Assembly (NCBI RefSeq): GCF_902779965.1
Contig: NZ_CACZDK010000008.1
Coordinates: 1-64,000 of the forward strand
Direction: 5' to 3'
DNA length: 64,000 nucleotides
From: Fibrobacter succinogenes
GTDB lineage: Bacteria; Fibrobacterota; Fibrobacteria; Fibrobacterales; Fibrobacteraceae
Shown here: piece by piece, positions 1 to 64,000 of the stretch
Position numbering within the stretch: position 1 is the first letter of the stretch
Layout: each line of letters begins with the position of its first letter
The notes under the pieces: generated by a model
What the model was told of the DNA's origin: nothing
Seen by the model: only the letters and a program-made list of their open reading frames with translations
The model's database searches: none
Program-made: the position numbers and the translations under genes

Positions 1-765
1 AATTTGACTTTGAAGATTTGGCGTCAGAAGGATGCCAAGACCAAGGGACAGTTCGAAACTGTCAAGATCAACGATGTTTCTCCGGACATGTCCTTCTTGG
101 AAATGCTCGACATTGTGAACGAAGAACAGATGAAGCAGGGCAAGGAAGGCTTCGCTTTCGACCACGACTGCCGCGAAGGTATCTGTGGCATGTGCTCTCT
201 CGTCATCAACGGTATGCCGCACGGTCCAGACCATGCAACGACTACCTGCCAGCTTCACATGCGCAAGTTCAAGGATGGCGACACCATCGTGATCGAACCG
301 TGGCGCGCCGCCGCATTCCCGGTTATCCGTGACTGCGCTGTAGATCGTACCGCATTCGACCGTATCATCCAGGCTGGCGGCTTCGTTTCCGTCAACACCG
401 GTGCTGCTCCTGAAGCATCCACGATTCCGGTTCCCAAGGCCGATGCCGATCGCGCCTTCGACGCTGCCGCTTGCATTGGTTGCGGTGCTTGCGTCGCTGC
501 ATGTAAGAACGCATCTGCTATGCTCTTCGTCTCTGCTAAGGTTTCTCACCTCAGCTTCTTGCCGCAGGGCAAGGTCGAAGCCAAGAAGCGCGTTTTGGCC
601 ATGGTCGCTCAGATGGACAAGGAAGGCTTCGGCAACTGCACGAACCTTTACGAATGCCAGGCTGCCTGCCCGAAGGGTATCACCGTCGATTACATCGCCA
701 AGATGAACCGCGAATACCTCATGGCCACCGCCACCTACGCCGAAAAGGTTTACGGCAAGGACTAG
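1..765 (+). CDS. frdB: Fumarate reductase / succinate dehydrogenase iron-sulfur subunit (5' end cut by window)
   Basis: This subunit carries electrons between the flavoprotein subunit and the membrane quinone subunit of fumarate reductase or succinate dehydrogenase. Numbered from the TTG at 4, Cys56, Cys61, Cys64 and Cys82 form a plant-type [2Fe-2S] site (CREGICGMC). Cys157, 160, 163 and 167 ([11 protein letters not shown]) and Cys212, 218 and 222 supply the [4Fe-4S] and [3Fe-4S] sites. The frame is open from base 1 (AAT TTG), so an ATG just before the window is the likely start and only one or two codons are missing. The about 253-residue length fits the family. The flavoprotein and membrane subunits would lie upstream. 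In a succinate-forming anaerobe the reductase direction is likely; this is inference, and sdhB is an equally valid name. Confidence 0.95.
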
Positions 766-776
766 TTTTCGGTATT

Positions 777-806
777 GTCATGCCCGCCTCCGAGCGGGCA
801 TCGCCC
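777..806. repeat. TCATGCCCG...CGGGCA hairpin repeat
   Basis: This is a short inverted repeat (TGCCCGC, CTCCGA, GCGGGCA) headed by TCAT. The same TCATNCCCG...CGGGNAT frame recurs near 9767, 9855, 16350 and 53488 with different stems. It resembles dispersed hairpins such as neisserial dRS3 (ATTCCC-N8-GGGAAT). Confidence 0.6.
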
Positions 807-812
807 TAAACG

Positions 813-846
813 CAAAAAGGACCGCAGCGATGCGGCCCTTTTTGTA
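813..846 (+). terminator. Rho-independent terminator after frdB
   Basis: A near-perfect stem pairs AAAAAGGACCGCA with TGCGGCCCTTTTT around a GCGA loop, and the descending arm ends in five T. It lies about 50 bp after the frdB stop. It could also serve the convergent minus-strand gene ending at 863, because the ascending arm gives an A-rich start that reads as T on the other strand. Confidence 0.8.
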
Positions 847-862
847 TGATTGCAATTATAAA

Positions 863-1882
863 TTATCTTATTTGAATCTTGTATTTTTGCGTATTATTGC
901 CGGAAACAACATTCAATATATAGACGCCCCGATTCAAATTATCAAGCGGAATGTAATGATTGGTTGCGGCGTCTCCTTCATATATTCCTTTGAGTATTCC
1001 GCGAACATCGGAAATGAGAACCTTAAGTTCAGATGCTATTGGACTTTTTACCAATAAACTGTTGCGATCTTTGATGAAGTGGAACTTGAGGCGAGAGAAT
1101 GTGCCGATGTGTAGCGTCTGTTTGGGCTTATAAATTGCTGCTGTTGCACTGGTGTCATTTGGCAATTGACAATAATTATCGATGTCTTGGTTGAATACAG
1201 AAGCGTGTTTATAAGGTCCTATGGCACAGAGGTTAAAACGGTAGCGGCCGGGATCTGCCTGGATTTTGAAATTGATGTAAACAAGTTGCTTTGCCGCTTG
1301 TTCTCCATTAATTTTTACTTCGCCTGTGTACCAGGAGGGTTGTTCGAATTCAGACCACGGAATGCATTGCGTTTTTGCCACATTTGGGGCTTCATCTAGA
1401 ATTTTTGCAGGAATGGCATTGCTTAGGGTTGCTTCAACATTTTGGCTGAGGCCAAGTTCAAGAATCGGTGCAACTTCGGATTTGTATATAATGCAGATAC
1501 CTCCCCAGTCAGAGGCGTCTGCGGCGATTGGGGTATCATCTGTTTTAGAGGTTTCTCCTGCGACATTGATATATGCTGATATGAATGGGGCTGCTGTAGA
1601 AGTTCCCTGATCAAGTACGGCTGTGCCGCAAACACCATTGCAAAATTCAAGAAGGGGTTCAATCGCAAAATCCCAGTATTCATTGCCGAGCTCGGTTGGC
1701 AATAGGGTCCTTGATAAGCCGTTTTGCTGATGATCGTCGGAAAAAAGCCAGTAACCAGCGGTTTCGGTACCTCCATCAAGGGTGGTATAGACGTATGGGG
1801 CGATTTCATGCCCAAACCAGTCGTCAAACGAAAATGAAGCCGTTGCTGCTAAAAGTACAATTGATGATAAGAATTTGTTCAT
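863..1882 (-). CDS. Secreted protein with C-terminal T9SS-like sorting tail
   Basis: The function is unknown. The start is placed at the ATG that opens a signal peptide (MNKFLSSIVLLAATASFS), giving 339 residues; the frame is open 32 codons further upstream without a signal. The middle contains stretches such as DWGGICIIYKSE and an aromatic CIPWSEF...PSW region of the kind seen in beta-sandwich carbohydrate-binding modules. The last roughly 60 residues (LKVLISDVRGILKG... RGVYILNVVSGNNTQKYKIQIR region) match the beta-rich pattern of type IX secretion sorting domains, with the G-x-Y-hydrophobic strand and basic end. Export to the surface by T9SS is therefore inferred. It is a single gene, convergent with frdB. 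Confidence 0.75.
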   Translation of the reverse strand: MNKFLSSIVLLAATASFSFDDWFGHEIAPYVYTTLDGGTETAGYWLFSDDHQQNGLSRTLLPTELGNEYWDFAIEPLLEFCNGVCGTAVLDQGTSTAAPFISAYINVAGETSKTDDTPIAADASDWGGICIIYKSEVAPILELGLSQNVEATLSNAIPAKILDEAPNVAKTQCIPWSEFEQPSWYTGEVKINGEQAAKQLVYINFKIQADPGRYRFNLCAIGPYKHASVFNQDIDNYCQLPNDTSATAAIYKPKQTLHIGTFSRLKFHFIKDRNSLLVKSPIASELKVLISDVRGILKGIYEGDAATNHYIPLDNLNRGVYILNVVSGNNTQKYKIQIR

Positions 1883-2065
1883 GGTATTAATGTAAAAAAT
1901 AGCGAGGGGAAAAGTATTGAAAAACTCGTAATTGTCCAAAATTCTCGGGAAAAGGTCAATTTTTCGGAAAATCCCCAAAAGAAATTGTAGCCCGGTGGTG
2001 TCCGGCAGGCGAAGCTGAGCGTCTCTTTCCTATATTTCTATCAGAAATTAAAAAAGGAATCAAAG

Positions 2066-2857
2066 ATGAAAAAGTTTTTTGCAATGCTTGCGGCGTTTGC
2101 GTGTGCCGCCTTCCTTTCTGCTTGTAACGAACAGAAGTCCGAAAGCAAGACCGCTGCCGACGAATCCTTCAACAAGGTCAAGGCCGCAGGCGTGTTTGTG
2201 CTCGGCCTCGACGATTCCTTCCCGCCGATGGGCTTCCGCGACAAGGACAATAACATCGTGGGCTTTGATATCGACCTTGCGACTGAAGTTTGCGCGCGTC
2301 TCGGTCTCAAACTCAAAACGCAGCCGATTTCGTGGGACGCGAAGGAACAGGAACTGAACACCGGCAAGATTGACTGCATTTGGAACGGCATGAGCGTTGA
2401 CCCGGCACGCGCCATGGCTATGAACTTGAGCGAACCGTATCTCCAGAACCGCATGATTTTCACCGTGAAGGACAAGGCTCTTGCAAGTCTCGCGGCTCTC
2501 GCCGGCAAGAAGATTGCCGTGCAGAACGGTTCTACCGCCCAGAAGTTGCTCGATGCCTCCGAAGCGGGCAAGGCCGCCAAGGAAATCGTCCCGTTTGATG
2601 ACAACCAGACGGCGCTCTTGGATTTGGATAAGGGCGGTGTCGATGCTGTGTTCCTCGACGAAATTGTCGCCAAGTACTGGATTGTCACAAATGCTAAATC
2701 CTACATTGTTCTCGAAGAAGGCCTCTCTGACGAAGTCTATGCTGTGGGTTTCCGCAAGAAGGACCAGGCTCTGCGTGATTCCGTGAACAACGTGCTTGCC
2801 GCCATGAAGGCTGACGGCAAGTTCGCTGAAATCTCTGCCAAATGGTTTGGCAAGTAA
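2066..2857 (+). CDS. Polar amino acid ABC transporter, substrate-binding lipoprotein
   Basis: This is a periplasmic solute-binding protein of the family 3 type (glutamine, histidine or cystine binders). Residues 1-20 form a lipoprotein signal with lipobox LSAC (Cys20), so it should be lipid-anchored. The N-terminal lobe starts with the family pattern FVLGLDDSFPPMGFRD and continues with GFDIDLATEVCARLGLKL. The 263-residue length is usual. AAGGA stands about 10 bases before the ATG. It is followed at 18 bp by the permease and then by the ATPase, so the three form a complete importer operon. The exact amino acid cannot be read from the sequence. Confidence 0.93.
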   Translation: MKKFFAMLAAFACAAFLSACNEQKSESKTAADESFNKVKAAGVFVLGLDDSFPPMGFRDKDNNIVGFDIDLATEVCARLGLKLKTQPISWDAKEQELNTGKIDCIWNGMSVDPARAMAMNLSEPYLQNRMIFTVKDKALASLAALAGKKIAVQNGSTAQKLLDASEAGKAAKEIVPFDDNQTALLDLDKGGVDAVFLDEIVAKYWIVTNAKSYIVLEEGLSDEVYAVGFRKKDQALRDSVNNVLAAMKADGKFAEISAKWFGK

Positions 2858-2875
2858 CGGTCGGCGCGCAGTTCT

Positions 2876-3535
2876 ATGTCTGACTTGAGCAATTTACTTC
2901 CTATTCTTTGGGGCGGCTTTTGCACAACGCTTGCAATTTTCGCCCTTACGCTATTGTTCTCGATTCCTCTAGGCTTGCTTGTGGCGGTGCTCAAGATGAG
3001 CCGTTATCGCATTATTCGTTACCCGGTGTCGTTCTACATCTCGGTGATGCGCGGCACTCCGCTGCTCTTGCAGATTGTAGCGATTTACTTTGGCTCGTAT
3101 TACCTGAGCGAATACGCGGGCGTGGATTTCTCGTTTGATCGATTCCCGGCGGTGATTGTCGCGTTTTCGATAAACTATGCTGCGTACTTTGCAGAAATTT
3201 TCCGCGGCGGCATCCAGTCGATTCCCAAGGGGCAGTACGAAGCCGCTTATATGCTTGGCTTGACTCGTGCTCAAACTTTTTACCGCATTATCCTCCCGCA
3301 GGTTGTAAAGCGTGTTGTGCCCGCCAGTGCAAACGAAGTCATCACGCTTGTGAAAGATACTTCACTAGCGCAAGTGATTGCCGTGACGGAACTTTTTGCA
3401 CTCGCCAAAAAACAACAGGCGGCTTACGCTAGCATTTATCCTTTGTTTGTGGCGGGCGTGTTCTATTACATTGCCAATTTGCTCTTGAGCATGTTCTTTG
3501 CTTACGTTGAACGCAAGCTGAATTATTATAAGTGA
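2876..3535 (+). CDS. Polar amino acid ABC transporter permease
   Basis: This is an inner-membrane permease of the HisM/GlnP type, 219 residues with about five hydrophobic segments. The cytoplasmic coupling (EAA) motif is visible as YEAAYMLGLTRAQTFYRIIL at about residues 121-140, followed by the typical PQ. It has one permease gene only, so a homodimer is likely. It sits between the binding protein and the ATPase, and its TGA overlaps the alternative GTG start of the ATPase, which suggests translational coupling. Confidence 0.93.
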   Translation: MSDLSNLLPILWGGFCTTLAIFALTLLFSIPLGLLVAVLKMSRYRIIRYPVSFYISVMRGTPLLLQIVAIYFGSYYLSEYAGVDFSFDRFPAVIVAFSINYAAYFAEIFRGGIQSIPKGQYEAAYMLGLTRAQTFYRIILPQVVKRVVPASANEVITLVKDTSLAQVIAVTELFALAKKQQAAYASIYPLFVAGVFYYIANLLLSMFFAYVERKLNYYK

Positions 3536-3543
3536 GGCGTGGT

Positions 3544-4362
3544 ATGGATTATGCAAACAATCAGTCTGTAATTACAAATGGCGCCTCTCAAGATACATCT
3601 CCGATTCTCGAAGTCAAGCACTTGAAAAAATCTTTTGGTGACTTGCATGTGCTCAAGGATATTTCTTTGGACCTCAACGCCGGCGAGGTGCTTTCGATTA
3701 TTGGACCTTCCGGTTCTGGCAAAAGTACGCTCCTCCGTTGCTTGACGCAGCTCGAAACATTCGAAGCGGGCGAGGTGCGTGTTGATGGAAAAAACTTGGT
3801 TGTGTCAGCCCTCAACGAACCGATAAAATATGCTCCCGCTAATGTGCTCCGCGAAATTCGCCTTTCGACCGGTCTCGTGTTTCAGAACTTCAATCTGTTC
3901 CCGCATTTGACCGTTCTCCAGAACTTGACGCTTGCTCCGATTCGCGTGCTCGGCATTCCGCGTGAAGAAGCCCGCGCTACGGGACGTCGTTTGCTTAAGC
4001 AGATGGGGCTTGAAAGCAAGGAAAAGTCTTACCCCTGCGAACTGAGTGGCGGCCAGCAGCAGCGCGTGTCTATAGCCCGTGCGCTTGCTTTAAAACCAAA
4101 AATTCTTTTCTTTGATGAACCGACGAGCGCTTTGGACCCAGAACTTACGGGCGAGGTTCTCAAGATTATCAAGAAGCTGGCCGAAGACCGCATGACGATG
4201 GTCATTGTGACTCATGAAATGGCTTTTGCACGTGATGTGGCGAACAAGGTTATTTTCATGGATCAGGGTGTCGTTGTTGAACAAGGAACTCCTGATTTTG
4301 TGTTTAACCAATCTCAAAACAAACGATTGAGCGCATTTTTGGAACGCTTTTCTCGGAACTAG
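3544..4362 (+). CDS. Polar amino acid ABC transporter ATP-binding protein
   Basis: This ATPase powers the importer encoded just upstream. The Walker A motif GPSGSGKST, Q-loop region, signature LSGGQQQR and Walker B ILFFDEPTSALD are all intact, and the switch histidine is in IVTHEM. The ATG at 3544 has GAGG at a normal distance; a GTG at 3532 overlaps the permease stop by four bases and would add four residues. The protein has about 18 extra residues before the usual start of the fold (ILEVKHLKKSFG). At about 272 residues it is slightly longer than GlnQ or HisP because of this N-terminal extension and a small insert after Walker A. Confidence 0.93.
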   Translation: MDYANNQSVITNGASQDTSPILEVKHLKKSFGDLHVLKDISLDLNAGEVLSIIGPSGSGKSTLLRCLTQLETFEAGEVRVDGKNLVVSALNEPIKYAPANVLREIRLSTGLVFQNFNLFPHLTVLQNLTLAPIRVLGIPREEARATGRRLLKQMGLESKEKSYPCELSGGQQQRVSIARALALKPKILFFDEPTSALDPELTGEVLKIIKKLAEDRMTMVIVTHEMAFARDVANKVIFMDQGVVVEQGTPDFVFNQSQNKRLSAFLERFSRN

Positions 4363-4438
4363 TTCTCCTTTTTTTATTTTATGATGACCATGGAAGATTT
4401 TTTCTTTTATGGAAATATTTTATAAAAAGTGAGTTAGA

Positions 4439-5206
4439 ATGAAACGTTTTATAGTTGCATTGGCGGTTGCGCTGATGGGCTTTGGCTCAAACGCTTTTGC
4501 CGATGAAGACAATTTTAACGATGCTTCTGCTAAAAAATCAGAAGCTCCTGCGGTTAGAAACCTATCTGTAGACCCATTTCACTTTGGTGTTCATGTGGGT
4601 ATGGGCTTTGGAAGCTATTGGGATTATCCGTCCGATTTGCTTGGGAAAAATGATTGGTTTAATGTGGGCTTTGATTTAGGTTGCACGTTCAACACCAGGA
4701 TTAACCGTTATTTGAGCGTTGTTCCGGAATTGAATTTTGGCATGGTTATAAGCTCTAGAGATCTTGGTGATGATGTCTCCGAGAATCGCGGAGCCTATGG
4801 AATCAATATTCCAGTTGCTGTTCGTTTTACTCCGACTCGGCAGTTTTATCTTGAAACCGGTGTCCGCATGGCCTTTAACTTTGCGTCATCGCATACCTTT
4901 AGCGGGTCTGACTTTTATGGCAATTCTGTTTCTGTTTCGGCTTCGGAAACAGATGGGTTCGTTTGGGAGGCAAAGACTTTTGTTCCGTCCCTTATCTTTG
5001 GCCTTGGTGGGACCTTCAGAGAAAATTCACATCATGATATTGATGTTGGCGCTCGTTTTGTTCTTGATGTTGGCGGAATTGAAAAATATGACGATATTTA
5101 CCTTACCGATGGTAAACAAAGGATGTCTGTGAAAAATAAAGCGAAAGTGTGGAATATACAGATTGTTTTCAATTACTATTTTGGTTCACCGCTATCCAGC
5201 TTTTAA
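4439..5206 (+). CDS. Outer-membrane beta-barrel protein, first of two tandem paralogs
   Basis: The 255-residue protein has a signal peptide ending at FGSNAFA. The mature part alternates polar and aromatic or hydrophobic residues in the pattern of a small porin-like barrel and ends in an aromatic-rich strand (QIVFNYYFGS...F). It shares architecture with the next gene: both have SNAFA at the signal cleavage site, an acidic linker, FHxGxHxGxGFG, and a final VFNYY/VLNYY strand. The role is unknown. Typical Fibrobacter genomes carry many such proteins (family knowledge). A perfect 18-bp inverted repeat follows the gene. Confidence 0.8.
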   Translation: MKRFIVALAVALMGFGSNAFADEDNFNDASAKKSEAPAVRNLSVDPFHFGVHVGMGFGSYWDYPSDLLGKNDWFNVGFDLGCTFNTRINRYLSVVPELNFGMVISSRDLGDDVSENRGAYGINIPVAVRFTPTRQFYLETGVRMAFNFASSHTFSGSDFYGNSVSVSASETDGFVWEAKTFVPSLIFGLGGTFRENSHHDIDVGARFVLDVGGIEKYDDIYLTDGKQRMSVKNKAKVWNIQIVFNYYFGSPLSSF

Positions 5207-5271
5207 TAAATGTTCGATATTGCCAAATTTTGCCGTTTTGGGGTGAATTTGGCTGTGTTGTACAAGAATAA

Positions 5272-5310
5272 AACATTTTTGAAAATTTTTATAAAATTTT
5301 CAAAAATGTT
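5272..5310. repeat. Perfect 18-bp inverted repeat with 3-nt centre
   Basis: AACATTTTTGAAAATTTT is repeated as its exact reverse complement around the centre TAT, between the two paralogous outer-membrane genes. It is almost pure A+T apart from the C and G at fixed positions. No clean T-run follows, so it is not a classical terminator. It may be an operator or a cruciform, or may terminate poorly. Confidence 0.75.
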
Positions 5311-5389
5311 GTTCTGTGTTTTTGTATTTTACCCTCACCAAATAAAACTGATTATGCGACATCATCAGATGTTGTTTAAAGGAGAAAAA

Positions 5390-6331
5390 ATGAAAAAGAT
5401 CATACTTGCTTCTGCTATTGCCTTTATGTGCCTTAGCTCAAACGCCTTTGCCGAAGATGATGGCTATGGTAACGACATTCCACCAGCAAGGTCCGAAGGC
5501 ACTGTCGATGACGGCTACGGCAACAAACTCCCAGCAAATAATGAACCGGAATACAAGTCTTTTGAAGAAGCCCGTGCTTCGTCTAATGGCTCTTCGTCCG
5601 GTTCTTCGACTTCTGCCGATGCTCCGATATTCAATATCGGCTTCCATTTAGGCTTTGGCTTTGGAAATTTGTTGAGCTACCCGTCTAATCCTTTGTATAC
5701 GGAATACATGGGAAAAAAGGAAGATTGGACAAATTACTCATTTGACGTTGGTGGTATCTTCAAGTATCGCGTCAATAACATGTTGATGGTCGTTCCTGAA
5801 GTCAATTTGGGCGTTGGTATCATGACAAGAGAAACGGAAAGTGGACGTCACTGGTTCCTTGGTGATTACAAAGTCAGTGAAAACCGCGCGTTTATCAACG
5901 TCAACGTCCCGCTTATGGCTCGATTCACTCCGATTAAGTATTTGTATCTCGAAGCCGGTGCTCGTCTGAACTTCAATTTCACGACTGTTCATACACAAGA
6001 TATTACCGACAAGGATGGCAATCCTTATGAGGTTTGCTTCGCTGGAGAATGCAAGAAAATGTCTGATGAATTGGAAGAATGGAAGGTTAGCTCGTTTATT
6101 CCGTCTGCAGTTGCAGGTATAGGTGCCTCGTTCAAGTACAAGAATCGTGAATTTGACGTGGGTATTCGCTTTACATGGGACTTGACGGGTCTTGAAAAGG
6201 ACGACAAGGTGGATTTCTTCGATCCTAGCGAGGGAAAATATCTTGAAGACGAAAATGGCGAAAAGCTTGTTCTCAAGAATAATACGAAGTGGATGTCGTT
6301 CCAGTTTGTGCTGAACTACTATCTGTTCTAA
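5390..6331 (+). CDS. Outer-membrane beta-barrel protein, second tandem paralog
   Basis: The ATG at 5390 is preceded by GGAGAAAAA and opens a signal peptide (MKKIILASAIAFMCLSSNAFA), giving 313 residues; the frame is open back to 5210 but that stretch includes the inverted repeat and looks non-coding. After the signal come two DDGYGN motifs (near residues 24 and 43), then a Ser/Gly linker, then the barrel. The barrel aligns by eye with the gene at 4439 over its whole length. Two Cys in VCFAGECKK could form a disulfide in a loop. The function is not known. Tandem placement suggests local duplication followed by divergence. Confidence 0.8.
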   Translation: MKKIILASAIAFMCLSSNAFAEDDGYGNDIPPARSEGTVDDGYGNKLPANNEPEYKSFEEARASSNGSSSGSSTSADAPIFNIGFHLGFGFGNLLSYPSNPLYTEYMGKKEDWTNYSFDVGGIFKYRVNNMLMVVPEVNLGVGIMTRETESGRHWFLGDYKVSENRAFINVNVPLMARFTPIKYLYLEAGARLNFNFTTVHTQDITDKDGNPYEVCFAGECKKMSDELEEWKVSSFIPSAVAGIGASFKYKNREFDVGIRFTWDLTGLEKDDKVDFFDPSEGKYLEDENGEKLVLKNNTKWMSFQFVLNYYLF

Positions 6332-6357
6332 TAAATTGATGCTCAAATGATTCTCGA

Positions 6358-6390
6358 ATCTCCCTTTCGTTAGGGAGAATTTTTTTACAA
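6358..6390 (+). terminator. Terminator after the second barrel gene
   Basis: TCTCCCT pairs with AGGGAGA around a short loop and is followed by ATTTTTTT. It lies about 30 bp after the stop at 6331. Confidence 0.75.
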
Positions 6391-6408
6391 AAAAATTTAG
6401 TCCAAAAG

Positions 6409-6450
6409 CCTGCTAAAAGCGTGTTTATATAGTAGAAGCCTTTTAGCAGG
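6409..6450 (+). promoter_or_regulatory. 11-bp inverted repeat spanning the radC promoter and RBS
   Basis: CCTGCTAAAAG (6409-6419) is repeated inverted as CTTTTAGCAGG (6440-6450). The right arm contains part of the radC ribosome-binding site (AGCAGGAG), and the 20-base interval contains TTATATAG, a possible -10 box. The repeat could therefore be a DNA operator around the -10 box, or an RNA hairpin hiding the RBS if transcription starts upstream. Confidence 0.5.
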
Positions 6451-6460
6451 AGAAAAATGG

Positions 6461-7162
6461 ATGAATCATAATCAAGTGGCTTTGTTCGCAAAGCCTGAAT
6501 TTAATTTGATGCCGCGCGAAAAAATGGAATACGTTGGCGTCAGTGCCTTGAGCAATGAAGAATTGTTGGCAATTATTTTGGGGAGCGGTTGCCACGATTG
6601 CGATGTATTCGAGCTTGCTCGGCGGCTTTCCCAGTTCTTATCTACAGAAACATCGGTCCCGACGCTTGCGAGCCTCAAACGAATTCGTGGACTTGGAAAA
6701 GTTAAGGCGGCGCAAATCTTGGCGTGTCTTGAACTTTCGGGACGCTTTATTTTAAGCGACAAGGCGATTCCTGTTTCTGTTCCCGAAGATGTGCTTTCGC
6801 GGGTCTCGTACATGAAATACGAGTCGCAAGAACATTTAGTTTTAATTTCGTTGAACTCTGCAAATTTCATCATTCGCGTTCATGAACTCACGACTGGGCT
6901 TGTGAATCAGACTCCGGTGCACCCGCGCGAAGCCTTTGCTTTAGCCATCGAAGATAGGGCTGTGTCTGTTATCTTTGTTCACAATCATCCATCAGGTTCT
7001 TTGGAACCTAGTCCCGAAGACATGTCGATTACTCGGGTCCTTTGTGCATCGGGTAAAATTTTGCAAATCCCGGTTCTGGACCATATCATCATTGGTAAAA
7101 GTGGGTTTACAAGCATTTGCAGATGCTGCCCGGAAATCTTCGAAAGCTCTTTTTCTAAGTGA
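6461..7162 (+). CDS. radC: RadC family protein (JAB/MPN metalloprotease fold)
   Basis: The 233-residue protein has the RadC layout: an N-terminal helix-hairpin-helix part (LKRIRGLGKVKAAQIL) followed by an MPN+ metal-binding domain with the EN/HxH...SxxD pattern seen as FVHNHPSGSLEPSPED. In the family the His, His and Asp residues bind zinc. The biological role of RadC is unsettled; it was named from a DNA-repair mutant later traced elsewhere, and homologs often travel with mobile elements. Here it looks like a chromosomal housekeeping copy. The start is the ATG preceded by GCAGGAG. The preceding inverted repeat is a candidate regulatory site. Confidence 0.93.
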   Translation: MNHNQVALFAKPEFNLMPREKMEYVGVSALSNEELLAIILGSGCHDCDVFELARRLSQFLSTETSVPTLASLKRIRGLGKVKAAQILACLELSGRFILSDKAIPVSVPEDVLSRVSYMKYESQEHLVLISLNSANFIIRVHELTTGLVNQTPVHPREAFALAIEDRAVSVIFVHNHPSGSLEPSPEDMSITRVLCASGKILQIPVLDHIIIGKSGFTSICRCCPEIFESSFSK

Positions 7163-7237
7163 ATTTGTGTAAAAAAAAAGAAATGAAATGGCGATTTTAA
7201 AGAAGTATGTATTATTTGTCAATTATTTTAACAGACA

Positions 7238-7258
7238 AAAAGTGCGGACTTTTTTTTA
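7238..7258 (+). terminator. Possible weak terminator after radC
   Basis: AAAAAGT pairs with ACTTTTT around GCGG and runs into further T. The stem is A-T rich, so efficiency is doubtful. Confidence 0.4.
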
Positions 7259-7335
7259 AAGAGTTATATTTCACTTAAACATTACTATGATAAGGACCTC
7301 TCTATGCAAGGGTAGGTCAAAATTAAGGAGACTCT

Positions 7336-9687
7336 ATGAAACGAGTAGCAATGGGATTGGCTCTGGCAATGGCGGCATCCGCCTTTGCTGGTCATGCCAA
7401 TACGATTAACAAGACGGGCTTTGTCGGTGTCAATAAGACACAGTCTGCCCAGTCTCTCGGTCATTCCAAGCTTGTATTTACGGCTTTGGGTGACTATACA
7501 TTTGGCAATGACATGTTCAAGTCTGAAGGCGATTGGGCTTATCCTTTGGAATATGCACCCGCGAAGCAGAAGGCCGAAGTTGCTAGCTACAATGGTGTTA
7601 GTGCTTATGTTGGCTTGGCTATCGGTCTTTTGGACTACTTCGACATTGGTGTAACGTTGCCGGTCTTCTATGACCAGTTCAATGGCAATACGGTATGCTC
7701 TAATCAAGACATTGAAGCGAGAACCTGCAATGGAGATCCGCTCTCCTCTACAAAGAAAGGCTACATCGGTAACGTGACTGCTAGCTTGAAAGCTCGTGCT
7801 CCGATTCCGGCTGATGTGCCTGTCGATTTCGCAGCTTTCTTCAGATATTCTTTCAAGACATCCAAGAATACCAAGCAGGGTCTTTGGATTCGTGAACCGG
7901 AATACATTGCTAAGGAAACGGGTTATGCATTAGCATATGGTACAGCAAAGTCTGTCTTTACTGTCGGTGCTGCTTTGACGTTGGACCTTTCCAAGATTGA
8001 TGCCATACCTCTCCTCGTTCACTTGAACGGTGGTTACCGCATGTCCATGGACAAGGCTTACTTGTCTTTCCCGTTTGCAAGCGCTGCTCTCGAATTCTAC
8101 GTTCTTGACTTCCTCTCGTTCTTCGGTGAATTCTACATGGATATCCAGACCGACGACTTCGTATGGAACCATAGCAAGAACGCTAACAATGAAGATGTTG
8201 TCCTTCCGGAAAAGCTTGACATGAAGCAGGTTACGGGTGGTGCCGTGTTCCACTTGCCGATCGGTCTTGACATCCAGCTCGGTGCATCTGTTTATGTTGG
8301 CAATGACAATTATGTGCATTTTGCTAAGGTTCTTCAGAACGAAGAAAATATTAATACGGCTGGTGGCGTTACTGCAACCAAGACCCGCGTGAACCCGCAG
8401 ATTGCTTTGTTCGGCGGCCTTACTTGGTCTGGCTTCCTTTCTCCGCAAGACCGCGATGGCGACGGTGTGGCTGACGGTGATGACCGTTGCCCGGATGACT
8501 ATGGTCATCGTTTGAACGGCGGCTGCCCGATGGGTAACCCGGATAGCGACGAAGATGGTATCTGCGACGCTTGGGTTTCTGAAAAGGGTATGCTTGACGA
8601 ATTCCGTAATGTTTGCGAAGGCATCGACCAGTGCCCGACCGAAAAGGGTAACAACTCCAATGGCTGCCCGTCTGATGATCCGGACCCGGATAAGGATGGC
8701 GTTTGCGATTCTTGGGTAAGCCAGAAGGGTCAGCTTGATCAGTTCAAGGAAATTTGCGAAGGTATCGACCAGTGCCCGGCCGAAGCTGGTACGCTCGTCA
8801 ACAACGGTTGCCCGGAAGACAATCCGGACCCAGATGGCGACGGTCTCTGCTCTCCGTGGGTCACCGACAAGAACAAGCTTGATCAGTACACTGGCGTTTG
8901 CAAGGGCTACGACATGTGTCCGGGTGAAGCAGGTGCTGCCGGCAATAAGGGCTGCCCGTGGGATGATCCGGACAGCGACGGCGACGGCGTTTGCGATGAA
9001 TGGGTTGTTCAGAAGAAGCTCGGTTACTACTTCGAAAAGGCTGCTGAAGACGAAGCTCTCGCTAAGGAATGGTTCATTGGCAAGTCCTGCAAGGGTCTTG
9101 ACAAGTGCCCGCTCGAACACGGCGTGCCTGCATATGATGGTTGCCCGCTCCCGGATCCGGACCTTGACAAGGATGGCGTCTGCGATGCTTGGGTCACCGA
9201 AAAGAACATGTTCAACCTCTACGAAGGTGTCTGCGCTGGTCTTGACCGCTGCCCGAATGAAGCTGGCGATGACGGATTCGGATGCCCGAAGAAGAAGGCT
9301 GAAAAGCTCGAAGGTCTTACCTTCAAGAGCGGTAAGGCTACAATTTCCGCCAATGCTAAGAGAATCCTTAAGGGTGTTGCTCAGAAGCTCAAGGAAGACG
9401 AAGCTTACAAGGACCTCAAGATTGTGATCCAGGGTCATACCGACAACCGCGGTAAGGCTAAGAAGAACCTCAAGCTCTCTGATCGCCGCGCTAAGGCCGT
9501 TATGAAGCAGCTCACGAAGTTCGGCGTTGCTAAGAACCGCATCAAGGCTGTTGGTCTCGGCTCTACCTGCCCGGTTGACGACAACTCCACGGCAGAAGGT
9601 CGCGAAAACAACCGTCGTATTGAAATGCACTTCGTCACACCGGAAAATGACGGTATGAAGTGCGAAAGCAACTACGTTGGTGACTAA
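7336..9687 (+). CDS. Large OmpA-family outer-membrane protein with thrombospondin-3-like repeats
   Basis: The 783-residue protein links outer membrane and cell wall. A signal peptide (MKRVAMGLALAMAASAFA) is followed by a beta-barrel to about residue 370. From DRDGDGVADGDDRCPDD at about 374 to about 655 come TSP3-like calcium-binding modules of about 45-50 residues, each with DxDxDGxCDxWV, an acidic spacer, C(E/K)GxDxCP and GCP. From about 665 to 783 lies an OmpA-C peptidoglycan-binding domain (GLTFKSGKATI, IQGHTDNRG, LSDRRA, NNRRIEM). GGAG precedes the ATG. Regular codon use suggests high expression. Homologs are abundant outer-membrane proteins in Fibrobacter (family knowledge). Confidence 0.92.
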   Translation: MKRVAMGLALAMAASAFAGHANTINKTGFVGVNKTQSAQSLGHSKLVFTALGDYTFGNDMFKSEGDWAYPLEYAPAKQKAEVASYNGVSAYVGLAIGLLDYFDIGVTLPVFYDQFNGNTVCSNQDIEARTCNGDPLSSTKKGYIGNVTASLKARAPIPADVPVDFAAFFRYSFKTSKNTKQGLWIREPEYIAKETGYALAYGTAKSVFTVGAALTLDLSKIDAIPLLVHLNGGYRMSMDKAYLSFPFASAALEFYVLDFLSFFGEFYMDIQTDDFVWNHSKNANNEDVVLPEKLDMKQVTGGAVFHLPIGLDIQLGASVYVGNDNYVHFAKVLQNEENINTAGGVTATKTRVNPQIALFGGLTWSGFLSPQDRDGDGVADGDDRCPDDYGHRLNGGCPMGNPDSDEDGICDAWVSEKGMLDEFRNVCEGIDQCPTEKGNNSNGCPSDDPDPDKDGVCDSWVSQKGQLDQFKEICEGIDQCPAEAGTLVNNGCPEDNPDPDGDGLCSPWVTDKNKLDQYTGVCKGYDMCPGEAGAAGNKGCPWDDPDSDGDGVCDEWVVQKKLGYYFEKAAEDEALAKEWFIGKSCKGLDKCPLEHGVPAYDGCPLPDPDLDKDGVCDAWVTEKNMFNLYEGVCAGLDRCPNEAGDDGFGCPKKKAEKLEGLTFKSGKATISANAKRILKGVAQKLKEDEAYKDLKIVIQGHTDNRGKAKKNLKLSDRRAKAVMKQLTKFGVAKNRIKAVGLGSTCPVDDNSTAEGRENNRRIEMHFVTPENDGMKCESNYVGD

Positions 9688-9706
9688 TACCTTTTAGAGT
9701 CTCAAA

Positions 9707-9740
9707 CAAAGCCCCGGGCGTAAAGCTCGGGGCTTTTCTT
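9707..9740 (+). terminator. Terminator after the OmpA-family gene
   Basis: AAAGCCCCG pairs with CGGGGCTTT and is followed by TCTT; it stands about 20 bp after the stop. Confidence 0.85.
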
Positions 9741-9766
9741 ATAATCGCAGCTACGTTGCCATTTTA

Positions 9767-9880
9767 TCATTCCCGCCTTGTGCGGGAGCTCTGTACTCAT
9801 TTGCCTCGATCTGTCATCCTGAGCGCAGCGAAGTCGAAGGATTACCCTTACATGTCATTCCCGCCTTGTGCGAGAATCTC
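9767..9880. repeat. Cluster of TCATTCCCGCCTTGTGCGGGA hairpins and a TCATCCTGAGCG repeat
   Basis: Two copies of the TCATTCCCGCCTTGTGCG hairpin (9767-9788 and 9855-9877) flank a GTCATCCTGAGCGCAGCG element (from about 9813). The second copy has one arm changed (GCGAGAAT), so its stem is imperfect. These are dispersed non-coding repeats. An open frame runs through them but shows no gene character before 9906. Confidence 0.6.
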
Positions 9881-9905
9881 TTTTTCGATTTTCTACATTT
9901 GGCAT

Positions 9906-10160
9906 ATGACAAAACTTGATGAAATTTTGACCGCCAAAAACTTTAGCAATCACGACCTCGTGGAAATGCTCCCTGTGAACTTGAACCATAAGATGGTGCA
10001 GAAGGCGCGCCTCGGCAAGAAGCCCGTGCCCAAGCATACGCAGGATCTAATCTTGCAGGCTTTAAACAAACTCTTATTGCAAAACGCCGCCGAAGTCGAA
10101 GGCCAAGTTGCAAAGCAATACAAGCGCGTGGAAGTATTTGGAAGCGACGAAGTCGCATAG
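9906..10160 (+). CDS. Small helix-turn-helix-like protein, function unknown
   Basis: The 84-residue protein starts [18 protein letters not shown]. The stretch from about residue 7 to 50 ([11 protein letters not shown], then [18 protein letters not shown], then a C-terminal helix [10 protein letters not shown]) has the spacing of a lambda-repressor-like helix-turn-helix, which suggests DNA binding; this is inference. The frame is open back to 9756, but that part is made of dispersed repeats, so the ATG at 9906 was chosen. It stands alone between repeat clusters upstream of thyA. No partner is evident. Confidence 0.65.
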
Positions 10161-10185
10161 CTATGAGCGATGGGGGCGGCACGTT

Positions 10186-10258
10186 GTGCCTTTGAGCTCG
10201 CTTCGCTTGGACTGTTCTAATTACAATAAGCTCATACCCCATACCTCATACCCCTGTT
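10186..10258. repeat. Intergenic frame-and-hairpin repeat (CATACCTCA family)
   Basis: The segment holds GCCTTTGAGCTCGCTTCGCTTGG and CTCATACCCCATACCTCATACC, words that recur at 12136, 14240-14410, 31005, 41287 and 47060. It is not coding. Confidence 0.6.
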
Positions 10259-10307
10259 TACTAACCACTAACCACTGTCTACTTCCGACTTCCTACTTCC
10301 TACTTTT
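10259..10307. repeat. Degenerate heptanucleotide tandem repeat
   Basis: Consecutive 7-mers CTAACCA, CTAACCA, CTGTCTA, CTTCCGA, CTTCCTA, CTTCCTA follow the pattern CTnnnnA. Similar arrays lie upstream of maf, uvrD and gatC. Confidence 0.75.
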
Positions 10308-10320
10308 ATATAATTACAAT

Positions 10321-11133
10321 ATGCAGCAATACTTAGACCTTCTCCAAGATATTATCGATAACGGTGTGGATCGCTCCGACCGCACTGGCACTGGCACCCG
10401 TTCTGTTTTCGGTCGTCAGACGCGTTTTGACCTTTCCAAAGGCTTCCCGTGCTTAACGACCAAGAAGCTTCATTTGCGCAGTATCATTCACGAACTGCTA
10501 TGGTTTTTGAAGGGCGATACGAATATCAAGTATCTGCACGATAACAAGGTTACGATTTGGGACGAATGGGCCGATGAAAATGGCGACCTGGGCCCGGTTT
10601 ATGGTCATCAGTGGCGTTCTTGGCCGACGCCGGATGGTGGACATATAGACCAAATTGCGAATTTGATTAACAGCCTTAAGAACAATCCGGATTCCCGCCG
10701 TCACTTGGTTTGCGCTTGGAACGTTGCCGAAGTGGACAAAATGGCTTTGCCGCCGTGCCATTGTCTGTTCCAGTTTTATGTGGGCGGAGTCGGTGCATCG
10801 GGCAAGCGTAAGCTCAGTTGCCAACTTTACCAGCGCAGTGCTGATATGTTCCTCGGTGTGCCGTTCAACATTGCATCGTACTCGCTTTTGACGATGATGC
10901 TTGCTCAGGTCTGCGGTTATGAAGCGGGTGAGTTTGTCCATACGTTTGGCGACCTTCATTTGTACAGCAATCATTTTGATCAGGCTCGTGAGCAGCTTTC
11001 GCGTACACCGCGTGCGCTCCCGACAATGAAGATGAATCCTGATGTCAAGGATTTGTTCGATTTCAAGTTTGAAGATTTTGAACTTGTAAATTACGATCCG
11101 TGGCCGACCATCAAGGCTCCGATTGCGGTGTGA
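10321..11133 (+). CDS. thyA: Thymidylate synthase
   Basis: ThyA methylates dUMP to dTMP with methylene-tetrahydrofolate, the last step of de novo thymidylate synthesis in the cytoplasm. The 270-residue protein has [11 protein letters not shown] near residue 21, the catalytic Cys146 in [12 protein letters not shown], and the folate-binding end [21 protein letters not shown]. The ATG at 10321 fits the family start (MQQYLDLLQ); the frame is open to 10108 only through repeats. The TGA overlaps by one base the ATG of the following metallophosphatase, so the two are probably co-transcribed. Confidence 0.97.
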
Positions 11134-12131
11134 TGAACTCTAGTATCGACTTTATAGGCGATATTCATGGGCACTACGATGAACTCGTGGTGCTCCTTAA
11201 AAAGTTGGGCTATCAGGAGCAGGGAGGCGCTTATCGCTTTCCGGGTAATGCTCGGACGGTTGTATTTTTGGGGGATTACATCGACCGCGGGAGTCAAGTT
11301 CGCGAAACGGTCAACCTTGTGCGTGCCATGCGTGATGCGGGTTCTGCTGTAGCGCTTATGGGCAATCACGAATTTAATGCGCTGAGTTTTTGGCACGAGA
11401 ATGGAGCCGGTGGGCGACCTTTAAAATCAATTCGTGGCGGCTATTTGCGCGAACATACTTTTAACAAAGTAGCGATTCATGTGAAGACTGTCGAGAGTTA
11501 TCGCGGGCGCAAAGACGAGTTCGCGGAAATGCTCGATTTTTTCAAAACGCTCCCGTTTTACTTGGAAACGGAAACATTCCGCGCGCAACACGCCTGCTTT
11601 GATTTGCATGGCGTACAAGTTCTCAAAGATTTGAATCTCCGTGCTTTTACGGATGGCAATTTTGATGAACTGATTGCACGTGCTAATGACCAATATAACG
11701 AATATGATGATTCGCTTTACGAGCCGCTTAGTTTGTTGTTGAAAGGTCCAGAATTGGATTTGCCGGATGGTCTCACGTTCCGGGATGCCGAAGGCGTGCT
11801 CCGTAAACGTACGCGTTTGCGCTGGTGGATTGACCCGAAAAATGCAAACTTGCAGGAGCTCAGTTTCCAACCGGGCGTGGAATTACCTCTGGTTGAAGTG
11901 CCGCAAGAAATTCATGAACTCGATTTCTATGGCGAAAATGAACGCCCTGTTTTCTTTGGACATTATTGGTTGACGGGATTCCCTGAACTTATTCGTGATA
12001 ACGTTTGCTGCTTGGATTACAGCGTTGCTGGCTACCGCGGTGATGGGCGCCTTGTTGCATACCGTTTCGATGGCGAACAAAAACTCGATAACCAAAAGTT
12101 CGTCTCGGTCGCCGCCGGAACAGCATTATAA
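11133..12131 (+). CDS. Calcineurin-like metallophosphatase
   Basis: The 332-residue protein has the three classic metallophosphoesterase motifs: GDIHGHYDEL near residue 9, GDYIDRG near 46 and GNHEFNAL near 75, with late histidines in FFGHYWLTG. These residues bind two metal ions in Ser/Thr phosphatase, PrpE and ApaH relatives. The target (phosphoprotein or a dinucleotide) cannot be assigned. The start overlaps the thyA stop (TGATG), which implies coupling and hints at a nucleotide-related role. Confidence 0.9.
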   Translation: MNSSIDFIGDIHGHYDELVVLLKKLGYQEQGGAYRFPGNARTVVFLGDYIDRGSQVRETVNLVRAMRDAGSAVALMGNHEFNALSFWHENGAGGRPLKSIRGGYLREHTFNKVAIHVKTVESYRGRKDEFAEMLDFFKTLPFYLETETFRAQHACFDLHGVQVLKDLNLRAFTDGNFDELIARANDQYNEYDDSLYEPLSLLLKGPELDLPDGLTFRDAEGVLRKRTRLRWWIDPKNANLQELSFQPGVELPLVEVPQEIHELDFYGENERPVFFGHYWLTGFPELIRDNVCCLDYSVAGYRGDGRLVAYRFDGEQKLDNQKFVSVAAGTAL

Positions 12132-12135
12132 AAGC

Positions 12136-12180
12136 CCATACCCCATAGCCCAAAGCACCGAAGGTGCGACCCCATAGCTG
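12136..12180. repeat. CATACCCCATAGCCCAAAG-hairpin-CGACCCCATAGC repeat
   Basis: A perfect hairpin GCACC-GAA-GGTGC (12155-12167) sits between the conserved words CCATA...CAAAG and CGACCCCATAGC. The same frame with other stems occurs at 31021, 41369, 41398 and 47133. Confidence 0.7.
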
Positions 12181-12205
12181 ATTGCCTTATTGCTATATTT
12201 ATGGT

Positions 12206-13513
12206 ATGCTACAATGGGATACGCTTCTTTCTGCAACGCGTTACGGTCACCCGGCCGATCCGGACCCGAACCGTTCTGACTTCCATCGCGATTACGACCG
12301 CATCGTTTTTTCTACAGCTTTTCGTCGCTTAGGCCGCAAGACTCAGGTTCACCCGTTCTCGGTGAATGACCATGTTCACAGCCGTCTTACGCACAGCCTT
12401 GAAGTTTCGAGTGTGGGTCGTAGCCTTGCGATTACGGTGTATCACTTGATTAAAAAGCATTTGCCGAAGTACGTGAACGAATACCAGTTTGGAACGATTG
12501 TGCAGTCGGCATGCCTCGCGCACGATATTGGAAACCCGCCGTTTGGCCATGCGGGCGAAGCGGCTATCCGTGAATGGTTCCGCAAGAATCGTCATTCCGC
12601 ACCGATGTCCGAAATGAACGACAAGGAAATTGCGGACTTCGAAAATTTTGATGGCAATGCGCAAGGTCATCGTATTTTGAGCAAGCTGGAATACCACTTC
12701 CTTGATGGCGGTATGCGCCTTACGTATGCAACCATCGGCTCGATGATCAAGTACCCGCGATTGGCTTATTACGGTTGCCCGACGAGCTTGTTCAGAACCG
12801 AAGCTGAACTTTACCGTGAAACGGCGGAAATTCTTGGCATCCCAGAAATTGAAAACGGCGTGTGGGTGCGTCATCCGCTGGTGTACTTGATGGAAGCCGC
12901 TGACGACATTTGCTATTCGATTCTCGACGTGGAGGATGCTATTGAACTTGGCATTCTCACGTTTGGAGATGTGCGCAACATGTTCAGTTTTTTGTGCGGT
13001 CCGGAAGTGGATATTGACCGTGAATTCGAAGAAAACGGCCAGAACTTTAGAGACTTCCTCAGCAGTATTCGCGGGCGCGCTATCCAGAATTTGATTGATG
13101 ACGTGGCCGTACTTTTCGTAAAGCATTATGACCGCATTATGGAAGGCTCGCTGGACAAGCACTTGATTGATCTTTCCCGTTCCGATACGATGGAAGGCAT
13201 TCGCATTGCAAAGCGCTTGGGTGTTGAACGTATTTACCCGGACCGCCGCAAAACAGAGCTCGAAGTCGGTAGCTACACGACGCTTAGCACTGTGCTCGAT
13301 GCGTTTATCAACGGCGTTTATGATTACCGCCAGAATGGTCGAAACTCGTACCGCGCCAATAGAATTGTACGCTTGATTGGACAAGCAAAAATTGGCCAAA
13401 GTGTGACAACTGCCGAAGCGTACCATCAGGTGCTCGACTTTGTAAGCGGCATGACGGACAATTACGCCACGTATTTGGCTCGCCAAATTGGTGGCCTTGC
13501 CATGGGTTATTAA
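12206..13513 (+). CDS. dgt: Deoxyguanosinetriphosphate triphosphohydrolase (HD domain)
   Basis: The 435-residue protein hydrolyses dGTP or other dNTPs to the nucleoside and triphosphate, balancing dNTP pools. The HD-domain metal ligands are visible in HSRLTHSLEV and HDIGNPPFGHAGE, and the dGTPase pattern DYDRIVFSTAFRRLGRKTQV is near the N-terminus. The ATG (MLQWDTLLS) was preferred over an upstream TTG at 12182. It follows thyA and the phosphatase, so a small nucleotide-metabolism group is plausible. Confidence 0.95.
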   Translation: MLQWDTLLSATRYGHPADPDPNRSDFHRDYDRIVFSTAFRRLGRKTQVHPFSVNDHVHSRLTHSLEVSSVGRSLAITVYHLIKKHLPKYVNEYQFGTIVQSACLAHDIGNPPFGHAGEAAIREWFRKNRHSAPMSEMNDKEIADFENFDGNAQGHRILSKLEYHFLDGGMRLTYATIGSMIKYPRLAYYGCPTSLFRTEAELYRETAEILGIPEIENGVWVRHPLVYLMEAADDICYSILDVEDAIELGILTFGDVRNMFSFLCGPEVDIDREFEENGQNFRDFLSSIRGRAIQNLIDDVAVLFVKHYDRIMEGSLDKHLIDLSRSDTMEGIRIAKRLGVERIYPDRRKTELEVGSYTTLSTVLDAFINGVYDYRQNGRNSYRANRIVRLIGQAKIGQSVTTAEAYHQVLDFVSGMTDNYATYLARQIGGLAMGY

Positions 13514-13535
13514 AAGTTTTCAGGGGTGTTGCGAA

Positions 13536-14237
13536 GTGAGTGCGCTGGATATCGGCATCAAAAACGACGCTTCGAAAATTTGGTTGTTCGATTATGACCT
13601 CACGCTTTACGGCGAAGAGGAACGTTTTGTTCTAAATTCGCTCGACCACCGCATTGCTGAATTTGTCCAAAAAACGGTTGGCGGAACATTCGAAACCGCA
13701 ACAGAAATCCGCAAGGATTATCTGCATCGTTTTGGTACAACGCTTTCGGGACTCATGGCGATGAACGGAACGGCGCCTGATGATTTCTTTGACTTTATCC
13801 ATGAACCGGAGTACTTAGTTTACCCAAAAGTATCGCCCGAAAAATTTACTTTGCTAAAGTTGCTTACGGGGCATCGCTTTGTGTTTACGAATGGGCGAGG
13901 GGACTGGAGCCGCGCCGGCATGGCACGCATGGAAATTGCGCCTGCCATTGAAGATGTTTTTGACCTCAAGCTCATGGATTGGGAAGGAAAACCGCATGCA
14001 AGCGCTTACGAAAAAATTGAAAAATGGCTTGTGGCGCGAGGTGTTTTGAATAAAGACGCTAAGGATAAGTCTCAAATTGTGCTGTTAGAAGACTCGCTTC
14101 GCAATTTGGAACCCGCTCACGAACGCGGTTGGACAACGATTCTTGTGAATCCGAACGTACAAGCGCCCGATTGGGTGGATTTTCATATCCCGCATTTACT
14201 AAATTTACGGGAGAAGTTAATTGAATTTAGTGATTAG
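13536..14237 (+). CDS. HAD-superfamily phosphatase, pyrimidine 5'-nucleotidase-like
   Basis: The 233-residue protein starts with a GTG at 13536 and begins with IWLFDYDLTLYGEEE, the HAD motif I (DxDxT) in the form typical of the pyrimidine 5'-nucleotidase group. Motif II is FTNGRGDW and motifs III and IV are around KPHASAYEKI and VLLEDSLRNLEPA. It lies 22 bp after dgt, which suggests co-transcription and a job in nucleotide turnover. Substrate specificity is inferred from the family only. Confidence 0.88.
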   Translation: MSALDIGIKNDASKIWLFDYDLTLYGEEERFVLNSLDHRIAEFVQKTVGGTFETATEIRKDYLHRFGTTLSGLMAMNGTAPDDFFDFIHEPEYLVYPKVSPEKFTLLKLLTGHRFVFTNGRGDWSRAGMARMEIAPAIEDVFDLKLMDWEGKPHASAYEKIEKWLVARGVLNKDAKDKSQIVLLEDSLRNLEPAHERGWTTILVNPNVQAPDWVDFHIPHLLNLREKLIEFSD

Positions 14238-14410
14238 TATGCAGTGGTTAGTAAACAGGTATGAGGTCGCTTCGCTCTGGGGGCGTGCTAAAGCACTTTG
14301 GGCACGCTTCGCTTTGGGTGGTTGCTTATGCTTGTTTGCCCAAAGCACCCCTTCGATGAAACTCAGGGTAAACTCCGGTGCGACCCCATAACCCCAACCC
14401 CCATAGCTCT
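14226..14410. repeat. Composite repeat block: heptamers plus frame-and-hairpin units
   Basis: On the minus strand 14226-14266 reads as the heptamer array (TAACCACTG, TTTACT) followed by the CATACCT word. Then come GAGGTCGCTTCGCTCTGGG, a hairpin GTGCT-AA-AGCAC (14285-14296), CTTCGCTTTGGG and, at 14340-14410, CCCAAAGCACC...GGTGCGACCCCATA with a 20-base insert in the loop. It overlaps the last bases of the HAD gene and ends at the permease start. Confidence 0.65.
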
Positions 14411-15217
14411 ATGCTCGACTTACTTTCCATGGATTTTATGCAGAACGCCCTGATTGCAGCGGTGCTTGTGGCCATTGCTTGCGGCGTGATGGGAACGTAC
14501 GTCGTCGTAAACCGCCTCGTTTCGCTTTCGGGCGGTGTGGCGCATGCTTCGTTCGGCGGTGTTGGGCTTGCGTGCTTTATCGGTTTTTCGCCAATGCTTG
14601 GTGCGCTTGGTTTTGCTTTGGCTTGCGCGATGCTTATGGGCTCGCTCACTTGGCGCGACCGCAAACATGCCGATACTTTTATCGGGATTATCTGGGCTGC
14701 GGGCATGGCGCTTGGCGTGATTCTCACGGATTTGACGCCGGGCTACAGTGGTGAAATGATGAGCTTTTTGTTCGGTAGCCTTTTGACCGTGCCAACGGAA
14801 CTACTTTGGTGGATGGGCGCGTTGCTTGTATTCATCTTGGCTTCTGTTTCCATTTGTTACCGCAACTTTCTTTCAATTTCGTATGACCCGGAATTTGCGC
14901 GTGTTCGCGGCATTCCTGTGCTGAACTATTACATGCTTTTGATCGCGTTGATTGCGCTTACGGTCGTAATTGCGGTGCAGGCGGTGGGCATGATTCTTGT
15001 AATTGCGCTTTTGACAATTCCTGCGTATATCGCTGAATGTTATGCCAAGAATTTGCTCCAGATGATGGTGATTTCGGTTCTGGTTTCGCTTGTGCTTGTG
15101 GTTCTTGGACTTTTGGTCGCGTGCCAGTTCAATTTTGTTGTTGGGCCTACGATTATTGCAGGCGGAGTTGTTCTGTATCTGCTTAATTTTGCAGTAAAAA
15201 AGATTATTAAAAAATAG
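14411..15217 (+). CDS. ABC-3 family metal permease (ZnuB/MntB type)
   Basis: The 268-residue inner-membrane protein has about eight hydrophobic segments and the ABC-3 pattern GVMGTYVVVNRLVSLSGGVAHASFGGVGLA, with a late motif QAVGMILVIALLTIPAYIAE. Members import zinc, manganese or iron together with a binding protein and an ATPase. Neither partner is adjacent: upstream is a HAD phosphatase and downstream an unknown exported protein, so this copy is an orphan here. The ATG was chosen because the upstream sequence is repeat material. Confidence 0.9.
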   Translation: MLDLLSMDFMQNALIAAVLVAIACGVMGTYVVVNRLVSLSGGVAHASFGGVGLACFIGFSPMLGALGFALACAMLMGSLTWRDRKHADTFIGIIWAAGMALGVILTDLTPGYSGEMMSFLFGSLLTVPTELLWWMGALLVFILASVSICYRNFLSISYDPEFARVRGIPVLNYYMLLIALIALTVVIAVQAVGMILVIALLTIPAYIAECYAKNLLQMMVISVLVSLVLVVLGLLVACQFNFVVGPTIIAGGVVLYLLNFAVKKIIKK

Positions 15218-15227
15218 GAGAGGGAAA

Positions 15228-16340
15228 ATGTTTTCTAAATGGCGTATTTCGATCGCTTTCTTGTGTTCGTTCATGGCTACATCGGCGTTTTCTGCCGTTG
15301 CCCGTAATTCGTTTGACAACATGGATGTTAAAACGTCTTATTCTGAACTGCTGCAAGAGAAAAATGCTCGTAACGATTCGCTTTTGCCGGCGTTCGATGG
15401 TGACAAGGCTTTTGCCGAAGTGCTCCGCTTGAATCCGAATTTCTGGAGTTTGGGTAGCGCCATCAACAAAGAAGAATCTCTTGTGACAAAGCTTCACGTC
15501 AGTTTGATTTTTGTAGATGGTACTCGCGAAGACCCGTTCTGCGAACTCGATAAGGATGCCAAAAATACGGCTGATGAATGGAACGTGCGCATCGGTGCGG
15601 ACTTTGTTTCGGCAGGCTCGAATACTGTGCATATTCACGTGCAACAGTGCTTGGACTATGTTCGCGACCAGCTTGGTTATGCTATCAAGAAGGGTGACAA
15701 AATTATCCATGTCCCGCCCAAGGAAACTCTTGAAAAAATCAAGAAGAGCGAAATTCCGGATGCCATTGATATTGATTTGCAACAAACTCTCTTGAAGGCT
15801 CACGAAGATGTGAATCTCACCGGCAAATGCCCCAAGGATATCGAAGCCTACATCATCCTCATGAATGTCTATAATCAAGTCAAGAACTTGAAGATGGACT
15901 ACGTTGTCATCAATGATCAGTTGAACAAGCACCGCAATGGCGGCTCTCGCGTGCAGTCATGCGCTTTCAGCCGCGAATGGAACAAGCGCTATCAAGAAAG
16001 CGCCAGCTTCGAATGCGATATCGATAATGACCGTTGCACCTACCGCCAAGAAAACGATGGCGATACCGAATGGTCTATCAACTACGAAAAAGACCGCTTT
16101 GAATACATCAACAAGAAGTTCCTCTTCTTCAATCGTAATCCGATGAGCATCCACAAGGGCGGCACGATGATGGACTTGCGCCTCATCCGCCTCTCTACGA
16201 CACTTTATCTAGAAGCCTACATCAACTTGAAGGGTGAACCTGTGACGCTCGGCCTTATCGTTGTTCCTGGCGACAAGAGCCTCAAGGATTACGAAGACGA
16301 TCGCCCGTCTTACGAAGAATCCCGCGAAATGATGGAATAA
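15228..16340 (+). CDS. Exported protein of unknown function
   Basis: The 370-residue protein has an N-terminal signal (MFSKWRISIAFLCSFMATSAFSA) and no further membrane segment. It is rich in charged residues, with five or more Cys (e.g. FCELD, QQCLDY, KCPKD, FECDIDNDRCTY). No known domain is recognised. It follows the metal permease at 10 bp with GGAG before its ATG, so it is probably in the same transcript. A metal-related function would be a guess. Confidence 0.8.
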   Translation: MFSKWRISIAFLCSFMATSAFSAVARNSFDNMDVKTSYSELLQEKNARNDSLLPAFDGDKAFAEVLRLNPNFWSLGSAINKEESLVTKLHVSLIFVDGTREDPFCELDKDAKNTADEWNVRIGADFVSAGSNTVHIHVQQCLDYVRDQLGYAIKKGDKIIHVPPKETLEKIKKSEIPDAIDIDLQQTLLKAHEDVNLTGKCPKDIEAYIILMNVYNQVKNLKMDYVVINDQLNKHRNGGSRVQSCAFSREWNKRYQESASFECDIDNDRCTYRQENDGDTEWSINYEKDRFEYINKKFLFFNRNPMSIHKGGTMMDLRLIRLSTTLYLEAYINLKGEPVTLGLIVVPGDKSLKDYEDDRPSYEESREMME

Positions 16341-16349
16341 TTTTGATTT

Positions 16350-16388
16350 GTCATTCCCGGCTTCGATCGGGAATCGCTTTTTTTATTG
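16350..16388. terminator. Bidirectional terminator made of a TCATTCCCG hairpin
   Basis: ATTCCCG pairs with CGGGAAT around GCTTCGAT and is followed by CGCTTTTTTTAT. It lies between two convergent genes and uses the same TCATTCCCG frame as the repeats near 778, 9767 and 53488. Confidence 0.7.
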
Positions 16389-16394
16389 AGAAAA

Positions 16395-17702
16395 TCACAA
16401 AAACATCACAAAGTACACTGGAAGGTACAGTGTATTTCTCTTTTGGACAATATCAGGGCTGTTTGAAAGTACAATTCCCATTTGAACGTTGCCTGTTTTT
16501 TGCAAATTGTTGAGTGCGCTGTGGATGGTGAAATCTCGTCCTGACTTGACTTCAATAGGAACTGCCGTTAGAGCATCATAATTGTCGATTAAAAAATCAA
16601 CTTCACCTTTTAGACGGTTGTCGTAGTAATACAGTTTTTTCCCGTGGGCGTTCAATTCGCTCGCAACAACGGTTTCGTAAATGGCACCTAGGTTTATGCT
16701 AGGAATATCGCTCATCACGGCGTTGATGTTGTTGCCGTAAAGAATACCTGTCAAAATACCTACATCGTTGAGGTAAAGCTTTAATAAATTCTTTGTGGTG
16801 GATTGAACTAATGGAAATTTGATGTCTGTAATCGCTGAAACTTCTAGTGCGACGCCCGCGTTGGTCAGGTATTCAAATTCGTCCTCGTATTTATCGAGTT
16901 TGACTTTTTTAGATTCAATTTTGTTGGCGATAATCCGCTTTTTCTTGTTTTCCATCATTGATGGAATAAGATCGTAAATTTTGCGGATTTTCAATTTGTT
17001 CTTGTTATCGTATTTGCTTGCGTCTGCGGCGTAAAAGTTGCGAATATCGTCTTGGATCTTGCGAATTTTGACGATGTTTTTCTCTTGAATAAACATGTTT
17101 ACTGCATCAGGCATCCCCCCGACTAGCAGGAATTTTTTGAACAGATCCATGACTTTTTCATGCATGGCTCCGTCCAAACTTTGCTTGTTCAAAAATCTGT
17201 TTTTTAAGCCTTGGATGGCAAATTCGTTGAATCCATTCGCAAGCAGGAATTCTTCGAAATCCAGCGGATACATGTGTACCGTTTCGATGCTTCCTATGGG
17301 AATGGATGATGTTTTTGATAAGGCTACTCCGAGGAGAGAACCGCTGGCGATGTATGTAAAACGATCTTCTTGTTTTAAAAATTTGAGCAATGTTAGTAAG
17401 CGTGGGCATTCTTGGATTTCGTCTAAGAAAATTAGTGTATTTTCTTTGTTTCCCATTTTATCGCCCGCGAACATGCTAAGGCGCAGATAGAAATCTTCGG
17501 TATTTTGAATGTCTGCAAAAAGGCGCTTGTTGAGTGAATCTTCTAGAAGGTTCAGCTCTATGTAGTTCTGAAAATGTTTTTGCCCCATATAGCGAATGAT
17601 GTACGACTTTCCTATTTGACGGGCGCCATCGATAACCAGCACCTTGTTGGAGCCGTTGGTGAAGTATTCATCGATTCGTTCCTGTATTTTCCGGTAAAGC
17701 AT
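16395..17702 (-). CDS. AAA ATPase with C-terminal DUF4143/nuclease-like domain
   Basis: The 435-residue protein has Walker A DGARQIGKSY at about residues 25-34 and Walker B TLIFLDEIQECPR at about 90. The C-terminal third has the DUF4143 layout with GEVDFLID...PIEVKSGRD, a PD-(D/E)xK-like nuclease signature. Such ATPases are common, often multicopy, in gut anaerobes, and their role is unknown; links to mobile DNA or defence are only suggestions. AAAGG precedes the ATG. Its upstream region contains an array of 16-base repeats (17737-17883), which is a candidate control region. Confidence 0.88.
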   Translation of the reverse strand: MLYRKIQERIDEYFTNGSNKVLVIDGARQIGKSYIIRYMGQKHFQNYIELNLLEDSLNKRLFADIQNTEDFYLRLSMFAGDKMGNKENTLIFLDEIQECPRLLTLLKFLKQEDRFTYIASGSLLGVALSKTSSIPIGSIETVHMYPLDFEEFLLANGFNEFAIQGLKNRFLNKQSLDGAMHEKVMDLFKKFLLVGGMPDAVNMFIQEKNIVKIRKIQDDIRNFYAADASKYDNKNKLKIRKIYDLIPSMMENKKKRIIANKIESKKVKLDKYEDEFEYLTNAGVALEVSAITDIKFPLVQSTTKNLLKLYLNDVGILTGILYGNNINAVMSDIPSINLGAIYETVVASELNAHGKKLYYYDNRLKGEVDFLIDNYDALTAVPIEVKSGRDFTIHSALNNLQKTGNVQMGIVLSNSPDIVQKRNTLYLPVYFVMFL

Positions 17703-17736
17703 AAAATTGCCTTTTTTTAACGAAAGTCGCTACTTT

Positions 17737-17883
17737 TGCTACTTTTTAATATGTTTTCTGTCTCTAAAATTACACTTTTCAATACAATTTTTCAATAGAA
17801 AATACTACTTTTCAATATAATTTTGACCATAAAATGCTACTTTTCAATATGTTTTAGCGCGTCTAAATGCTACTTTGCAATAT
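17737..17883 (-). promoter_or_regulatory. Iteron-like array of TGCTACTTTTCAATAT repeats
   Basis: Five imperfect copies of a 16-base word (minus strand ATATTGAAAAGTAGCA) plus a half copy end at 17752, 17785, 17798, 17818, 17850 and 17883. The spacing is 33, 13, 20, 32 and 33 bases, a period of about three helical turns with one extra half-unit. The array occupies the whole gap between recQ (ending 17904) and the ATPase start (17702). Confidence 0.7.
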
Positions 17884-17903
17884 TTTTGTGCATCGAATCT
17901 CGT

Positions 17904-19724
17904 TCACTGCTTCAAATATTCTTGGACTGCATCAACGAATCGTTGCCCGAACAATTCGATTTTCTTTTCGCCGAATCCGTAAATGTAGTGCAGATCGTCG
18001 ATGGATAGGGGAGGCGTTGAAACAATTTCTCTTAAGGTCTTGTCTGAAAGTACGACGTATGCGGGCCAGTTGTTTTCTTCTGCAATTTGCCTGCGCACTT
18101 TGCGTAGAACTTCAAATAAATCGTCGTTGGCATTGGGTTCTTCTACAAAACTTCTGCTACTGAATTTTTGTTTGTTTTTGGCTCTTGTGGAATGAGTGGC
18201 TTCAGATTCTTTTTCAACGGGAATGGCTAATTCGGCACGTTCTTTCCCGAATAGTACGGCGTTTCCGCTTGGCGTGATTTTTAAGTGGTTCCCTTCGTTG
18301 TAGGCTATTTCGATATACCCCAAATGCAGCATTTGCAAAAGGTAGTCGTGCCAGTGCTTTAGCGTGGTGCCTGCGCCGGCTCCGAATGTTTTGATTTTGT
18401 CATATCCGTTTTGCACAATCTCTTCGCTGCTAAAGCCTTTGAGGATTTGTGCGGTCATCGAAAAGCCTATTTTTTCATTTGTTCGCTTTATGGCCGAGAG
18501 CGCTTTTTGCACGAGGATAGTTCCGTTGAAGCGTTGGGGCGGTTTTCGGCAAATGTCGCAGTTCCCACAATTGCCGTTGCTGCTTTCGCCAAAGTAATTG
18601 AGCAAGATTCTACGGCGGCAAATCAGCGATTCGGCGTATTCCTGCATGCGATCGAGTTTTTCAGAATTGATTTCTTTTTGCCCGCTTTCGTTTACAAAAT
18701 TGCGCAGTGTGATGATGTCTTGGAAGTTGTAGAACAGTACGGTTTCTGAGGCGAGCCCATCGCGCCCTGCACGGCCAATTTCCTGATAAAAACTTTCTAT
18801 GCTCTTGGGGAGATTGTAGTGAATTACATAACGAACGTTGCTTTTGTCGATTCCCATGCCGAATGCGATTGTGGCGCAAACGACATCAATTTTATCGTTA
18901 ATAAAATCTTCTTGAACCGCGTTGCGTTCTTCGTTGGTCATTCCCGCATGGTATGCTCTAGCCAATATGCCTTTCCCGCATAATTCTTCGGCCACTTTTT
19001 CGGTGTTCTTTCGCGATAGGCAATAAACAATGCCTGAATCGCCTTTGTGCTTTGATATTATGGATAAAATAGCCTTTATTTTTTCTTGCCCCGAATAGCC
19101 GCGCTTTACATCGAGACTTAAATTCGGCCTGTCGAACGAACTGATAAAGACTTTATGTGAAATTAATCCGAGTTGGTTGATGATATCTTCTTTTGTCAGC
19201 TTGTCTGCTGTGGCTGTCAAAGCCATGATGGTGGCTTTGGGAAACTTTTGGTGCAAGCATCCAAGTTGCGTGTATTCTGGGCGAAAGTCGTGGCCCCATT
19301 GCGATATGCAGTGCGCTTCGTCGATGGCGAACAAGGGAATGTTTATCCGTTGCAACCATGGAATTTCTCTTTGCAGACGTTCCGGTGAAATGTAGAGAAT
19401 CTTCAATTCTCCAGATTGGGAACGTGTTCGGATATCGAAGTTTTCGTCTTCGGAATTGGTACTGTTAAGGGCTGCGGCCGCAATTCCGCTGGCGTTGAGC
19501 GCATCGACTTGGTCTTTCATTAACGAGATGAGTGGAGATATGACAACCGTTGTCCCTTCAAAAACCAATGCGGGGATTTGGTAGCAAAGCGACTTGCCGC
19601 CACCTGTGGGCATTAGTACGAGCGCGTCTTTCCGTGAAAGAATGTGGTTGATAATTTCTTCTTGTTGCGGTCGGAAAGAATTGTAGCCGAAAACGGATTT
19701 TAATATTTGGAGCGGAGTCTGCAT
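17904..19724 (-). CDS. recQ: ATP-dependent DNA helicase RecQ
   Basis: RecQ unwinds DNA 3' to 5' in recombinational repair. The 606-residue protein has MPTGGGKSLCYQIPAL (motif I), DEAHCISQWGHDFRPEY (motif II), QEIGRAGRDG (motif VI), the zinc-binding Cys set CRRRILLNYFGE...CGNCDIC, a winged-helix part and an HRDC domain from about residue 530 (FEVLRKVRRQIAEENNWPAYVVLSD). The start MQTPLQILKSVFGY matches the family; an upstream ATG at 19781 would add 19 unlikely residues. It lies upstream of the DUF4143 ATPase in the same direction, separated by the repeat array. Confidence 0.96.
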   Translation of the reverse strand: MQTPLQILKSVFGYNSFRPQQEEIINHILSRKDALVLMPTGGGKSLCYQIPALVFEGTTVVISPLISLMKDQVDALNASGIAAAALNSTNSEDENFDIRTRSQSGELKILYISPERLQREIPWLQRINIPLFAIDEAHCISQWGHDFRPEYTQLGCLHQKFPKATIMALTATADKLTKEDIINQLGLISHKVFISSFDRPNLSLDVKRGYSGQEKIKAILSIISKHKGDSGIVYCLSRKNTEKVAEELCGKGILARAYHAGMTNEERNAVQEDFINDKIDVVCATIAFGMGIDKSNVRYVIHYNLPKSIESFYQEIGRAGRDGLASETVLFYNFQDIITLRNFVNESGQKEINSEKLDRMQEYAESLICRRRILLNYFGESSNGNCGNCDICRKPPQRFNGTILVQKALSAIKRTNEKIGFSMTAQILKGFSSEEIVQNGYDKIKTFGAGAGTTLKHWHDYLLQMLHLGYIEIAYNEGNHLKITPSGNAVLFGKERAELAIPVEKESEATHSTRAKNKQKFSSRSFVEEPNANDDLFEVLRKVRRQIAEENNWPAYVVLSDKTLREIVSTPPLSIDDLHYIYGFGEKKIELFGQRFVDAVQEYLKQ

Positions 19725-19968
19725 TGGGTACTTTTGTATTTCATTTTTACAGAATTTAGATACATTTGTGCAGTGTGTCAAGCGGCTTGGTTGCTTGTTT
19801 ATATGGGCCTTGGGGGAGCTTGGTTTATGGATGTGTTCATTTTGTATAAAAATGTGTTGTTCACAACGGTTATTTTAGTAGCGATGATTTTTTTAGAATT
19901 TGCCTAATGTATGAATGTATTTTAGCAACGAGTTTGTTTTGGGGTGCTGTCGTGTAGAAGGAGGATTG

Positions 19969-22101
19969 ATGAGGAAATTTGCATTTCTGCTTTTGGTTGC
20001 TGCGTTGATTGCTTGCTCCGAGTCAGAAAACATTGCGGATGTGGACGGCGGCGATGATGTTGCTCAGGAGGGGAGCTCTTTGAGTGAGGTCGTCAATTCG
20101 TCAGCTACCGAAAATTCGCAGGCCTCAAGTTCTTCTGCGCTTTTGTCTACAACATCATCTGGTGCCATAAATGCTTCGTTATCGAGCGCAAGCTTGTCCA
20201 GTGATTCTAAAGAAGGTCTTTCTTCAAGTTCGTATTATTTGGATTTTTTAGATACTGGAATTCCAGGGAGAGGTGTTGGCGGAGGTTGTGTTGCCTCTTT
20301 TTCTGCATCGAATGGTGCTGCTGTTTTTCCTGATTATGCGTGGGGGACGGATGGCTTTCGTCCTGAAGAACTTCCTCGTTCGATTAACGGCTATCAGTTG
20401 CTTATTGAAGGACGAACTGCAAAGCTTATTGCAGATGGAACTCCTGCGGAAGATGCCGAAAAGACGGCTAAAAAAGAACTCATTGCGGCGCTAGGATTGG
20501 ATACGTTGTTCGTTGAAAATCCGTTGAAAGACCGGTCGACTGTTTTTTCGAGGGCTGATGTTGAAAATACATTGAATTATTTCTTTAACCGTGATACTGT
20601 CGCGACTTATAAGATAGTCAAGTCTTTTTCTGAAAAAGGAACTTTAGACCGTTCCGAATATTGCGGCATATGGAATGTTTCTCCTAGCAATAGCTGGGGC
20701 GGCGAAGAAAGTGCATTTATCCCTTATAGAAACATTTCGTTGTGGGCGAGAACGATCGGTCAACCTGGATGTGCTGCTACCGGCTATGAGTCTGTTCCGC
20801 CCACTTATATTTTAAACAACATTTATCGGAAATGTATTGGACTCCCTTATTGCGACGGTAAACAATTTGGTATTATCGAACAAGCCGGTCTTAAAAATAT
20901 CATAGCTGACACGCTTTACTATTGCGGTACAAGTGGCTGGACGCTTTTGATGAATTACGAAGAAGATACCAAGGATATCCCTTGCGATGAAATTGGCAAA
21001 ATGTTCAAGAGTACTTCCTTGAATGAACGCTATTATGTTTGCAAGGAAAATGGCTGGAATGTCACTACAAAAATGGATTACGAGACCAAGGACATTCTTT
21101 GTGGCGATTCTGCTAAAATTGTTCAAAGTCCGACAGATTCTACCAGATTTTACTTGTGCAAAGATTCAAAATGGAAAATTGCAACTCAATTGGAAAAGGA
21201 AACGACTGGAGTTCCTTGCGACCGCGTTGGGAAAATGTTAGAAAGTGAAATCAAAAGTAACGGAGGTGTCATTTATATTTGCCGGGATTCGGGCTGGGAC
21301 GTTGCGACTTATCGAGAAAAGGACATTGGCGATAGAGCTTGTGATGCGGAAGGTAAAACGGTCCAGGGCCTTCGCGATACTTCGATGTCCTATGTGTGCT
21401 ACAATAATGCATGGACGGATTTCTACAAGGCGCCTTGCAGTACGGACAACCAAAGACGTAAAGATAGCAATAGAGGGGGTAACGAACAATATATCTGCTA
21501 CAATGGTAAATGGCATTCCTCAATAGAGTGGAACTGTGATTTTCCGAAGGAATATTACTTTAATCCAAATATTGAGTATGGAACATTGACGGATAGTCGT
21601 GATGGCGAAACTTACAGGACTGTTGAATTTAGAGGCAAAATTTGGATGGCCGAAAACTTGAGGTATGCGATTGGAGATTCTTCGCAGAGTTATTCTGCTC
21701 AAGAAGGTTGCCAAATTGCAGGCCGTTTTTATTCGATTGAGGCCGCTGCAACGGCTTGCCCTGCTGGCTGGCGATTGCCCGATACGACTGAACTGAATTT
21801 ATTTTACTCAGACGATTACAATCATCTTTCTATGTATGAGAAAAACTCGTACTTGGCGAAGTTTAAGTCTCAGATAGGTTCACGCTGTAGTGCTTTCTCT
21901 TGTAATGAATCGGGCCTTTCGTTTTTGATGCTCGGCCTCTATCCAAAGGCCGAAAATAAAAACTATGAAAATGTTTTATATTGGATTTATGGCGACGATA
22001 GTACAAAAGACATCATTTTCCTTTATTTGGGCGATACGTATATGTATTTTAATCAAGCCTATATGGACTTCTATTTACCTATACGTTGCGTGAAAGAATA
22101 A
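19969..22101 (+). CDS. Lipoprotein with repeated Cys modules and Fibrobacter major paralogous domain
   Basis: The 710-residue protein begins MRKFAFLLLVAALIACSES, with lipobox Cys16 and GGAGG just upstream. Residues about 40-90 are a Ser-rich linker. Residues about 290-560 contain about six modules of 40-50 residues of the form (Y)xC...GW...T...E/D...CD, for example YVCKENGWNVTTKMDYETKD and FYLCKDSKWKIATQLEKETT. The C-terminal about 150 residues (YRTVEFRGKIWMAENLRY...ACPAGWRLPDTTEL...IRCVKE) are the Fibrobacter succinogenes major paralogous domain. Surface display is inferred, and the function is unknown. Confidence 0.85.
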   Translation: MRKFAFLLLVAALIACSESENIADVDGGDDVAQEGSSLSEVVNSSATENSQASSSSALLSTTSSGAINASLSSASLSSDSKEGLSSSSYYLDFLDTGIPGRGVGGGCVASFSASNGAAVFPDYAWGTDGFRPEELPRSINGYQLLIEGRTAKLIADGTPAEDAEKTAKKELIAALGLDTLFVENPLKDRSTVFSRADVENTLNYFFNRDTVATYKIVKSFSEKGTLDRSEYCGIWNVSPSNSWGGEESAFIPYRNISLWARTIGQPGCAATGYESVPPTYILNNIYRKCIGLPYCDGKQFGIIEQAGLKNIIADTLYYCGTSGWTLLMNYEEDTKDIPCDEIGKMFKSTSLNERYYVCKENGWNVTTKMDYETKDILCGDSAKIVQSPTDSTRFYLCKDSKWKIATQLEKETTGVPCDRVGKMLESEIKSNGGVIYICRDSGWDVATYREKDIGDRACDAEGKTVQGLRDTSMSYVCYNNAWTDFYKAPCSTDNQRRKDSNRGGNEQYICYNGKWHSSIEWNCDFPKEYYFNPNIEYGTLTDSRDGETYRTVEFRGKIWMAENLRYAIGDSSQSYSAQEGCQIAGRFYSIEAAATACPAGWRLPDTTELNLFYSDDYNHLSMYEKNSYLAKFKSQIGSRCSAFSCNESGLSFLMLGLYPKAENKNYENVLYWIYGDDSTKDIIFLYLGDTYMYFNQAYMDFYLPIRCVKE

Positions 22102-22221
22102 TTTCGCCTTGTGTTTAAATATTTGATAATAAGGCGATATGGCATGTTTTAAATATAAGAAAAAGAACTTTAAGTGCAGAATTGATAAATGAATTTCATT
22201 TTAGGGCTGTTTTTCGTCTGA

Positions 22222-22250
22222 TTGCGTTTGAAATAGCAAATTTTTATTAT
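22222..22250 (+). promoter_or_regulatory. Putative sigma-70-type promoter for the PDZ gene
   Basis: TTGCGT (22222-22227) and TATTAT (22245-22250) are separated by 17 bases and lie about 30 bp before the ATG at 22281. They match by eye only. Confidence 0.4.
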
Positions 22251-22280
22251 ATATTATGGAAGAAATTTAAGGAGATTATT

Positions 22281-23090
22281 ATGAATAGTTTTGTTAAGGC
22301 TTCTCTGATTGCTGCGATGATGACAGCTCCGCTTATGGCCGACGAATCCTTTGGTGGCGTTGGCATCACCATTTATCAGGTGAACGAGGGCGTCCATGTG
22401 GCCGAAGTCATTCCGGGCACTCCGGCTGCAGAAACCAATCTCCGTGCAGGTGATGTTATTACCGCTGTTGATGGTGTAAGCCTCAAGGGTCAGAATATTG
22501 AATTTTCGAAGGCAAAACTTCGTGGCCAGGTCAATAAGCCGCTGGAAATCACTTATACGAGCAATGGCGAAACCTATTCCACGGTCATCCGTCGTGCTCA
22601 GATTACCGTGAAGGACTTGGACAACAAGGCTGTGAAGAACTGGTACGGCGACAAGGATCGCGTGAACGTTCAGGAACTTGAGACGTTTGCAAGCGCTACC
22701 GAAAACGACAAGCAACTCGTTGCAGTGCTCAGCCGCGGTAACCTTGTCAAGAATGATGTTTCAGTCGCTTCTGCTGATGTCAATGGCGTTTATGTGGAAA
22801 AGGCTCAGACTTCTCCGAAATTCACCAAGGCAACTCCGATCCGCAAGGGTGATGCGACTCTTTGCCTCTTCAACCGCAAGGCTCTTTCGTTTGCAGTTAA
22901 GTCCACAGGCCGCGTTGCTGTGACTATCATGAATGCTGATGGCGAACAGGTTGCAAAGCTTGGTCTCGACAATGCTGTTGCTGGCGTGAACACGATCAAT
23001 TGGAATGGCTCTCAGCTCCCGAGCGGTCGCTACGTTATTTCCATTGACCACAATGGCGCTGTAAGCGGTGCCAACGCCGTGCTGAAGTAA
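22281..23090 (+). CDS. Secreted PDZ-domain protein with T9SS-like C-terminal tail
   Basis: The 269-residue protein has a signal peptide (MNSFVKASLIAAMMTAPLMA). Residues about 23-105 form a PDZ domain (GGVGITIYQV...VAEVIPGTPAAETNLRAGDVITAVDG). No protease domain is attached. The last about 75 residues (SFAVKSTGRVAVTIMNADGEQVAKL ... LPSGRYVISIDHNG) have the FlgD-like, T9SS sorting-domain pattern with the final GxYxIxI strand. The upstream in-frame extension to 22182 lacks a signal, while AAGGAGATTATT precedes the chosen ATG. A role in binding peptides or protein termini at the surface is inference. Confidence 0.82.
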   Translation: MNSFVKASLIAAMMTAPLMADESFGGVGITIYQVNEGVHVAEVIPGTPAAETNLRAGDVITAVDGVSLKGQNIEFSKAKLRGQVNKPLEITYTSNGETYSTVIRRAQITVKDLDNKAVKNWYGDKDRVNVQELETFASATENDKQLVAVLSRGNLVKNDVSVASADVNGVYVEKAQTSPKFTKATPIRKGDATLCLFNRKALSFAVKSTGRVAVTIMNADGEQVAKLGLDNAVAGVNTINWNGSQLPSGRYVISIDHNGAVSGANAVLK

Positions 23091-23113
23091 TTTTCCGCTT
23101 TAATCAAAAATTT

Positions 23114-23152
23114 GAGGAACGCTTCATATCTGGAGCGTTCTTTTTTTCTATC
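23114..23152 (+). terminator. Terminator after the PDZ gene
   Basis: GAACGCTTC pairs with GGAGCGTTC (one mismatch) and runs into TTTTTTTC. It overlaps a TTG that would be an upstream start of the next frame, which argues against that start. Confidence 0.8.
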
Positions 23153-23162
23153 TTGTGGAACC

Positions 23163-25643
23163 GTGATTTTGTCCAAAACCCATCGATCCCTGTGGGCCGT
23201 TTTTGCTTTTCTAATTGCTGCGGTCTTTGCTCCTTGCTCTTATGGCGAGGACATGACCCGCTTTGAACTCGAAGAGCGCGAACAGCCTGTAGAAGACACG
23301 ACCGAGGTCGATTGGATGAACGATACGACCGGTGTGGATACGATTGAATATCATGCGGTTGATTTGGTGTATGATGTTGAAACTTCGACGTTCAATTTGA
23401 ACAAGTCGGCGCAACTCAAGTACCGCACAGCAACGCTTGAATCCGACACGATTTGGATGGACCAAAAGAATCAGATTTTGGCAGCGTCGGGTAACCCGGT
23501 GCTTCGCGAAACCAAGAATCCTTCGCTTTCGGGCATGCGTCTCAAGTACAACCTCAAGTCTAAAATAGGTGAGGTCTATTACGCAACGACGTTCCAGGAC
23601 AACCAGCAGTTGAACGGTATGGAAGTTCGTCGTTTGCCGGATACGCGAATTCAGATTGCTCGCGGTGACTTTAGCACGTGTAACGATACGACGCACCAGC
23701 ACTTCTACTTTTATGGTCGCCGCATGGTGGTGAAACCCAAGGAGACGATTACCGCAAGACCGGTGGTTTTGAATATTGCCGATGTGCCTGTGGCGGTTCT
23801 CCCGATGATTGTGGCACCGCTCAAGAGCGGTCGCAAGTCCGGTATTTTAACGCCTAAGTTTGGTGGTGACCAGAAGCAGGGCTACTACTTGCGCAATATC
23901 GGTTTCTATTATGCTGCCAACGATTATTGGGACGCTACGATTTCTGCGGATGTGATCGAAGGTGACGAAGCGCGTTTTGAACGCTCTACGCTTTCTGGTG
24001 AAATCCGCTATAAAAAGCGTTATTTGCTGGATGGCTACCTGAAGTACACGAGCTACCTCGAAGAATTCGATTTCAGCAACAGCGGTTACGACATTGCATT
24101 TTCGCACAACCAGAACTTGACTCCCGACGCGAAGCACACGTTGAGCGGCCAGGGCTCCTTTGTGAGCGACAGGGGCATCCGTAAGAACAACTCGTTAGAG
24201 TCGAGTACGATTTTGAACCAGCAAGCAAACGCCTCCCTTGCTTATTCCGGTAAGTTCGGCAACAACAAGAGCTTGACGGTTAAGGTTTCGCAGAGCCATA
24301 ACCTTACGACGGGAATGCTCGAACGTAATTTGCCCGATATCCAGTACCGCATGAGCGGTAACCTTTTCAATTTCGAATTGGAAGAAGGCGAAATTGCTGC
24401 AGAAGATGGCTCGTTCCAGTCGTTCCTTGAAAAGTTCAATTACAGCTTTACGAATCGATTCAACTACAACATGCGCCGCGATAAAGACTTGACGCTGGAT
24501 AAGGATACGACTGCGCATTACTTGGGTTACACGGGTACTTATACACTCGATTATTCCGGCCGGCTTTTTGACGTTATCAACATCACGCCGCGCGCCACTT
24601 TCACTGGATATTGGACCGGAACTTCTTGGCGTAATCCGAACGATTCTTTGTACAAAAGAAAACGCTACATGAGCTTTAATCCTGAAGAAGGAACATATGG
24701 TAACGTAGCCTACAACCACAGCTATAGCTTGACTGCCGATACTAAACTCTATGGTATTTGGGTTCCTGAAATTGGTCGCTTCACCGGTATCCGCCATGTG
24801 CTTTCTCCGAGTGTTTCTTACACGTACGCGCCTGAAATTGATACGGTCAAGACGTTCGCGCCGCATCCGCTTTTGGGGCAATCTCCGTACCAGCAAAAAC
24901 AGCAGACGATTGGCTTTAGTTTGAATAACGACTTTGACATCAAGTACCTCAAGGTGGCTGCAAAAGCCGATACCACTCGTGGCGATTCGACAAAGAAGGC
25001 TAAGGCGGTCGAGGATCAGTACGGTACACGCCGCTTGCTTACGACAAGGCATAGTTTCTCTTATAACTTTGCGGCAGACTCACTCAATTTCTCGGACATT
25101 TCGTCTTCGTTCGGATTGCAGATTTTGCCGGACTACATGTTTACCATCAATACTCGTCATAGCTTCTATCACAAGTTCGATTCAAATCCGAATAAAGTCA
25201 AGTTCCCAGAACTCACGTATTGGGGCTATGAACTTTCAAAGAATTTCCATTGGAGCGGTACGTTTAATGGCGGGCTTCCTTCGCAACTTGAAAAGTACGA
25301 AATGTTGAATTGGTCGCTGAGTTTGGATTACCGCTATTCGTTCAGCAGTACCCGCGTGGCAAAGAATTTGTTTAAAGACAATATCTCGCATTCGACGGGT
25401 ATTTCGGCGTCGTTCCAGCCGACCGTCAACTGGGATGTTTCTTACAGCACTCGTTACGATTATAATGAAGGTAAGTTTGTCTCGCATGAATTTACGTTCA
25501 AGCGCGTGTTGCACTGCTGGCAGCTCGATTTTACATGGACGCCGACTGGCCCTGCAGCAGGCTGGAGCTTCTCGGTCTATGTGCGCGACTTGCCGGATAT
25601 CAAGCTGAATGCTGGCAGCACCGACACGAAGAGTTATGATTAA
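23163..25643 (+). CDS. lptD: LptD/OstA-type LPS assembly outer-membrane protein
   Basis: LptD is the barrel that inserts lipopolysaccharide into the outer leaflet. Starting from GTG 23163, the 826-residue protein has a signal peptide (LWAVFAFLIAAVFAPCSYG), an OstA-like periplasmic beta-jellyroll (HAVDLVYDVETSTFNLNKSAQLKY...), the PMIVAPLKSGRKSGILTPKFG segment typical of the LptD barrel entry, and a long barrel rich in YxY/FxF strands to the C-terminus. The start is uncertain; the open frame from 23112 lies in a terminator. kdsB elsewhere in the window fits an LPS-bearing envelope. Confidence 0.88.
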   Translation: MILSKTHRSLWAVFAFLIAAVFAPCSYGEDMTRFELEEREQPVEDTTEVDWMNDTTGVDTIEYHAVDLVYDVETSTFNLNKSAQLKYRTATLESDTIWMDQKNQILAASGNPVLRETKNPSLSGMRLKYNLKSKIGEVYYATTFQDNQQLNGMEVRRLPDTRIQIARGDFSTCNDTTHQHFYFYGRRMVVKPKETITARPVVLNIADVPVAVLPMIVAPLKSGRKSGILTPKFGGDQKQGYYLRNIGFYYAANDYWDATISADVIEGDEARFERSTLSGEIRYKKRYLLDGYLKYTSYLEEFDFSNSGYDIAFSHNQNLTPDAKHTLSGQGSFVSDRGIRKNNSLESSTILNQQANASLAYSGKFGNNKSLTVKVSQSHNLTTGMLERNLPDIQYRMSGNLFNFELEEGEIAAEDGSFQSFLEKFNYSFTNRFNYNMRRDKDLTLDKDTTAHYLGYTGTYTLDYSGRLFDVINITPRATFTGYWTGTSWRNPNDSLYKRKRYMSFNPEEGTYGNVAYNHSYSLTADTKLYGIWVPEIGRFTGIRHVLSPSVSYTYAPEIDTVKTFAPHPLLGQSPYQQKQQTIGFSLNNDFDIKYLKVAAKADTTRGDSTKKAKAVEDQYGTRRLLTTRHSFSYNFAADSLNFSDISSSFGLQILPDYMFTINTRHSFYHKFDSNPNKVKFPELTYWGYELSKNFHWSGTFNGGLPSQLEKYEMLNWSLSLDYRYSFSSTRVAKNLFKDNISHSTGISASFQPTVNWDVSYSTRYDYNEGKFVSHEFTFKRVLHCWQLDFTWTPTGPAAGWSFSVYVRDLPDIKLNAGSTDTKSYD

Positions 25644-25678
25644 ATTAGACGAAAGAACGCCGCTGCGCGGCTATAGAC

Positions 25679-25747
25679 GACAAATGCGTCCGGCGAATAT
25701 CGCGACCAAGCTTGCTTGGGCATGATTGAGCCTAGCATTTGGGACTT
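25679..25747 (+). repeat. 69-nt dispersed element with CCAAGC-TT-GCTTGG hairpin
   Basis: The element runs from GACAAATGCG to GGGACTT, has outer inverted ends (AAATGC/GCATTT), and holds CGGCGAATATCGCGA, the hairpin CCAAGC-TT-GCTTGG and CATGATTGAGCC. An inverted copy of the same length lies at 38620-38688, about 81 percent identical by eye. Its frames are related to the units at 32737, 42341, 51845 and 57394. Confidence 0.75.
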
Positions 25748-25754
25748 GTCCAAA

Positions 25755-25930
25755 GACGAGAGAAGTAGACAGTAAGCAGTAGGCAGCCCTTCGACAGGTT
25801 CAGGGACCTGACTAGGTTGGTGAGCTTGCCGAACCATGCCGCAATTATATAACTTCCTACTTCCTACCGACTACTTCCTACTAATCACATCCCTAACCAC
25901 TAACTACTGTTTACTAATCACCATAGACCA
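25755..25930. repeat. Heptanucleotide arrays and a CCCTTCGACAGG repeat before maf
   Basis: Minus-strand heptamers (CTGTCTA, CTTCTCT) occur at 25755-25775, then a CCCTTCGACAGGTTCAGGG / GGTGAGCTTGCCGAACC inverted block, then plus-strand heptamers CTTCCTA, CTTCCTA, CTAACCA, CTAACTA, CTGTTTA, CTAATCA up to 25920. It is not coding, although frames stay open through it. Confidence 0.7.
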
Positions 25931-25937
25931 ACAACCA

Positions 25938-26507
25938 ATGAATAACGAAATCATTCTTGCCAGCGGTTCCCCGCGACGTTCTGAAATTTTAAAACAGTTA
26001 GGAGTCAATTTTCGCGTGGTTGTCTCCGGCGAAGACGAAAAGCCAACAAGTACAAACCCGATGGATTTCCCGCGCGAAAACGCATGCATCAAGGCTTTGT
26101 CTGTATCTCGCACGGAACGCGATGCTTACGTGCTCGGCTTTGATACGCTTGTTTTTTTGGACAACATGCCGCTTGGAAAGCCGAAATCCGAAGAAAACGC
26201 CCTCGAAATGCTGAAAAAATTGAATAATCGTTCGCATTTTGTGATTACCGGTGTCGCCATTGCCCGCAACGGCGAAATCCTTTGTGCATCCGAAGAGAAA
26301 ACAGAGGTCATTTTTAGAAACTGTTCCTTACAAGAACTTAAAGATTATGTAAATTCTAAAGACCCGATGGATAAAGCAGGTGCCTACGGCATTCAAACGA
26401 ATGGGGCGCGCCTGATAAAGTCTATCAATGGATGTTACTACAACGTGGTTGGGTTACCGGTTGCACGTACACTGGAAATGTTGGATAGCTTACAAGTTAA
26501 GGTATAG
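25938..26507 (+). CDS. maf: Maf-family nucleoside triphosphate pyrophosphatase
   Basis: The 189-residue protein hydrolyses non-canonical or modified NTPs, such as dTTP, UTP or methylated forms, depending on subfamily. The N-terminal ASGSPRRSEILKQLG is the Maf signature, with the later GFDTLVFLDN, KPKSEENALEML and KSINGCYYNVVGLPV motifs. The ATG at 25938 gives the family start MNNEIILASGSPRR. It is followed after 3 bp by the rodZ-like gene and then hisB, so the three are one operon. Confidence 0.94.
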   Translation: MNNEIILASGSPRRSEILKQLGVNFRVVVSGEDEKPTSTNPMDFPRENACIKALSVSRTERDAYVLGFDTLVFLDNMPLGKPKSEENALEMLKKLNNRSHFVITGVAIARNGEILCASEEKTEVIFRNCSLQELKDYVNSKDPMDKAGAYGIQTNGARLIKSINGCYYNVVGLPVARTLEMLDSLQVKV

Positions 26508-26510
26508 CAA

Positions 26511-27446
26511 ATGATTCAATTGGATGAGAAGAATCCCAACGAACGCCTTGGCGAATTCTTGGCCCGCGTTCGCGAATCTCAAGGACTTTCTATAGAAGAT
26601 CTTTCTGATCGTACGAAAATTTCGGTGAAAATGCTTCATTTTATTGAAGCGAGTGACTGGAAGTCTTTGCCGGTAGAAGCTTATGTCCGTAGTTACCTGA
26701 ATTCTGTAAGTACTAAGCTCGGCTTGGATCCCAAGGGCGTTCTTAAACTGTATGCTGAAGAAGTCGGTTCGAATTTTGTCACGCCTGACATGGAACCGAT
26801 GAAGAATATTGCTCCGATGACGGATGAAGAAAAGCAACCGCGCAGTAAGGCTGTGCCTATAGCGATTGTGGTTATCGTGGCGCTTTTCATTGTTGGGCTC
26901 CATTTTGTAACGAAGGGCGATGCTGCTGATAGTAATGCCAATCCGCCAGCGGTGGTTGCTGCTGAGGATTCTTCCGAAATCAGCCAGGACATGCCTGAAG
27001 GTGCCGAAGCGGTTCCCGCGGATTCCATCAAGGACGAAAAGAATGAGACTGTGACGCAGGCTGATGTCGATAAGGCTGTGAAAAAAGCTGAAAATCTCCC
27101 GGCTTCTGCAACGATTTTCATTTCGGCATCTTCCAAGAAAGATACCGTAACAGGTCCGGTTTCTGACAATGGCCGCACGAAGATTGAACTTGTGGGCTCT
27201 GGTGAAATGCGTTCTTGGGTGGGCATCAAGCGTGACGAAGACGATGACGAATTCGTAAAAGAAGCAAACATTGCTACCGTCGATAACAAGCTTGTTTATA
27301 CCGCAAGTGGCACGTTGTATATCGTTATTGGCGAACCGCGCGCTATTGGCAAAATGTACTTGAACGGCGTTGAAACCCCGCTTCCTGTGCCGAAGTTTGG
27401 CCGTGTGGCCCGCTTTAGCGTGTTTGACGGTCGTGTGCTCAAATAA
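26511..27446 (+). CDS. rodZ: RodZ-like helix-turn-helix membrane protein
   Basis: The 311-residue protein has an N-terminal HTH_25 domain at residues about 8-80 (LGEFLARVRESQGLSIEDLSDRTKISVKMLHFIEASD...YVRSYLNSVSTKLGLD), one transmembrane segment at about 118-140 (AIVVIVALFIVGLHFV), an acidic Ala/Glu-rich linker, and a periplasmic DUF4115 domain at the end (WVGIKRDED...GEPRAIGKMYLNGV). RodZ anchors MreB in rod-shape control. MreB is not in the window, so the cell-shape role rests on family knowledge. It is encoded between maf and hisB. Confidence 0.88.
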   Translation: MIQLDEKNPNERLGEFLARVRESQGLSIEDLSDRTKISVKMLHFIEASDWKSLPVEAYVRSYLNSVSTKLGLDPKGVLKLYAEEVGSNFVTPDMEPMKNIAPMTDEEKQPRSKAVPIAIVVIVALFIVGLHFVTKGDAADSNANPPAVVAAEDSSEISQDMPEGAEAVPADSIKDEKNETVTQADVDKAVKKAENLPASATIFISASSKKDTVTGPVSDNGRTKIELVGSGEMRSWVGIKRDEDDDEFVKEANIATVDNKLVYTASGTLYIVIGEPRAIGKMYLNGVETPLPVPKFGRVARFSVFDGRVLK

Positions 27447-27455
27447 GAGGTGTTT

Positions 27456-28040
27456 ATGCGTTCTTCTAAGATTTCTCGCAAGACGAGTGAAACTGATATC
27501 CAACTTTACTTGAACTTGGACGATGCCTCTAGAGGCCAAATCAGTTCGGGTTCGGGTTTCTTGGATCATATGCTAAACTTGTTCCAAGTACATGGCGGTT
27601 TCCACCTTGATTTGACTTGCAAGGGCGATACTGAAGTCGATATGCACCACAGTATGGAAGACATTGCGATTGTGCTTGGTCAGGCGCTCGTTGAAGCTCT
27701 TGGCGACAAGAAAGGTATCGAACGCTACGGTTTTTACTTTGTTCCAATGGACGAGGCGTTAAGCCGCGTTTGCATTGACTTTAGCAACCGCATCGGTTTT
27801 GTCTGGAACGTAAAGCTCCCGGCGGCAACTGCAGGCGGAATCGAAGCCAGCATGTTCGAACATTTCTTCAAGAGCCTTTGCGAAAATGCCCGCATGAACC
27901 TGCATGTGGAACTCTTCTACGGCAATGACAACCACCACTGCCTGGAATCCATTTTCAAGGCTTTTGCTCGTGCCGTTGCAATGGCAGTCGCTCCTTCGCG
28001 AAACGTAAAAGGCATTCCCAGCAGCAAAGGCGTGCTGTAA
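27456..28040 (+). CDS. hisB: Imidazoleglycerol-phosphate dehydratase
   Basis: HisB dehydrates imidazole glycerol phosphate in histidine synthesis. The 194-residue monofunctional form lacks the phosphatase domain of the E. coli protein. Conserved metal-binding motifs are GSGFLDHMLNLFQVHGG, DMHHSMEDIAIVLGQAL and NDNHHCLESIFKAFARA. The ATG at 27456 has AAGAGG at a good distance; the in-frame GTG at 27450 is less likely. It ends the maf-rodZ-hisB operon and is separated from other his genes. Confidence 0.96.
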   Translation: MRSSKISRKTSETDIQLYLNLDDASRGQISSGSGFLDHMLNLFQVHGGFHLDLTCKGDTEVDMHHSMEDIAIVLGQALVEALGDKKGIERYGFYFVPMDEALSRVCIDFSNRIGFVWNVKLPAATAGGIEASMFEHFFKSLCENARMNLHVELFYGNDNHHCLESIFKAFARAVAMAVAPSRNVKGIPSSKGVL

Positions 28041-28065
28041 GAAAAAGTCACTAAATTTTTAATAA

Positions 28066-28096
28066 AGGGCAGGACTGAGGTTCTGCTCTTTTTTTT
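28066..28096 (+). terminator. Terminator after hisB
   Basis: GGGCAGGAC pairs with GTTCTGCTC (two G-U pairs) around TGAG, followed by eight T. Confidence 0.85.
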
Positions 28097-28097
28097 G

Positions 28098-28113
28098 TGT
28101 GATAGCCGTCACA
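28098..28113 (+). promoter_or_regulatory. CRP/FNR-type palindrome TGTGA-N6-TCACA
   Basis: TGTGATAGCCGTCACA is an exact match to the CRP-family consensus TGTGA-N6-TCACA. It is 176 bp before the start of the unknown gene at 28290. Half-sites GGTGACA (about 28133) and TTGTCACA (about 28177) follow, as do two TGCATG words, in an A+T-rich region with no gene. Confidence 0.5.
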
Positions 28114-28289
28114 TTAAAATGCATGCTTTTTCTGGTGACATAAATTTGCATGTTTTTTTTATTTTGGTGGCTTTTTTTGTCACAAAAATAAGAAATTTAA
28201 AATAATTAATTGCGCATATTCACTCTAGGATTTTTTGTAAAAAAATTTTATGTTTTGCTCGGTGTGTATGGACTAGGAGTGCTGTGGGC

Positions 28290-29357
28290 ATGAATGTTTT
28301 GTCAACAACTTTAAAGATGGTTTGTTGTCCTTTGCCGGTACACGATCTTGCCAAAGCAAAGAAAGACGAATGTATTCAAAATGCAATAATAAACGCGCAA
28401 TTGTATATGATTGCTAAGAAACCTTTGGTTTATTTTAGCAATGTAAATGTTGACAACAAAAAAATTGATCTTGATCTCGTAAATGCGTATGATCGAGTCA
28501 GTATTTCAATCCCGTTAGATCAGCCGATTTTTAAACCGGATGGTGAGAAGACTTTTGTTTTCGATGTGCGTTCTGCAGACAATAGTTCTTTCGTAGAAAA
28601 CTATCCTGTGGAAAATGCTTGCGAAATTTATGTTTATGCAATTGAAAATGCTTTATATGAAAAGCTGACTGAAAAAAAGTTTAACGAAAAGAAATTAAGA
28701 AAGCACCTTAATGCCGATAGCTTTGTTGTTAGGCTGACTCCTGAAAAACTTTTGTTTTTGTATTTGGATAACAGACTTCGAATCCCGAATTTCGATAAAG
28801 CACAGAAGAATTTTTGGGATTTTGAAGTAATGTTTATAGATAAAATACCGGCTCCTTGTATGGCTGATGGTTGCTGTAATTACGAGTCGTTTATGAAAGT
28901 AGTTCAATCGGAAATCGATGAGTACGAAAGTGATCTAGAAGATACTGTTTTGCTGTTCTTTAATGCTCAAGAATGTGATAGGAGCCTTTTGATTGCTAAT
29001 GATACTTCGTTCAACGATTTTCAAAAACGTTTAAACCCGAAAAAAATGCCATCGGTTGATTTGCTTTCTCTAAAGACCGAAGTGTTCTTTATAGATAAAT
29101 TTAAACCGAAATGCGACGAGATGCAATTCCACGAATATTTTGAACGCAAGGGTTGCTCTGGAATTTCTGAATATGATGTTATTGATTACGCCATAAATGA
29201 TAGTATCAATCTTGTATTGAGGGATATGAAGTGGTTTGGCGGGCTCAATGGCAATTGCTTGGTTTATTGCAAGAATTCTCAGTTGAGTGTTATGAATCCT
29301 GCGGATTTTAACGACTTGCTCGAAAGAAAATTTTTAGAATCGGTCCTTTCTTATTAA
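28290..29357 (+). CDS. Unknown 355-residue protein
   Basis: No family is recognised. The protein has no signal peptide or membrane segment. It is rich in Asp, Asn, Lys and Phe, and contains scattered Cys, including CCPLP near the start and ADGCCNYE in the middle. The gene is markedly more A+T-rich than its neighbours and uses A/T-ending codons. AGGAG stands 10 bases before the ATG at 28290. It stands alone between hisB and dcuB, preceded by a 250-bp A+T-rich region with a CRP-like palindrome. Recent acquisition is possible. Confidence 0.75.
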   Translation: MNVLSTTLKMVCCPLPVHDLAKAKKDECIQNAIINAQLYMIAKKPLVYFSNVNVDNKKIDLDLVNAYDRVSISIPLDQPIFKPDGEKTFVFDVRSADNSSFVENYPVENACEIYVYAIENALYEKLTEKKFNEKKLRKHLNADSFVVRLTPEKLLFLYLDNRLRIPNFDKAQKNFWDFEVMFIDKIPAPCMADGCCNYESFMKVVQSEIDEYESDLEDTVLLFFNAQECDRSLLIANDTSFNDFQKRLNPKKMPSVDLLSLKTEVFFIDKFKPKCDEMQFHEYFERKGCSGISEYDVIDYAINDSINLVLRDMKWFGGLNGNCLVYCKNSQLSVMNPADFNDLLERKFLESVLSY

Positions 29358-29423
29358 CAAATCCTCAATTTAGAGTATATATTTTCTTTTGATGCGGATT
29401 TAAACCCGTTCAGAAGGAGATAT

Positions 29424-30793
29424 ATGGCTTTAATGATTATTCAGCTTTTAATAGTGCTGTTGGCGCTTTACGTGGGCTCGCGTTACGGGAGCCTTGCACT
29501 TGGGGCTATTTCTGGAATTGGTCTTGCGATTCTCGTGCTTGGCTTTGGAATGCAACCGGGCAAGCCTCCAACAGATGTCATTTACATCATCATAGCGGCG
29601 GTGACTTGTGCGGGCATTATGCAGGCGTCGGGCGGCATGGATTGGCTTATCCAGATTGCGGAACGCTTGCTGCGTCGGCATCCGGATTACATTACGTTTC
29701 TTGCGCCGCTTTGCACGTTCTTTTTGACAGTGCTTGTGGGAACGGGCCATGTGGTTTATACGTTGATGCCGATTATTTGCGATATCTCGCTTAAAAAGGG
29801 AATTCGCCCAGAGCGGCCTTGTGCCGTAGCTTCGGTGGCGTCGCAGGTGGGCATTACGTGTTCACCGATTGCGGCTGCGGTTGCTTCGTTTGTCATTATT
29901 TCTAACGCGAATGGATTCGAAATAAACAACTTGCAGGTCATTGCGATTACGATTCCCGCATGTGTTTGCGGAATTATGGCTGCTGCGGCAATCTCGTACA
30001 GGCGAGGGCTGGACCTCGATAAGGATCCGGCTTATCAGGCGCGCTTAAAAGATCCGCAGATGAAGGAGTATATGTTTGGTTCTACAGCTTCCGTGCTTGA
30101 TAAGGAGGTGACGAAAGAAGCAAAACGTGCGGTTTATATCTTTCTTGCAGCGCTTGCGGTGATTGTGATTTTCTCTATTTGCCAAATTTCAGGTCACGAC
30201 ATTCGCCCCAAATTCCCGACAGGAAAGATTATCGATGGCGTTGCGCAAGTGAAACCGCTTGCAATGAGCCTTCTTATTCAGATTGTCATGATTTCTGCAG
30301 CGGCGTTCATGATTCTTTGTTGCAAGGCGAATCCCAAGAAGGCCGTGTCGGGAGCGGTGTGGCAGAGCGGCATGGTTGGGTAGTTGCCATTTACGGGATT
30401 GCGTGGCTTGCCGATACGTACTTTGCAAATTACATGGATGTGATGCAGGGCGGGCTCAAGAATGTTGTACAACATTATTCGTGGTCAATTGCGTTTGCGT
30501 TCTTTGCAGTGAGCGTGCTTATCAATTCGCAGGGGGCGGTGGTGGTTGCGATGCTTCCGCTAGCCTATAGCCTTGAAATTCCTGGGCCGGTACTTTTGGG
30601 CGTGCTCCCGAGTGTTTATGGATACTTCTTTATTCCGAACTATCCGTCCGACATTGCGACTGTGAACTTTGATCGTTCGGGCACGACCGTTATCGGAAAG
30701 TATTTGCTGAATCACAGTTTTATGCTGCCGGGCTTAGTGAGCGTCATCGTTTCGACGATTGTCGGCTCGCTTCTCGTGAAAGTGTTTTATTAA
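29424..30793 (+). pseudogene. dcuB: Anaerobic C4-dicarboxylate transporter DcuB, one-base frameshift
   Basis: Dcu carriers exchange or export C4-dicarboxylates such as fumarate, aspartate and succinate across the inner membrane. The first part (29424-30383) matches DcuB closely (QPGKPPTDV, ASGGMDWLIQIAERLLRRHPDY, GTGHVVYTLMPIICD, RPERP). It stops after QSGMVG at TAG 30381. The rest continues in another frame from about 30380 (VVAIYGIAWLADTYF ... NYPSDIATVNFDRSGTTVIGKYLLNHSFMLPGL) to 30793. In E. coli the joint reads GMIAIVAVYG, so restoring one base between 30378 and 30380 (GCG for GG) would rebuild GMVAVVAIYG. It is either a true null mutation or a sequencing error. AAGGAGATAT precedes the ATG. 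Confidence 0.88.
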
Positions 30794-30803
30794 AGGAGAT
30801 TGT

Positions 30804-31072
30804 CGTTCTGGAGGCCCGTAGGGCCGATTGAATCCCTAATGTTAGCCCTTGTCAATTGAATAAGCTTCTGCTCAGGAATCCCGATATAACGACGGAAGTA
30901 TTGTCGGCTCGCATTACTTGTTAGGCAAAATCCAGCTTGGCGTTGGATATTGGTTTTAATCAATAGCATTGCCACTCTGGATGCGTTCAAGATGACAAAC
31001 GAGGAGCCTCATACCTCAAAGCAACCGTAGGTTGCGACCTCACAGCTCAAAGGGGCGTAAGCCCCGACTTCA
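30804..31072. repeat. Intergenic block with three variable-stem hairpins
   Basis: TCGTTCTGGA-[GGCCC GTA GGGCC]-GATTGAATCC opens the block. It ends with CTCATACCTCAAAG-[GCAACC GTA GGTTGC]-CGACCTCACAGCTCAAAG-[GGGGC GTAA GCCCC]-CGACTT. A 66-codon minus-strand frame in the middle (30790-30990) has no recognised homology and may be a gene remnant. No functional gene is seen. Confidence 0.55.
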
Positions 31073-32041
31073 TTACACCGGCGTTTTGCTTTTTTCACCG
31101 GCAATTTCACGAACGAGTTTCGGTACGAGGTAGCCGGGGAGTTTTGTGCGTATTTGCGCGATGAGTTCGTGGGCGCGTTCATCACTGATTTCAAAATGGG
31201 CGACACCTTTTGCGTGGTCGAGTTGGTGCAAGTAGTAGGGAAGAACGCCTTGCTCAAAAAGTTTGCGACACAAGCGTTCTAGTGTTTCGGCGTCATCGTT
31301 TACACCTTTCAGCATGACGCTTTGATTCAAAAGCGTCCAACCGCTAAACTTGAGCTGCGCAAAGACGGCTGCGGATTCTTCGTCGAGTTCATCGGGATGG
31401 TTCACGTGTACCACGAGCACGCAATTGAATCGTGCGGGGAGTTCGCGCAAAAGTTCAAAATGTTGCATCACAAGATCGGGGCGCATCACGGGGAGTCTCG
31501 TGTGGATGCGGAGCGTCGTGACAGATGGGTGGAATGCAATTGCTTCCACGAGATCGCGGAACGGTCCCGGCCCAAGTGTGAGCGGGTCTCCTCCCGAAAG
31601 AATGACTTCCCAAATGTTTGTGTGGACATCGAGCCAGTTGGAAACTTCACTCGCAATATTTTGCGTGTCCTGGAAGGGGTAGTTGCGCCTAAAGCAGAAG
31701 CGGCAACGCACACCGCAAGCTGATGTCGAAACGATAAGGGCGCGGTTCTCGTATTTTTGCAAGATGCATTCGGACTTGCCGGCCAGGAGGTCGCCTACAG
31801 GGTCATCCACAAAGCCGGGCGCTTCTATAAGTTCATCCTTGCTGGGGAGAACCTCGCGTAGCAGTTTGACGGGATCGCTTGATTTCTTGATAAGGTCTGC
31901 GTAATGCTTGGAACAGTTAAAGGCAAACGAAGGGGTGAGGTCTAGGTTTGCTTGCATTTCGCTTGTCAAACCTGCAAAATCTTTGCCCAAATAGTCTAAA
32001 AATTCAGAAATATGCGTGAAAGTTTTAACAGAATTGTCCAT
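31073..32041 (-). CDS. epmB: EF-P beta-lysylation lysine 2,3-aminomutase EpmB (radical SAM)
   Basis: EpmB converts (S)-alpha-lysine to (R)-beta-lysine for attachment to elongation factor P. The 322-residue protein has the radical-SAM cluster motif C109-x3-C113-x2-C116 (CGVRCRFCFRRNYPF), VILSGGDPLTLG, and the C-terminal PLP-lysine region GYLVPKLVREIAGEKSKTPV. The start MDNSVKTFTHIS leaves 41 bp to the divergent efp gene, which is strong context for EpmB rather than a catabolic lysine aminomutase. The partner ligase EpmA is not in the window. Confidence 0.93.
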   Translation of the reverse strand: MDNSVKTFTHISEFLDYLGKDFAGLTSEMQANLDLTPSFAFNCSKHYADLIKKSSDPVKLLREVLPSKDELIEAPGFVDDPVGDLLAGKSECILQKYENRALIVSTSACGVRCRFCFRRNYPFQDTQNIASEVSNWLDVHTNIWEVILSGGDPLTLGPGPFRDLVEAIAFHPSVTTLRIHTRLPVMRPDLVMQHFELLRELPARFNCVLVVHVNHPDELDEESAAVFAQLKFSGWTLLNQSVMLKGVNDDAETLERLCRKLFEQGVLPYYLHQLDHAKGVAHFEISDERAHELIAQIRTKLPGYLVPKLVREIAGEKSKTPV

Positions 32042-32061
32042 TATATTGCTAAATTTAGAAT
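32034..32061 (+). promoter_or_regulatory. Possible efp promoter overlapping the epmB start
   Basis: TTGTCC and TAGAAT are separated by 16 bases in the 41-bp gap between epmB and efp. The match is weak. Confidence 0.3.
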
Positions 32062-32082
32062 CAAAAACCAAAAGAGGATAAT

Positions 32083-32667
32083 ATGGGTACTGTAAGCACC
32101 AACGAATTCCGTAAAAAATTGAAAATCATGGTTGATGGTCAGCCGTATGAAATCATCGAAAACCAGTTTGTGAAGCCGGGTAAGGGTCAGGCTTTCAACC
32201 GCGTTCGTATCAAGAACTTGGTGACTGGCCGTACTCTCGAACGTACTTGGAAGAGCGGTGATACGGTGGAAGAAGCTGATGTGACCTACACCGAAATGAC
32301 TTACCTCTACAACGACGGTTCTACTTGGTACTTCCTCAACAGCGAAACTCAGGAAACTGAAGAAATCTCCAAGGAAGCTCTCAATGGCTGCGAAGTTTGG
32401 CTCCTCGATGGCGCTACTGTCGAAGTCACTTGGTGGAAGGATCCGAAGACGATGGCTACACTTCCGATCGAAGTTATCCCGCCGACCTTCGTTGACTTGA
32501 TGATCGTTGACGCTCCTCCGGCAGTTCAGGGCAACACCAGCGGTAACGTGATGCGTGAAGCTACTCTCGAAACTGGCGCTAAGGTGATGATTCCGCTCTT
32601 CATCGAAAACAACACCAAGATCCGCGTCGATACTCGCGACGGTTCTTACCTCGAACGCGCAAAGTAA
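32083..32667 (+). CDS. efp: Translation elongation factor P
   Basis: EF-P relieves ribosome stalling at polyproline stretches. The 194-residue protein has the N-terminal KOW-like domain with the tip loop VKPGKGQAFNR; Lys34 is in the position that is beta-lysylated in E. coli. Two OB domains follow, ending DTRDGSYLERAK. GAGGATAAT precedes the ATG. It diverges from epmB with a 41-bp gap, so modifier and substrate may be co-regulated. The terminator for this gene is the end of a dispersed repeat at 32688-32829. Confidence 0.97.
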   Translation: MGTVSTNEFRKKLKIMVDGQPYEIIENQFVKPGKGQAFNRVRIKNLVTGRTLERTWKSGDTVEEADVTYTEMTYLYNDGSTWYFLNSETQETEEISKEALNGCEVWLLDGATVEVTWWKDPKTMATLPIEVIPPTFVDLMIVDAPPAVQGNTSGNVMREATLETGAKVMIPLFIENNTKIRVDTRDGSYLERAK

Positions 32668-32687
32668 TAAGACCGCTCGGCTCTATT

Positions 32688-32829
32688 GTGGGCGAAGAAC
32701 CTACGACTTCGCCTCGCTCTCGCAAAAGCATGCAAAGCGAATACCGCAAAATTGAGCTTGCTCAATTTTATGGTTGAGCTGAAGCTGCGGACGCTGCAAG
32801 CGTCAACCACGCTCGGTTAATACCGGGCG
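32688..32829 (+). repeat. 142-bp direct repeat, copy 1, with variable-stem hairpin and terminator
   Basis: The sequence runs from GTGGGCGAAGAACC to CCGGGCG. It contains GCGAATACCGC, the 10-bp hairpin AAAATTGAGC-TT-GCTCAATTTT, ATGGTTGAGCTGAAGCTGCGG, a second hairpin GACGCT-GCA-AGCGTC, and a final stem CGCTCGG/CCGGGCG followed by TTTTTT that should terminate efp. Copy 2 at 33832-33973 has the same length with about 12 differences, no indels (about 92 percent identity by eye). Confidence 0.8.
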
Positions 32830-32837
32830 TTTTTTAT
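32816..32837 (+). terminator. efp terminator formed by the repeat end
   Basis: CGCTCGG, a TTAATA loop, then CCGGGCG and TTTTTTATT. Confidence 0.7.
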
Positions 32838-32864
32838 TAATCGCGGATTATGTGTGCGAAGTTG

Positions 32865-33710
32865 TTAGCGAGCGATCTTAATGGCTAAGTGGAAATTGTG
32901 GCTCGTTGTGACGATATTGTCGTCATCGTCAGAATCATATTTGCCGAAAGAGTAGCTGAATGCTGGACCGATTCTCCAGCGATTATCGATCCAGAAGTCG
33001 TAACCAATTTCAAAGCGGACAAAGGTGTTGTCGAAGATTTCTAGATCTTCCTTGGATGAGGAGTAAACGATGCCAAAGCTGTCGTCATCGTCTTCTTGTG
33101 CCCTTTCGGCGGCGCCACCAATGCAAAGCCCTAAATACAGACCGTAAAGGGCGCTTTCCTTGTCCTGAAATGGATAAAATTCGGCACCGAGCCCTAATAG
33201 GCCCCTTACACTTATGGCGTCAATTTTATCTTTATCCCGCTTTGGGTAGGGACCGCTGTATTCGCCAGAACCAACTCCGATTCCAAGGGCTCCATAAACG
33301 GAGACGATGTTAGCAAAGTAACGCCCCAGTCGTACTTCGGCATACGGGAAAGACAAACCGCTAAATTTTTGAACCGACTTACCGTTTCGATCGTTTGCAG
33401 AATAGTTTAGCGACGTGTGGCCGATCGCGAGTTCCGCTGAAAAATAGTGTCCAAGATAGACGTGATTGCTGAGGTTCGTTTTGTGTTCTGAATATTGGGC
33501 CGCTGTTATCTGTCGATTTTTTTCTTCGGTTGACGCTATGCTGCTGTCGGCAGTCTCAGATTTTTTTTGTTCGATTTTTTGAACAAGAGCGGAATCGATA
33601 TTCCCTTCACCGGCTTGTTTGTTTTCAACATATGCGCCCATATCCCAGGCGCTAGCGGTCGATGCTAAGAGGAATACTAAAAACGAGGTCACAAAAAGTC
33701 TTTTTGTCAT
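32865..33710 (-). CDS. Outer-membrane beta-barrel protein with coiled N-terminal linker
   Basis: The 281-residue protein has a signal peptide (MTKRLFVTSFLVFLLASTASA), a charged Lys/Glu/Ser linker to about residue 75 that may form a short coiled coil, then a barrel with alternating strands ending in SHNFHLAIKIAR. The function is unknown. The gene is flanked on both sides by direct copies of a 142-bp repeat, which resembles a composite arrangement, although the repeats are probably not transposases. The barrel type resembles other small porin-like proteins in the window only in general pattern. Confidence 0.8.
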   Translation of the reverse strand: MTKRLFVTSFLVFLLASTASAWDMGAYVENKQAGEGNIDSALVQKIEQKKSETADSSIASTEEKNRQITAAQYSEHKTNLSNHVYLGHYFSAELAIGHTSLNYSANDRNGKSVQKFSGLSFPYAEVRLGRYFANIVSVYGALGIGVGSGEYSGPYPKRDKDKIDAISVRGLLGLGAEFYPFQDKESALYGLYLGLCIGGAAERAQEDDDDSFGIVYSSSKEDLEIFDNTFVRFEIGYDFWIDNRWRIGPAFSYSFGKYDSDDDDNIVTTSHNFHLAIKIAR

Positions 33711-33831
33711 AGGATTTGTTAAAAATTTTTCGTGATTATAGACTTTGTAAAAAATACATTTTTTAATCCTTCCTACAGATGTGAAGGATTAAGATTTCTT
33801 CTGTTGTATAATATTTGTGCTGTTGTTATTA

Positions 33832-33973
33832 GTGGGAGAAGAACCTACGTCTTCGTCTCGCTCTCGCAAAAGTATGCAAAGCGAATACCGCAAAATTGGG
33901 CTTGTTCAATTTTATGGCTGAGTTGAAGCTGCGGACTCGGCAAGCGTCAACCACGCTCGGTTCATTCCGGGCG
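33832..33973 (+). repeat. 142-bp direct repeat, copy 2
   Basis: This is the second copy of the element at 32688, in the same orientation. Its main hairpin has G-U compatible changes (AAAATTGGGC-TT-GTTCAATTTT); the second hairpin is disrupted. The last bases contain the stop codon and final residues of the minus-strand gene at 33962. Confidence 0.8.
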
Positions 33974-34960
33974 TGTTTTGCTTACGGCGCCGACGGCGCT
34001 TCTGAAGACTCTCGCGACTTCGTCGGGATTGTCGCTTTTGAGCCAGCTCAGTGTTTCCGTGCCGCGGTAGCTCCAGGCGAAAATATTCTTGATGCCTGCG
34101 GCGCGGCTTTCTTCGACAGCGATGGCGAGGTCGTTTTCGCGGCCGGCTTCAATCTGGTAAGCTTTTATCCACATCTGTACGGATTTGCCGTAGCGGTTCG
34201 CGACCTCGACGAGCTTATTTGCGGTTTCGCGATATTTTTCGCGAACCCACTCTTCGCTTGCCCCGCGTTCCCAGTACGGGTCGCTTGCGATTTCATCGAC
34301 CGCGACGAGACTGGCGACGCGTCCCCAGTCGTCGAGCCCCGCCGGGAACCACGGCGGGAGCATGCAAACGCAGTTGCGTTTGCCGCGGGCGTGAACGTCC
34401 TCGGCCATTTCTTTCAGAAAATCAATAAGCGAATCTTCGCGGAACTGTTTTACGTCATCTGTAAGTTCGGCGGGCATTTCGTACCCGAAGCGTGCACGGA
34501 ACAACTCGTGGCATTTTTCGCAACGGCAGCTCCAGTTGCTAAGCCCGCCTTTTTCAAAATAAAAATGCGGCTCGTCCCAGAAAATCGTAGAAACGTCCGT
34601 ATCGCAAACCGTTGCAATCCACTTGTGCATATAAGCGCGGAACTCCGGGTGGTTCGGGCAGGCGGCGACTTTCGGTTTCCCGTCGAGGGCGACTTGGCAC
34701 ATGTCGTGATTGCGTGCCGTGAGTTCCGAATAAGCTTCACCGCCAAACACGCGGCCAACGCCCCACGGGTTCACGTAAACAGAAAGCCCCATGGCGGCAG
34801 ACTCGTTCACGATCTGCTTCATGGTGTCGTAGTAATATTGCAGGTCTTCTTCGCTCCACGTATGGAGTACTGCGTTGAATCCCGCTTCTTTTATATGTAC
34901 AAGGTCCATGCGTGCGAGCTTCGGAGAGCGCACACCAAAATAGCTGACGCCTTTAATCAC
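33962..34960 (-). CDS. Glycosidase-like TIM-barrel protein of unknown function
   Basis: The 332-residue protein has the look of a beta/alpha barrel: GFNAVLHTWSEEDLQYY, MGLSVYVNPWGVGRVFGG, TIFWDEPHFYFEKGG and SVQMWIKAYQIEAG fall at strand ends. The DEP in FWDEPHFYF and a CRCEKCHELFRARFG cluster recall glycoside hydrolase barrels that carry a Cys cluster after strand four. No signal peptide is present, so it would be cytoplasmic. It starts with GTG, 15 bp after the 151-residue gene, in the same operon. The final few codons (SKTRPE) run into the end of the 142-bp repeat. The substrate is unknown. Confidence 0.78.
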   Translation of the reverse strand: MIKGVSYFGVRSPKLARMDLVHIKEAGFNAVLHTWSEEDLQYYYDTMKQIVNESAAMGLSVYVNPWGVGRVFGGEAYSELTARNHDMCQVALDGKPKVAACPNHPEFRAYMHKWIATVCDTDVSTIFWDEPHFYFEKGGLSNWSCRCEKCHELFRARFGYEMPAELTDDVKQFREDSLIDFLKEMAEDVHARGKRNCVCMLPPWFPAGLDDWGRVASLVAVDEIASDPYWERGASEEWVREKYRETANKLVEVANRYGKSVQMWIKAYQIEAGRENDLAIAVEESRAAGIKNIFAWSYRGTETLSWLKSDNPDEVARVFRSAVGAVSKTRPE

Positions 34961-34975
34961 GGTTGAAAACCTCTG

Positions 34976-35431
34976 TTAAAATCCTCTGTAGCTCTTGTGC
35001 TGGGTCCACTTGGCCCATTGCGGACAACCGTTCTTGTGCAGAACGTTTTCGAGCGTGGCGCACCATTCTTCTTCGCTTACAGGGCGCCTGATCCAGAACG
35101 TGCTTTCGTCCCTGGAATCTTCGGGGAGCGGCATGTCGTCCGGGATGATTTCGATAATCCAAGATTCCGGAATGCCGTTGTGGAGTTCCTTGCTGAATGC
35201 AAGGTTCTTCTCGGTCGCGTGGTTGGCATGATCAAAGATAATCAGTGCCGGCGATTGACCAATGATGAGTGCAGATTCCAAAAGGCTCTGGGCGCTTTCG
35301 ATGGAATTGCATGTGTAGAGGGTGGAATCGTCTGCCATGTTCCCATGCTCTAAAAGCCAGCGGAAAGTCCACTGGTTTAACTTGTCTAAACTGCCGGGCG
35401 ACGATGGCGTTATAAAAAATATGTGTCCCAC
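34976..35431 (-). CDS. Unknown 151-residue protein in operon with the TIM-barrel gene
   Basis: It begins with a GTG (MGHIFFITPSSPGSLDKLNQ). The pattern of strands and helices, IFFITPSS early, PALIIFDHANHA in the middle and ESWIIEIIPDDMPLPED later, suggests a Rossmann-like or receiver-like alpha/beta fold. FWIRRPVSEEEWCATLENVLHKNG is similar to the last part of a CheY-like domain, where KP is replaced by RP. Phosphorylation is not supported, because the acidic pocket is not evident. It is divergent from thiL. The function is unknown. Confidence 0.72.
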   Translation of the reverse strand: MGHIFFITPSSPGSLDKLNQWTFRWLLEHGNMADDSTLYTCNSIESAQSLLESALIIGQSPALIIFDHANHATEKNLAFSKELHNGIPESWIIEIIPDDMPLPEDSRDESTFWIRRPVSEEEWCATLENVLHKNGCPQWAKWTQHKSYRGF

Positions 35432-35480
35432 GCTTAAAGTATAGAAAGTTTATTGTTAAATTATGGAGTGAAAAATAGAA

Positions 35481-36482
35481 TTGACCTTGAAAAATATGAA
35501 ATTCCCAGATCTTGGCGAATTTAGGTTCGTCAGTAAAATTTTGGATGGAGTCGCTCCCTTAAAAAGCGATTCGCCGGCGCACCGCAGTTGGTTGTCTGCC
35601 GGGGATGATTGCGCCATCTTTGATGGCTGGCTTGCAACAAAGGATCTCTCGGTCGAGAACACGCACTTCAGGCTAGACTGGTCTAGTCCTGAGCAGGCGG
35701 TCGAGAAGCACATTGTCTCTAACGTATCAGATGTGTCTTCGATGGGCGGTCGCCCCTGCATTGCGCTCTTTGGCCTTTGCGTGAACAAATCCTGGAGTAA
35801 AGAAACTTGCGATCGAATTGCTAAAGCGGTATCGCAAGGCTTTGCCAGAAGAGGAATTACGTTGATTGGGGGTGATACGGTTTCGGGCGATGTCGGGATG
35901 TTTTCGACAACCCTTCTCGGTAAGACCGACGATGGAACAACGCTCCTCCGTAGCGGTGCAAAACCGGGTGACCGCGTTTTTGTAACGGGAACTCTTGGTA
36001 AATCTGATGCCGGACTTTGGCTTTTGATGAACCATCCCGAGGAGGCTTCTCGCTTCCAACGGCTGGTCGATTACCATTTGTCCCCGCAAATTTGCGAAGA
36101 TGCCGGAGTGCAACTGGTAAAGCAAGGGGTGCGTGGCGCCTGCATGGATATTAGCGACGGGCTCAGTTCCGAGGCGAACCATTTGGCGCTGTCTTCGAGC
36201 GTTTCTATCGAAATTGACGAAGAAAAATTGCCGATTGATCCCGATGTAATTGAAATGTGCGATTATTTTGGGCTTTCGCCCCTTAAATTTGCGCTAAATG
36301 GGGGTGAAGAATATCAACTTCTGTTTACATTTGATGGTTCAAATAGTATATATTTAAAAGGTACGCCCAAAATTGCCGAAATTCATGAAATTGGATTAGT
36401 CAATTCGGGGTGTGGTGTGTTTTTCAAAAAACAAGTCGGTGGAAGGATAATTTTAAACGCTCAGGCGTGGTCACATCTATGA
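35481..36482 (+). CDS. thiL: Thiamine-monophosphate kinase
   Basis: ThiL phosphorylates thiamine monophosphate to the active diphosphate. The 333-residue protein has GEFRFVSKIL, SAGDDCAIFDGW, SVENTHFRLDW, NVSDVSSMGG and RGITLIGGDTVSG, the family ATP and Mg-binding motifs. The start is either TTG 35481 or ATG 35496; GGAG at 35464 favours neither clearly. Its TGA overlaps the ATG of pilB (ATGA at 36479-36482), so a thiamine gene is translationally coupled to a pilus gene. Confidence 0.93.
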   Translation: MTLKNMKFPDLGEFRFVSKILDGVAPLKSDSPAHRSWLSAGDDCAIFDGWLATKDLSVENTHFRLDWSSPEQAVEKHIVSNVSDVSSMGGRPCIALFGLCVNKSWSKETCDRIAKAVSQGFARRGITLIGGDTVSGDVGMFSTTLLGKTDDGTTLLRSGAKPGDRVFVTGTLGKSDAGLWLLMNHPEEASRFQRLVDYHLSPQICEDAGVQLVKQGVRGACMDISDGLSSEANHLALSSSVSIEIDEEKLPIDPDVIEMCDYFGLSPLKFALNGGEEYQLLFTFDGSNSIYLKGTPKIAEIHEIGLVNSGCGVFFKKQVGGRIILNAQAWSHL

Positions 36483-38404
36483 AGGATTCAAACAGCTTAG
36501 GACAGTTGCTGGTTCGTGTTAACCTGATTAACGAAGACCAGTTGAAGTACGCCGAAGACGAAGTCAAGTACCAGGCGCAGTTGGGGAAAAAGGTGACCCT
36601 TGTCCAGATTCTTGTGAAGGCTGGCATGGTCAAGCAGGAACAACTGACTGATATTCTTGGCGTTCAGATGCAGAGTGTCACCAAGAAGCGTATTGGTGAA
36701 ATGCTCTTGGATCAGGGCTTTATTACCCAAGATCAATTGAATGAAGCTCTTGAAAAGCAGAAAACGTCGGGGGGTAAACGTCTTGGTCGAGTGCTCGTTG
36801 ATTTGAAGTTCATCGACGAAAAGAAACTCACGGACATTCTCTGCTGCCAGTTCGAAGTTCCGTTCGTAAAACTCGATGCCATCAAACTGGATGATAAGGT
36901 TTACGAATACATTTCGGAAGACCAGTGTAAGACGCATAAGATTGTTCCTCTTTATGTGACTAAGGATTCCCGTCAGGCACTCGTGGTCGCTATGGCCGAC
37001 CCGACGAACGTGCGCTTGAGGGACTCCATCAAGTTTAAGGTCAAGAAAAACGTTGACGTTGTCATGGCTTCCGAACAAGACATCAAGAAGACGATTGATA
37101 TCTTGTTTGCGAACCACGGCCCGGCTGAAGAATCCCTTGCTGATCTTATCGGGTCTTCTGGTGATGACGAACTTGAAACTGTCGAACGCGGTCAGGGCAA
37201 CAGCGACGAACCGGAATTGACCGACGAAGAAGGTCGTCAGGTCGTGAAAATCGTGACAACGCTTATTCACGAAGCTATTGCCCGCCATGCATCTGATATT
37301 CACCTTGAACCGCAAGAAACATTCCTCAAGTTGCGCTACCGTATCGATGGTGACTTGCAGGTGATGTCTCCGATTCCGGCACGTCTGATGCCGCAGATCC
37401 TTTCGCGTATTAAGCTTTTGTCCAAAATGGACATTGCAGAAAAACGTAAACCGTTGGACGGACGTTTTACCGTGCGTTACAAGGGCGCCGAAGTTGACCT
37501 TCGTGTGAGCTCGTTCCCGATTTCTCTGCGTAAGCGTGGTGTTTGCGAAAAAATCGTTATGCGTATTTTGGACCCGAACTCGGGTCAGTTCCCGCTAAAG
37601 GAAATGGGCTTCGACCCACGTGTGCTCAAGCAGTTTATCGATGCTATTAATGCTCCTAACGGAATTGTGCTGGTTACCGGTCCGACGGGTTCCGGTAAAT
37701 CTACGACGCTTTATGCTTCTATTCGTGAAATTCTTGACTCGACGATCAACATCTCGACGATGGAAGACCCGGTGGAATTGAATATTGATGGTGTGAACCA
37801 AGGTCAGATTAACAATGCCGCAGGCTTTACTTTTGCGGCGGGCATTCGTGCCTTGCTCCGTCAGGACCCGGACGTTATCATGATCGGTGAAATGCGTGAC
37901 CAAGAAACCTCGACGATGGCTATCGAAGCTGCTTTGACGGGTCACTTGGTCTTCAGTACGCTCCATACAAACGACGCTGCAGGTGCTTTCCCTCGTTTGC
38001 TCGAAATGGGATTGGAACCGTTCCTTGTTTCTACCGCAATTAAGGGCGTCTTGGCTCAACGTCTTGTGCGCCGCATTTGCAAGAACTGTAAGGAACCGGT
38101 CGAGATTTCTCAGGAACTCCGCGATGAACTCCACCTTTCTCCGGACATGCAGTTCTACCATGGCCGTGGCTGCGAAAAGTGCGATGGTTCGGGCTTCAAG
38201 GGCCGTTGCGGTATTTACGAGTTCCTCGTGCCGAATGAATCTGTACGTAACCTTGTGATTAAACGTGCTTCCGGTGACGAAATCAAGCGCGAGGCCATCA
38301 AGTCTTGCGAAATGATTACGCTCCGTATGGACGGTATCAACAAGGCGCTCCAGGGCCAGACCACTTTGGAACAGGCCATCGGCGCATCTACTGCGGATGA
38401 GTAG
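36479..38404 (+). CDS. pilB: Type IV pilus assembly / type II secretion ATPase (PilB/GspE)
   Basis: This hexameric ATPase drives pilus extension or pseudopilus assembly at the inner membrane. The 641-residue protein has two or three MshEN-like N-terminal repeats (LGQLLVRVNLINEDQL; IGEMLLDQGFITQDQL; LGRVLVDLKFIDEKKL), a Walker A VTGPTGSGKSTT, an Asp box, a His box around LVFSTLHTNDAAGAFPRL, and a zinc-binding tetracysteine C-x2-C...C-x2-C (CKNCKEP...CEKCDG). The start overlaps thiL by four bases; upstream in-frame starts lie inside thiL. pilM- and pilN-like genes lie about 6 kb away. Competence or twitching is possible. Confidence 0.93.
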   Translation: MKDSNSLGQLLVRVNLINEDQLKYAEDEVKYQAQLGKKVTLVQILVKAGMVKQEQLTDILGVQMQSVTKKRIGEMLLDQGFITQDQLNEALEKQKTSGGKRLGRVLVDLKFIDEKKLTDILCCQFEVPFVKLDAIKLDDKVYEYISEDQCKTHKIVPLYVTKDSRQALVVAMADPTNVRLRDSIKFKVKKNVDVVMASEQDIKKTIDILFANHGPAEESLADLIGSSGDDELETVERGQGNSDEPELTDEEGRQVVKIVTTLIHEAIARHASDIHLEPQETFLKLRYRIDGDLQVMSPIPARLMPQILSRIKLLSKMDIAEKRKPLDGRFTVRYKGAEVDLRVSSFPISLRKRGVCEKIVMRILDPNSGQFPLKEMGFDPRVLKQFIDAINAPNGIVLVTGPTGSGKSTTLYASIREILDSTINISTMEDPVELNIDGVNQGQINNAAGFTFAAGIRALLRQDPDVIMIGEMRDQETSTMAIEAALTGHLVFSTLHTNDAAGAFPRLLEMGLEPFLVSTAIKGVLAQRLVRRICKNCKEPVEISQELRDELHLSPDMQFYHGRGCEKCDGSGFKGRCGIYEFLVPNESVRNLVIKRASGDEIKREAIKSCEMITLRMDGINKALQGQTTLEQAIGASTADE

Positions 38405-38475
38405 TCGCTAGGTTATAGGTGACAGGTAGTGTGAAATAGACAGTAATGCATTGAAAAAAGCTTTTTCGCATTGTT

Positions 38476-38500
38476 AAGCCCGCTTCGGCGGGCTTTTTTC
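38476..38500 (+). terminator. Terminator after pilB
   Basis: AAGCCCGC-TTCG-GCGGGCTT followed by TTTT, with a stable TTCG tetraloop. Confidence 0.9.
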
Positions 38501-38619
38501 GTCGCATATGGTTCACTGTTCTTCGCTTCTAACCACTAATCACTAACCACTGTTTACTAAAGCGAACCTCATCGTTCACTTCCTACTGTCTACTTCCTAC
38601 TTGTACTTTCGCTACGCTC

Positions 38620-38688
38620 AAGCCCCAAATGCTGGCCTCGGTCATGTCCAAGCAAGCTTGGCCGCGACGCTCGGCCTACGCATTTGTC
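38620..38688 (-). repeat. 69-nt dispersed element, inverted copy
   Basis: This is the reverse complement of the element at 25679-25747: same length, about 13 differences, and the central CCAAGC-TT-GCTTGG is identical. Confidence 0.75.
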
Positions 38689-38742
38689 TAACTTCCTACT
38701 AATTACTATATTGCACATCTGTATATCGACTAGAGGTGCAGG

Positions 38743-41286
38743 ATGGCAAATATTGTAGATGGTAGTGTTTTAGATCGTGAGTTGAATCCGGAACAGGCGG
38801 CTGCCGCAAAGAAAATTAACGGCCCGATGCTGATTCTTGCTGGTGCTGGTTCTGGAAAGACGCGTTGCATTACTTACAAGATTGCCCATTTGGTTTCGTT
38901 CCACAATGTGGAATCCAATCGCGTTTTGGCGGTGACCTTTACGAACAAGGCCGCCCGCGAAATGAAGGACCGTATTCAGAAACTGTTGAATAATCGCTTG
39001 CCTTTTATGTGGATGGGCACGTTCCACTCCGTGTGCCTTAAGCTTTTGAAACTCTGCCTCGCAAAAGATTTTGTGATTCAGGCGCTTGGCGGAAAATGGT
39101 TCGATGCGAATTTTTCGATTTATGATGATGATGATCAAAAGCGAATCCTCAAGGAAATCTTGAAGGACGATTTGGGCGACGATTACGATGCCGCCGAACT
39201 GAAAAAGGTTCACGGTGCGATTTCGCGCTACAAGAATACGATTTTGTACAAAGGCGACAAGGCAACATTGCAGACTCCGGATATCGCGATGCTGAATGCT
39301 GAATTCGCCGATCAGGAACGCAATGCCCGTTACTATGCCGCTTACCAGAAAAAGCTGTCGGAATCGAACGCGATGGACTTCGACGACTTGCTTTTCAATA
39401 CGGTCAAGATGCTCCAAATGGTGCCGGAGCTTGTTCGCCATTTACGTCATCAGTTCCAGTATGTCGTGGTCGATGAATACCAAGACACGAACGATGTGCA
39501 GTACGAACTTTTGAAATTGCTCATCAATCCAGAAACGAAGAATGTGACGGTGGTGGGCGATGACGACCAAAGTATTTACGGCTGGCGTGGCGCGAACATC
39601 AAGATTATTCGCAATTTCCACCGCGATTTCGCTCCGGTGACGATTGTAAAGCTGGAACGCAATTACCGCTCGACTGCAAATATTGTGAAGGGCGCGGGTT
39701 CTGTGATTGCGCATAACGTCCGCCCTGCAGAAATGCAGAAGAACGTTTTTTCCAAGGAAGAAGAGGGCGAACTCATTCATGTGCGCTATTTCGAGGATGA
39801 CCGTTCCGAAGCATCGAATATTGCAAAGGCTATTGCGCAAGCTGGTCCTGATTTTTATGCAAAAACGGCTGTATTCTACCGCACGAATGCACAGTCCCGT
39901 GTGCTCGAAAAGGCTCTCAACGACTTGCGAATTCCGTCGGTGATTTTTGGCGGCACAAGATTCTGGGACCGCAAGGAAATCAAGGATATTTTGGCGTACT
40001 TGCGCGTGCTCGCAAATGAAAAAGACGATGCCGCCTACTTGCGTGTGATTAACACTCCGCCGCGTGCTATTGGCAAGACGACTGTCGAAGGCGTTCTTGC
40101 AAAAGTGAAAGCGGGCGAGGGCTCGTTATGGGATAACCTCTTGGCCGAGGCTAATGGCACAAGTCGTGGCGCTCCAAAGCTTAAAGGCTTTACTGACCTT
40201 GTGATTCGCTGGAAAAACATGATGAATTCTGGCGAAACGCCGCTCCCGATTCTTGCCGAAACGATTATCAACGAAACGGGCTATAAAGATTTCTTGCGCA
40301 AAGAAGATGAAGTCACCGCCGACGAACGTATTGCAAACTTGGACGAAATGATTAACGCTATTCGCGAATTTGACGAAGATCATCCGGGCGCAACGCTTGA
40401 TGCGTTCTTGCAGGATATTTCACTTTTGACGGATGGCGACAAAAAGGTCGATACGTCGAAGGGCCTTGTGACGCTCATGACAATCCACATGGCGAAGGGC
40501 CTTGAATTTAATACGGTTCACCTTGCAGGCTGCGATGATGAAATCTTCCCGCTGGTGCGCGGAACGTCAATGCTTTCGATGGCCGAAATTAACGAGCAGA
40601 TGGAAGAAGAACGCCGCTTGTTCTACGTGGGTTGCACCCGTGCTGAAAAGAAACTTTATCTGTACCATGCGGAACGTAGGTTTTTCCAAGGCAACATCCG
40701 TCCATTTGCTCCGTCCCGATTCCTTAGAGAATTGGATCCGTCTGTTGTGGACTTTACGCCGTGTTTGAATACGCGTCCGGGCGTGCCTGATTTTGTAGGC
40801 AATACGCGCTCCAAGCCTTCATATGGTTCGTCGAATTTTGGTTCCCGTCCGTCTTATGGTTCGTCAGGATCTTATGGAAGTTCGCGTTCGTCTGGCTCTT
40901 ACGGCGGCAATTCGTATGGCTCGCGTAGCGGCTCCGGTAGCTATGGCGGTTCATCATATGGCTCTTATGGTTCGCGCCCGGCGGCGGTGCCTGCTTCTAT
41001 CAAAAAGAACGACAAGCATATCGTCTATCGCAATCCGATAAAAGTGGCTTCACCGAAGCCTGCGGCTCCGAGTGGCCCGAAAGTTGTTTACGATGAATAT
41101 AGCCAGGTTGCAAACCAGAATCCCTATCAGGCCGGTGTACGTGTTCGACATTCTAAGTACGGCAATGGCGTTATCATGAAGGCTTATGGCAGTGGCGACA
41201 ACGCTCGCGTTGATGTTCGCTTTGATCGAGAAAACATCAATCGCACTATTATCCTCAAGTATGCCGCATTGGAAGTGATTGGGTAG
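38743..41286 (+). CDS. pcrA: UvrD/PcrA-type superfamily 1 DNA helicase with Gly-Ser-Tyr-rich linker
   Basis: This 3'-5' helicase acts in repair and in displacing proteins from DNA. The 847-residue protein has LNPEQAAAAKKINGPMLILAGAGSGKT (Q motif and Walker A), VVVDEYQDTN, GDDDQSIYGWRGA, LERNYRS and VTLMTIHMAKGLEF. Residues about 690-748 form an unusual low-complexity tract of SYGSS, SYGG and SYGS words. The C-terminal about 50 residues (GVRVRHSKYGNGVIMKAYGSGD...) form the PcrA Tudor-like RNA-polymerase-binding domain. The TTG/GTG-free ATG start at 38743 follows AGAGGTGCAGG. pcrA or uvrD naming is a choice. Confidence 0.95.
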   Translation: MANIVDGSVLDRELNPEQAAAAKKINGPMLILAGAGSGKTRCITYKIAHLVSFHNVESNRVLAVTFTNKAAREMKDRIQKLLNNRLPFMWMGTFHSVCLKLLKLCLAKDFVIQALGGKWFDANFSIYDDDDQKRILKEILKDDLGDDYDAAELKKVHGAISRYKNTILYKGDKATLQTPDIAMLNAEFADQERNARYYAAYQKKLSESNAMDFDDLLFNTVKMLQMVPELVRHLRHQFQYVVVDEYQDTNDVQYELLKLLINPETKNVTVVGDDDQSIYGWRGANIKIIRNFHRDFAPVTIVKLERNYRSTANIVKGAGSVIAHNVRPAEMQKNVFSKEEEGELIHVRYFEDDRSEASNIAKAIAQAGPDFYAKTAVFYRTNAQSRVLEKALNDLRIPSVIFGGTRFWDRKEIKDILAYLRVLANEKDDAAYLRVINTPPRAIGKTTVEGVLAKVKAGEGSLWDNLLAEANGTSRGAPKLKGFTDLVIRWKNMMNSGETPLPILAETIINETGYKDFLRKEDEVTADERIANLDEMINAIREFDEDHPGATLDAFLQDISLLTDGDKKVDTSKGLVTLMTIHMAKGLEFNTVHLAGCDDEIFPLVRGTSMLSMAEINEQMEEERRLFYVGCTRAEKKLYLYHAERRFFQGNIRPFAPSRFLRELDPSVVDFTPCLNTRPGVPDFVGNTRSKPSYGSSNFGSRPSYGSSGSYGSSRSSGSYGGNSYGSRSGSGSYGGSSYGSYGSRPAAVPASIKKNDKHIVYRNPIKVASPKPAAPSGPKVVYDEYSQVANQNPYQAGVRVRHSKYGNGVIMKAYGSGDNARVDVRFDRENINRTIILKYAALEVIG

Positions 41287-41425
41287 CGGCTTTGCCGCTA
41301 TGGGCTATGAGCTCGGAGCAAATGCTCCTATCAGGTCGCTTCGCTTTGAGCATCTCTAATACCCCAAAGGCACGAAGTGCCGAGCCCATACCTCAAAGCA
41401 CCCCTAGGGGTGCGACCTCATTTCC
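41287..41425. repeat. Tandem frame-and-hairpin repeat block
   Basis: Hairpins AGCGGC-TTT-GCCGCT, GGAGC-AAAT-GCTCC, GGCAC-GAA-GTGCC (41369-41381) and GCACCCC-TA-GGGGTGC (41398-41413) alternate with conserved words GGGCTATGAGCTC, AGGTCGCTTCGCTTTGAG, CCATACCTCAAAG and CGACCTCA. All stems differ in sequence. Confidence 0.75.
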
Positions 41426-41549
41426 TGTTTGACCGGGAATCTTTTTTGCATGTAAATTTTCATAAAAACACTTGGCGTTGTTTTTGCGATTTTGTAAATG
41501 ATATTCAGATGTACTCACGTTTGCAGTGCTGAAAGAATGCGAGGCGAAT

Positions 41550-42191
41550 ATGGAAATGTGTAAAATGAAAAATTTTTTCATCGCGATTGTCGTCGCAAGT
41601 GTTGCCTTTGTACTTTCTGGTTGCAAAGAAGAAAAAGGGCAAGAAGAAATTTCAAGCAGTTCAACGATTGTCCATGAAGAAAATGGCCAAAACGGTTCGG
41701 TAGTAGCTCAAGAAAATAAAACGGAGTATGTGACGGATTCCGGTAAAGGTGGTTTAGGTGCTGTTTGGACAGATATTCTCCCTGGACCTGGAATAAATTA
41801 TTGGAAAAATGCTAAAAAGGGCCATGTTAAGGTTCCTTCTTTTAGTGATATTGATTTAAAGTTTGAAAAGGACGCTAATCGTTCTGCTTCAGATGTTATG
41901 AAAGTTGTTCGTCAGCGTACACCAGGCCTTCGCCATATTTATAACCAACGTTTGAAAAGTAATTCTGGTCTTCAGGGTGTAATTACGTTAAAAATTACAA
42001 TTGCCCCTAGTGGCGAAATCCTTGATGTTTCCATCTTTTCATCTACAACAAAAGATTATGATTTTGATGCAGAAATACAAGAAAAAGTAAGTTGTTGGAC
42101 TTTTGGCAAAATAAAATCCGGCAAAACAACTGTCACGATTCCGTTTACCTTTTCTGAAATAGCGATTGCCTCGCCTGCGGGGATACTGTGA
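41550..42191 (+). CDS. Lipoprotein with TonB-like (AgmX/PglI-type) C-terminal domain
   Basis: From ATG 41550 (GAGG just upstream) the protein has 213 residues; a second ATG at 41565 would place the lipobox (VLSGC) Cys at residue 20. After a Ser/Gln linker, the C-terminal about 95 residues (VVRQRTPGLRHIYNQRLKSN... GVITLKITIAPSGEILDVSI... WTFGKIKSGKTTVTIPFTF) match the TonB C-terminal or AgmX/PglI pattern (P-x-G-x-V-x2-V, FxF strand). In these families the domain binds periplasmic partners. The function here is unknown. Confidence 0.82.
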   Translation: MEMCKMKNFFIAIVVASVAFVLSGCKEEKGQEEISSSSTIVHEENGQNGSVVAQENKTEYVTDSGKGGLGAVWTDILPGPGINYWKNAKKGHVKVPSFSDIDLKFEKDANRSASDVMKVVRQRTPGLRHIYNQRLKSNSGLQGVITLKITIAPSGEILDVSIFSSTTKDYDFDAEIQEKVSCWTFGKIKSGKTTVTIPFTFSEIAIASPAGIL

Positions 42192-42334
42192 CAGGTTTGG
42201 GCATTGCGGCGATGGCGCATGCTTACGACAAGGATGCCTTCCTTGAAGTGTTCCGTCAATTCAAGCCGAGATTGCGAAAAATGCCCAGCAACGAGCTCTC
42301 TTGTTTGCTCGAAAAAATAAGTCTATATTTCTAG
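42188..42334 (+). other. 48-codon open frame, possible gene remnant
   Basis: A GTG overlapping the previous stop opens a frame reading TGLGIAAMAHAYDKDAFLEVFRQ and onward to a TAG. Composition looks protein-like and extends in-frame a few codons upstream (ACGDTV), but no start signal or homology is evident. It may be the tail of a degraded gene. Confidence 0.3.
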
Positions 42335-42340
42335 AAACCC

Positions 42341-42386
42341 CACCGCCTCAACAATGGAAAAGCGAGCTTTTCCGCAGCATTCGGCT
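42341..42386 (-). repeat. Variable-stem hairpin unit, minus strand
   Basis: On the minus strand: AAGCCGAATGCTGC, hairpin GGAAAAGC-TC-GCTTTTCC, CATTGTTGAGGCGG. The frames match the units at 51923 and 57394, and the stem is unrelated. Confidence 0.6.
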
Positions 42387-42437
42387 TAGTGGGTTTTAAT
42401 AGAGTATCTCGGTAAAGAAGTTATGAAGGAGTTGAAC

Positions 42438-42524
42438 ATGGCATTCAAGAGCATTGGACAAAAGTACGGCTTCGTCAGTGCCGGCGATGTTTACAAGGAA
42501 CAAATTCTAGCGGAAAGGCAATAA
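42438..42524 (+). pseudogene. Truncated duplicate of the next gene (28 codons)
   Basis: The first 19 codons and 13 bases of upstream sequence are identical to the gene at 42584 (70 bp, 42425-42494 = 42571-42640). It then reads KEQILAERQ and stops at TAA. It has its own GAAGGAG RBS, so a short peptide could be made, but a broken duplication is more likely. Confidence 0.7.
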
Positions 42525-42583
42525 TCGGCTGATTCTGAAAGTTATACTTATTTTTAGGAAATGGCGTTCTGAAGGAGTTGAAC

Positions 42584-42874
42584 ATGGCATTCAAGAGCAT
42601 TGGACAAAAGTACGGCTTCGTCAGTGCCGGCGATGTTTACCGCCAACGGATTGCCGATGCTCGCACCGAAGAACAAGTCAAGGCTCAAAAACTGATTGAA
42701 GCGGAACGTAAAAAGGCCGAAGCGGAGCGCCAAAAGGCTGAAAATGCTGAAGCAAAAATTGTTCAGAATCGTACTGACACACAAAAAGTTCTACGAGAAA
42801 TGGGCATGTCCGAAGAGCAAATTGCTGAAATGGAGGCTAGGCTTGAAGTTCTTCGGCAAAGCAGGCGTTCCTGA
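42584..42874 (+). CDS. Small charged coiled-coil protein
   Basis: The 96-residue protein starts MAFKSIGQKYGFVSAGDVYRQ. Residues about 25-60 are a long helix of Glu, Lys, Ala and Gln (KLIEAERKKAEAERQKAENAEAKI) with coiled-coil character. The end (RTDTQKVLREMGMSEEQIAEMEARLEVL) resembles the short helical tails found after nuclease-like proteins of the Rpn/PD-(D/E)xK transposase type, which is a weak hint at a mobile origin. A 70-bp exact duplication of its 5' end lies immediately upstream. GAAGGAG precedes the ATG. Confidence 0.65.
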   Translation: MAFKSIGQKYGFVSAGDVYRQRIADARTEEQVKAQKLIEAERKKAEAERQKAENAEAKIVQNRTDTQKVLREMGMSEEQIAEMEARLEVLRQSRRS

Positions 42875-42924
42875 TAAAAAATGAAAAATTAAAGATGAAA
42901 AATTAAAAATGAAATTTTTATTCT

Positions 42925-42970
42925 TAATTCATAAATCCTAATCACCAACCACTAACCACTAATCACTAAA
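42925..42970. repeat. Heptanucleotide array before gatC
   Basis: CTAATCA, CCAACCA, CTAACCA, CTAATCA, CTAAAAT in register with period 7, ending about 40 bp before gatC. Confidence 0.7.
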
Positions 42971-43007
42971 ATTTTCTATCTTGCACTCTGTAAGAAAAGA
43001 GGTTTTT

Positions 43008-43289
43008 ATGCTTGAACGTGAAGAAGTATTGAAGCTGGCGAAGTTGTCTCGCTTGAGTATTGCAGAAGAAGATATCCCGGCTATCAAGGGCCACTTGGAC
43101 AAAATGCTCGACCATCTTGAAGCATTGAAGGCTTTGGACCTTTCGAATGTGGAGCCGATGACCGCTGTCGAAAACGGCGCTACTATTCTCCGTGAAGACG
43201 TTCCGGTGCAGGGCTTTACGCTTGATCAGGCTTTTGCAAATGCTCCGGCTGTCGAAAACGATCATTTCGCTATTCCGAAGGTGATGTAG
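43008..43289 (+). CDS. gatC: Asp-tRNA(Asn)/Glu-tRNA(Gln) amidotransferase subunit C
   Basis: GatC is the small linker subunit of the GatCAB amidotransferase that makes Gln-tRNA or Asn-tRNA by transamidation. The 93-residue protein has the family layout: helical N-terminus VLKLAKLSRLSIAEEDI, then DKMLDHLEALKALDLSNVEPM, LREDVPVQGF and APAVENDHFAIPKVM at the end. The ATG after AGAGG was chosen. gatA and gatB are not adjacent. kdsB follows after 6 bp. Confidence 0.93.
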   Translation: MLEREEVLKLAKLSRLSIAEEDIPAIKGHLDKMLDHLEALKALDLSNVEPMTAVENGATILREDVPVQGFTLDQAFANAPAVENDHFAIPKVM

Positions 43290-43295
43290 TTCGCC

Positions 43296-44039
43296 TTGAA
43301 CAAGGTCAGTTGCATTGTTCCGGCCCGCATGGGCTCGTCCAGATTCCCGGGAAAACCTCTCCTGAAGCTCAACGGCAAGGAGATGGTTGTTCGTACCTTG
43401 GAACGCGCTCTCCTAGCCGGATGTTTCGACCGCATTGTCTGCGCAACGGATAGCGCAGAAATTGAAGCGGTGGTCACGGCGGCAGGCTTTGACTGCGTGA
43501 TGACAGGCGAATGTGCTACTGGTTCTGACCGTGTGGCGGAGGCCGCCAAAAAGCTGGGTCTCGACTTGGTCGTGAATCTCCAGGGCGATGAGCCGCTTGT
43601 AGAACCTTCGGTTCTTCGCAATGTCGCAAAAGAGCTTGAGGAACATCCCGACTGCTGGGTGACGGTGGCGTGTCCGCTAGATCCGTCAGAAGCAGAACTC
43701 AAGACTGTCGTGAAAGTGCTCGTTCGCGATGGTGAGGCTATCGACTTTACTCGGTTGGTACCGCCTGCAGAAGTGGGCCGCTGGTTCCAGCACCAGGGCA
43801 TCTACGCATACTCTCGCGAAGCTCGTGATGAGTTTGCGGCGCTTCCGCAGAACAAAATTGAGCTGGAACGCTCGCTGGAGCAAATGCGAATCCTTGGGCG
43901 CCGCCCTATCCGCATTGTCCAGAGCTCGTATCCGAGCATCTCGGTGGACGTCCCGTCGGACGCAACCCACGTTGAGAATATTTTATTAGATCGTTTGCTA
44001 TATCCTTCTCTAGATGAACATGAACAGAAAAGGCAATGA
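43296..44039 (+). CDS. kdsB: 3-deoxy-manno-octulosonate cytidylyltransferase
   Basis: KdsB activates Kdo to CMP-Kdo for the LPS inner core. The 247-residue protein begins with a TTG: MNKVSCIVPARMGSSRFPGKPL, the nucleotide-binding signature, with NLQGDEPLVEP, FTRLVPP and a late HQGIYAYSREARDEF. TTG is the only start that gives the family N-terminus. Together with lptD it supports a Kdo-containing LPS. It overlaps comEA by four bases (ATGA). Confidence 0.95.
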   Translation: MNKVSCIVPARMGSSRFPGKPLLKLNGKEMVVRTLERALLAGCFDRIVCATDSAEIEAVVTAAGFDCVMTGECATGSDRVAEAAKKLGLDLVVNLQGDEPLVEPSVLRNVAKELEEHPDCWVTVACPLDPSEAELKTVVKVLVRDGEAIDFTRLVPPAEVGRWFQHQGIYAYSREARDEFAALPQNKIELERSLEQMRILGRRPIRIVQSSYPSISVDVPSDATHVENILLDRLLYPSLDEHEQKRQ

Positions 44040-44593
44040 ACGCATCTGAAAAAAGAATACTCAAACTCGCAATAATCCTTTTTACAATTGGTCTAATCGT
44101 CCGTTATCTCCCTTGGGGGCTCCCGTCTATCGAATCATTCGAGGTCGGTGGTGCTGTTGTTGTCGCGAACTCGCCTCCGTCATCTCCTGAAAAGGCAAAT
44201 CTCGAAACGGCTACGCCTGGGGCTTTGACGATTTCTACGCTAGAAAGGAATGAAAAGAATGTTTCGTCTGCTATAGCCAGTGCGGATTCTTTGATTGCTA
44301 TGAATAAAGTAGATTCTCTGGCAGAACTTGCCATGTCGGATCATGAAAATCGACCGCTGGCTGCAGAACGTCACCGGAAACTGAAGAAAAAGGTTAAACT
44401 TCCACTCCATATTAATAGTGCCAGTGTGGATGATTTATGTGCGCTAAAAGGGGTGGGGCCCAAGCTCGCGGAGAAAATAATTGAGCGCAGAAATGCCTCT
44501 GGACCCTTCAAAAATGCCTCAGATTTGAAAAAAGTGCATGGAATTGGAAAGAAAAAACTTGAAAACATGCTACAATCGATAATTTTTGATTAG
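44036..44593 (+). CDS. comEA: ComEA-like helix-hairpin-helix DNA-binding protein
   Basis: The 185-residue protein has an N-terminal membrane anchor (ILKLAIILFTIGLIVRYLPW), a variable linker, and two C-terminal helix-hairpin-helix motifs at about 125-185: HINSASVDDLCALKGVGPKLAEKIIERR and FKNASDLKKVHGIGKKKLENML. ComEA proteins hold double-stranded DNA during transformation. Its position between kdsB and pilM/pilN-like genes supports a DNA-uptake role, although simple ComEA-like proteins also occur in non-competent species. Confidence 0.88.
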   Translation: MNASEKRILKLAIILFTIGLIVRYLPWGLPSIESFEVGGAVVVANSPPSSPEKANLETATPGALTISTLERNEKNVSSAIASADSLIAMNKVDSLAELAMSDHENRPLAAERHRKLKKKVKLPLHINSASVDDLCALKGVGPKLAEKIIERRNASGPFKNASDLKKVHGIGKKKLENMLQSIIFD

Positions 44594-44625
44594 TTTTAGG
44601 AAGAAAACTTTACATAAGTATATAT

Positions 44626-45537
44626 ATGAGCGAATCAAAGTTATACCTTGGTGTTGAAGTCGGCGACCATTATATGAAGGTCGCTCTGGTGGACTCTTCT
44701 GCAAAGAAGGTTGTCAAACTGGCAGTCCTCCCGGTGGAGTGCAACCCTATTTATGATATCTTCCTTTTCGAAAGCACTCTCCAGCAGTGGATCGATGAGA
44801 ATCAGATTAAGGATATCGTAGCGACTTCAGTTACTGTCCCTGCAAAAATGTCGATTATCCGCAAGGTCTATATACCGTCTGAGGCAGCTTCGAACAAGGA
44901 GCAGTACCTGAAATGGTATATGGAGCTTTTCACGAATGCGGGCGTGGATGCTTATATTGTCGATTCCATGACGTTAAGTGGCGATGATTCTTTGGGCTAT
45001 AATGAACTAGTGATGGCTGTCCGCAAGGAATGGGTCGATGCACTTCGCAAGGGTTTCCGCTCTCGCGGGCTTGCTCCGAAGTCCTTAGAAGTCGATGTGC
45101 TTTCACTCATGAACGTGATGGATGTTGGTGAAAAGATTAAGGATGCGGTCTGCGTCGTGAAGGCTGACTTTGACGGCGTGACGATTGCTTGGATGCGCCG
45201 TGACGAACTCTTGGCGTTGCGCTGTGTTTCTACGCTTTCGATGGTGGGTAAGACTGCCGATGCCGCATACCCGATCCTTGCCGATGAAGTTGTTGAACAG
45301 ATGAAGTTGGCGGAATCTGAAAATGGTGTCAACGGAGTGACTGATGTTCGCTTGTGCGGAGAAATGGCATCGGAAGATTCCTTTGTCGAACTCCTGATGG
45401 GCAAGTTGGGCAATTACGATGTGTCGCTGTTGAGGTCTTTGACTCAGCTTCCGTCAGACGATGGTGTGGACCCCGTTAACATGGTTTACTGTGTCGGTGC
45501 AGTTGGTGCTGCCTTGAACCAGATGGAGGGTGTATGA
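44626..45537 (+). CDS. pilM: PilM-like actin-fold pilus assembly protein
   Basis: The 303-residue protein begins LYLGVEVGDHYMKVALVDSSAKKVVKLAVLPVE, the actin-like or FtsA-like opening of PilM, and has CVVKADFDGVTIAWMRRDELLALRCVS and an acidic C-terminal part with VYCVGAVGAALNQMEG. PilM sits on the cytoplasmic side of type IV pilus machines and binds the PilN N-terminus. The next gene overlaps by four bases and has a PilN-like layout. The assignment rests on fold-like pattern and context rather than on a strong signature. Confidence 0.75.
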   Translation: MSESKLYLGVEVGDHYMKVALVDSSAKKVVKLAVLPVECNPIYDIFLFESTLQQWIDENQIKDIVATSVTVPAKMSIIRKVYIPSEAASNKEQYLKWYMELFTNAGVDAYIVDSMTLSGDDSLGYNELVMAVRKEWVDALRKGFRSRGLAPKSLEVDVLSLMNVMDVGEKIKDAVCVVKADFDGVTIAWMRRDELLALRCVSTLSMVGKTADAAYPILADEVVEQMKLAESENGVNGVTDVRLCGEMASEDSFVELLMGKLGNYDVSLLRSLTQLPSDDGVDPVNMVYCVGAVGAALNQMEGV

Positions 45538-46526
45538 TTCATATGAACCTTATTGCGGTGGCGGAAAGAACTTCCTCCATCGGTAGTGTATCTCAGCATG
45601 TACATGTGACGAACGTTGCGGATGTGGAACGTCGCGTCAAGAGAAAGTATCTGACGATTGCCGCTGCGGCTTTATTTGCTTTTGTCGCCTTTAGCTGCGT
45701 CTTGAGTATAAAGGGTGTACCGGGGGCGTTGGATGGAGTTCTCCCAGACTCTTATTTGAGTTTGATTGGGGCTAAAAAGACAACTGCTCCGAAGCCAACG
45801 GCGCCTGCTGGTCCGACCGCCGAACAAATTGCTGAACAGCAAGAAGCTGTGGCGAAGGCTCGTGCAGCGATGTCTGTGAAAGATCTCGTGGGTGAAATCA
45901 AACCGCAAGCACTGTTTAATAACAAACGAACGGGCTACAACAGCTATCTCCCGCTTGAAAAACTTTCGTACCAGAAAACTTCGCTTGCACAGTTCCTTTC
46001 TTTCTTGAATACGGCTGTGCCTGACGATGTCGGCTTCTCGGAATGTGTTTATCAGGCTCCGAACTATTATTACCTGCGCGGTATTGCTATGAAGGCCTCC
46101 TCGCAGCATACGCTTATGGATAGGCTTAAAGCTGTAAGTAAGTCTTTCCAGTCGCCGATTGCATCGGAGGCCGCAACTGAAATCGCTGCATTTGGACAGT
46201 TCTCTGTACCGCAGGTGCGTCTCGATGCTGTGCGCGGCTTTGTTCCTACAAGCGAGGTCTCGGCTGAAATTAAGGCTTTCAAGACTCTAGCTTCTTCGAA
46301 CAAGGTTTCTTTGAAGGGCTTGGAAAAGCCTGTTATCGAAGACTTCGGTGTGTTCAAACGCTATGCGTACAACGTTTCATCGACGGCTGACTTTGCGGAT
46401 TTGCTGAACTTCTTTAATGTCTTTGCAAATTCACCGATTCGCATGGGTGTTTCTAAGGCTGATCTCAGATATGCCAAGAAGTTCCTGATTACGAACATGC
46501 GCGTCGAAATGTTTGTGCTTCGCTAG
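45534..46526 (+). CDS. PilN/PilO-like inner-membrane protein
   Basis: The 330-residue protein has a short cytoplasmic N-terminus with MNLIAVAERTSS (PilN proteins start with a PilM-binding INLLP-type motif), one membrane segment at about residues 40-62 (YLTIAAAALFAFVAFSCVL), a Pro/Ala/Gln linker with a short coiled coil, and two alpha/beta ferredoxin-like parts (KTSLAQFLSFLNTAVPDDVGF; NVSSTADFADLLNFFNVFANS). This order is that of PilN/PilO fused in one chain, which is inference. It overlaps pilM and is followed 1 bp later by rsmD. Confidence 0.65.
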   Translation: MIHMNLIAVAERTSSIGSVSQHVHVTNVADVERRVKRKYLTIAAAALFAFVAFSCVLSIKGVPGALDGVLPDSYLSLIGAKKTTAPKPTAPAGPTAEQIAEQQEAVAKARAAMSVKDLVGEIKPQALFNNKRTGYNSYLPLEKLSYQKTSLAQFLSFLNTAVPDDVGFSECVYQAPNYYYLRGIAMKASSQHTLMDRLKAVSKSFQSPIASEAATEIAAFGQFSVPQVRLDAVRGFVPTSEVSAEIKAFKTLASSNKVSLKGLEKPVIEDFGVFKRYAYNVSSTADFADLLNFFNVFANSPIRMGVSKADLRYAKKFLITNMRVEMFVLR

Positions 46527-46527
46527 T

Positions 46528-47058
46528 ATGCCTATTCGTATTACTGGCGGTTCATTGCGGGGGCGCAATATCGAGTCCCCGGACACCATGAAAACACGTC
46601 CTACAGCTTCCCGAACAAGGGAAGCTCTCTTTAACATATTGCAGGGGGTCGAAGGCTTTCGCATGCTGGACCTTTTTGCCGGGAGCGGCATTATGGGGCT
46701 TGAGGCGGTAAGCCGTGGTGCCGAAAGCGTTACTGCGGTGGAACTGGCTCGTCCGCAGGCGAAAATGATAGAGCGTTCGTACAAGTCCGTGGGTGCGGAG
46801 TCTAAGCTCAGACTATTTGAGACAAATGTTCTTACTCTCAAACGGGAAATCGTTTGCGCCAATGGCGGTTTTGATTTGATTTATGCCGATCCGCCATTCA
46901 AGGATATGGATTACCCGGATTTACGGCCTTTTATCGAGTGGTTGAATCCTGGTGGTGTCGCTGTTTTTGAAGCTCCGAGCCGCAAGTTGCCCGAATGGGC
47001 TAGCGAAGGCCAGGTTCGCCGCTACGGGGAATCGTCGTTGGTAATTTTCAGAAAATGA
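46528..47058 (+). CDS. rsmD: 16S rRNA (guanine966-N2)-methyltransferase
   Basis: RsmD methylates G966 of 16S rRNA. The 176-residue protein opens with the signature MPIRITGGSLRGRNIESP, followed by RPTASRTREALFNIL, LDLFAGSGIMGLEAVSRGA and the catalytic DLIYADPPF; most homologs have DPPY, so Phe replaces Tyr. The ATG starts one base after the pilN-like stop. In other genomes rsmD and coaD are neighbours, as here (coaD at 47201). Confidence 0.95.
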   Translation: MPIRITGGSLRGRNIESPDTMKTRPTASRTREALFNILQGVEGFRMLDLFAGSGIMGLEAVSRGAESVTAVELARPQAKMIERSYKSVGAESKLRLFETNVLTLKREIVCANGGFDLIYADPPFKDMDYPDLRPFIEWLNPGGVAVFEAPSRKLPEWASEGQVRRYGESSLVIFRK

Positions 47059-47059
47059 G

Positions 47060-47165
47060 CTTGTCAGGTCGGGGCTAAAGCCCCTTTGGGCTCGCTTCGC
47101 TTTGGGTTTTTACTTATATCCCATAGCTCAAAGGTACGAAGTACCGTGCCCATACCTCATAGCTT
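47060..47165. repeat. Frame-and-hairpin repeat between rsmD and coaD
   Basis: GGGGCT-AA-AGCCCC (47071-47084), CTCGCTTCGCTTTGGG, CCCATAGCTCAAAG and GGTAC-GAA-GTACC (47133-47145) with CCCATACCTCATAGC. The words match 12136 and 41287; the stems do not. Confidence 0.7.
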
Positions 47166-47200
47166 ACATTTTTTATTCGCATTTTTGTAAATTATACTAC

Positions 47201-47767
47201 ATGGAGTGGAAATCGAAGAAACTAAGTGGGGCTGCTTTGGAGGCTAGCCGCGAATCCCGTGTGGCGGTGTTCGCTGGTTCATTCGACCCGTTTACGGTGG
47301 GGCATTTTGACCTTGTAAAACGTGCTGCGGGCATGTTTGATTCTTTGATTGTCGTTGTCGCGCAGAACGCAAATAAGAAGAACATGTTTGATGCCGAAAC
47401 GCGTAAGGCGCTAGTGGAGGCTGCTGTTTCTGAAATCCCGAATGTAAAGGTTGCAGTTCATGGCGGGCTCACGGTTGATTTTATGAAGTCCGTGGGGGCT
47501 CGTTACTTGTTGCGTGGCATTCGTAATGCGTCAGACTTGGATGCGGAGCAGGCGGTTGCCTGGAACAACAAGGTGCTTTTTGACGATGTCGAAACGGTGC
47601 TCTTGCTCAGTGCGCAGGAACATCTCGTGGTCAGCAGTTCCCTTGTGCGCGAACTCCTCAAGTGCGGCGCTTCCAAAAGCAATGCCGAACAGAAGGCGGT
47701 CCTCTCGAAATTCATTCCGAAAAATATGGTCTCAATGCTTTTAAAAGAGTTTAGGAAGGTTATATGA
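47201..47767 (+). CDS. coaD: Phosphopantetheine adenylyltransferase
   Basis: CoaD makes dephospho-CoA from phosphopantetheine and ATP. After about 20 extra N-terminal residues (MEWKSKKLSGAALEASRESR) comes the family start VAVFAGSFDPFTVGHFDLVKRA with the T/HxGH motif in the form TVGH. The later YLLRGIRNASDLDAEQ and VVSSSLVRELL match conserved positions. The 188-residue length is longer than the usual about 160. The final TGA overlaps the rhomboid ATG. Confidence 0.95.
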   Translation: MEWKSKKLSGAALEASRESRVAVFAGSFDPFTVGHFDLVKRAAGMFDSLIVVVAQNANKKNMFDAETRKALVEAAVSEIPNVKVAVHGGLTVDFMKSVGARYLLRGIRNASDLDAEQAVAWNNKVLFDDVETVLLLSAQEHLVVSSSLVRELLKCGASKSNAEQKAVLSKFIPKNMVSMLLKEFRKVI

Positions 47768-48657
47768 AGCCATTTAAATATTTACCCGGTGCATTGCGAA
47801 CGCTGTTGCTTGCAAATGCGGCTATCTTTATCATCGCTTTCTTGGGGCGCGGGCTTGAGGTTGACTTGGGGGCTGGCTATGGCAGCCTGACGGACTATAT
47901 CAGTTACTACGGAGCTTTTATGCCAAGGGTTCCGCTTGAATTGTGGCGTTACGTGACGTACATGTTCATCCATTTTGACTTTATGCATTTCTTCTTCAAC
48001 ATGCTGATGTTGTGGATGTTCGGTTCCGAGGTGGCTGAATGGATGGGCTCGCGTCACTTTGTCGCCATGTATTTTTTCTGCGGGATTTTTGCGGCATTGT
48101 TCAGCTTTTTCATGTGCTTACTCGGCCTTACGAACAATCCGATTATCGGTGCGTCGGGCGCCTTGATGGGCGTGTTTGTGGCCTATTATAAGTTCTTCCC
48201 GGAGCGCATGCTGCTCATGTTCTTTATCATCCCGATGAAGATTAAGCATGCTATATGGGTGATGATTGCGCTCGATATCCTTTTTGCAAATTCGGGCGAC
48301 ATGATTGCGCACTTTGCTCATCTGGGCGGTGTTGTTGCCGGATTCCTTTACATGGCTGTTTACCAGAACGGACCGAAGGTGCTTTACCATTCGCCGCTTT
48401 CTGCTATTTTCCGCCTGTTTTCGAGCAATCCCGAAAAGTATGATGAAGGAAAATCTCGCTCGCGTTCTTATCAGCGTGATAGCGTCGAAGAACCGGAAGT
48501 GCTCGAAGGCGAAGTGTTCTACGTAAACGAACAGCAGCGCATGGATGAAATTCTTAAAAAAGTGGAGCGCGAAGGCATCCAGTCTTTGAGTGAAACTGAA
48601 CGTGAATTTTTATTAAAAGCGGGCGACCGTATACGTCGCCGTCGCGGAGGATTCTAA
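47764..48657 (+). CDS. Rhomboid family intramembrane serine protease
   Basis: The 297-residue protein has six hydrophobic segments in residues 10-210 and the rhomboid catalytic pair: Ser in IIGASGALMGVF and His in AHFAHLGGVVAGF. The HFDFMHFFFNMLMLWMFG segment is the conserved helix-2 His/Asn region, and ELWRYVTYMFIH is the loop-1 WR motif. A soluble C-terminal tail of about 85 charged residues follows (YVNEQQRMDEILKKVEREGI, LSETEREFLLKAG). Substrates are unknown. It overlaps coaD by four bases and the kinase gene by one base. Confidence 0.93.
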   Translation: MKPFKYLPGALRTLLLANAAIFIIAFLGRGLEVDLGAGYGSLTDYISYYGAFMPRVPLELWRYVTYMFIHFDFMHFFFNMLMLWMFGSEVAEWMGSRHFVAMYFFCGIFAALFSFFMCLLGLTNNPIIGASGALMGVFVAYYKFFPERMLLMFFIIPMKIKHAIWVMIALDILFANSGDMIAHFAHLGGVVAGFLYMAVYQNGPKVLYHSPLSAIFRLFSSNPEKYDEGKSRSRSYQRDSVEEPEVLEGEVFYVNEQQRMDEILKKVEREGIQSLSETEREFLLKAGDRIRRRRGGF

Positions 48658-49616
48658 TGAAAAAAGTACTTGGTATGGGCGCAGCCCTTGTTGATATTTT
48701 GGCTAACGTGAGCGATGAATGGATTGCTGCTCAAGGTGTGCAGAAGGGCGGCATGAACATGGTTGATTGGCCGCAGATGGAAAAGTTCCTTGGTTCTCTC
48801 GAAAATCCGATTCGCGTGCCGGGCGGCTCGACTTGCAATACGATGGTGGGCGTGGCTCGTCTCGGTGGCAAGGCCGCTTTTATCAGCAAAGTGGGCGATG
48901 ATGAACTCGGCAAGCTTTTCCAAGATCACTTGAAGAATAACGGTGTCGAATCTAAGGTCGGGCTTTCTTGTGCTGCCACGGGTTGCGTTTTCTCTGCAGT
49001 GACGCCAGATGCACAGCGTTCCATGTGGACTTATCTCGGTGCTTCCGATTTCTTGGGCTCTGATGATTTTACGCCTGCGCTTTATGACGGTGTGGGGCTT
49101 TTGTATGCCGAAGGCTATCGTGCGTTCAACGGCGAATGCTTCAAGAAGTCTTTTGAATTGGCTCGCAGCCTCGGTGTAGAAACGGCGCTTGACTTTAGCT
49201 CGTTTGGCGTGGTCGATGCCTGCCGCAAGCTGTTCGATGAACTTTTCGAAAATAAGATGATTGATATCATCATTGCAAACGAAGACGAAGCTTTTGCTTA
49301 TGCAGGTGTCAAGGAAGAAGCCGCTCTCGAAGTCCTTGCCAAGAAGGCTAAGGTCGCTGTGGTGAAGATTGGCAAGCGCGGCGCCTTGATTGCAAAGGAC
49401 GGTAAGATTACTCGCGTGTCGGCTGGGTCCGCTAAGGCAATCGATACGACGGGTGCCGGAGACCTCTGGGCATCGGGATTCCTCTACGGCTACATGAACG
49501 GCTGGGACATGGAACGCGCGGGCAATCTCGGTAGTATCGTTTCGAACGAAGTCGTTCAGGTGATGGGTGCGCAAATTCCGGAAGATGGCTGGAAGCGCAT
49601 CTTGGCCCAGATGTAA
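48657..49616 (+). CDS. PfkB-family carbohydrate/nucleoside kinase (adenosine kinase-like)
   Basis: The 319-residue protein has GMGAALVDILANVSDEWI, the substrate-binding PGGSTCNTMVGVARLGGKAAFISKVGDDELG and the ATP/anion-hole motif AIDTTGAGDLWASGFLYG. In the PfkB family this layout with TCNT occurs in adenosine kinase and related sugar kinases. It is the third gene after coaD and the rhomboid gene, so co-transcription is likely. The exact substrate is not proven. Confidence 0.9.
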   Translation: MKKVLGMGAALVDILANVSDEWIAAQGVQKGGMNMVDWPQMEKFLGSLENPIRVPGGSTCNTMVGVARLGGKAAFISKVGDDELGKLFQDHLKNNGVESKVGLSCAATGCVFSAVTPDAQRSMWTYLGASDFLGSDDFTPALYDGVGLLYAEGYRAFNGECFKKSFELARSLGVETALDFSSFGVVDACRKLFDELFENKMIDIIIANEDEAFAYAGVKEEAALEVLAKKAKVAVVKIGKRGALIAKDGKITRVSAGSAKAIDTTGAGDLWASGFLYGYMNGWDMERAGNLGSIVSNEVVQVMGAQIPEDGWKRILAQM

Positions 49617-49627
49617 TTGAGGCTTGT

Positions 49628-50113
49628 ATGGTTTCTGTTGTTCGCTCTTTTGTAAAATCGTTGGCTGTTTCTGTTTTGTTTGTTTCTGCTTTTGCCGTAT
49701 CGCCGGCTCTGGCGCAGAGTGCTAAAAGTGTGACTGATGGTGCTGCGGCATCGAGTGCGAATGCGGCTGAAAAAGCCGAACTCATTGCCGAACTTGCGGT
49801 TCGCGATAGCGTGATGGCGCTCCATGATAGCGCTTGCACTGTAGAAAAAAAGGCGCTCCGTTCGGATTTAGAATTGGAACGTGCAAAGTGCGAAAACTGG
49901 GAACAGAGCTACAACACGCTTAAGAAAAACAACGAAACCTGCGCCAAGGCTTTGAGTGTCGCTGTTCAAGCAAGTCAGGAACAAGCTGAAAAGCAGGAAG
50001 CCAAGGAAAAAGCTGACAAAGAAAAGGGTAAGTCCGATGTCATGATTCAGTCGGCGTCTATGGCTGCAAGTTTTGGACTTGGCATGCTTATTATGTGGCT
50101 GATTCTCGATTGA
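49628..50113 (+). CDS. Exported coiled-coil protein with C-terminal membrane segment
   Basis: The 161-residue protein has a signal sequence (VKSLAVSVLFVSAFAVSPALA), an Ala/Glu/Lys-rich helical middle (residues about 45-135) with coiled-coil character and three or four Cys, and a hydrophobic C-terminus (SMAASFGLGMLIMWLILD). No family is recognised. The gene is 11 bp after the kinase. It may be a periplasmic tether or scaffold, which is a guess. Confidence 0.7.
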   Translation: MVSVVRSFVKSLAVSVLFVSAFAVSPALAQSAKSVTDGAAASSANAAEKAELIAELAVRDSVMALHDSACTVEKKALRSDLELERAKCENWEQSYNTLKKNNETCAKALSVAVQASQEQAEKQEAKEKADKEKGKSDVMIQSASMAASFGLGMLIMWLILD

Positions 50114-50154
50114 GGCTTGGAAAAATCGCGGCTGTGCCGCATGGGAGAGATTGT

Positions 50155-51735
50155 ATGAAGTGTACCGCTTTAGCCGTGAGTTTACTATTGTGCTCGGGCG
50201 TATCGTTTGCCAAAAAGTCGGATGTTCCGGCGGGCCCGTTCCAGATGGGAACGGCGCTAAAGCAGGTGGCTTCGATTCCCATGGTAACTGCAGAAATTTC
50301 GGCGTTCATGCCCGAAAAGAACTTGCTGTTTGTGGTCGGTGGTGAAAATGTCTTGGAAATTGTGGATTTGGCTGATCCACTGAACCCTAAAAAACTGAAC
50401 GATATCAAGTTGCCGGGTGGCGCCTCAAGCGTGACGGTGCACGGAGACCTCGTGGCCGTAAGTCTTTTAAATAATCCTGAATGGAAAAAAGGCCATGTGC
50501 AGGTGATGCGCTACAACAAGAAACTTGAAGTTCTGGGTTTGCATGAACTCTGTTACATGCCTGACATGATTACGTTTACGCCGGATGGAAAGAATTTGCT
50601 TGTCGCTTGTGAAGGTTCTCCTGACGAGACGTTCTCTGAAGACCCGGAAGGTGGCATTGGCGTTTTGACGATTGCGGGTGTTAATGCACCTACGAATGCG
50701 GCAGACTTTGCGAAAGCTTGGAAAAAGCCGCAAAAAACGGTAGTGGGTTTTAATGGGCTTGACTCGCTCGCGTTGATGGCAAAGGGTGTCCGCAAGACTG
50801 GAGTGAAAAGCTTTGTCCAGTCGCTAGAACCGGAATACATTACGGTTTCTGGTGATTCTAAAACCGCGTGGATTAGTTTGCAAGAAAATAATGCTCTTGT
50901 GAAGTTTGACGTGGCCGCAAAGAAAATAATGGATGTGTACCCGCTCGGTTATGTGGACCATTCTGTGTTGGGTAACGGGCTTGATGTCAAGAAGAATAAG
51001 GCTATTGAAATTAAGAATTATCCATTGCGTGGCTTGCGCCAGCCGGATGGAATTTCATCGTTCTCGGTAAACAACAAGACGTTTGTCGTGACGGCGAATG
51101 AAGGCGCTCCAGTCAATGATTACAAGGCTTGGACCGATGTGACCACTCCGATGATGCTTTCGCAGCAGGGCGTGCTTGACCCGGATGTGTTTACGGCGAG
51201 TGTGCTGGAGGACCTGAAAAATGTGACTGTGAGCAGTTTGGAACGTTGCGATGTTGCTCCCGATAAGACTGCCAATGGCAAGTGTCCTTACATGTATTCT
51301 TTTGGATCGCGTTCCATTAGCATTTTTGATGGTGCAACTGGGCATTTGATGTGGGATTCCGGTGACGTTTTTGAACAAACGATGGCCAAGGTTGCTCCGG
51401 ATTACTTTAACTGGAATTCTAAGAAAGGTAAAGTCAAGATGGACGCTCGCAGCGAAGATAAAGGCTGCGAACCGGAAAATGTGACGACGGGTGTCGTTGG
51501 CGAAAAACGTTATGTATTTGCGGGTCTTGAACGCACGAGCGCTGTGGCCGTGTTCGATATTACGGGTGTTGAAAAAGGGAATGCCCCGAAAATTGTGGAT
51601 TTTTATTTGAACCCGAAAGACCGCGGCCCCGAAGGCATATTGTTTATTCCTGCCGAAAAGAGCCCGAACGGCGAACCGCTCTTGATTGTTGGCTACGAGT
51701 ACAGCAAAACCCTCGCGGTGTACGCTGTGAAGTAA
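50155..51735 (+). CDS. Secreted beta-propeller protein (choice-of-anchor I-like)
   Basis: The 526-residue protein has a signal peptide (MKCTALAVSLLLCSGVSFA) and repeated propeller-like motifs: AFMPEKNLLFVVGGENVLEIVDLADPLNPKKL, AVSLLNNPEWKKGHVQV, YMPDMITFTPDGKNLLVACEGSPDE, PEYITVSGDSKTAWISLQENNALVKFD, LRQPDGISSFSV, VTANEGAP, SFGSRSISIFDG, GPEGILFIPAEKSPNGEPLLIVGYEYS. This order matches the choice-of-anchor I group related to secreted phosphodiesterase or phosphatase modules. No catalytic module is attached. A longer in-frame start at 50095 lies in the previous gene. Confidence 0.85.
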   Translation: MKCTALAVSLLLCSGVSFAKKSDVPAGPFQMGTALKQVASIPMVTAEISAFMPEKNLLFVVGGENVLEIVDLADPLNPKKLNDIKLPGGASSVTVHGDLVAVSLLNNPEWKKGHVQVMRYNKKLEVLGLHELCYMPDMITFTPDGKNLLVACEGSPDETFSEDPEGGIGVLTIAGVNAPTNAADFAKAWKKPQKTVVGFNGLDSLALMAKGVRKTGVKSFVQSLEPEYITVSGDSKTAWISLQENNALVKFDVAAKKIMDVYPLGYVDHSVLGNGLDVKKNKAIEIKNYPLRGLRQPDGISSFSVNNKTFVVTANEGAPVNDYKAWTDVTTPMMLSQQGVLDPDVFTASVLEDLKNVTVSSLERCDVAPDKTANGKCPYMYSFGSRSISIFDGATGHLMWDSGDVFEQTMAKVAPDYFNWNSKKGKVKMDARSEDKGCEPENVTTGVVGEKRYVFAGLERTSAVAVFDITGVEKGNAPKIVDFYLNPKDRGPEGILFIPAEKSPNGEPLLIVGYEYSKTLAVYAVK

Positions 51736-51844
51736 CTTCTTAGTGTTACAGTAAATTTTAGGTGCTGTAATATTATTAAATGGATTAGCGTTTTTTATTA
51801 CAAAAAGCGTCGGCCAAGGTATTTTCTTCGCAGTAGCGCGCAAA

Positions 51845-51980
51845 ACGAGTGTTGCGACGGGCTGCTTGCAAACCGGCATAACCGAGTGAAGCCGCTGACG
51901 CCGTAGGCGTCAAAAGCATCAAAGGCGAATGCTGCGGTTGCACTTGTGCAAACATAGCTGAGCCGTAATTGCTGATGCTT
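51845..51980 (+). repeat. Two tandem variable-stem hairpin units
   Basis: Unit 1: ACGAGTGTTGCG, a disturbed stem, CATAACCGAG, then GACGCC-GTA-GGCGTC. Unit 2: AGGCGAATGCTGCGG, hairpin TTGCAC-TT-GTGCAA, CATAGCTGAGCCGTAAT. They fill the gap between the propeller gene and hrpB. Confidence 0.7.
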
Positions 51981-51984
51981 GAAA

Positions 51985-54630
51985 TTACATGATTTTTTCA
52001 GGCCACGGGTGCTTTGGGTATCTTCCGCGTAATTCCTTACGGACTTCAGCGTAGGTGTTTTGCCAGAAACTCGTGAGGTCCCATGTTTTTTGTATCGTGC
52101 GGAAGTTCGGCGCTAGAATGTCGTAACGCACTTTGAGCTTTCCGTCGGCGATTTTGTGTTCTCCGCGGAGTTGCATAAAATCTTCGATGCGCGCGGAAAT
52201 TTCAACGAGAACTCCATCTGCGCTTTGTACAATTTTACCGCTGCTCTGTTCGTCGGCGGTAGCGACTGCTTGGTAGCTGTAGCGGGCGCGTTTGCCGTTG
52301 GGGAGAACGTAGTGATCGGGGAACGTCTTTTGCAGCCAAGCTAACATGGACTTTCCGAAGTAATCTTCGACAATGTTTCTGTAACGATCTTCGTTGATGT
52401 CGCGCAGCAAAAAGATTCCGTCGGTAAGCTCGTTGAAAATGAGTTCCATGTCTTCGTCGTTGAATTCCGGGAGACCGTATTCCGGATAAAGCTTTGCGGC
52501 AAGGCGCATCTTGATAAGAAGTGTCTGCAAATTTTCCGTGAGGTAGCGGCCTGTCCAATTTTCTTTTTCGAGCTTGTCGCGCCAGGCATCGACCGTGAAC
52601 TCTTTGAGATTTTCAAGAACTTTGGACGATGCTTCTTGTGGGAGAATTTCTTTGCGGCTTGTTTCGCGCACATCGCCGTTGGGGCTTTCGTTTTCGTGAA
52701 TCTCGATGCCGATAAAGCGTTCTTGACCGCTGCGCCACAGCAGTTCGTAGCGAATGATTTCGCTATCGCCGCCGAGCAATTCTTTTGGAATGGGGGCATA
52801 AAGGTTTACGCGCAATTCGGACTTGGTACCTGCTTCGGTGCGGAGCATCGAAAGCGCGAGTATCGCGTAAGGGGGCTCGGCCACCTGTAGGCGGATGGTG
52901 TTGCCGTTGCTTAATTTGTAAACATTACCGCTTGGTGTTGCAAGAGCATCGGGGAAAGCGGCGAGAAGGCTTTGGGCTATGAGGTGTGAGGTCGGAGCTT
53001 CGCTCTTTTGTGGAGCGCAATGACGTCGATTGTCATGCCTGTCGTTCGCCGTAGGCGAAGCTATCTTATCCCGATAATCTCTCAATTGCTTTAGCGTAAA
53101 TGAGACTTCGCGCGGAGCATTTATTGCTTTTGAAAGTGTGTCCTTGGCGAGCGTGAGCAAGTCCAATGAAATTTTAGATTTTTGAACAAACTCGGTTCCC
53201 GAGTGGATCCATGCCATAGCAGCGAGGAGTAAGTCGGGGAGGTCTGCGGCGCTGTTTGCTTTTGCCAAAATCAATGCAAGTGGAATGTTTGAAATAGGCG
53301 TTTGGATGGCGCGTTTGCCGAGATTCGTGATACGCCCGTCAATGAGCATGCCGAATTTTTCGAGCATTGCTATGGCGGTCTTTTCGCGCGCTTCAGGAAT
53401 CGCCGTGGGCAATGTGATGGATTCTATCGCTTCACCTTGTTCCGCTCTAGAATAACTTTTTGCTGTTGTCTTTTCTATATCAACACTTGTCATGCCCGAC
53501 TTGATCGGGCATCTCCTCTCGTCTACTTCCAGCGCTGCTTTTTGCAGTATGAGTTCCGAGGGCTCGATTTGCAATACTTCGGGCACAATCCCTTGCGGCA
53601 TGTGCTTCTCGGTATCTTCAGTCCAAAGGCGAATGGCGCAGCCGTTTTGCGTACGGCCACTGCGACCGCTGCGCTGGATGGCGTTTTGCAACGAAATTGG
53701 CAGTGTGCGCAAGACGTTTACTTTTTTGCTGTCGTCGTATTCGTTCACGCGCTCGATACCGCTATCGACAACGCCTGTCACGTTTGGCACTGTAATAGAA
53801 GTTTCTGCGATGTTGGTTGTAAAGATAACGCGAGGGCGTTCTGTTTCTTCGAAAATGCGGTCTTGCGTTTCACGATCTTGACCGCCGTAGAGCTCAAGGA
53901 ACTCCGCGACATTGTCGCCAAGCGCCTCGCTTGCGGCGGTGTGGCAACGTGCAATTTCAGCTTTACCCGGCAAGAATACGAGCGTCGTTTGCCAAATGTT
54001 ATTGCGGTACAATGTGCGTAATGCACGCACGACTTCGCTTTCGATTCCTTGGCCTGCGGCAATGTTTATGCCGGCGGCGGGCTTCTGGTGCAGAATTTGT
54101 ACAGGATAAAGCGGGTGCCCGAGCTGCAAGCATTTTACGCCAAGCGCGGCTTCGAGTTCATTGCGGTTCAATGCCGCCGACATCACTGCGATTCGCGGCA
54201 TATTCGCATTTCCCGTCAAATACGCAAACAGCAAATCCATGTCAGCACGGCGCTCGTGGTATTCGTCAAACACCACCCAATCGGCGTTTAGCTTTCCATG
54301 CAAAAGTTCCTGCAAAAAGTTACCGTACGTCTGGAATAAAATTCTTGTTTCGCTTGATTTGCAACTGTCTTGCCTGAACTGGTAACCGACTGTTTTGCCG
54401 CACGGTTCGTTGTGCAATTTCGCTGAGTATTGGGCGAGGGCCAGAGCTGCAATTCGTCTTGGCTGCAAAACAACAATGCGCCCGCTAAAGCGTTTGCTCA
54501 AGAACCACGGAATGTACAAAGATTTACCGCTACCGGTAGGCGCTTCGATAAGCAAATTCCGCGACGTTTCGATGGCGTGGACAAGCTTGTCTTCTTCTTC
54601 GGCTATAGCTAAATCTTTGTACGTGCGCAT
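51985..54630 (-). CDS. hrpB: ATP-dependent helicase HrpB
   Basis: HrpB is a DEAH-like superfamily 2 helicase of uncertain physiological role. The 881-residue protein has Walker A LIEAPTGSGKSLYIPWF, motif II FDEYHERRADMD (DEYH for DEFH), motif III MSAAL, motif VI QRSGRSGRTQNGCAIRLW and the HrpB C-terminal domain ending RGRYPKHPWPEKIM. Two stretches look like in-frame insertions of dispersed repeats: about residues 370-385 (CPIKSGMTSVD, from a TCATGCCCG hairpin) and about 520-552 (ANDRHDNRRHCAPQKSEAPTS, from a GCTATGAGGTGTGAGGTCGGAGC element). It is longer than the usual about 820 residues, as these insertions would explain. The start is MRTYKDLAIAEEED. Confidence 0.93.
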   Translation of the reverse strand: MRTYKDLAIAEEEDKLVHAIETSRNLLIEAPTGSGKSLYIPWFLSKRFSGRIVVLQPRRIAALALAQYSAKLHNEPCGKTVGYQFRQDSCKSSETRILFQTYGNFLQELLHGKLNADWVVFDEYHERRADMDLLFAYLTGNANMPRIAVMSAALNRNELEAALGVKCLQLGHPLYPVQILHQKPAAGINIAAGQGIESEVVRALRTLYRNNIWQTTLVFLPGKAEIARCHTAASEALGDNVAEFLELYGGQDRETQDRIFEETERPRVIFTTNIAETSITVPNVTGVVDSGIERVNEYDDSKKVNVLRTLPISLQNAIQRSGRSGRTQNGCAIRLWTEDTEKHMPQGIVPEVLQIEPSELILQKAALEVDERRCPIKSGMTSVDIEKTTAKSYSRAEQGEAIESITLPTAIPEAREKTAIAMLEKFGMLIDGRITNLGKRAIQTPISNIPLALILAKANSAADLPDLLLAAMAWIHSGTEFVQKSKISLDLLTLAKDTLSKAINAPREVSFTLKQLRDYRDKIASPTANDRHDNRRHCAPQKSEAPTSHLIAQSLLAAFPDALATPSGNVYKLSNGNTIRLQVAEPPYAILALSMLRTEAGTKSELRVNLYAPIPKELLGGDSEIIRYELLWRSGQERFIGIEIHENESPNGDVRETSRKEILPQEASSKVLENLKEFTVDAWRDKLEKENWTGRYLTENLQTLLIKMRLAAKLYPEYGLPEFNDEDMELIFNELTDGIFLLRDINEDRYRNIVEDYFGKSMLAWLQKTFPDHYVLPNGKRARYSYQAVATADEQSSGKIVQSADGVLVEISARIEDFMQLRGEHKIADGKLKVRYDILAPNFRTIQKTWDLTSFWQNTYAEVRKELRGRYPKHPWPEKIM
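52973..53070. repeat. Dispersed repeat inserted in frame inside hrpB
   Basis: GGGCTATGAGGTGTGAGGTCGGAGC...GTGGAGC and GTCATGCCTG...CGCCGTAGGCG match words of the intergenic blocks at 41287, 47060 and 51890. The hrpB frame passes through without a stop, adding about 30 residues not typical of the family. Confidence 0.6.
53488..53530. repeat. TCATGCCCGACTTGATCGGGCAT hairpin inside hrpB
   Basis: A perfect ATGCCCGA...TCGGGCAT hairpin followed by CTCTCGTCTACTTCC, a heptamer-type tail, in a region of hrpB that is not conserved in the family. Confidence 0.65.
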
Positions 54631-54747
54631 TGGGCGTGTCTCTTGTTGTGTCTTTTTAAAAAACAGACCCCGGTACAATGGACCGGGGCATATAAAAGAA
54701 AGTGACTGGATCCTTTGCGGCTTTGCCTCTCAAGATGCTGTCGCATC

Positions 54748-54778
54748 ACTTCCGACAGTCTACTGTCTACTTCCTACT
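54748..54778. repeat. Heptanucleotide array
   Basis: CCGACAG, TCTACTG, TCTACTT, CCTACTA in period 7, between two minus-strand genes. Confidence 0.6.
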
Positions 54779-55241
54779 AAGCTCTTGGGTATCTCAGTTT
54801 TTCGCCGGTAGCTTCGTCAATGTAGGGGTGCTTGCCTTCGCGGTACTTCTGGTTGATGACCAAGTTCTGGAGCCTTCTCTTGATGCCAGCTTCGGTCTTG
54901 CAGAAGAAGAACACGACTTTATTCGTTCCCGGCACCTGGAACACAGCGAGCTTGAACTTTTGCGAAACCGCGCGACGGAAAAATTTAACGTCTTCCTTTT
55001 TGGGAATCACCTGATCGCTGCCCGGCTTGATTTCGCAAATCATGTCGGCGTCGGCGAGCAATGCCTTGGACTTCTGCTGGAGGGCGAGGAAGTTCGGCTC
55101 GGTGCTCTTGCGGATGTTTTCCATGTTGAAGGGGCTTCTGGCCTTCAAACCTTTAAGGAATCCGCGGAGAACAAAGAATAAAAGAATGACCACGACCAGA
55201 ACAACAAGGTATGGCCAATAGTTTGCGAGAAAGTCTAACAT
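54777..55241 (-). CDS. Membrane-anchored soluble-domain protein, unknown function
   Basis: The 154-residue protein has an N-terminal membrane segment (YWPYLVVLVVVILLFFVLRGF) and a charged cytoplasmic domain with KSKALLADADMICEIKPGSDQVIPKKEDVKFFRR, FKLAVFQVPGTNKVVFFFCKTEAG and INQKYREGKHPYIDEATGEKLRYPRA. The pattern is faintly like DUF2726-type nuclease-related folds, but no catalytic set is clear. GAGGTGATT precedes ATG 55241. It lies upstream of hrpB in the same direction, 147 bp away, with repeats between. Confidence 0.7.
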   Translation of the reverse strand: MLDFLANYWPYLVVLVVVILLFFVLRGFLKGLKARSPFNMENIRKSTEPNFLALQQKSKALLADADMICEIKPGSDQVIPKKEDVKFFRRAVSQKFKLAVFQVPGTNKVVFFFCKTEAGIKRRLQNLVINQKYREGKHPYIDEATGEKLRYPRA

Positions 55242-55345
55242 AATCACCTCAGTTTAGTGAACCAAATATAACAATTTTTCAAAGTCCCGTTGAAATCGCT
55301 AAATAATCCCTTGTTTTTTCTATATTGGGGAGAGTGATAGATTTT

Positions 55346-56677
55346 ATGAAAATAATCGGTTTTGCTTTTTTGTTTTCTGCGGCGCTTGCTTTTGCGGGGC
55401 AGAATTCTGGTGATTCTGTTGCTGTTGGTTGTGCCAGCGGAGCAAAAATAGAATCCATTGATTTGGATGGGCTAAAGTACACAAAGCCGCATGTCGTATG
55501 GCGTGAACTCTCCCACAAGGTGGGTGGCGTTTTTTCGCAGGAAACTTTTGAAGCAGAAAAGCTTCGCTTGCAAGATCTCGACCTGTTTACCGAAATATCC
55601 GTTTCTTGCGACGTCGATTCTTTGACTTCGTTACACTCCGCTCCGAATGACACTCTCTCGTCTCTCGTCTCTCGTCTCTCGTCTAAATTAACCTACCACT
55701 TCAAGGAAATCTTCCGCTGGATACCTTCGCCAGATAGTAAAACGACCGATCGCGATGGGCTTATGCTTGGGCTTGCTCTTGCGAATCTGAATGTGCTTGG
55801 CGAAGACATTCGTGCCGAGGTGCATTACCGCACTGCGGTTGATCCGATTTTTGAAAAGAACGAGTACGCCTTTTATGCAAGTTCACCTTATTTGTTCGAT
55901 GTACCGCTAGGGTGGAATATTGATTTTACAAGAACGGACAGTTGGGATGATCTCCGTAAATTTAAGGATGCTTGTTGGCTACTTAGTTTAGATGTAAACT
56001 GGAAATTGATTCCCCATTTTTCAGTTCTCGGAAAAATTGTTTATCGCTATCTTGAAGGTGGTCCCGGATTCCTGCCAGAAATTGGAATTGGCGCAGCTGT
56101 TGATTATCGCGATAGCGAATTGGACAGCCGCAAGGGAATTTATTTTGAAACTGCAGTGACGCATGTGGGTATTGGCGGTTCGCGTGGTGAAAATTTTGTC
56201 GAATTTTTGGAAGATGCCCGTGCCTATTATTCGTTGGGCCGCTTTGTCACAGGAGCGACTGCTTTAGTTCGCTTACGTCCTGGTGATGTGAAGCTTTATG
56301 ATTATTTCTATCATGGTGGAACAAACTCTTTCCGTGGCCTTGATGGGCCGGATGCTCAGCACTTGGGCGTTCACGAAATGCTTTTGACGCTTGAAGAGCG
56401 TTTTGTGTTGCTGGATCGTCGCTCCGCCTCGCTATGGGGTGTCAACTTCTTTTACGGAATTCAGTTGGTGGCTGGCTTTGACGGTAGCGTGCTTTGGAAC
56501 AAAGGGGCGCCTGGCTGGAAAAATTACGAAGGAGCATTTTATGGCGGTCTCCATCTTGTAATCCCGGCGCTTGATCGAATCCGCTTTGAAGTCGGCTACA
56601 GCCCAGACAAAGGTGAGCCGAAGTTTACTTGGGGGATTTCGGGCAAAACGACGACGCAACGTTGGCGTGGACGCTGA
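55346..56677 (+). CDS. Omp85/BamA-type surface antigen with one POTRA domain
   Basis: The 443-residue protein has a signal peptide (MKIIGFAFLFSAALAFA), one POTRA-like domain (IESIDLDGLKYTKPHVVWRELSHKVGGVFSQETFEAEKLRLQDLDLFTEISVSCDV) and a 16-strand-type Omp85 barrel with the FRG-like loop YHGGTNSFRGLDGPD and a C-terminal strand. Members insert or move proteins or lipids at the outer membrane. Residues about 90-115 (SLTSLHSAPNDTLSSLVSRLSS) are encoded by repeat-like DNA including four CTCTCGT units, exactly at the POTRA-barrel linker. ATG 55346 was chosen; GTG 55334 is possible. Confidence 0.85.
   Translation: MKIIGFAFLFSAALAFAGQNSGDSVAVGCASGAKIESIDLDGLKYTKPHVVWRELSHKVGGVFSQETFEAEKLRLQDLDLFTEISVSCDVDSLTSLHSAPNDTLSSLVSRLSSKLTYHFKEIFRWIPSPDSKTTDRDGLMLGLALANLNVLGEDIRAEVHYRTAVDPIFEKNEYAFYASSPYLFDVPLGWNIDFTRTDSWDDLRKFKDACWLLSLDVNWKLIPHFSVLGKIVYRYLEGGPGFLPEIGIGAAVDYRDSELDSRKGIYFETAVTHVGIGGSRGENFVEFLEDARAYYSLGRFVTGATALVRLRPGDVKLYDYFYHGGTNSFRGLDGPDAQHLGVHEMLLTLEERFVLLDRRSASLWGVNFFYGIQLVAGFDGSVLWNKGAPGWKNYEGAFYGGLHLVIPALDRIRFEVGYSPDKGEPKFTWGISGKTTTQRWRGR
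55655..55682 (+). repeat. Perfect (CTCTCGT)4 heptamer tract inside the Omp85-type gene
   Basis: Four identical 7-bp units, 28 bp in all, followed by CTAAATT. Since 7 is not a multiple of 3, gain or loss of one unit shifts the reading frame. The same CTCTCGT word appears near 25760 (minus strand) and 53511. Confidence 0.9.
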
Positions 56678-56801
56678 TAATAAGTATAATTAGTTACATC
56701 TAGGTAAATAAATCCTTTACGTTTTTTGGATAAATACTAAATTAGCACTTACAGTTGTAACAAAAAGATAATGAGGCTCGATGTGGGCCTACGGAGAACA
56801 A

Positions 56802-57392
56802 ATGGCAATTAATTATCTGGATCTTCCTATTGGACGCAAGTATCCCTATGAAGTGGATTGCGTCGTGGAAATCGGCAAAGACACGAACTTGAAGTATGAA
56901 TATGATGAACGTTTGCACGTGTTTCGTCTGGACCGTTGCCTTTTGAGTTCCATGAGCTATCCTTGCACGTACGGTTTTATCCCGAGTACCAAGGCTGACG
57001 ATGGTGACGCTTTGGATATGCTGATTTATAGCCCGGCTTCCATGATTACGGGAACGGTTTGCACATGCCGCGTCATTGGTGCGCTTGACATGACTGATGG
57101 CGGCAAGAAGGACTACAAGGTTTTGGGCGTGCCTATATTTAACCCGCGTCCGTTCTGCGATATTACCGATGTCGACCAAATGTTCCTCCGCATTACGAAG
57201 AACTTTTTCCAGAACTACAAGGAACTGGAAGGCAAGGACGTGCAGATTGGTGAATGGAAGAACGCCGCTTTTGCTCGTGAAATAGTGATTGCGGCGCACA
57301 AGGCTTATTTCCAGAATCAGGTTCAAGTGCCGGAATCCTGCTACCAGGAACCCGAACACGACGAAAAAATCACCGCTGAAGAACTAATCTAA
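56802..57392 (+). CDS. ppa: Inorganic pyrophosphatase, family I
   Basis: This soluble enzyme hydrolyses pyrophosphate to phosphate. The 196-residue protein has CTYGFIPSTKADDGDALDMLIYSP, which contains the D-G-D-x-x-D metal-binding core of family I enzymes, along with an early VDCVVEIGKDTNLKYEYDE and a late EGKDVQIGEWKNAAFAREIV. GGAGAACAA precedes the ATG at 56802. It is monocistronic and followed by a 356-bp gene-free stretch with repeats. Confidence 0.95.
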   Translation: MAINYLDLPIGRKYPYEVDCVVEIGKDTNLKYEYDERLHVFRLDRCLLSSMSYPCTYGFIPSTKADDGDALDMLIYSPASMITGTVCTCRVIGALDMTDGGKKDYKVLGVPIFNPRPFCDITDVDQMFLRITKNFFQNYKELEGKDVQIGEWKNAAFAREIVIAAHKAYFQNQVQVPESCYQEPEHDEKITAEELI

Positions 57393-57393
57393 A

Positions 57394-57590
57394 GGCGAGT
57401 GCTGCGACCGTGCTTGCACGGGTATAGCCGAGCCGCATATTAGAGAACCGCAAAGCGGTAAGTTGATATAAGCCGAGTGTTGCAAAAACGAGCTTGCTCG
57501 TTTTTATAACCGAGGCGCAATATCTAAAAAACAACGAAGTTGTTTTTTAATTTAAAGGCGAGCGACGCGAAGCGGTAAATCGATATAATA
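57394..57590 (+). repeat. Three tandem variable-stem hairpin units
   Basis: Unit 1 (57394-57470): GGCGAGTGCTGCGA, hairpin CCGTGC-TT-GCACGG, TATAGCCGAGCCGCATAT, second hairpin ACCGC-AAA-GCGGT. Unit 2 (57471-57554): GCCGAGTGTTGC, hairpin AAAAACGAGC-TT-GCTCGTTTTT, ATAACCGAGGCGCAATAT, hairpin AAAAAACAAC-GAA-GTTGTTTTTT. Unit 3 (57556-57590) is shortened: GGCGAGCGACGCGAAGCGG. Together with the next hairpins they fill most of the 356-bp gene-free gap. Confidence 0.8.
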
Positions 57591-57660
57591 CTAGCCCCCG
57601 GAGTTCGGGCTAGTTTGCTGTGGATAATTTACCTCGGCCTTGTGCCGGGGTTTGTTTTAT
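57591..57660. terminator. Two hairpins, possible terminators
   Basis: CTAGCCC-CCGGAGTTC-GGGCTAG followed by TTTG, and ACCTCGGC-CTTGT-GCCGGGGT followed by TTGTTTT. They may end transcription from ppa. The remaining bases to 57748 are A+T-rich and probably hold the promoter of the next gene. Confidence 0.55.
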
Positions 57661-57748
57661 TGTGAAAATATTTTGGGAAAAGATGGTTTTGTAATAAAAT
57701 ATTTAATATATTGTTTTCGATGTAACATTTAAAGTATAATGAGGTCAT

Positions 57749-58216
57749 ATGAATAAGCTTATGCTTACCTGCGCTATGTCGCTGATGCTGCTTAGCACAT
57801 CTGCTTTGGCATTGACGATTAACGTTGAACCCAAGAAGGATGAACGCTCCCGCGCTCTTCCTTCGCCTCCTTCTCCGGTAAAGCCTATGGTCACCTGCAA
57901 GTTTGCTGAACCGAAGTGCGACAGTCACGACAGAATTCATGCAGAACGTTACGACAACGATCAGAAAATGTATAGCCGTGGCGAATGCTATCGTGGTGAA
58001 AAGGAACGTAAGTTCGATTTCTATTGCACTAACGGCGAAGTTTGGATGCAGATTGATTACCGTCGCGACCGCGCTGACCGTATCGAATGCATGGACCCGA
58101 AGCGTCATAAGTACTTTGTCGCTCGCAGTGTTCGCGAATGCGAAGACCTCCATGCTGATTACAACCGTCCGGAACCGCCGCGTAAAAAGCATCATCATCG
58201 TAACTACCGCGACTAA
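57749..58216 (+). CDS. Small secreted Cys- and His-rich protein, unknown function
   Basis: The 155-residue protein has a signal peptide (MNKLMLTCAMSLMLLSTSALA). The mature part carries Cys at TCKFAEPKCDSHD, GECYRGE, YCTNGE, IECMD and RECED, allowing about three disulfides, and a basic His-rich end (RKKHHHRNYRD). GAGGTCAT precedes the ATG. No family is recognised. The His tail could bind metal, which is speculative. Confidence 0.75.
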   Translation: MNKLMLTCAMSLMLLSTSALALTINVEPKKDERSRALPSPPSPVKPMVTCKFAEPKCDSHDRIHAERYDNDQKMYSRGECYRGEKERKFDFYCTNGEVWMQIDYRRDRADRIECMDPKRHKYFVARSVRECEDLHADYNRPEPPRKKHHHRNYRD

Positions 58217-58255
58217 GTCTTAAAAATGGCGAGCTTTCGCTCGCGTAGTTAACGA

Positions 58256-58288
58256 AAAACCGCAGCTGTTTGCTGCGGCTTTTCTTTT
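58256..58288 (+). terminator. Terminator after the small secreted protein gene
   Basis: AAAACCGCAGC-TGTTT-GCTGCGGCTTTT followed by CTTTTTA. Confidence 0.85.
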
Positions 58289-58337
58289 TAATGGAAATCC
58301 CGGCTCAGGGCCGGGAATGTCGATAATCATAAATGTC

Positions 58338-58366
58338 ATTCTATTGCCTCGAAGAGGCAATAGAAT
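58338..58366. terminator. 13-bp perfect inverted repeat between convergent genes
   Basis: ATTCTATTGCCTC-GAA-GAGGCAATAGAAT, headed by TGTC and followed by CCATGAATTTTTAA. It may be the galE terminator, and it belongs to the TCATTC...GAATCC repeat type. Confidence 0.65.
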
Positions 58367-58376
58367 CCATGAATTT

Positions 58377-59393
58377 TTAACCTTTGTATCCCTTCGGGTT
58401 TTGCTTTTGCCAGTTCCAGGAATCGCGGCACATTTCTTCGATGCCGTATTGAGCCTTCCAGCCGAGTTCATCGAATGCTTTTTGCGGATTGCAGTAACAG
58501 GTGGCGATGTCGCCTGCGCGTCGCGGCTTGATGCTGTAAGGGATTTTTACTTTGTTTACATTCTCGAAAGCATGGACAACGTCAAGCACGGAATAACCGT
58601 GGCCCGTACCGAGGTTGTATATGGCGAGTCCGCACTTGCGCTCAATTGCTTGGAGTGCTGCGACGTGACCTGCGGCGAGGTCGCAAACGTGGATGTAGTC
58701 GCGAACGCCTGTGCCGTCTGGAGTGTTGTAGTCGTTGCCGAATACGCCGAGTTCCTTGCGGAGACCGACTGCGGTCTGCGTAATGTACGGCATTAGGTTG
58801 TTCGGAATGCCGTTCGGGTCTTCGCCGATGCGACCGCTCGGGTGTGCGCCAATCGGGTTGAAGTAGCGGAGCAAAACTATGTTCCATTCCGGATCTGCTT
58901 TTTGCACATCGCGGAGTACTTCTTCGAGCATGGACTTTGTTTTACCGTAAGGGTTGGTGCATTCACCCTTGGGGCATTCTTCGGTAATCGGGATGATGGC
59001 TGGATTACCGTAAACCGTGGCTGACGAACTGAAAATGAGGTTCTTGCAACCATGATTACGCATGGCGTTCAACAATACGAACGTGGCGTTCATGTTGTTT
59101 TCGTAGTATTCGAGCGGCTTGGTGACCGATTCGCCCACGGCCTTGAGCCCAGCGAAATGGATGCATGCGTCAAATTTATTTTCGCTAAAAATCTTGTCCA
59201 TGGCGGCTGCGTCACGGACGTCGGCGTTCACAAACGGGATAGTGGAGCCTACGAGTTCGCCCACGCGTCGGAGAGATTCGTTGCTTGAGTTCACAAGGTT
59301 ATCGACTACAACGACAGAATGGCCTGCTTTATAAAGTTCAATAATCGTATGGCTTCCGATGTAACCGGCGCCTCCCATAACTGCTATTTTCAT
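58377..59393 (-). CDS. galE: UDP-glucose 4-epimerase
   Basis: GalE interconverts UDP-glucose and UDP-galactose for envelope and capsule sugars. The 338-residue protein has MKIAVMGGAGYIGSHTIIEL (NAD-binding GxxGxxG), SSSATVYGNP and the catalytic YGKTK, along with RYFNPIGAHPSGRIGEDPNGIPNNLMPYI. The start at 59393 matches the family N-terminus; an upstream ATG at 59423 would add ten residues. It is a single gene. Confidence 0.96.
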   Translation of the reverse strand: MKIAVMGGAGYIGSHTIIELYKAGHSVVVVDNLVNSSNESLRRVGELVGSTIPFVNADVRDAAAMDKIFSENKFDACIHFAGLKAVGESVTKPLEYYENNMNATFVLLNAMRNHGCKNLIFSSSATVYGNPAIIPITEECPKGECTNPYGKTKSMLEEVLRDVQKADPEWNIVLLRYFNPIGAHPSGRIGEDPNGIPNNLMPYITQTAVGLRKELGVFGNDYNTPDGTGVRDYIHVCDLAAGHVAALQAIERKCGLAIYNLGTGHGYSVLDVVHAFENVNKVKIPYSIKPRRAGDIATCYCNPQKAFDELGWKAQYGIEEMCRDSWNWQKQNPKGYKG

Positions 59394-59720
59394 GATTGCT
59401 CCAAAGATTATAGTTTGGGACATAATATACGAAAATTTTTAGATTGTGTTTTATGAGTGAGTGTGTGGGGACATGCTTAACTTCAACAGAAAAATATCGC
59501 ATTCTTCAGGCCTATTTTGCGTTTCTCCCAAAAATGTTTTTCCGGTTCTGTAGTCCTTGTTTCTATATACAACATGGTGTTGCATATGTAGTATATTTGT
59601 GCTGTATTTTGTTAAAATTGCTTGATTTTAATTAAATTTCTTAAATTTTGTTGCATAAAGTATTGACTTTGCGAAAAATAATGGTTATATTGGAAGTGTG
59701 AAAAGATAAAGGAGATTATT
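59394..59720 (+). other. 327-bp gene-free region with the promoter of the next gene
   Basis: It is A+T-rich and holds no repeat of the families above. A 63-codon open frame (59444-59635) has no RBS or gene-like composition. The promoter at 59663-59691 is the only clear signal. Confidence 0.6.
59663..59691 (+). promoter_or_regulatory. Sigma-70-type promoter of the lipoprotein gene
   Basis: TTGACT (59663-59668), a 17-base spacer and TATATT (59686-59691) lie 30 bp before the ATG at 59721. An AAGGAG RBS follows. It is the best promoter match noticed in the window. Confidence 0.75.
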
Positions 59721-61160
59721 ATGAAAAAGCTTTCGATTTTTGCTTGCTCGATGTTTGCTGCATTTATGTTTGCCGCTTGTAGCGATGAACCCGTGGCGGG
59801 GGCAGTTTCGCCTGTAGGTGGTGGAACCGTGTTGGATTCCACGCGCAATATGTCTGTCAATTTTAAAGGTTGTTACGGCCATCCCTATGATTATGCCTTG
59901 AAGAAATCCGCTGCGGCAAATCCAAAGGCTTATTTGGTTGTCGATGAAGCGGGATACCATGTGGTTGTTCCGAATATCTCTGATGCTTGCGATTATGCAA
60001 ACATTGTGTTCAATAATCAACGTGTACTCGATACGCTAAAAATCAATTTTGATGGGGATCCGGCAGATTGCATGTGCATTACCGACGAATGGTTTACTAT
60101 CGATCCGTTTGACGCCAACATCAAGTATTTCGTGTATCAGGGGACGGTTTATGAAGTCGTGACAGAACCGCTCCCTGAAAGGAGTTCTTCGTCTAATGCG
60201 ACTGTTTCTTCTTCGAGCGTAATGGCGTTGTCGAGTGCGGTTGTTTCGTCGTCCTCTGAAACTTCGGTTCCCTCGTCGTCTTCGGCGCTAGTGGAAAGTT
60301 CGTCTTCTGTTGCGCCACAGGGCCCGTCGCATTTGATTATTACGGATGCGAATGCTCAGTGTCATGAGAAAGGTTATGCTGTTGATCCTATGTTAGATGG
60401 CTCGACCCCAGTTCAAGCGATTAGGCCGAAAGATGAAGTGCTTCCACCGGTTGCCTATCGTTATGTGGGCACGGAACGTACTGGGTTTACCATAGAAAAT
60501 GTTTCGTTTGCCTGTGATGCTGCTATTGATACCTTGGATGTTTATGTCTCTGGTGAAACGGTTTACGTGAATGCCAAAATGAACTATACGAATGCCAAAA
60601 GATGTCTCTGCAACTCAAAGGTGAATTTTGCCGTGGATAACGATCCGTCTTTTTCTGGGGCGCGTTGGCTTGTCTTTGATGATGGTTCTAGCGTAAATTT
60701 CCACAATAATATGGATATCGTGGATATGGATGTTATCACGATTGATGAAATCAAGCCTCGTCAAGAAGCAAAGAATGTTGTTGTTGTATGCAAAAATGAT
60801 AGACGTACGGCTGATTTAGTGGGTTCGACAAATGCTGTATTGTCCGATGTTCAAGATGTGGCTATGGATACGGCCTCGAATCAGTCAACGGCCTATATGG
60901 TTGATGATGGAAACGGCTTTGTTTCTCTTCGCCTTGATAATATTCAATTGGGCTGTGGCGTGAAAGAAGCTGAGTTTGAAGTTGTTGCGTACGAAGGTGT
61001 TTTGTATGTGAATTCGAAAAACGCTGAAAGCTTGTATGCAACTAATTGCATTTGCCCGTCTCGTATTTCACTCGAAATAGAAAAGGATTCTCGTTTTACT
61101 GATGTTAATTATGTTGTCTTTAATAACGGAGGCTCTATTCCGTTATCGAAAACGAAATAA
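59721..61160 (+). CDS. Lipoprotein with three Cys-pattern repeats
   Basis: The 479-residue protein has a lipoprotein signal with Cys20 (FMFAACSDE) and a Ser-rich linker at about residues 153-195. Three domains of about 110 residues follow the same scheme: an opening Cys (GCYGHPYDY; AQCHEKGY; VVCKNDRR), a V...ISDACDYANI / VSFACDAAIDTL / IQLGCGVKEAEF strand with one Cys, then C-x-C (CMCITDEWF; CLCNSKVNF; CICPSRISL) and a closing V-F strand. The linker separates repeat one from two. No known family is recognised; it is likely a surface lipoprotein. Confidence 0.8.
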   Translation: MKKLSIFACSMFAAFMFAACSDEPVAGAVSPVGGGTVLDSTRNMSVNFKGCYGHPYDYALKKSAAANPKAYLVVDEAGYHVVVPNISDACDYANIVFNNQRVLDTLKINFDGDPADCMCITDEWFTIDPFDANIKYFVYQGTVYEVVTEPLPERSSSSNATVSSSSVMALSSAVVSSSSETSVPSSSSALVESSSSVAPQGPSHLIITDANAQCHEKGYAVDPMLDGSTPVQAIRPKDEVLPPVAYRYVGTERTGFTIENVSFACDAAIDTLDVYVSGETVYVNAKMNYTNAKRCLCNSKVNFAVDNDPSFSGARWLVFDDGSSVNFHNNMDIVDMDVITIDEIKPRQEAKNVVVVCKNDRRTADLVGSTNAVLSDVQDVAMDTASNQSTAYMVDDGNGFVSLRLDNIQLGCGVKEAEFEVVAYEGVLYVNSKNAESLYATNCICPSRISLEIEKDSRFTDVNYVVFNNGGSIPLSKTK

Positions 61161-61183
61161 AGAAATGATAGCAGCTCCTTGGT

Positions 61184-61217
61184 AAAAAAGGCTCTGTCCA
61201 TCGGACAGGGCCTTTTC
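61184..61217. terminator. Terminator between convergent genes
   Basis: AAGGCTCTGTCC-ATC-GGACAGGGCCTT (one bulge) followed by TTCTGT, with an A-run on the other side, so it may work in both directions. Confidence 0.8.
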
Positions 61218-61273
61218 TGTAAAGTTTAGATTCTCGCTTGTGTGATGATGCGAGCGGCTATTACGGGTGCCAA

Positions 61274-61885
61274 CTACTTCTCGATGCAGCGGACGGAGAA
61301 TGCGTTGTTCTCTTCGATGGCGCGTTCCGCATAACGTTCGTTGTAACCGCCGATGGTCACGAAGTTTGCAATGTAAGTTGTTTCTTCGGTTGCAGTCCAG
61401 AAGAATGCGGATTTTTCCATGTCTTCGTAAGCGAAATGTGTGTCACTTTTGCCAGACGCGTTGAATGACGATTTAGTCTCTTCGCAGTAAGGACTCCACA
61501 TTTCGTTGTTGCCAAAGCAAATTCTCTGGCCGGCCTGCTTGACTCTGAATCCGTTCTTCTTGCTAGAGCCAAGGTACTTGCTCAGGAAATTCCAGTCTTT
61601 GCGGTCGGGGAGTCTCCAGCCGGTGGGACAGGCCTTCATGGCTGCCTTCCATGTGTAAAGACGTCCGTACTTGTGGCAGTTCGTCTTGTCGTCGTCGTAG
61701 CAATAGCTGCCTTTTGTTGTCTTGTACGTGAGGTTCTCGGCGAGCCAGTTGTGGTTCCCGATTTTGACAATTTTATAAGTGTGTCCGTCGCGAGGGTCCT
61801 TGAACTTTTTCGCAGAGGCTTTCTTCGCGGGAGCGGCTACAGTAATGCAGGCCGCCAAAAGCATAAATCCTAAACCAATTCTCAT
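61274..61885 (-). CDS. Exported Fibrobacter major paralogous domain protein
   Basis: The 203-residue protein has a signal peptide (MRIGLGFMLLAACITVAAPA), a basic Lys/Ala linker, and one paralogous domain from about residue 28 to the end: FKDPRDGHTYKIVKIGNHNWLAENLTY, YGRLYTWKAAMKACPTGWRLPDRKDW, FFWTATEE and a final SVRCIEK. The Cys are in YCYDDDKTNC, KACP, RICFG, YCEE and RCIE. The domain is a hallmark family of Fibrobacter; its function is not established. It is related to the C-terminal part of the protein at 19969. Confidence 0.9.
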   Translation of the reverse strand: MRIGLGFMLLAACITVAAPAKKASAKKFKDPRDGHTYKIVKIGNHNWLAENLTYKTTKGSYCYDDDKTNCHKYGRLYTWKAAMKACPTGWRLPDRKDWNFLSKYLGSSKKNGFRVKQAGQRICFGNNEMWSPYCEETKSSFNASGKSDTHFAYEDMEKSAFFWTATEETTYIANFVTIGGYNERYAERAIEENNAFSVRCIEK

Positions 61886-61951
61886 AGAGAGAAATGTACA
61901 AAATTTTATGAAGGAAAATTTTGTTATTTTATGAATTGACGAGGTTTAAAG

Positions 61952-63277
61952 TTGCTGATTGAAGATGTTAAAAAATCTATTGTAAACGCCGGTTTTCAAG
62001 ATGGCGAAAAAATGCCTTCTGTACGCAGAATGGCGGAACGCCTTGGGCTTTCGGTCAATACGGTTCACAGGGCGTACAAGCTGTTGGCAATTGATGGTCG
62101 TATCCAGCTGGTCCATGGCAAAGGTTGTTTTTGGGGTGCTGCTCCGTCGTTCGATGTAAAGCCCGAAGAGAGTGTGTATTCGGTTGTCGAGCGCCTGTTC
62201 CAAAACGACTTAGATAGCGGCTTCCTCAATGCTTTTGACGAACTTCCGTCGTGCAAGGAGCTTTCGAGCCGTTACGCCGTTTCGCCGTACATCGTCAAAA
62301 AATTTTTATTGCAAAAAAGTGCGCAGGGAATTTTGCGCCATGTCGGGCATCGTTTCTTTTTTAGCGAAGAGCGCCCGATTGGAAAATCGAATTACGTTTT
62401 ATTTGTACACCGCTCAGACGAATTTGGTCGTTTGAAAATTGAATCGGAGCGCGAATCGGATGTGTTCCGCACGTTTGCGCAGATTGCTGCGGAACAGAAA
62501 ATTGCGGTGAAGTTTATCGGATACCACGAATCGTCGAACCAATTCTTTTTGTCGGATGGTCGCGTTTATACAATCAAGAACGATGTGCATTGTTTGGGCG
62601 TGTTCCTTTCGACATGGCTTGTCTATGATGCATCAAAGTTGTTTGCGTATTTTGCAACTTTCAAAAATCCGATTTCGGTTTGGTGGGAATATGCACCGGA
62701 CATGGTGCCAATGAGTGCGCGGAACAAGAAAAAGTGGGCGTTCTATAATGTGGCGTTTGGCAAAGAAGCGGGCGTGATTGTCGGTCGTTACCTCAAGAGC
62801 AAAAATATGGGACCGGTCCATTATTTGTCACCATACCATGCTAGCTTTTGGTCGAAGGCGAGATTGCAAGGGTTGTTAGAGGCCGGGACGGATGTGGTTC
62901 CGCTTGTCGATGATCGCTTTGCTTCTCCGTTTGACTTGATTGATGTCGCGAATCGCGGTGGCATAGATAGTCAAGTGCTTTTGAATAGCGTTCTTGAATC
63001 GCTTTTGAAAAAGGCTACTTTGGATAAATTTGTTTGTTCTAACGATAGAGTGGCGGCTTCGCTGATAGATTTTTTCAAAGCGAAAAAGTTGCCCACGCCG
63101 TACGTGGTGGGGTTTGACGATACGATTGAGAGCTACCGCTACGTATTTGACTCGTTTGCTTTCAACGTCGGGACGATGGTGAAAGAAGCGATTTATCACA
63201 TTGTGGCACCAACCATATATGCAGAACAGCGGCGCCAAATGCAGACGCCGCTGGGTAGAGTGGTCGAGAAACACTAG
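61952..63277 (+). CDS. GntR-type transcriptional regulator with LacI-like sensor domain
   Basis: The 441-residue protein has an N-terminal winged helix at residues about 3-62 (KMPSVRRMAERLGLSVNTVHRAYKLLAIDGRIQLVHGKGCFW). A second stretch resembling a degenerate winged helix is seen at about 75-130 (LPSCKELSSRYAVSPYIVKKFLLQ). A periplasmic-binding-protein-like sensor follows (SNYVLFVHRSDEFGR, PVHYLSPYH, DKFVCSNDRVAASLIDFFKAKKLPTPYVVGFDDT). The start is a TTG after GACGAGG. By family it binds a sugar and controls carbohydrate genes. It is convergent with the GH8 gene. Confidence 0.85.
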   Translation: MLIEDVKKSIVNAGFQDGEKMPSVRRMAERLGLSVNTVHRAYKLLAIDGRIQLVHGKGCFWGAAPSFDVKPEESVYSVVERLFQNDLDSGFLNAFDELPSCKELSSRYAVSPYIVKKFLLQKSAQGILRHVGHRFFFSEERPIGKSNYVLFVHRSDEFGRLKIESERESDVFRTFAQIAAEQKIAVKFIGYHESSNQFFLSDGRVYTIKNDVHCLGVFLSTWLVYDASKLFAYFATFKNPISVWWEYAPDMVPMSARNKKKWAFYNVAFGKEAGVIVGRYLKSKNMGPVHYLSPYHASFWSKARLQGLLEAGTDVVPLVDDRFASPFDLIDVANRGGIDSQVLLNSVLESLLKKATLDKFVCSNDRVAASLIDFFKAKKLPTPYVVGFDDTIESYRYVFDSFAFNVGTMVKEAIYHIVAPTIYAEQRRQMQTPLGRVVEKH

Positions 63278-63309
63278 GTTTTACAGAAGAACGTACGCAT
63301 CTTCGTCAC

Positions 63310-63400
63310 CCAGAACGTAGCGAAGGGTCCAGTTAAGTCTCGTTACGCAATACAAGACTTTACTGGATCCTTCGGGCTATTAGCCCGAAGGATGACGTAA
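63310..63400. repeat. Hairpin-rich intergenic repeat, possible terminator
   Basis: GTCACCCAGAACGTAGCGAAGGGTCCAG opens the block, and TGGATCCTTCGGGCT-ATT-AGCCCGAAGGATGACG ends it. The second is a 10-bp stem with a three-base loop in the GTCATCC...GGATCC frame. Confidence 0.6.
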
Positions 63401-63411
63401 TGCAATAAAAA

Positions 63412-64000
63412 TCAAACGTTAAATTTCCCGGAGCAGGCGAGGAGTCCGAGCATATACAGGAGTCCGTCGTAGTAACGCCAGAGTCCGGTCGGAATTTCCA
63501 TGTTCCAGAGGTCTTCGGCGAACGGCTTGATAAGCGGATCGCCTGCAGGGAGTGCGACAGTTGATGCCGCGTTCATGGCAATCAGGCCGCCCGTGGCAAG
63601 TCTTGCCTCGCGCGGGAACGCGCTCCCGTCGACACGCATGTCGGCGAGGTACGGGCGACGCCCGTGGAGGTAGCCGAGAATTTTTCGGACTGCAGAAATT
63701 TCCCATTCGCTCACATCGGCACGTTCGCCTTTGTCTTGCAATGTGGCGGCGTCAAGTCCGATATTCCATACAACGCGCCAAGCGTCTCCGCAGAAACAGT
63801 CGCTTTCCGGGTGCCAAGGCGTTTTCTTGGGCGTTCCGTCAAATTCGCTGTAGTCGGCGGCAAGTCCCGTGACCGGATGGCAAGCTTTTTTCAAGTAGGC
63901 TACGCTGTTGTCCGCAATCTTGTTCCAAATTTCATCGCCGCTTGCTTCACCATACATTCTGTAGAATGCGACCGTGTTGTAGCTCGGGTCGGTGTAATCG
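63412..64000 (-). CDS. Glycoside hydrolase family 8 enzyme, probable reducing-end xylanase (5' end outside window)
   Basis: The frame is open to base 64000 and reads DYTDPSYNTVAFYRMYGEASGDE before the first internal ATG (63957), so the N-terminal half is missing. HPVTGLAADYSEFDGTP, GDAWRVVWNIGLDA and the late LWRYYDGLLYMLGLLACSGKF match the C-terminal half of GH8 oligoxylanases, where DAWR and DYxEFDGTP line the active-site cleft. By family it would cut xylo-oligosaccharides or xylan. No T9SS tail is present at the C-terminus, which suggests a cytoplasmic or periplasmic enzyme. Confidence 0.85.
   Translation of the reverse strand, partial: DYTDPSYNTVAFYRMYGEASGDEIWNKIADNSVAYLKKACHPVTGLAADYSEFDGTPKKTPWHPESDCFCGDAWRVVWNIGLDAATLQDKGERADVSEWEISAVRKILGYLHGRRPYLADMRVDGSAFPREARLATGGLIAMNAASTVALPAGDPLIKPFAEDLWNMEIPTGLWRYYDGLLYMLGLLACSGKFNV

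Follow-up and report, generated by a model that had tools for sequence, protein, structure and literature searches.

The window, i.e. the whole 64,000-nucleotide stretch of Fibrobacter succinogenes DNA analysed here, contains a gene for an Omp85-family outer-membrane protein in which four identical copies of the heptamer CTCTCGT follow one another (Table 1). This locus raises the question of whether the array is a phase-variation switch, as the preliminary description had proposed, or whether it arose and is kept in a different way. The four units do lie in coding sequence: Tandem Repeats Finder returned period 7, 4.4 copies and a 100% match, and the three copies of the doublet CTCTCGTCTCTCGT in the whole window are all within the array; the doublet was absent from 100 of 100 dinucleotide shuffles. 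The array encodes LSSLVSRLSS (residues 104–113), and with four units the 443-residue frame is open. In computed frames, two, three, five or six units led to a stop after 108–119 residues, and seven units opened the gene again. A switch is therefore possible in principle, and the frame arguments of the initial proposal, namely that the gene is in frame at four copies and that one unit more or fewer shifts the frame, are borne out. The unit itself (CTCTCGT/AGACGAG) is free of stop codons in every frame on both strands.

One POTRA domain (PF07244) and a C-terminal barrel (PF01103) were both detected above cut-off, assigning the protein to the Omp85 superfamily, and POTRA as well as barrel strands are present in an AlphaFold2 model of the 443-residue protein. 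The genome holds five Omp85-domain matches, the strongest of them in a 936-residue frame (C26). As that protein looks like the main, canonical BamA, the 443-residue protein is taken to be an accessory member. The AlphaFold2 model has a low mean pLDDT (59.7) and was used for topology only. It comprises β1 (residues 34–41), α1 (48–58), α2 (65–77), β2 (81–90) and β3 (112–121), with a short helix predicted at residues 104–109 in the loop between β2 and β3. The Pfam POTRA match of orthologs that have no array reaches profile position 77–78 of 79, through β3; in the window protein, it ends at position 62 of 79. Judged by this topology and these profile extents, the array lengthens the β2-β3 hairpin turn of the POTRA domain, and an insertion in the POTRA-barrel linker, where the array had originally been placed, was rejected. 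POTRA domains are periplasmic, and the array is thus not in itself a surface antigen.

Table 1. Positions in the window of the Omp85-family gene, its domains and array, and of intergenic heptamer arrays.
Feature	Position	Strand	Basis or remark
Intergenic chain CATACCC, CTAACCA, CTACTTC	10233..10305	+	15 bp before predicted start codon
Intergenic arrays AAAAATG/AAAAATT and CTAACCA	42877..42969	+	Kept in relative G077
Intergenic array CTACTGT/CTACTTC (minus strand AGTAGGA/AGTAGAC)	54748..54778	+	Adjoins minus-strand gene 54777-55247
Single-POTRA Omp85-family outer-membrane protein gene, 443 aa	55346..56677	+	PF01103 5e-9, PF07244 2e-4; orthologs
POTRA domain, residues 34-121, beta1-alpha1-alpha2-beta2-[array loop]-beta3	55445..55708	+	AlphaFold2 topology; Pfam extents in orthologs
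Heptamer array (CTCTCGT)4	55655-55682, within perfect period-7 run 55654-55684 (31 bp)	+	Tandem Repeats Finder, shuffles, AlphaFold2, computed frames
Omp85 beta-barrel, residues about 140-431	55763..56638	+	Pfam, AlphaFold2; conserved across orthologs

Orthologs were surveyed in 80 Fibrobacter genomes, one per species and several of them metagenome bins, with counts that ignore kinship. The gene was found in 78 of these genomes. None of the ortholog matches listed for the 78 contained an internal stop, and no related genome among them was off frame by whole units. All 83 readable loops were in frame, at lengths ranging from about 13 to 157 residues. The window species shares the four-unit array length with L001, L002, L004 and L061; in L002, L004 and L061 the units carry substitutions at this constant length, indicating that the arrays erode through point mutations in their units and not through the loss of whole units. 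Differences in length between species at this site are multiples of 3, not of 7; thus, L001 and the array-free L003 differ by 27 bp. Pairwise dN/dS was about 0.13–0.47 in long loops, where dS is close to saturation, and 0.2–0.3 in short loops. On the evidence of these sequence comparisons, the codons of the loop region are under purifying selection.

The same loop is filled differently from species to species. The β2-β3 turn carries (CCTCGAG/A)n, (CCTCGCA)n, (AATTCCG)n or no array at all, and the Omp85 orthologs of most species lack the CTCTCGT insert. The alternative heptamers encode unrelated peptides, such as NSEFRIP and LEPRASN. They recur elsewhere in their genomes: AATTCCG doublets were found beyond the Omp85 locus in all five carrier genomes, with at least two doublets in 14 of 75 non-carrier genomes (counted by hand), and CCTCGAR occurs 13–68 times per genome in its three carriers. 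Parsimony on a tree of 70 barrel sequences gave 20 changes of array type, which should be read as a maximum, since in some genes the barrel and the N-terminal part seem to have recombined. In L086 compared with L100, L119, L120 and L122, and in L109 compared with L110, near-identical loops stand before barrels of different clades, a discordance that suggests recombination between the N-terminal part and the barrel. In some species, a 42-bp block (six heptamers, 14 residues, e.g. NTDSLSSLVSRLSS) has been duplicated in frame, giving rise to long tracts. Loops of about 150 residues, made of about six 14-residue repeats, occur in L005, L010, L078–L080 and L089; the DNA of these repeats has diverged and their peptide pattern persists. 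A heptamer origin of these repeats is likely.

CTCTCGT is a dispersed, genus-wide family. In this genome, 23 CTCTCGT doublets lie at 17 sites, and at 11 of the 17 they reside in frame inside predicted genes, so that one and the same repeat occupies several unrelated conserved genes. The window gene is one of the 11; eight further hosts were confirmed by Pfam (RsgA, a NUDIX protein, an HrpA-type helicase, a CbiX/NAD-binding protein, a pseudouridine synthase, ZnuA, LigA and ParB). Across 61 Fibrobacter genomes, CTCTCGT doublets were present in 47, with up to 184 per genome, and a reversed control pattern gave no hits in the same 61 genomes. As in the Omp85 protein, the repeat at a given loop changes between species in LigA (before the KIDG motif) and in GluQ-RS, in frame in every loop read. 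The short LigA orthologs L207 and L208 are free of the insert, as is the Omp85 protein of most species. In many Fibrobacter species, the LigA loop (L031, L199–L228) and the GluQ-RS loop (L229–L251) each hold a dispersed repeat of a different kind, and these repeats include non-heptamers, e.g. ones encoding LVILSESEG or WFDRLTNREG. A NUDIX hydrolase gene on the minus strand (L017:1074-1937) carries, after the NUDIX motif, a repeat-derived insert of about 100 aa, with its frame intact.

Heptamers of many other sequences are spread between genes. In 864 kb of the 4.09-Mb genome, sampled in stretches and with genes called by our own codon-usage script, we found 70 degenerate period-7 arrays, compared to none at period 8, three at period 6, five at period 9 and 0–5 at any other period from 4 to 10. 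Sixty-seven of the 70 were intergenic. Families include AGTAGGA, AGTAGAC, AGTGGTT, TTAGAAC, TAGTTAC and AGACGAG, and TAG or TAA lies within most of the intergenic families. Two of the six AGACGAG-type arrays and one ACTTCCG array were coding, as opposed to none of the remaining 63. Coding arrays in the sample are thus of the stop-free type, because most families contain TAG or TAA and CTCTCGT/AGACGAG is open in every frame. Genome-wide and cross-genome doublet counts agree with the earlier suggestion that the array belongs, as a member within a gene, to a heptamer system that spreads and also occupies the regions between genes. Its assignment to the same family as the intergenic arrays is correct for intergenic CTCTCGT elsewhere in the genome, but not for the window, in which the intergenic units (CATACCC, CTAACCA, CTACTTC, AAAAATG) differ.

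At orthologous intergenic sites, the heptamer family often differs between relatives about 89% identical, and some arrays are kept. The minus-strand gene adjoining the CTACTGT/CTACTTC array takes its TAG stop from it, and at the site of this array L001 has GTTACTA-type and L002 AGACTAG/AGACGAG units, amounting to three families in three species. Several arrays elsewhere in this genome also overlap stop codons. The chain of CATACCC, CTAACCA and CTACTTC units is represented in the relative G077 by TAGGTTA/CCTAACC-type units instead. Strand polarity was uniform, with the G-rich strand being the sense strand at 18 of 18 arrays up to 20 bp from stops and the antisense strand at 12 of 12 arrays up to 20 bp from starts. 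It therefore points away from the nearby edge of the gene at 30 of 30 arrays in this genome, as well as at 21 of 23 in relatives.

Based on these results, we suggest that (CTCTCGT)4 is probably an in-frame insertion of a dispersed heptanucleotide family with the G-rich strand AGACGAG, or a copy of it that grew in place; it is an in-frame array with nothing out of the ordinary, within a repeat system that is itself unusual. Heptamer repeats are found between genes throughout Fibrobacter, and stop-free ones also in tolerant protein loops. The array was probably retained because its unit is open in all frames and the overall length of the insert leaves the reading frame beyond it intact. After arrival, it would evolve as ordinary coding sequence, by substitutions and, in some species, by in-frame duplication of the 42-bp block. 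The insert would be close to neutral for the Omp85 protein. We infer that other sites of the genome were the source from which the arrays were copied, and that local growth alone did not produce them. Neither a target-site duplication nor an integrase was identified for the arrays, and insertion does not separate cleanly from local growth by slippage.

Microsatellites commonly grow by local slippage from near-duplicates, and such starting points may exist in array-free orthologs, as illustrated by the near-duplicate GAATTCTGAATT in L103. Purely local slippage, by which each species' heptamer would have grown from a chance 7-bp near-duplicate with no exchange within the genome, nevertheless seems unlikely to us, as one and the same heptamer turns up at numerous unrelated sites of a genome and period 7 exceeds all other periods from 4 to 10. 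In addition, the array type at the Omp85 locus is one that the host genome also has in its own repertoire, so that local slippage alone would be insufficient. A wider proposal is that an active Fibrobacter process appends heptamers of any sequence 3' at gene edges and loops, continually making in-frame protein loops; the repeat sequence would turn over, with only the 7-nt step and the polarity conserved, and the process would also underlie the heptamers of Xanthomonas and cyanobacteria. We consider this proposal improbable; the observed strand polarity would fit additions at the 3' ends of broken or stalled DNA. Ku-dependent end joining was rejected as an insertion route, with Ku present in none of the 61 genomes, and a chromosomal reverse transcriptase was rejected as the repeat maker, with RVT_1 present in only 17 of 61; one genome (G013) holds 179 CTCTCGT doublets and no RVT_1. 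DRT10 is known to make repeats, with 9-nt units (PMC12632851).

It is very unlikely that the insert is a selected structural module, with LSSLVSR and the 14-residue repeats serving as a functional POTRA spacer or helical tract and the DNA repeat being incidental. Purifying selection, the short predicted helix and the approximately six 14-residue units in the tract of several species would be in line with such a role, but the insert is absent from most species, unrelated peptides (NSEFRIP, LEPRASN) take its place, and the predicted models have low confidence in the loop. A phase-variation contingency locus as initially proposed, with slippage among three, four and five units turning the Omp85 protein off and on, has hardly any probability left, since, although a one-unit change would truncate the protein and Haemophilus influenzae hmwA is controlled by heptanucleotide repeats (PMC8262952), every array-bearing ortholog reads in frame, the array length stays fixed while units gain substitutions, length changes at the site (including that between L001 and L003) come in multiples of 3 rather than 7, the loop codons are under purifying selection, just four units are present here compared with 13–24 in hmwA promoter constructs and strains (PMC8262952), and random switching would be harmful in ligA, parB and rsgA, which carry the same repeat.

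Among known systems, the GGGNATC-type heptamers of Xanthomonas and Nostoc are 7-bp units that form G-quadruplexes and whose G-rich strand is sense just after stops and antisense just before starts, in any gene orientation (Rehm et al. 2015, PMC4692102). The Fibrobacter arrays resemble them in being 7-bp, mostly intergenic, often four units long, conserved in position between relatives and of the same polarity; by their period-7 excess, intergenic placement and G-rich strand reading away from the gene edge, they qualify as dispersed heptamers. However, AGACGAG, AGTAGAC, TTAGAAC and other Fibrobacter units lack GGG tracts, many families coexist in one genome, a given site holds different families in different species, and families without stop codons insert into coding genes in frame. 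A G-quadruplex function was rejected on account of the missing G tracts, which also make quadruplex formation unlikely as a general reason for the polarity.

The TAACTGA heptamers of Beggiatoaceae, cyanobacteria and Bacteroidetes (MacGregor 2015, PMC4679880) are likewise dispersed 7-bp direct repeats with stop codons within the unit, and their intragenic copies away from gene ends are stop-free in their orientation and mostly at tolerant positions. In that system one sequence dominates, mostly just upstream of starts, whereas Fibrobacter has many families with turnover and repeats inserted inside essential-type genes. Rickettsia palindromic elements (PMC10969869) are also dispersed, in frame in unrelated conserved genes and tolerated by the protein, and in this respect we read the CTCTCGT insertion as RPE-like. 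They are about 150 bp long with a conserved peptide, unlike the short Fibrobacter heptamer arrays of several unrelated sequences, of which the 31-bp direct repeat described here is one. Borg tandem repeats (PMC9879509) share fast evolution, intergenic as well as in-frame positions and the creation of new, often disordered protein stretches, but belong to giant linear archaeal extrachromosomal elements rather than to bacterial chromosomes, and the Fibrobacter units are 7 bp. The hmwA repeat (PMC8262952) has a 7-bp tandem unit as well, but lies in a promoter, has many more units and varies demonstrably. Fibrobacter heptamers were not described in any paper retrieved by a full-text literature search of incomplete coverage.

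Several unrelated bacterial groups have an excess of heptamer repeats. In Fibrobacter, with about 80 sequenced species, the family at a fixed site changes while the 7-bp period and the strand polarity stay. The origin of heptamers can thus be tested directly in this genus, owing to the site-by-site change of family and to coding sites at which no change may break the frame. In Fibrobacter, dispersed repeats seem to supply essential-type genes steadily with new protein loops, and the locus serves as a warning that not every 7-bp repeat in a coding region is a phase switch.

Two further kinds of repeat were observed. AGACGAA heptamers interrupted by a small hairpin were seen at L016:1430-1520, at L023:1490-1610 and at the G077 and G075 counterparts of C1:113618 in this genome; the hairpin arms in these composite elements are variable and their flanks constant (AACGG-stem-CCTACAG). 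Moreover, a 32-bp tandem repeat with 2.8 copies is located at 17799-17887 in the window, between genes 16395-17702 and 17904-19781.
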